Positions 1-13,069 of a stretch of 13,069 bases of DNA are shown piece by piece. The stretch is taken from contig WTJQ01000057.1 of NCBI GenBank assembly GCA_011524785.1, positions 1 through 13,069 on the forward strand, given 5' to 3'. Source of the stretch: Planctomycetota bacterium (GTDB lineage Bacteria; Planctomycetota; UBA1135; GCA-002686595). Position numbers and translations under genes: made by a program. Position 1 is the first letter of the stretch. Each line of letters starts with the position of its first letter. The notes beneath the pieces were generated by a model. It saw nothing but the letters and a program-made list of their open reading frames with translations, searched no databases and had not been told where the DNA came from.

Positions 1-848
1 TGCGCGAAGTGGTCCGAGGGCACGTCCGCGGGGCGCGCGCTGTCGGGCACGGCCTCGACGCGCTCCTGCTGGACGAGCGCCACGCGGCGCTCCAGCTCAC
101 GCACGCTGTCGAGGTAGCGATCCAGGCCCGCACGATCCTCGGTCCCGAGGCTCCGGCGCAGGTCGGCCGCGTCCGCACGGACGAGGTCCAGGACGCTGCG
201 GCGCCGCCGCGCGCGCCGGCTGCGGTCCGCGGCCGTCGCGAGGTCCGCGCCGCCGCGGAAGAGGCGGTCGAAGAGCCGGACCGGATCGGTCTCCTTCGCC
301 AGGGGACGCTGCGCGTCCACCCACGACAGGTGGCTGGAGTAGGCGCAGGAGTAGCCGGAGTCGCACTGGCCCGCGGTCCGCGGGGGCTCCCCCCCGACGG
401 CCAGGCCGCGGAAGGGCGTCGCGCCGGAGGCGTGCTGCGCCGCCACCTGATCGACGGAGACCCCGGCCTGCACGGCGCCCTCGGCCTTGAGGGGCTGGGC
501 ACAGGTGAGCCATGCGCCAGAGGCCCGCGCGTGGTCGCCCGCGCCGTCGCCGTTGGAGCGCGCCTTGTCGCAGGTGAGGCCCCGCAGGTGGGTCACCTCG
601 GTGGCCAGCTCCCCGAGGAGGTCGAGGGTGCGAGGGATCCCCGCCACGTCGGGCTCGCCCGCGGGACGGCGCCAGGCCTCCACGTGCACGCCGTTGGGCA
701 CGTAGACGAACAGCAGGCGTCGAGGGGGCGTGGGCGTGCTGCCCGCGCGCGCCATGGCTCCGAGGAAGGGCAGGCCCAGCGTCACTCCCGTCCCGCGCAG
801 CACGGCGCGACGCGAGAGGGGCGGGGTGCAGCGGAGGGACGGCGTCAT
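1..848 (-). CDS. DUF1552 family Tat-secreted protein, 3' end cut by window edge
   Basis: Reads from an ATG at 848 to the left edge, giving the first 282 residues; the C-terminus lies outside the window. The N-terminus carries a twin-arginine export signal: SRRAVLRG at residues 12-19 followed by a hydrophobic stretch (VTLGLPFLGAMARA), so the product is predicted to be exported folded. After this come LLFVYVPNGVH and a Leu-Arg-Gly-Leu segment, with DHARASGAWLT and the GYSCAYSSHLSW segment further on, all typical of the DUF1552 family. Its start overlaps the stop of the upstream DUF1592-type gene by four bases (ATGA, 845-848) and no Shine-Dalgarno is visible, so translation is probably coupled. 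DUF1552 and DUF1592 genes are habitually paired in Planctomycetota and related phyla. The biochemical role of DUF1552 is not established; the partnership suggests a periplasmic role with the cytochrome-like protein. Confidence 0.9.
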   Translation of the reverse strand, partial: MTPSLRCTPPLSRRAVLRGTGVTLGLPFLGAMARAGSTPTPPRRLLFVYVPNGVHVEAWRRPAGEPDVAGIPRTLDLLGELATEVTHLRGLTCDKARSNGDGAGDHARASGAWLTCAQPLKAEGAVQAGVSVDQVAAQHASGATPFRGLAVGGEPPRTAGQCDSGYSCAYSSHLSWVDAQRPLAKETDPVRLFDRLFRGGADLATAADRSRRARRRRSVLDLVRADAADLRRSLGTEDRAGLDRYLDSVRELERRVALVQQERVEAVPDSARPADVPSDHFA

Positions 849-3043
849 CGGGCGCGAGGGGCGAGGGCCGACTCCAGGATGGACTCGATCAGAGCGTGCA
901 GGGAGGGCTCGGGTCCGAGATTCTCGACCAGGGCCTCGAGACGGAGCAGCTCGTCCGAGGTGAGGACCGCGCCGCGGCTCCAGGTCGCCAGGGTCCGCGC
1001 GAGGTGAGCGAGGAAGCGCGGATCGTCGGCGAGGGCACGCGCGAGCCCCAAGGGCCCATCGAGCACGAGGCCGTCCGGCAGCTCGCCGCGGTCGTCGACC
1101 TCCCCCGTGCGCACGCGGCCGATCGCGTCGAACCGCTCGAGGGCGAAGCCCAGCGGGTCGAGCGCGGCGTGGCACGAGGCGCAGCCCGGCTGGGTGCGGT
1201 GCACCTCGAGGCGCTCGCGGATCGTGAGGCTGGCATCGTGCGGTGCGGTCTCATCGAGGGTCGCCACGCCGGGCGGGGGCGGCGGCGGAGGGTCGCCGAG
1301 CAGCGCCTCCAGCACCCACTTCCCGCGCAGGACGGGCGAGGTCCTCGCAGGGTCGCTCGCTGCCGTCAGCGGCCCCGCCATCCCGAGGAGGCCCCGGCGC
1401 GGCGTCGCGCCCAGGTCGGCCGAGGGTGCTTCCGCATCCAGACCGTAGTGCGCGGCGAGGCGCGGACCGACGGCGGTGGTCGTCGCCGTGAGCAGGGCGC
1501 GAACCGGCAGCCCCTCCTGCAGCACGTCGCGGAAGAGCGCGATCGGCTCCTCGACCATCTCCGCGCGCAGCGCGTCGTCGAACTCCGGGAAGCGCTCGGG
1601 GTCCGGCCGGTGCGAGGCGAGGCGGTTCAGCTGCAGCCACTGGGGAACGAACCCCTCGGCCAGCCGCTCGGCGCGCGGGTCCGCGAGCATCCGGCGTACC
1701 TGGGCCCGGACCTGGGCCGGGGTCCGCAGCCGGTCCCGGTCCGCGACGTCCAGCAGCTCCCGGTCGGGCAAGCTGCCCCACAAAGCGAGCGCCAGCCGCT
1801 CGGCGACCTGCGCCGGACCTGGGTCCGTCGCCTCCCACGGACGCACGAAGAGGAAGTGGGGCGAGGCCAGTACGGCCGCCAGCACGGTCCGGGCCCGGGC
1901 CTCGAAGCTGGGGGCGTCGCGCGTCGCGTCCTCGAGACGGTCGATCTCCCCCTGGGTGGGCCAGCGACGCCATGCCCGCCGGGTCAGGGCCCGCACGAGG
2001 TCCGGGAACGCGGCCTCTCCGCGGCGGCGCAGGTCGATGGCCTCCAGGAGCTCGCGCTGGAACGCCGTCGCGGGTCGCGCGTCGAGGGGACCCTCCAGGA
2101 GGACCTCGGTGACCGTCACGTTGCGGTCGCGCTCGCCCGGGTCCTCGGCCTCGGGCTCGAAGTAGTCGTTGAGGAAGGCAAGGCCCACGCGGTGAGGCCC
2201 CTCCTCGAGCCGCACCTCGGCCGCGACCCAGGCCGCTGCGCCGGGTCCCTCGCCCGTCAGCTCGACGCCGTCGAGGACGCGCTCGTCCACGACGACTGCG
2301 ACGCGCGCGAGCTCGTCGCCGGCCTGGTCCGCGAACGCTCGGCCGGAGACGCGGTACAGGCCCGCTCGCGGCACGAGGATCGACGCCGTGGCCGCGCCGG
2401 TCATCGGGAGTCGACCGCCCAGGCCTCGGGGGTTCTCCAGCTCCTCCAGGAGGAAGCGCTGCGGCACGGCGCGCTCGACCTCGGGCAGGGCGATGGCCTC
2501 GTCCGCCACCTCGAGGACCCGGTCGATCCAGACCTCGAGCCAGGCGTCGTCCGTCAGGGACCCCGAGGCCACGACGTCGAGCGCGTGCAGATCCGTCTCG
2601 ATCGGCAGGGCGTCCTCGTCGAGGCGCACGCCCGTCAGGTCCTCCACGGCGTTGCGGAGCTCGCGGCGGGTCAGGCGCCGCGGGCCTGCCGGAAGCGGCA
2701 CCGGCACGGAGTCGTCGAGCGTCGCGAAGGGCTCCAGCAGCTCGAGGGCAGCCGCGACCTCGGCGGGGTCCGGACGCGGCTCGTCGAGCGGCGGCATGGT
2801 CCCGTCGGCGAGGCGCTCGTGCACCCAGGACCAGGGCTCGACCTCGGCTCCAGCACTGGCGGCCGGCAGGACCTCGAGGCTGGGCCCGACCAGGTCGAGT
2901 CCAGCATCCGGCCGGTCCCCTCCGTGGCACTGGAGGCAGTGCCGCTCCAGGAACGGGCGCAGGGGATTGGGCTCGGTCGTGCCGTCGTCCTGCAGCAGCC
3001 CTGCGACCGAGAGGGTCAGCAGCACGGAGGGCAGGAGGGCCAT
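845..3043 (-). CDS. planctomycetal cytochrome-type protein (PSCyt1/DUF1587/DUF1595/DUF1592/DUF1588/DUF1585)
   Basis: A 732-residue exported protein. A short hydrophobic signal (about residues 1-17) is followed by a cytochrome c-like module with heme motif CLQCH at 36-40 and a TMPPL segment at 82-86 that could give the axial Met. A DUF1587-like segment (RRLTRRELRNAVEDLTGV, 122-139) follows, then a beta-rich stretch at about 215-320 that looks like a sugar-binding-type sandwich. DUF1595- and DUF1592-like parts cover about 335-510. A DUF1588-like part (about 548-645) contains the family's poly-proline run (584-591) and a second heme motif, CASCH at 621-625. A DUF1585-like end runs from about 650 to 715. 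GGAG lies two bases before the ATG. The family is thought to act in periplasmic redox chemistry linked to polymer use, but no substrate is known. It is upstream of, and overlaps, the DUF1552 gene, forming a two-gene operon. Confidence 0.93.
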   Translation of the reverse strand: MALLPSVLLTLSVAGLLQDDGTTEPNPLRPFLERHCLQCHGGDRPDAGLDLVGPSLEVLPAASAGAEVEPWSWVHERLADGTMPPLDEPRPDPAEVAAALELLEPFATLDDSVPVPLPAGPRRLTRRELRNAVEDLTGVRLDEDALPIETDLHALDVVASGSLTDDAWLEVWIDRVLEVADEAIALPEVERAVPQRFLLEELENPRGLGGRLPMTGAATASILVPRAGLYRVSGRAFADQAGDELARVAVVVDERVLDGVELTGEGPGAAAWVAAEVRLEEGPHRVGLAFLNDYFEPEAEDPGERDRNVTVTEVLLEGPLDARPATAFQRELLEAIDLRRRGEAAFPDLVRALTRRAWRRWPTQGEIDRLEDATRDAPSFEARARTVLAAVLASPHFLFVRPWEATDPGPAQVAERLALALWGSLPDRELLDVADRDRLRTPAQVRAQVRRMLADPRAERLAEGFVPQWLQLNRLASHRPDPERFPEFDDALRAEMVEEPIALFRDVLQEGLPVRALLTATTTAVGPRLAAHYGLDAEAPSADLGATPRRGLLGMAGPLTAASDPARTSPVLRGKWVLEALLGDPPPPPPPGVATLDETAPHDASLTIRERLEVHRTQPGCASCHAALDPLGFALERFDAIGRVRTGEVDDRGELPDGLVLDGPLGLARALADDPRFLAHLARTLATWSRGAVLTSDELLRLEALVENLGPEPSLHALIESILESALAPRAR

Positions 3044-3110
3044 GGCTCCAATCTAGATCACGCCGAGCAGGCGGGGGAGGGGTGTGCGTCCCCCCTCGGG
3101 ACGATCCTCC
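3044..3110 (-). terminator. possible weak hairpin after the YedF-like gene
   Basis: The 67-base gap between the YedF-like stop and the DUF1592-type start holds a G-rich then C-rich stretch. Bases 3077-3082 (gagggg) can pair with 3092-3097 (cccctc) across a nine-base loop. There is no U-tract. It may help end transcription of the upstream operon, or the gap may hold the promoter of the cytochrome gene. I could not recognise a clear promoter here. Confidence 0.25.
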
Positions 3111-3437
3111 TCAGAGGGTGATGACCTTCTCGGCCTTCCCCATGGCGGACACGATGTCGTCCATCGAGGCCACGGTCCCCACCGCGGGCTCGACCCCGTA
3201 GTGCTGCAGGCAGGTCCCGCAGGGAACGAGCTCGACGCCGCGCTCGTCGAGCATGCCGAGCTCCTGCAGCACCGGCGAGTCGGCGGCCGTGAGCTTGACG
3301 CCGAGGTTGAACATCAGGATCGCGTCGAGGTCCTGCAGGGCCACGGCCTTCTGGAGGAAGGTCTTGAGGATGCGGGCGCCGAGATCGGGGTCACCGCTCC
3401 CCATCTGGTCGCGGTCGAGGACGAGGACGGTCTGCAT
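3111..3437 (-). CDS. stand-alone YedF C-terminal-like (DsrE/DsrF superfamily) protein
   Basis: A 108-residue protein that matches the pattern of the C-terminal domain of YedF, the selenium-metabolism-associated sulfurtransferase-like protein: an N-terminal strand MQTVLVLDRDQMGSGD, then LGARILKTFL, a FNLGVKLT segment, VLQELGMLDERGVELVPCGTCL with the paired cysteines C73 and C76, and a C-terminal VITL. Canonical YedF has an N-terminal TusA-like domain, which is absent here. The CGTC pair suggests a persulfide- or thiol-based role. It starts 63 bases after the stop of the FdhF/YdeP-type molybdoenzyme on the same strand and is probably cotranscribed with it. GGGAAG lies 8-13 bases before the ATG and may serve as ribosome site. 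The neighbouring enzyme uses Cys rather than selenocysteine, so a selenium role is unlikely; delivery of sulfur to the Mo cofactor is a guess. Confidence 0.8.
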   Translation of the reverse strand: MQTVLVLDRDQMGSGDPDLGARILKTFLQKAVALQDLDAILMFNLGVKLTAADSPVLQELGMLDERGVELVPCGTCLQHYGVEPAVGTVASMDDIVSAMGKAEKVITL

Positions 3438-3500
3438 GGGGCCATCTTCCCAGGCCGAGGGCCCCCATGGGGCGCGCGCCCTGTCGCAGCGACGGCCCGC

Positions 3501-5720
3501 TCAGCGCCGCGCCACGCGCACCCGCGCGTTGTAGTCGGGGACGCCGCCCTCGGCGTCGACGCGGTTCGCGGCGAGGAGGGTGTTGGTCTCGGGCCAGTGG
3601 CCCTGGATGGTCCCCTGACTCACCTCTGCGAGGAAGACGCGGCCGTCGTAGGTCCCGTGCTCGCTCGTGACGCGGATCGGGTCGTCGGCCGAGAGGCCGA
3701 GCCGCTCGGCGTCGGCGGGCGCGAGGAAGAGGTGGTCGCGCGCCGCGCCCGTCAGGTGGTCGACCTCCTCCTGGATCATCGAGTTGAACTGCTTGCCCCG
3801 GCGGGTCGCGAGGGTGAAGACGTCCGGATCGGTCTCAGCGACCGGAGGCGTCACGCGGGCGAAGTGGGCACGCCCGTCGGCCGTCGGGAACCTCCGGTCC
3901 GCGCACAGGTGCGGCCCACCCCACTGGAACTGGTCGCCCTGGCGCTTCAGTCCCGCGATGCCCTCGTAGGCCGGGACGCTGCGCTCGATGTCGGCACGGA
4001 TGGCTGCGGCGTCCTCGAAGTGGAGCCGGTCGTAGCGCTCGGGGTGCACGGCCCGAGCCAGGTCGAGCAGCATCTCCCACTCCGAGCGCGCCTCGCCCAC
4101 GTCGTGGCCGGGGACGTGCGGGTTGAAGATCACGCGGCGCTCGGTGGTCGTCTCGGTCCCGCCGCCCTCCTGCTCGTAGCGGGTCCGCGCCGGCAGCAGG
4201 TACACCACGTCCTCCGGCTCCACCAGCATCTGGCTCGTCACGACGATGTCCGAGTGGATGCGCAGGGGGATGCGCGCGAGGCCCTCCTCCACGCGCTCGG
4301 GGTCGGGCATGGTCTCGAGGAAGTTGCCTCCGATGCAGTAGAAGGCATCGAGCTCGCCGTCGCGGGCTCGCTCCAGGGTCTCCACGGTCGTGAGTCCCCG
4401 CGTGCTCGGCAGCTCGAAGCCCCACAGCTCCCCGAAGTGAGCGGCGCTCTCCTCGCTGATCGGGACGCCCCCGGGGAACACGGTCGAGTAGGCCCCCATC
4501 TCGGCACCGCCCTGGACGCCGGAGTGCCCGCGGATGGGCATGAGGCCACACCCCTTGCGCCCGACGAACTCCTTGAGGAGCGCGAGGTTCACGATCGCCC
4601 GCACGCCGTCGCTGCCGTGGGTGTGCTGCGTGATCCCCATGGACCAGACGAAGACCCCCGTGGAGGCCTGGCCGACCTCCTGAGCGAAGGCCTCCACCTG
4701 CTCGCGCGTCGTGCCGGCGGCCGTCACCAGCTCGTCGAGGTCCAGGGACTCCAGGTGCTCGCGATAGGCGTCGAAGCCCTCGGTCGCGGCCTCGATGAAG
4801 CCCTGGTCGTACCACCCGCGCTCCACCATCACCTTCTGGACGGCGCTGAGGAAGGCGAGGTCGCCGCCGACCTTGACCATGTAGACCCCGTCGTTGAGCT
4901 TGGTCCCGAACACCGCCGACGCCGGTGTCGAGGGGATCCAGTAGCGATCCATGCCCGGCTCCCGATAGGCGTTGACCATCAGCACGCGGGCGCCTCGGCG
5001 CCGCGCCTGCTCGAGGTACTTGGTGGCGACGGGCTGGTCGTTCGCAGGGTTCGAGCCGAAGAACACGATGAGGTCGGCGTCGTACCAGTCCTTGTAGGAG
5101 CAGGTGGTCGCCGCCACGCCGACCGTCGACTTCAGCCCGGCGGTGCTGGGCGAGTGACACAGCCGCGCGGAGTTGTCGACGTTGTTCGTCCCCAGGAAGC
5201 GCATGACCTTCTGGGCCGTGTAGTAGACCTCGTTCGTCACGCCGCGGCTGGTCACGAACATGGAGGTCCGGTCCGGCTCGAGCGCCCGCCAGCGCTCGCC
5301 GACGTCGGCGTACAGCTCCTCCCAGGAGACGCGGGAGAAGCCGGGCTCCCCGCGGCGTCGCCGCATGGGGTGCGCGAGGCGTCCCAGGTCCCGGAGCTCC
5401 CGGGAGCTCCGGGAGCGCAGGGCAGCGGCGTCCCCGAGCAGCCCGTGGTCGAGCGCCCCCATGGTGTTGAGGCGCAGCAGGTTCAGGCGCACGAGGCACA
5501 GGTGCGTCCCGTCGATCGTCCAATCCTTCAGGCCGCTCGTCCCCAGCGCGCAGCCGTCGCACACGCCGCGCGTCAGGATCCGCCACGCGTAGCGCAGGTT
5601 GTCGCGGTTCCGCCACGCGATCTTGAGCATCTCCCGGAAGTGCTGCGGCTTGGTGTGACCCAGTCCGAAGGGGGACGGGTCGTACGCCAGGTCGAGGCTG
5701 GAGCGCGTGCGCTTGGGCAT
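3501..5720 (-). CDS. FdhF/YdeP family molybdopterin oxidoreductase alpha subunit
   Basis: A 739-residue protein, close in length to E. coli YdeP. It has the molybdopterin oxidoreductase body and a C-terminal dinucleotide-binding domain (about 640-739). Near the N-terminus are C54, C57 and C75 (CDGC, then HLC) instead of the four-Cys Fe-S motif of formate dehydrogenase FdhH. RLCHSPSTAGL at 186-196 aligns with the RVUHGPSVAGL of FdhH, so C188 replaces selenocysteine as the probable Mo ligand. FGSNPANDQP (221-230), a MGITQHTHG segment and RGHSGVQGGAEMGA are further family hallmarks, as is the late HWPETNTLL. The open frame continues upstream to 5915, but the ATG at 5720 (MPKRTRSS) fits family starts and leaves room for the divergent gene. 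The substrate of this family is unknown; YdeP has been linked to acid resistance in E. coli. Downstream is the YedF-like gene. A perfect palindrome lies inside the coding region (5389-5414). Confidence 0.92.
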   Translation of the reverse strand: MPKRTRSSLDLAYDPSPFGLGHTKPQHFREMLKIAWRNRDNLRYAWRILTRGVCDGCALGTSGLKDWTIDGTHLCLVRLNLLRLNTMGALDHGLLGDAAALRSRSSRELRDLGRLAHPMRRRRGEPGFSRVSWEELYADVGERWRALEPDRTSMFVTSRGVTNEVYYTAQKVMRFLGTNNVDNSARLCHSPSTAGLKSTVGVAATTCSYKDWYDADLIVFFGSNPANDQPVATKYLEQARRRGARVLMVNAYREPGMDRYWIPSTPASAVFGTKLNDGVYMVKVGGDLAFLSAVQKVMVERGWYDQGFIEAATEGFDAYREHLESLDLDELVTAAGTTREQVEAFAQEVGQASTGVFVWSMGITQHTHGSDGVRAIVNLALLKEFVGRKGCGLMPIRGHSGVQGGAEMGAYSTVFPGGVPISEESAAHFGELWGFELPSTRGLTTVETLERARDGELDAFYCIGGNFLETMPDPERVEEGLARIPLRIHSDIVVTSQMLVEPEDVVYLLPARTRYEQEGGGTETTTERRVIFNPHVPGHDVGEARSEWEMLLDLARAVHPERYDRLHFEDAAAIRADIERSVPAYEGIAGLKRQGDQFQWGGPHLCADRRFPTADGRAHFARVTPPVAETDPDVFTLATRRGKQFNSMIQEEVDHLTGAARDHLFLAPADAERLGLSADDPIRVTSEHGTYDGRVFLAEVSQGTIQGHWPETNTLLAANRVDAEGGVPDYNARVRVARR
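5389..5414. repeat. 26-bp perfect palindrome inside the molybdoenzyme gene
   Basis: Bases 5389-5414 equal their own reverse complement, centred between 5401 and 5402; the two halves are themselves related because ggagctcc occurs twice (5393-5400 and 5403-5410). It encodes an Arg/Ser-rich stretch, LRSRSSRELRD (101-111), just before the DLGRLAHPM motif. It could form a hairpin or cruciform, or be a short local duplication in a family linker. Confidence 0.85.
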
Positions 5721-5832
5721 GGGCGCGAGGATAGGGTCTGCTGGCTGCCTGCGGACGGGAGCGGTATCGTGATCGCCCCCGCGAATCCTGGAGGGAGCCC
5801 CTCTGGTCGGTCCGGGATCGAGGAGGCCCTTC
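5721..5832. promoter_or_regulatory. divergent intergenic region, molybdoenzyme / ferritin-like gene
   Basis: This 112-base gap separates the divergent starts of the FdhF/YdeP-type gene (minus) and the small ferritin-like gene (plus), so both promoters must lie here or inside the genes. I could not identify convincing -35/-10 hexamers. The only clear signal is GAGGAGG at 5820-5826, a strong Shine-Dalgarno six bases before the ATG of the plus-strand gene. The molybdoenzyme start has no comparable site. Confidence 0.5.
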
Positions 5833-6480
5833 ATGGAGAGCGCGCTGCGGATGGACGAGCGGGAGGCGGACCTCGCCGCCCGCACCGAGGCCGCGCTCTG
5901 GGACGACCTGATCACCGAGTCGGACGCGCCGCGCCTCTCGAGGTTCCTGCGCAGCTGCCCGGCCCAGCTCTCCGACGCCTTCTGGAGCGCCCACGAGGCC
6001 TGGCTCGCGGACGAGCAGCGCCACTTCGAGGCGGTGTTCGAGGTCTACCGCTCGGCCTTCGGCTGGGACGCCACGCGGCAGGAGCGGCTGGAGGCCCGGT
6101 GCGAGGACTTCGCGCCGATCGCCCACCTGTTCGACGACGAGCTCGCGGTCCTCTGCCTGGGCGCGTACGACGAGCTGGTCACCATTCGGGGCTACCGCGG
6201 CAACCTCCCGCTCTACCGGACGCTGGGGAGCGAGGCGGAGCGCGCCATGCGGGCCGTCATCGCGGACGAGGGGCGCCACTTCCGCACGTTCGTGAAGCTG
6301 GCGCGCGAGCGGCACGCGGAGGACCTGGGGCGCGTGCCCGCCCTCGTCGCGCGCATCCGGGGAACGGAGGGCGTGCCCTACGCCGCCACCTTCGTGCTCG
6401 ACCACGACGACCCCGTCTACGGGGACGACCTGTACGACGAGGCCGCCGAGCTCCTGATCCGGCGGCTGCGTCCGCGCTGA
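5833..6480 (+). CDS. small ferritin-like (probable diiron) protein
   Basis: A 215-residue, highly charged and mostly helical protein without a signal peptide, preceded by a strong GAGGAGG ribosome site. Two ExxH motifs sit where the ferritin-like fold would put them: E61-x-x-H64 (DEQRHFEAVFEVY) and E146-x-x-H149 (ADEGRHFRTFVKLA), with acidic residues E103 and E114 in the helix between (DDELAVLCLGAYDEL). An acidic residue of an earlier helix could complete a six-ligand carboxylate diiron site. The ligand pattern is that of ferritin, rubrerythrin and MiaE relatives, but I do not recognise a named family. It is transcribed divergently from the molybdoenzyme and ends 19 bases from the convergent SDR gene. 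A role in iron or peroxide handling, or as a diiron oxygenase, is inference. Confidence 0.75.
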   Translation: MESALRMDEREADLAARTEAALWDDLITESDAPRLSRFLRSCPAQLSDAFWSAHEAWLADEQRHFEAVFEVYRSAFGWDATRQERLEARCEDFAPIAHLFDDELAVLCLGAYDELVTIRGYRGNLPLYRTLGSEAERAMRAVIADEGRHFRTFVKLARERHAEDLGRVPALVARIRGTEGVPYAATFVLDHDDPVYGDDLYDEAAELLIRRLRPR

Positions 6481-6499
6481 GCCTTCACGCAGGGGGCCG

Positions 6500-7474
6500 T
6501 CACGCCCCAGCGAGCGCGGCCAGCCCGGACTCCGCGAGGCCGGCGTCCTCCACGCACCGCCGGAGGAGGTCCTGGACCCTCGAGGCGCTCGGCCGGGTCC
6601 AGGGCAGGGGGTACTGCCCGACCGGCTCACGGTCGAACCACAGGCCGCCGCGAGCGCGAGCCGCGGCGTCCAGCGGCGCGGTGAGCAGCCAAAGAGCACC
6701 GTCGGCACCCTGGTCCGGCGTCCGGAGGAAGGGCCCCATGCGCCGGTGGAAGGCGGGGAGCGACTCGCGCACGGCGCGCGTGTCCACCCAGCCGGGATGG
6801 ACGCTGAACGAGGCCGCCTTGGGGCCGAGGAGCCGATGGAGCGCGTCGGCGACGACGATCTGGCCGCGTTTCGTGCGCGCGTAGGAGCGCACTTCGTCGT
6901 AGCCGTCCTTGCCCTCGACCCCGTCCGCGAGCTCCGCGGGAGCGAGGCCCTGCGTGTAGGCGCCGCCGGACGTCATCCACACGAGGCGTCCGCCGCCCGC
7001 GCGCAGCCGCGGGAGCAGCGCCTCGGTGAGGACCAGCGGGCCGAGGAGGTGCACGGCGTACGTCAGCTCGAAGCCCTCTGGGGAGCGGATCCGCTGGAGG
7101 GGCAGGAGGCCGGCGTTGTGGACGACCCCATCGAGCGGCGCCGTGGGCGCCGCGCACGCGGCGGCGCGCACCGCTGCGAGGTCGGCCAGATCAGCGAGCA
7201 GGACGGTGGCGCCGCCAGCCCCCGCGGCGAGGACCTCGCCCTCGAGCGCGGCCGCCCGCCCGGCGTCCCGGCACAGGAGCTCGAGGTGCGCCCCTCGACT
7301 GGCGAGCCCCAGGGCGAGGGCATGCCCGATGCCCTGGGTGGCCCCGGTCACGAGGTAGTGCCTGCCCTCCAGGTCCGCGGGGAGCGGCGGCCCCGCGAAC
7401 CGCCGCGCGTGACGCTCGAAGCCTCGACGGTCGAAGGAGCGCCAGACGAGCAGGTCCTGAAGGGTCGTCGGCAT
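6500..7474 (-). CDS. DHRS12-like short-chain dehydrogenase/reductase
   Basis: A 324-residue SDR-family NAD(P)-dependent oxidoreductase. The cofactor loop TGATQGIG is at 43-50, followed by the ADLADL segment, HNAG, catalytic Ser in MTSGG, and the YARTK (Tyr-x-x-x-Lys) catalytic pair, then VHPGWVDT. The N-terminal extension (WRSFDRRGFERHARRF), the PGWVDTRAVRESLPAFHRRMG segment and the GLWFDREPV end resemble human DHRS12 and its bacterial relatives. The frame is open back to 7627, but the ATG at 7474 gives the family's usual length and the extra residues upstream are low-complexity. The substrate is unknown; DHRS12-like proteins are often assumed to act on lipids or ketones. It converges with the ferritin-like gene and is divergent from the penicillin acylase-like gene. 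Confidence 0.9.
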   Translation of the reverse strand: MPTTLQDLLVWRSFDRRGFERHARRFAGPPLPADLEGRHYLVTGATQGIGHALALGLASRGAHLELLCRDAGRAAALEGEVLAAGAGGATVLLADLADLAAVRAAACAAPTAPLDGVVHNAGLLPLQRIRSPEGFELTYAVHLLGPLVLTEALLPRLRAGGGRLVWMTSGGAYTQGLAPAELADGVEGKDGYDEVRSYARTKRGQIVVADALHRLLGPKAASFSVHPGWVDTRAVRESLPAFHRRMGPFLRTPDQGADGALWLLTAPLDAAARARGGLWFDREPVGQYPLPWTRPSASRVQDLLRRCVEDAGLAESGLAALAGA

Positions 7475-7688
7475 GGACGTGGTCGGTGCGAGGGCCGGGG
7501 TCCCGGATCGAGGCAAGGAGGTCCACGCAGCGGAGCTGCAGACGCATCCGGGGAGCGCGCAGGATGACGACTGCGTGAATTCGGCTGCGCTGTCCCCCAT
7601 TGTGGGCGGAGAGGGTTGCGGGTTCACCGCTCGCGGTCGACCCTGGGGGACTCGGATCCCCGCGGCCCCCTCTCTGCGCCCCTCTCTC
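7475..7688. promoter_or_regulatory. divergent intergenic region, SDR / acylase-like gene
   Basis: About 214 bases between the SDR start (minus) and the chosen acylase start (plus). It should hold both promoters, but I find no convincing promoter hexamers, operators or strong hairpins. The plus-strand acylase frame is open through it, back to an ATG at 7473, so part of it could be coding if an earlier start (for example GTG at 7602) is used. Confidence 0.4.
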
Positions 7689-10193
7689 GTGACCTTCGCC
7701 GCTCGCGCCTCGGCTCCCCTTGGAGCCGGCCTCCTCGCCGTCGTGGCGGGGTGTTCGGGCGGTGGTGCCCCGGCTGTCGCGACCGCGCCCGGGACCGGCA
7801 GCCTCCAGGCGCCTCCGAGCGGCTCGCCCGGCGGCCCCTATCTCGAGGGCACGACGCCGACGCGACCCGATGGGCGTCAGGACGACGCGGTCCGTCCCGA
7901 GGTCCGGATCGCCCGTGACGACCGGGGAGTGGCCATGGTGTCGGCAGGGTCGGACGCCGCGGCCCTGTACGGACTCGGGTGGGCGCACGCTCACGACCGA
8001 CTGGCGCAGATGACCTGGGGCGCACTCGCCCTGCAGGGTCGGCTGGCCGAGTTCCTCGGAGACACGGACCTCGCGGGCCCGGACCTCCTCGACGATCGCT
8101 TCGAGAACACGGTCGCCCACGACGTGAGCATGCGACGACGCGGTCTCTGGCGGCTGGCGAAGCGCGTCACCGCGGAGCTCGACGACGAGACGCGCGCCCT
8201 CGTGGGTGCGTACTGCCAGGGGGTCAACGCGCGCATCGCCTCCCTGCCGGCACTTCCCCGGGCGCTGACCGACCACGGCGTCTCCGCCTCCCTCTGGACT
8301 CCGGCCCACGTGGTCGGCGTCTGGCTGCAGGCAGCCCAGCTGTACGGAGGGGATGGCCTCGGCAAGGCCAAGGTCTTCAACCAGAGCGCGAACGGGACGT
8401 TCGACCTGGGCCCGCTGCCGGACGATCAGTCCGCGGGCGTGGTCCAGGAGATCGACGTCCCCACGGCGTGGGTCCAGGAGGTCCGAGACTTCGCGGAGAG
8501 CGTGGGCCTCGATCCTGACGCCGGCTTCGTGGGCGGAGGGGACGACGACCCGGCCTTCAGCCACACCTGGGCCGTCCGCCGCCCCGGCGGCGCGCTGCTC
8601 GTGGGCGCGCCCCGGATCCCGGTGATGCTGCCCTCGCTCCTGCACGAGTGGGCCGTGCACGGTGAGACCCTCCACGGCCGCGGCTGGGGCTTCGTGGGCG
8701 CGCCGGTCCTGCTCGCGGGCTTCAACACGTCGACCGCCTGGAGCGTCACCAGCGCCGGCCTCCACCAGGCCGACGTCTTCATCCTCGACCGCTTCGGTCC
8801 GGACCGCGTCCGCCTCGACGGGCAGATCGTGTCCATCGACACGACGCTCGAGATCGTCCGCGTGGCCAGCGGTCCCGACCGCAACGTCCTCTACGAGGAG
8901 ACGGCCGCAGGCCCCCTCATCGACGACCTGCTCCCCGGAACGGGCCCGCAGTGGCGCTACTCGTGGCTCCACCCGGCGTTCCAGTACCCGGAGCTCAACC
9001 CGATCCGGGCCGGCTTCGCGGCGATGCGCGCGGAGAGCGTGGAGGACCAGCGCGCCGCCGGGCACCTGCTCCCGTGGCCGTCGCTCAACCGCGTGTTCGC
9101 CGACCGGGCGGGCGAGATCGGCTACGCGCTCACTGCGGCCGTGCCCGTGCGCTCGGCCGACAACGCCGTCGCGCTCGAGACGGCGGGCATCGCGGCCCAG
9201 TACGGGAGCCCGCCGTTCCGGCTCTGGCAGGGCCTCGTCCCGCCCCACCTGCTGCCGCAGACGGTCGAGCCGTCGCAGCCGGTGATCTTCTCGGCGAACC
9301 ACCGCGTGGCCGGCTCCTTCTACCCCATCCCTCTTGGCGGTCGAGCGCTGAGCCTCGGCGACTCCAGCCGCTCCCGTCGGATCCGTGAGCTGGTTGCGGA
9401 CCTCACGCCCGGGGGCCCGGGTCTCGAGTGGTGGGACCGCCTGGCGCGCGACAGCGTGGACCCCAACCTCCGCGACCTGGTCGGCATGGCGATCCTCGGG
9501 CACGCCCAGGGCTGGACGTTCGACCCGCGCACGGTCGAGGCCCTGCCTCACCTCCAAGCCTGGCTCGCCAACGGCGCGTCCCTGCTGCTCACCGACCCCT
9601 GGATCGGCCTGGTCGGGGCCATCGATCGCGGCTTCCGGGACCCCGACCTGAGTGAGGTCCACGGCGAGGGGGAGAACGGCCTCTCGAGGCTCGCTCGTCG
9701 CGTCGAGGTGTGGCGCTCCCAGGGCCTCGACTTCGACGAGTGGCCCCAGGTCGAGCTCATCGCTCACTGGCTGGAGACGATCCTCTCCGACGCCGCGGAC
9801 GAGGTCGCAGGAGTCGGCAATCCCCTGGACGTGCCCGCGATCCAGGCCGCGTCCGACGCCTACAGGTCCGCGCGCGAGACGCTCACCCTGGAGGCCCATG
9901 CTGGCGCGGAGGGAATCGTCGCCCTGGCTCCCTGGGCCGACGTGACGGTCGGTCCCATGGCGTGCCCCGACAAGCAGACCCTCTGGAGCCAGCACCTCGA
10001 CAGCGTCTCGTTCTTCGTGGACCTGCGGACGCCGGACGAGGCGATCGCCACCGTGGCGCCGGGAACGCACGAGCCCGGACGCCCCCACCCGCTCTCCCAC
10101 GTGAGCGAGTGGCTGAGCGGATACGCGCGCCCCATCCCCCTCTCACGGGAGGCCTTCCCCGCGGTGAGCGAGAAGGTCCTGATCCTCCCGTGA
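7689..10193 (+). CDS. penicillin acylase family (Ntn-hydrolase) lipoprotein, divergent
   Basis: Starting from GTG at 7689 this is an 834-residue protein whose N-terminus is a lipoprotein signal: a short start, then LGAGLLAVVAGC with lipobox Cys at 22, then a Gly/Pro/Ser-rich linker. The family's alpha part (LYGLGWAHAHDRLAQM, 93-108) precedes a loop and the likely beta-subunit start FSHTWAV, with S291 as the candidate nucleophile after autocleavage. FNTSTAWSVTSAGLHQAD (345-361), ADRAGEIGYAL (471-481) and FSANHRVAG (534-542, candidate oxyanion Asn 536) follow the family pattern. The usual Asn-Asp-Pro-His-Leu segment after the nucleophile is replaced by GAPRIPVM (306-313). No Shine-Dalgarno is visible; alternatives are GTG 7602 or ATG 7473, which would bury the signal peptide. 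Family members cleave amides such as acyl-homoserine lactones or beta-lactams; the substrate here is unknown. Confidence 0.88.
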   Translation: MTFAARASAPLGAGLLAVVAGCSGGGAPAVATAPGTGSLQAPPSGSPGGPYLEGTTPTRPDGRQDDAVRPEVRIARDDRGVAMVSAGSDAAALYGLGWAHAHDRLAQMTWGALALQGRLAEFLGDTDLAGPDLLDDRFENTVAHDVSMRRRGLWRLAKRVTAELDDETRALVGAYCQGVNARIASLPALPRALTDHGVSASLWTPAHVVGVWLQAAQLYGGDGLGKAKVFNQSANGTFDLGPLPDDQSAGVVQEIDVPTAWVQEVRDFAESVGLDPDAGFVGGGDDDPAFSHTWAVRRPGGALLVGAPRIPVMLPSLLHEWAVHGETLHGRGWGFVGAPVLLAGFNTSTAWSVTSAGLHQADVFILDRFGPDRVRLDGQIVSIDTTLEIVRVASGPDRNVLYEETAAGPLIDDLLPGTGPQWRYSWLHPAFQYPELNPIRAGFAAMRAESVEDQRAAGHLLPWPSLNRVFADRAGEIGYALTAAVPVRSADNAVALETAGIAAQYGSPPFRLWQGLVPPHLLPQTVEPSQPVIFSANHRVAGSFYPIPLGGRALSLGDSSRSRRIRELVADLTPGGPGLEWWDRLARDSVDPNLRDLVGMAILGHAQGWTFDPRTVEALPHLQAWLANGASLLLTDPWIGLVGAIDRGFRDPDLSEVHGEGENGLSRLARRVEVWRSQGLDFDEWPQVELIAHWLETILSDAADEVAGVGNPLDVPAIQAASDAYRSARETLTLEAHAGAEGIVALAPWADVTVGPMACPDKQTLWSQHLDSVSFFVDLRTPDEAIATVAPGTHEPGRPHPLSHVSEWLSGYARPIPLSREAFPAVSEKVLILP

Positions 10194-10215
10194 GGCCAAG
10201 GCCTCGGTCCAATGC

Positions 10216-10249
10216 AGCGGGGGCAGCCACATGAGTGGCTGCCCCCGCT
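10216..10249. terminator. perfect 15-bp hairpin between convergent genes
   Basis: Bases 10216-10230 are the exact reverse complement of 10235-10249, with a four-base loop (atga). The hairpin starts 22 bases after the acylase stop and lies 36 bases beyond the aldolase stop on the other strand. There is no T-tract on either side, but the stem is long and GC-rich, so it probably acts as a bidirectional terminator or 3' end stabiliser for both transcripts. Confidence 0.85.
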
Positions 10250-10285
10250 CGCTTCCGGCCGAGGCCGAACGTCGCCTCGATGGGC

Positions 10286-11176
10286 TCAGGTCCGCGAGGC
10301 CTCGAAGATGCTCTGGATGGAGCCATCGAGGGTGGCGCCGAACTCCTCGTCGGACTGCTTGGCCGACAGGCCCTCGGAGAGCGCACGGCTGAAGCTGGCG
10401 ATCATGCCGGGGTTCTTGGCCAGCTTGGCGTTGGCGTCGTCACGGCTGTAGCCGCCCGAGAGGGCCACGACCTTGAGCACCTTGGGGTGCGCGATGACGT
10501 CGGAGTAGAAGCCGTCCTCGGTGGGCAGGGTCAGCTTGAGCATGACCTGCTGGCCGTCGGGGACCTCGTCGAGCAGCTCGAGCATGCGCGCCTTCAGCAT
10601 GGCCTCGGCCTCGGCCTTGGTCGGGCTGTTGATGTCGACCTCGGGCTCGATGATCGGGACGAGCCCGCAGGCGAGGACGCGGTGGCCCAGCTCGAACTGC
10701 TGGTCGGCGATCGCCTTCACGCCCTCGGCGTTGGCGTGCTTGATGACCGAGCGCTCCTTGGTGCCGAAGACGCCCAGGCCCTTGGCGCGCGCGAGGGTGT
10801 CCTCGAGGCCGGGGATGTCCTTCATGAGCTGCACGCCGTTGGCCTCGTCCTCGAGCCCCTTGTCGATCTTGAGGAACGGGACGACGTTCTTCTCCTCCCA
10901 GAGGTAGGCCGCCGATCCCTTGCCCTCGATCTGACGGTCCATCGTCATCTCGAAGAGGATCGCACCGAGGATCCGATCACCACCGAACTTGTCGTTGGTG
11001 ACGATGCGCGAGCGCATCGCGTGGATCTGGTCGAACATCTCCTCCTCGCCGGAGTACTCGGACTCCTCGACGCCGTAGAGGCGCAGGGCCTTGGGAGTGC
11101 TGCCACCGCTCTGGTCGAGGGCGGCGATGAACCCGTCCTGGGTCTGGATCTTCTGGAGTTGCTGGTCGAAGCTCAT
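10286..11176 (-). CDS. fda: class I fructose-bisphosphate aldolase (bacterial, Staphylococcus-type)
   Basis: A 296-residue protein, the same length as the Staphylococcus class I aldolase and similar to it along its whole length: GFIAALDQSGGSTPKAL (15-31), ILGAILFEMTMDR (69-81), VPFLKIDKGL (99-108), NGVQLMK, FGTKERS, GLVPIIEPEVDIN (171-183) and LSGGYSR. The Schiff-base lysine is K213 in VMLKLTLPTE. It cleaves fructose 1,6-bisphosphate to dihydroxyacetone phosphate and glyceraldehyde 3-phosphate in the cytoplasm, in glycolysis and gluconeogenesis, without a metal ion. The open frame extends further upstream, but the ATG at 11176 matches the family start. It is single-gene, divergent from the DUF455 gene, and ends at the shared hairpin. 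A small hairpin sits just before its start codon. Confidence 0.97.
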   Translation of the reverse strand: MSFDQQLQKIQTQDGFIAALDQSGGSTPKALRLYGVEESEYSGEEEMFDQIHAMRSRIVTNDKFGGDRILGAILFEMTMDRQIEGKGSAAYLWEEKNVVPFLKIDKGLEDEANGVQLMKDIPGLEDTLARAKGLGVFGTKERSVIKHANAEGVKAIADQQFELGHRVLACGLVPIIEPEVDINSPTKAEAEAMLKARMLELLDEVPDGQQVMLKLTLPTEDGFYSDVIAHPKVLKVVALSGGYSRDDANAKLAKNPGMIASFSRALSEGLSAKQSDEEFGATLDGSIQSIFEASRT

Positions 11177-11185
11177 GGCTGGTGA

Positions 11186-11203
11186 CCGCCCGGTTCTGGG
11201 CGG
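11186..11203 (-). promoter_or_regulatory. small hairpin in the aldolase 5' leader
   Basis: Bases 11186-11191 (ccgccc) pair exactly with 11198-11203 (gggcgg) around a six-base loop. On the minus strand this hairpin ends nine bases before the aldolase ATG, over the usual Shine-Dalgarno region, and no other ribosome site is visible. Just upstream, TATTCT on the minus strand (11212-11217) is the only -10-like hexamer I see, without a matching -35. A role in controlling translation is possible but unproven. Confidence 0.35.
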
Positions 11204-11249
11204 GGCGCGAGAGAATACGGATCGCGGCCCGCTGGAGGGCCCGTTTCGG

Positions 11250-11270
11250 CTGGAATCGCGGCGATTCCAG
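11250..11270. promoter_or_regulatory. inverted repeat between divergent aldolase and DUF455 genes
   Basis: A 9-bp perfect dyad, ctggaatcg (11250-11258) and cgattccag (11262-11270), with a three-base centre. It sits in the 146-base gap between the divergent starts, 33 bases or more upstream of the TATTCT hexamer that might serve the aldolase. The shape fits a dimeric regulator's operator for one or both genes; a hairpin is the alternative. Confidence 0.5.
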
Positions 11271-11322
11271 GACCTCCCAAGCTGCCGGTGCGCGCCCACA
11301 CGCGGCTCAGCCTGTTCGAACG

Positions 11323-12162
11323 ATGGATCTCCCCGAGCACGCCCCTGACCGGATGGCCACGCCCCCGCCCATGGGGACCGTGGAGCGGGCCTGCTGGGAC
11401 CTCGTGACGGCGACCCGCTGGGAGGACAAGCGCCCCCCGCGGGCCGAGTCCTGGTGGGACGCCCCGCAGCCCCTCCGGCTCGAGGGGCCCGGGAGGCCTC
11501 CCGGCCTCGAGGAGCTCGAGAGGGCCCCCAGGACGCCGCGGCCGGGAGCCCTCCAGCGGCCCGAGGCGCGCGCGGCCCTCTTCGTCCGCTTCCTCCATCA
11601 CGAGCTGCAGGCGGCGGAGCTCTTCGCCTGGGGCGTCCTCGCGTTCCCGGACACACCGCGCGCGTTCAGGGAGGGACTCGTCCGCCTCGCATCGGAGGAG
11701 CTTGGGCACCTCGAGCTCTACCGCACGCACGCGCGACGCCTCGGCGCCGACACCGACCGCATGCCGATCCGCGACTGGTTCTGGACGCGGGTGCACGCCT
11801 GCACGGAGCCGGCCCAGTTCGTGGCCTTCCTCGGCCTCGGTCTCGAGGGCGCCAACCTCGACCACAGCGCGCGCTTCGCGGAGGCGTTCCGCGCCTGCGG
11901 CGACGAGGAGGGAGCCGCGATCCTCGAGCGCGTGGGCCGCGACGAGGTCCGGCACGTCGCGTTCTCGCGGACCTGGTTCGAGCACTTCACGGGCCAGCCC
12001 CTCGACTTCGAGCAGTGGGCAGAGGCGCTCCCCGCTCCGCTCACGCCGGCCCTGTTCCGGGGGACGCCTCTTCAGCGCACTGCCCGCGCGGCAGCCGGCA
12101 TGGACACGACCTTCCTCGACGCACTCGCGCGAGCGCCACGCGCGACGGAGCGCCCGCGGTGA
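11323..12162 (+). CDS. DUF455 family ferritin-like diiron protein
   Basis: A 279-residue protein from the ATG at 11323. It shows the DUF455 (MiaE-like ferritin fold) pattern: FLHHELQAAELFAWG (90-104, with E94), ASEELGHLELY (123-133, with E126-x-x-H129), LGLEGANLDHSARF (172-185, with E175) and RDEVRHVAFSRTWF (206-219, with E208-x-x-H211). Together these supply the four carboxylates and two histidines of a carboxylate-bridged diiron site. ATGs at 11353 and 11371 are possible starts, since no Shine-Dalgarno decides the case; the frame is also open upstream to 11182. No signal peptide, so cytoplasmic. The biochemical function of DUF455 is unknown; the fold suggests a hydroxylase, desaturase or related oxidase. 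Its stop overlaps the start of the next gene by four bases (GTGA), indicating translational coupling with the ATP-grasp-like protein. Confidence 0.9.
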   Translation: MDLPEHAPDRMATPPPMGTVERACWDLVTATRWEDKRPPRAESWWDAPQPLRLEGPGRPPGLEELERAPRTPRPGALQRPEARAALFVRFLHHELQAAELFAWGVLAFPDTPRAFREGLVRLASEELGHLELYRTHARRLGADTDRMPIRDWFWTRVHACTEPAQFVAFLGLGLEGANLDHSARFAEAFRACGDEEGAAILERVGRDEVRHVAFSRTWFEHFTGQPLDFEQWAEALPAPLTPALFRGTPLQRTARAAAGMDTTFLDALARAPRATERPR

Positions 12163-13069
12163 GTGAGGCCCCGCGGCGCGTCTGGGTCCTGAACCTCGAC
12201 GCCGAGACCGAGCTCGCGACCCGCGGTCCGTACACCCGCTCCGCCCACCTCGCCCGGATCCTGCGGAGGCAGGAGCAGGCGCTCGCCGCGAGCCTCGTCC
12301 CCGAGGGGGATCTCCTCCTCACCGAGAGCAACCACGCGCGGCTCGAGGCCTCCGGAGAGGCGGCGGGTCTCGAGGGTGTTGCCTGGTGCCCCACGCCCTC
12401 CGCACGGCGGGCCTTGGAGGCGGTCGGAGCATGTCCGCCAGGTGGGGCCGAGGCCGCCAGCCTGGCGACCGTCAACCAGCGCCCCTTCGCGACCGAGGTG
12501 CGCCGCTCGCTCGGAGAGCATGCGCTCGAGAAAGACACTGCCGTCACCCTGGAGGACGCCCTCACCCTGCTCGCCCGGCCCGCGGAGCTGGGCTGGCTGG
12601 TGCGCCGCACCTTCGGGGCAGCAGGCCGCGGACGGAGGCGGATCGCTGCCGGGAGGCCAGCGCCCGACGAGGTCGCCTGGCTGCAGGCCTCCCTGCGTGA
12701 GGGGCCCCTGACTGTCGAGCCGTGGGTGGAGGTCGTGACCGAGTTCACGCGCTCGGGGTACGTGACGGACACCGGGCTCGTCGTCCTCGCACCGCCCACC
12801 CTCCAGCGGACGACCGCCGAGGGCGCCTGGGTCGCCTCCGAGCTCGCGGAGGCGGATGCCGTCACGGCTGCGCATGACGAAGCCCTCCAGGAGGCACTCG
12901 AGGCCGCCGGTCACGCCCTCCTAGTGGCCGGGCACCGCGGCGCCTTCGGGATCGATGCCTTCCTCCATCGCTGGAAGGGTTCGGTGGAACTGAACCCGCT
13001 GAGTGAGATCAACGCGCGGTACACGATGGACTGGGCGCTGAGCTTCGGGCAGCGAGCGCGCCCCGACCT
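12159..13069 (+). CDS. ATP-grasp-like protein, 3' end cut by window edge
   Basis: Starts at GTG 12159, overlapping the DUF455 stop (GTGA), and stays open to the right edge for 303 codons; the C-terminus is outside the window. An N-terminal segment (RRVWVLNLDAETEL) resembles a pre-ATP-grasp strand. LVRRTFGAAGRGRRRI (147-162) has a basic strand and a glycine-rich loop like the ATP-binding loop, LTVEPWVEVVTEFTRSGYV (184-202) resembles the adenine/ribose-binding region, and HRGAFGIDAFLH (259-270) precedes VELNPLSEINARYTM (276-290), whose E277, N279, E283, N285 and R287 match the metal/phosphate ligands of ATP-grasp ligases. Such enzymes join a carboxylate to an amine or thiol through an acyl-phosphate. 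Substrate unknown. Codon bias and GC content match the neighbours. It is easily missed because it has no ATG near its start. Confidence 0.85.
   Translation, partial: MSEAPRRVWVLNLDAETELATRGPYTRSAHLARILRRQEQALAASLVPEGDLLLTESNHARLEASGEAAGLEGVAWCPTPSARRALEAVGACPPGGAEAASLATVNQRPFATEVRRSLGEHALEKDTAVTLEDALTLLARPAELGWLVRRTFGAAGRGRRRIAAGRPAPDEVAWLQASLREGPLTVEPWVEVVTEFTRSGYVTDTGLVVLAPPTLQRTTAEGAWVASELAEADAVTAAHDEALQEALEAAGHALLVAGHRGAFGIDAFLHRWKGSVELNPLSEINARYTMDWALSFGQRARPD

Follow-up and report, generated by a model that had tools for sequence, protein, structure and literature searches.

Do the two overlapping genes at the right end of a planctomycete contig encode two steps of one pathway, and if so, which chemistry might they perform? 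The window, that is, the whole stretch of 13,069 nucleotides that was analysed, is an entire contig (C196) from a bin of 652 contigs and 3.43 Mb that is about 79% complete. On its forward strand, a gene for a DUF455 (PF04305) ferritin-like diiron protein of 279 amino acids (11323..12162; identified by Pfam, structural model and fold neighbours) begins with an ATG at 11323, and translation could also start later, at the in-frame ATG at 11353 or 11371. It is followed by a gene for an ATP-grasp ligase, PGM1/BesA-like by fold (12159..13069, forward strand, GTG start at 12159; identified by model and by fold and profile matches), of which 303 amino acids lie in the window. As claimed in a preliminary description of this DNA, the two frames overlap and lie where it placed them: positions 12159..12162 read GTGA, in which the GTG start codon of the second gene runs into the TGA stop codon of the first. 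Because the window is the whole contig, the ATP-grasp gene is cut at the right edge. It is nearly complete, as P0003, which is 97% identical, has 306 amino acids, three residues beyond the window's copy. Of the 45 loci that carry the two genes on the same strand, the window among them and two of them fusions, 32 offer a start that would give the four-base overlap.

The other genes of the window, all assigned by Pfam, are those for a planctomycete PSD/PSCyt protein (848-3043, reverse strand), a molybdopterin oxidoreductase (3504-5915, reverse), a short-chain dehydrogenase (6503-7627, reverse) and a penicillin amidase (7473-10190, forward), and a class I fructose-bisphosphate aldolase frame (10289-11656, reverse). 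A 215-residue frame at 5833-6480 (forward) matches FA_desaturase_2 (E 0.0027) and MiaE (E 0.15) below their thresholds and may encode a second ferritin-like diiron protein on the contig.

The survey of DUF455 neighbourhoods proposed in the preliminary description showed that the adjacency extends far beyond one genome. Among 154 genomes of the window's order, the ATP-grasp gene was found in 76 and DUF455 above the cut-off in 72. All 72 genomes with DUF455 also held the ATP-grasp gene, and in 64 of them the two were adjacent on one strand with DUF455 first. In three of the four genomes with ATP-grasp only (G064, G074 and G085), this gene was at a contig end. In the fourth, G039, it lay away from the contig end, and on the evidence of its bin this genome is a genuine exception. 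COX1 was present in 152 of the 154 genomes, and the two without it were incomplete bins carrying the pair, so that a test for association with oxygen use could not discriminate.

For the phylum, we drew 343 Planctomycetota genomes, including 14 of the order's positive genomes, and searched for the ATP-grasp gene with a profile of 34 relatives (E under 1e-15). ATP-grasp was found in 80 genomes, DUF455 in 104 and both in 78, in 55 of which they were adjacent. Outside the window's own order, both genes were present in 64 genomes and adjacent in 41. Only two of the 80 genomes with ATP-grasp lacked DUF455: G281, where the gene was on a short contig, and G314. DUF455 occurred without ATP-grasp in 26 of 104 genomes. 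Nine of these (L116-L122, L134 and L135) scored 63-117 bits against the profile of paired DUF455 and were placed in a stand-alone subfamily because these scores are below the 150-bit border; the placement covers these nine of the 26.

Both genes were present and not adjacent in 23 genomes of the phylum draw. Three were G216, with the two genes on two contigs, and G293 and G320, with pieces at contig ends; in G320, a weak ATP-grasp piece follows DUF455. The other 20 belong to one family, f32, which includes several single-contig genomes. Each gene was present in the same 20 genomes of this family and never adjacent to the other. The association therefore outlasts the loss of linkage.

When named GTDB genomes were scanned, 69 ATP-grasp loci were found, 55 of them with DUF455 directly upstream, although many of the planctomycete loci are not independent of the order survey because they come from the same genomes (for example, Pla86 is G005). 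Twenty-five loci were titled Myxococcota, a subgroup of it or Deltaproteobacteria, and 22 of them had the adjacent pair. Of the remaining three, L180 was at a contig start, and L192 and L195 were from genomes with DUF455 elsewhere. Fourteen of the 69 loci had no adjacent DUF455, and eight of these were rechecked, six of which match order-survey genomes by coordinates or contig. DUF455 was over the cut-off in seven of the eight genomes, the new cases among these being L192 and L195 only; in Pla86, it belongs to the genome's other, complete pair. Four of the other six loci (L165, L167, L172 and L180) were at contig starts. Planctomycetes bacterium Pla86 (CP036296.1; L049 and L162) carries a second ATP-grasp gene without an adjoining DUF455 in addition to a complete pair elsewhere in its genome. 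The recurrence across the order, the phylum draw and the Myxococcota loci rules out chance adjacency within one bin.

The two genes were fused in a single open frame in 13 genomes, with lengths of 686-730 residues, apart from one of 595 residues cut by a contig end. One fusion, of 697 residues, is in G066, a single-contig genome of the window's own family. A fusion in G266, in which the open frames for the two genes are equal, is outside the 13. Quick trees of the two proteins from the same 50 loci each split 13 loci from 37 with an SH-aLRT of 100. The 13 were other Planctomycetota, and the 37 were 21 loci of the window's own order, 15 myxobacterial loci and L096, a distant planctomycete. The finer branches of the two trees were weakly supported and partly different. 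Because both trees show the same deep split, we infer that the genes were inherited as a unit and that the unit has probably moved between phyla. An old duplication followed by loss could also have produced the split.

The DUF455 protein of the window scored 128.2 bits against PF04305 (cut-off 34.3) and is a member of this family by score. Its model (pLDDT 94.7) has ferritin-like structural neighbours, and its helix bundle carries the predicted iron ligands. The preliminary description had proposed a full diiron set, and this was borne out by conservation in 110 rows of the paired type, defined as at least 150 bits against its own DUF455 profile and including some genomes taken twice. E94 (11602..11604), E126 and H129 in an ExxH motif (11698..11709), E175 (11845..11847) and E208 (with H211 in a second ExxH motif, 11944..11955), all on the forward strand, were conserved in 110 of 110 rows, and H211 in 109. 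The same six ligands were kept in all 11 rows of the stand-alone subfamily (E94 included; L116-L124, L134 and L135), which has no adjoining ATP-grasp partner. The conservation and the model suggest that the DUF455 protein binds iron and uses O2.

The paired type has further conserved residues near the ligands in the sequence, H93, Q96, E99, N178 and H181. At these positions, the 11 stand-alone rows have I (11), S (9), D (8) or E (3), G (11) and V (10), respectively. By its sequence, the paired DUF455 is a subfamily distinct from the stand-alone DUF455, and both subfamilies are present in G083 and G345. The five additional residues, which the stand-alone rows mostly lack, suggest a specific active site.

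Other families were approached less closely. P0001, the DUF455 protein, had no match to PF06175 (MiaE) at E up to 1 and, as the only query, none in a PDB sequence search. Its match to PF14518, the haem-oxygenase-like (HDO) family, was 21.7 bits, below the cut-off of 28.9. The structural neighbours listed by VIA-align, lists from which a family may be absent and still be possible, included aldehyde-deformylating oxygenases and MiaE, and likewise ferritins, Dps and rubrerythrin. The longest alignments among the matches listed were to aldehyde-deformylating oxygenases, up to 190 residues.

For the second protein, the preliminary description had allowed that the predicted fold might lack an ATP-grasp nucleotide pocket. 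The model (pLDDT 94.2, pTM 0.90) has the full ATP-grasp fold. Among the matches listed, the closest by fold were the peptide/amino-acid ligases PGM1 and BesA. A profile of the family also matched BesA (E 1.5e-5) and PGM1 (E 0.0029), and a narrower profile retrieved no ATP-grasp entry. A glycine-rich loop, GAAGRGRR (residues 153-160; 12615..12638, forward strand), showed no or almost no variation across the 30 rows of alignment A1. Of the metal motif proposed earlier, the residues E283, N285 and R287 are present and the pattern E-x-N-P is not: the actual metal/phosphate motif is E283-I-N285-A-R287 (EINAR, residues 283-287; 13005..13019, forward strand). Across 34 diverse relatives, position 266 was always D and position 287 always R, position 285 was N in 32 and H in two, and position 283 was E in 25 and D in nine. 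D266, E283, N285 and R287 are the D, E, N and R expected for Mg-ATP in this superfamily, and by analogy with its other members the metal-binding residues would be among them.

Database families hardly cover this protein. No Pfam family matched the window's copy above its cut-off, and among NCBIfam models only biotin carboxylase appeared (12 bits against a cut-off of 684). PF02222 was matched by 10 of 30 relatives (best E 0.00012), and L171 scored 16.9 bits against its cut-off of 27. PreAtp-grasp PF18604 was matched below the cut-off in two of four fusions scanned (E 0.0035 and 0.077) and had no match in the window protein. At E <= 0.001, the window protein as the lone query found 711 proteins among 8000 scored candidates, and a myxobacterial relative used as query found 1982. 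The names given among the 120 matches listed per query were hypothetical or uncharacterized protein. No relative turned up in viral contigs scanned with P0002 alone, a query that detects just close relatives, and PADLOC gave no defence-system match at E up to 0.1. The model, the conserved residues and analogy with the matched ligases point to amide ligation as the probable activity.

Neighbouring genes were clustered from ORFs of at least 90 residues in 41 loci of the window's order and of at least 80 residues in the 25 myxobacterial or deltaproteobacterial loci. A larger operon was ruled out, as no third gene family was consistent in either set. In the 41 loci, clustering found DUF455 in 36 and ATP-grasp in 32, and tblastn found them in 37 and 39, respectively. 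The next commonest family occurred in 13 of the 41 at varying distances (a sulfatase in the member tested, L066), and all others in seven or fewer. In the 25 loci, a third family occurred in no more than three. No third partner was evident around the separate genes of f32 either.

Local neighbours such as SUI1, HemN-like genes, PurD and sulfatases recurred in close relatives or scattered loci only. In L036, L066 and L067, a gene of one family, a sulfatase in L066, directly follows the ATP-grasp gene. In L051, L052, L053, L061, L062 and L063, the gene directly upstream of DUF455 belongs to a single family, whose L053 member is SUI1-like. In L109 and L115 (genus g111), a distant ATP-grasp gene has a HemN-like radical SAM gene on one side and, on the other, a member of a shared gene family, which in L109 is a ferrochelatase. 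A link to haem was set aside as too local, with two loci of a single genus.

Because the genes occur as a pair, in some cases as a fusion, in many Planctomycetota and Myxococcota, they very probably perform a shared two-step chemistry. We see about an even chance that the pair is a minimal module of one oxygenase and one ligase, whose substrate would resemble an amino acid or be a peptide. Its observed basis is the pairing, the co-occurrence, the fusions, the shared deep split of the trees, the predicted folds and the conserved ligands. The chemistry is suggested by folds, conserved residues and precedent. The DUF455 protein would hold two irons by four Glu and two His and, with O2, would hydroxylate, desaturate or cleave its substrate. 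The ATP-grasp protein would use ATP to convert a carboxylate to an acyl phosphate and then join it to an amine, giving a dipeptide-like amide. Either enzyme could come first and make the substrate for the other. The preliminary description had the pair oxidise and then conjugate a metabolite. The pairing of two enzymes stands, and the order is doubtful: the ligase may well act first, because in the mangotoxin pathway the diiron oxidase works on an already made tripeptide, by the available text of that report (PMC13185094).

Three other readings were weighed against this module. In the first, which we consider rather unlikely, the target would be a macromolecule: DUF455 would hydroxylate a base in tRNA or a side chain of a protein, and the ATP-grasp protein would ligate an amino acid at the same site. 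MiaE hydroxylates tRNA. However, P0001 lacks the MiaE match, the nearest relatives of the ATP-grasp protein by fold and profile (among the matches listed) are small-molecule or peptide ligases, and the SUI1-like family is in only seven of the 41 loci, six times directly upstream. In the second, which seems unlikely, the proteins would form one complex in which DUF455 has no catalytic role but binds iron or handles peroxide, and protects or regulates the ligase. The fusions and the overlap do show close association, and the ferritins, Dps and rubrerythrin among the neighbours of DUF455 would suit such a role. In the family f32, however, the genes are separate, although their products might still come together, and the five residues of the paired type that are mostly absent from the stand-alone type suggest a specific active site instead. 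That the genes are linked merely by shared regulation or co-transfer and serve separate pathways is improbable: neighbours in compact operons need no common pathway and neither gene has a described function, but the f32 genomes hold both genes though unlinked, the genes are fused in 13 genomes, and ATP-grasp is so rarely alone in the phylum draw.

We thus retain the oxygenase-ligase module. The evidence that it is conserved is strong, and its function and amide product are predictions. An extension of it is tentative: the paired DUF455 might represent a new oxygenase class with a ferritin-like fold that works with a dedicated amino-acid ligase, in many cases within a single bifunctional chain. 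Together they might make a conserved and undescribed small metabolite, or an amide resembling a cofactor, that is widespread in Planctomycetota and Myxococcota and for which two enzymes would suffice outside secondary-metabolite clusters.

No described function for DUF455 or its subfamilies was found in the literature searched; the available text of one paper mentions it once, as a case of distant homology (PMC4520260). Among the open-licence papers listed, judged by title and start of abstract, none describes the pair, which may be described elsewhere. The pairing gives DUF455 a partner and a testable chemistry and marks which of its subfamilies to test. The pair is widespread in two phyla and is down to two genes, and its natural fusions can be expressed from one construct. 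Seeking diiron oxidases beside ATP-grasp ligases has already yielded new amino-acid chemistry, as the available text of one report indicates (PMC13185094).

How does the pair compare with known systems? The window protein belongs to DUF455 by score and shares its six ligands with the stand-alone subfamily, from which its own subfamily is set apart by H93, Q96, E99, N178 and H181. Aldehyde-deformylating oxygenase and MiaE are ferritin-like diiron enzymes, and both are fold neighbours of the DUF455 model, with 13-19% identity in the rows listed. The window's ATP-grasp protein is 14-17% identical to PGM1 (3wvq/3wvr), the peptide ligase 8ynd and BesA (8yi6), and more than 100 residues shorter. BesA, which presumably has its place in the ethynylserine pathway, is named L-propargylglycine--L-glutamate ligase in PDB entry 8yi6.

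In the mangotoxin pathway, according to the available text, the HDO MboA works on a tripeptide from its own cluster, with the ATP-grasp ligases MboC and MboD; MboA has a haem-oxygenase fold, three His and three Glu/Asp ligands and a dedicated redox partner (PMC13185094). The likeness is a non-haem diiron oxidase with ATP-grasp amino-acid ligases for one peptide product, the chemistry of the window pair being the predicted one; in contrast to what that text describes, the window's DUF455 has four Glu and two His, no conserved redox partner gene is present, and fusions occur (PMC13185094). The ethynylserine pathway has a diiron oxidase, the HDO BesC, and, in the text available, the further enzymes BesD and BesB (PMC10187165). 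With BesA it likewise joins a diiron oxidase to an ATP-grasp amino-acid ligase, whereas no third gene is conserved beside the window pair. The 41 and 25 loci showed no multi-gene cluster with further enzymes, and the oxidase is not of the PF14518 family. By analogy, the pair would work like the HDO and ATP-grasp pathways, yet it is no member of their group, because its oxidase is of another fold family and its conserved unit consists of two genes only.
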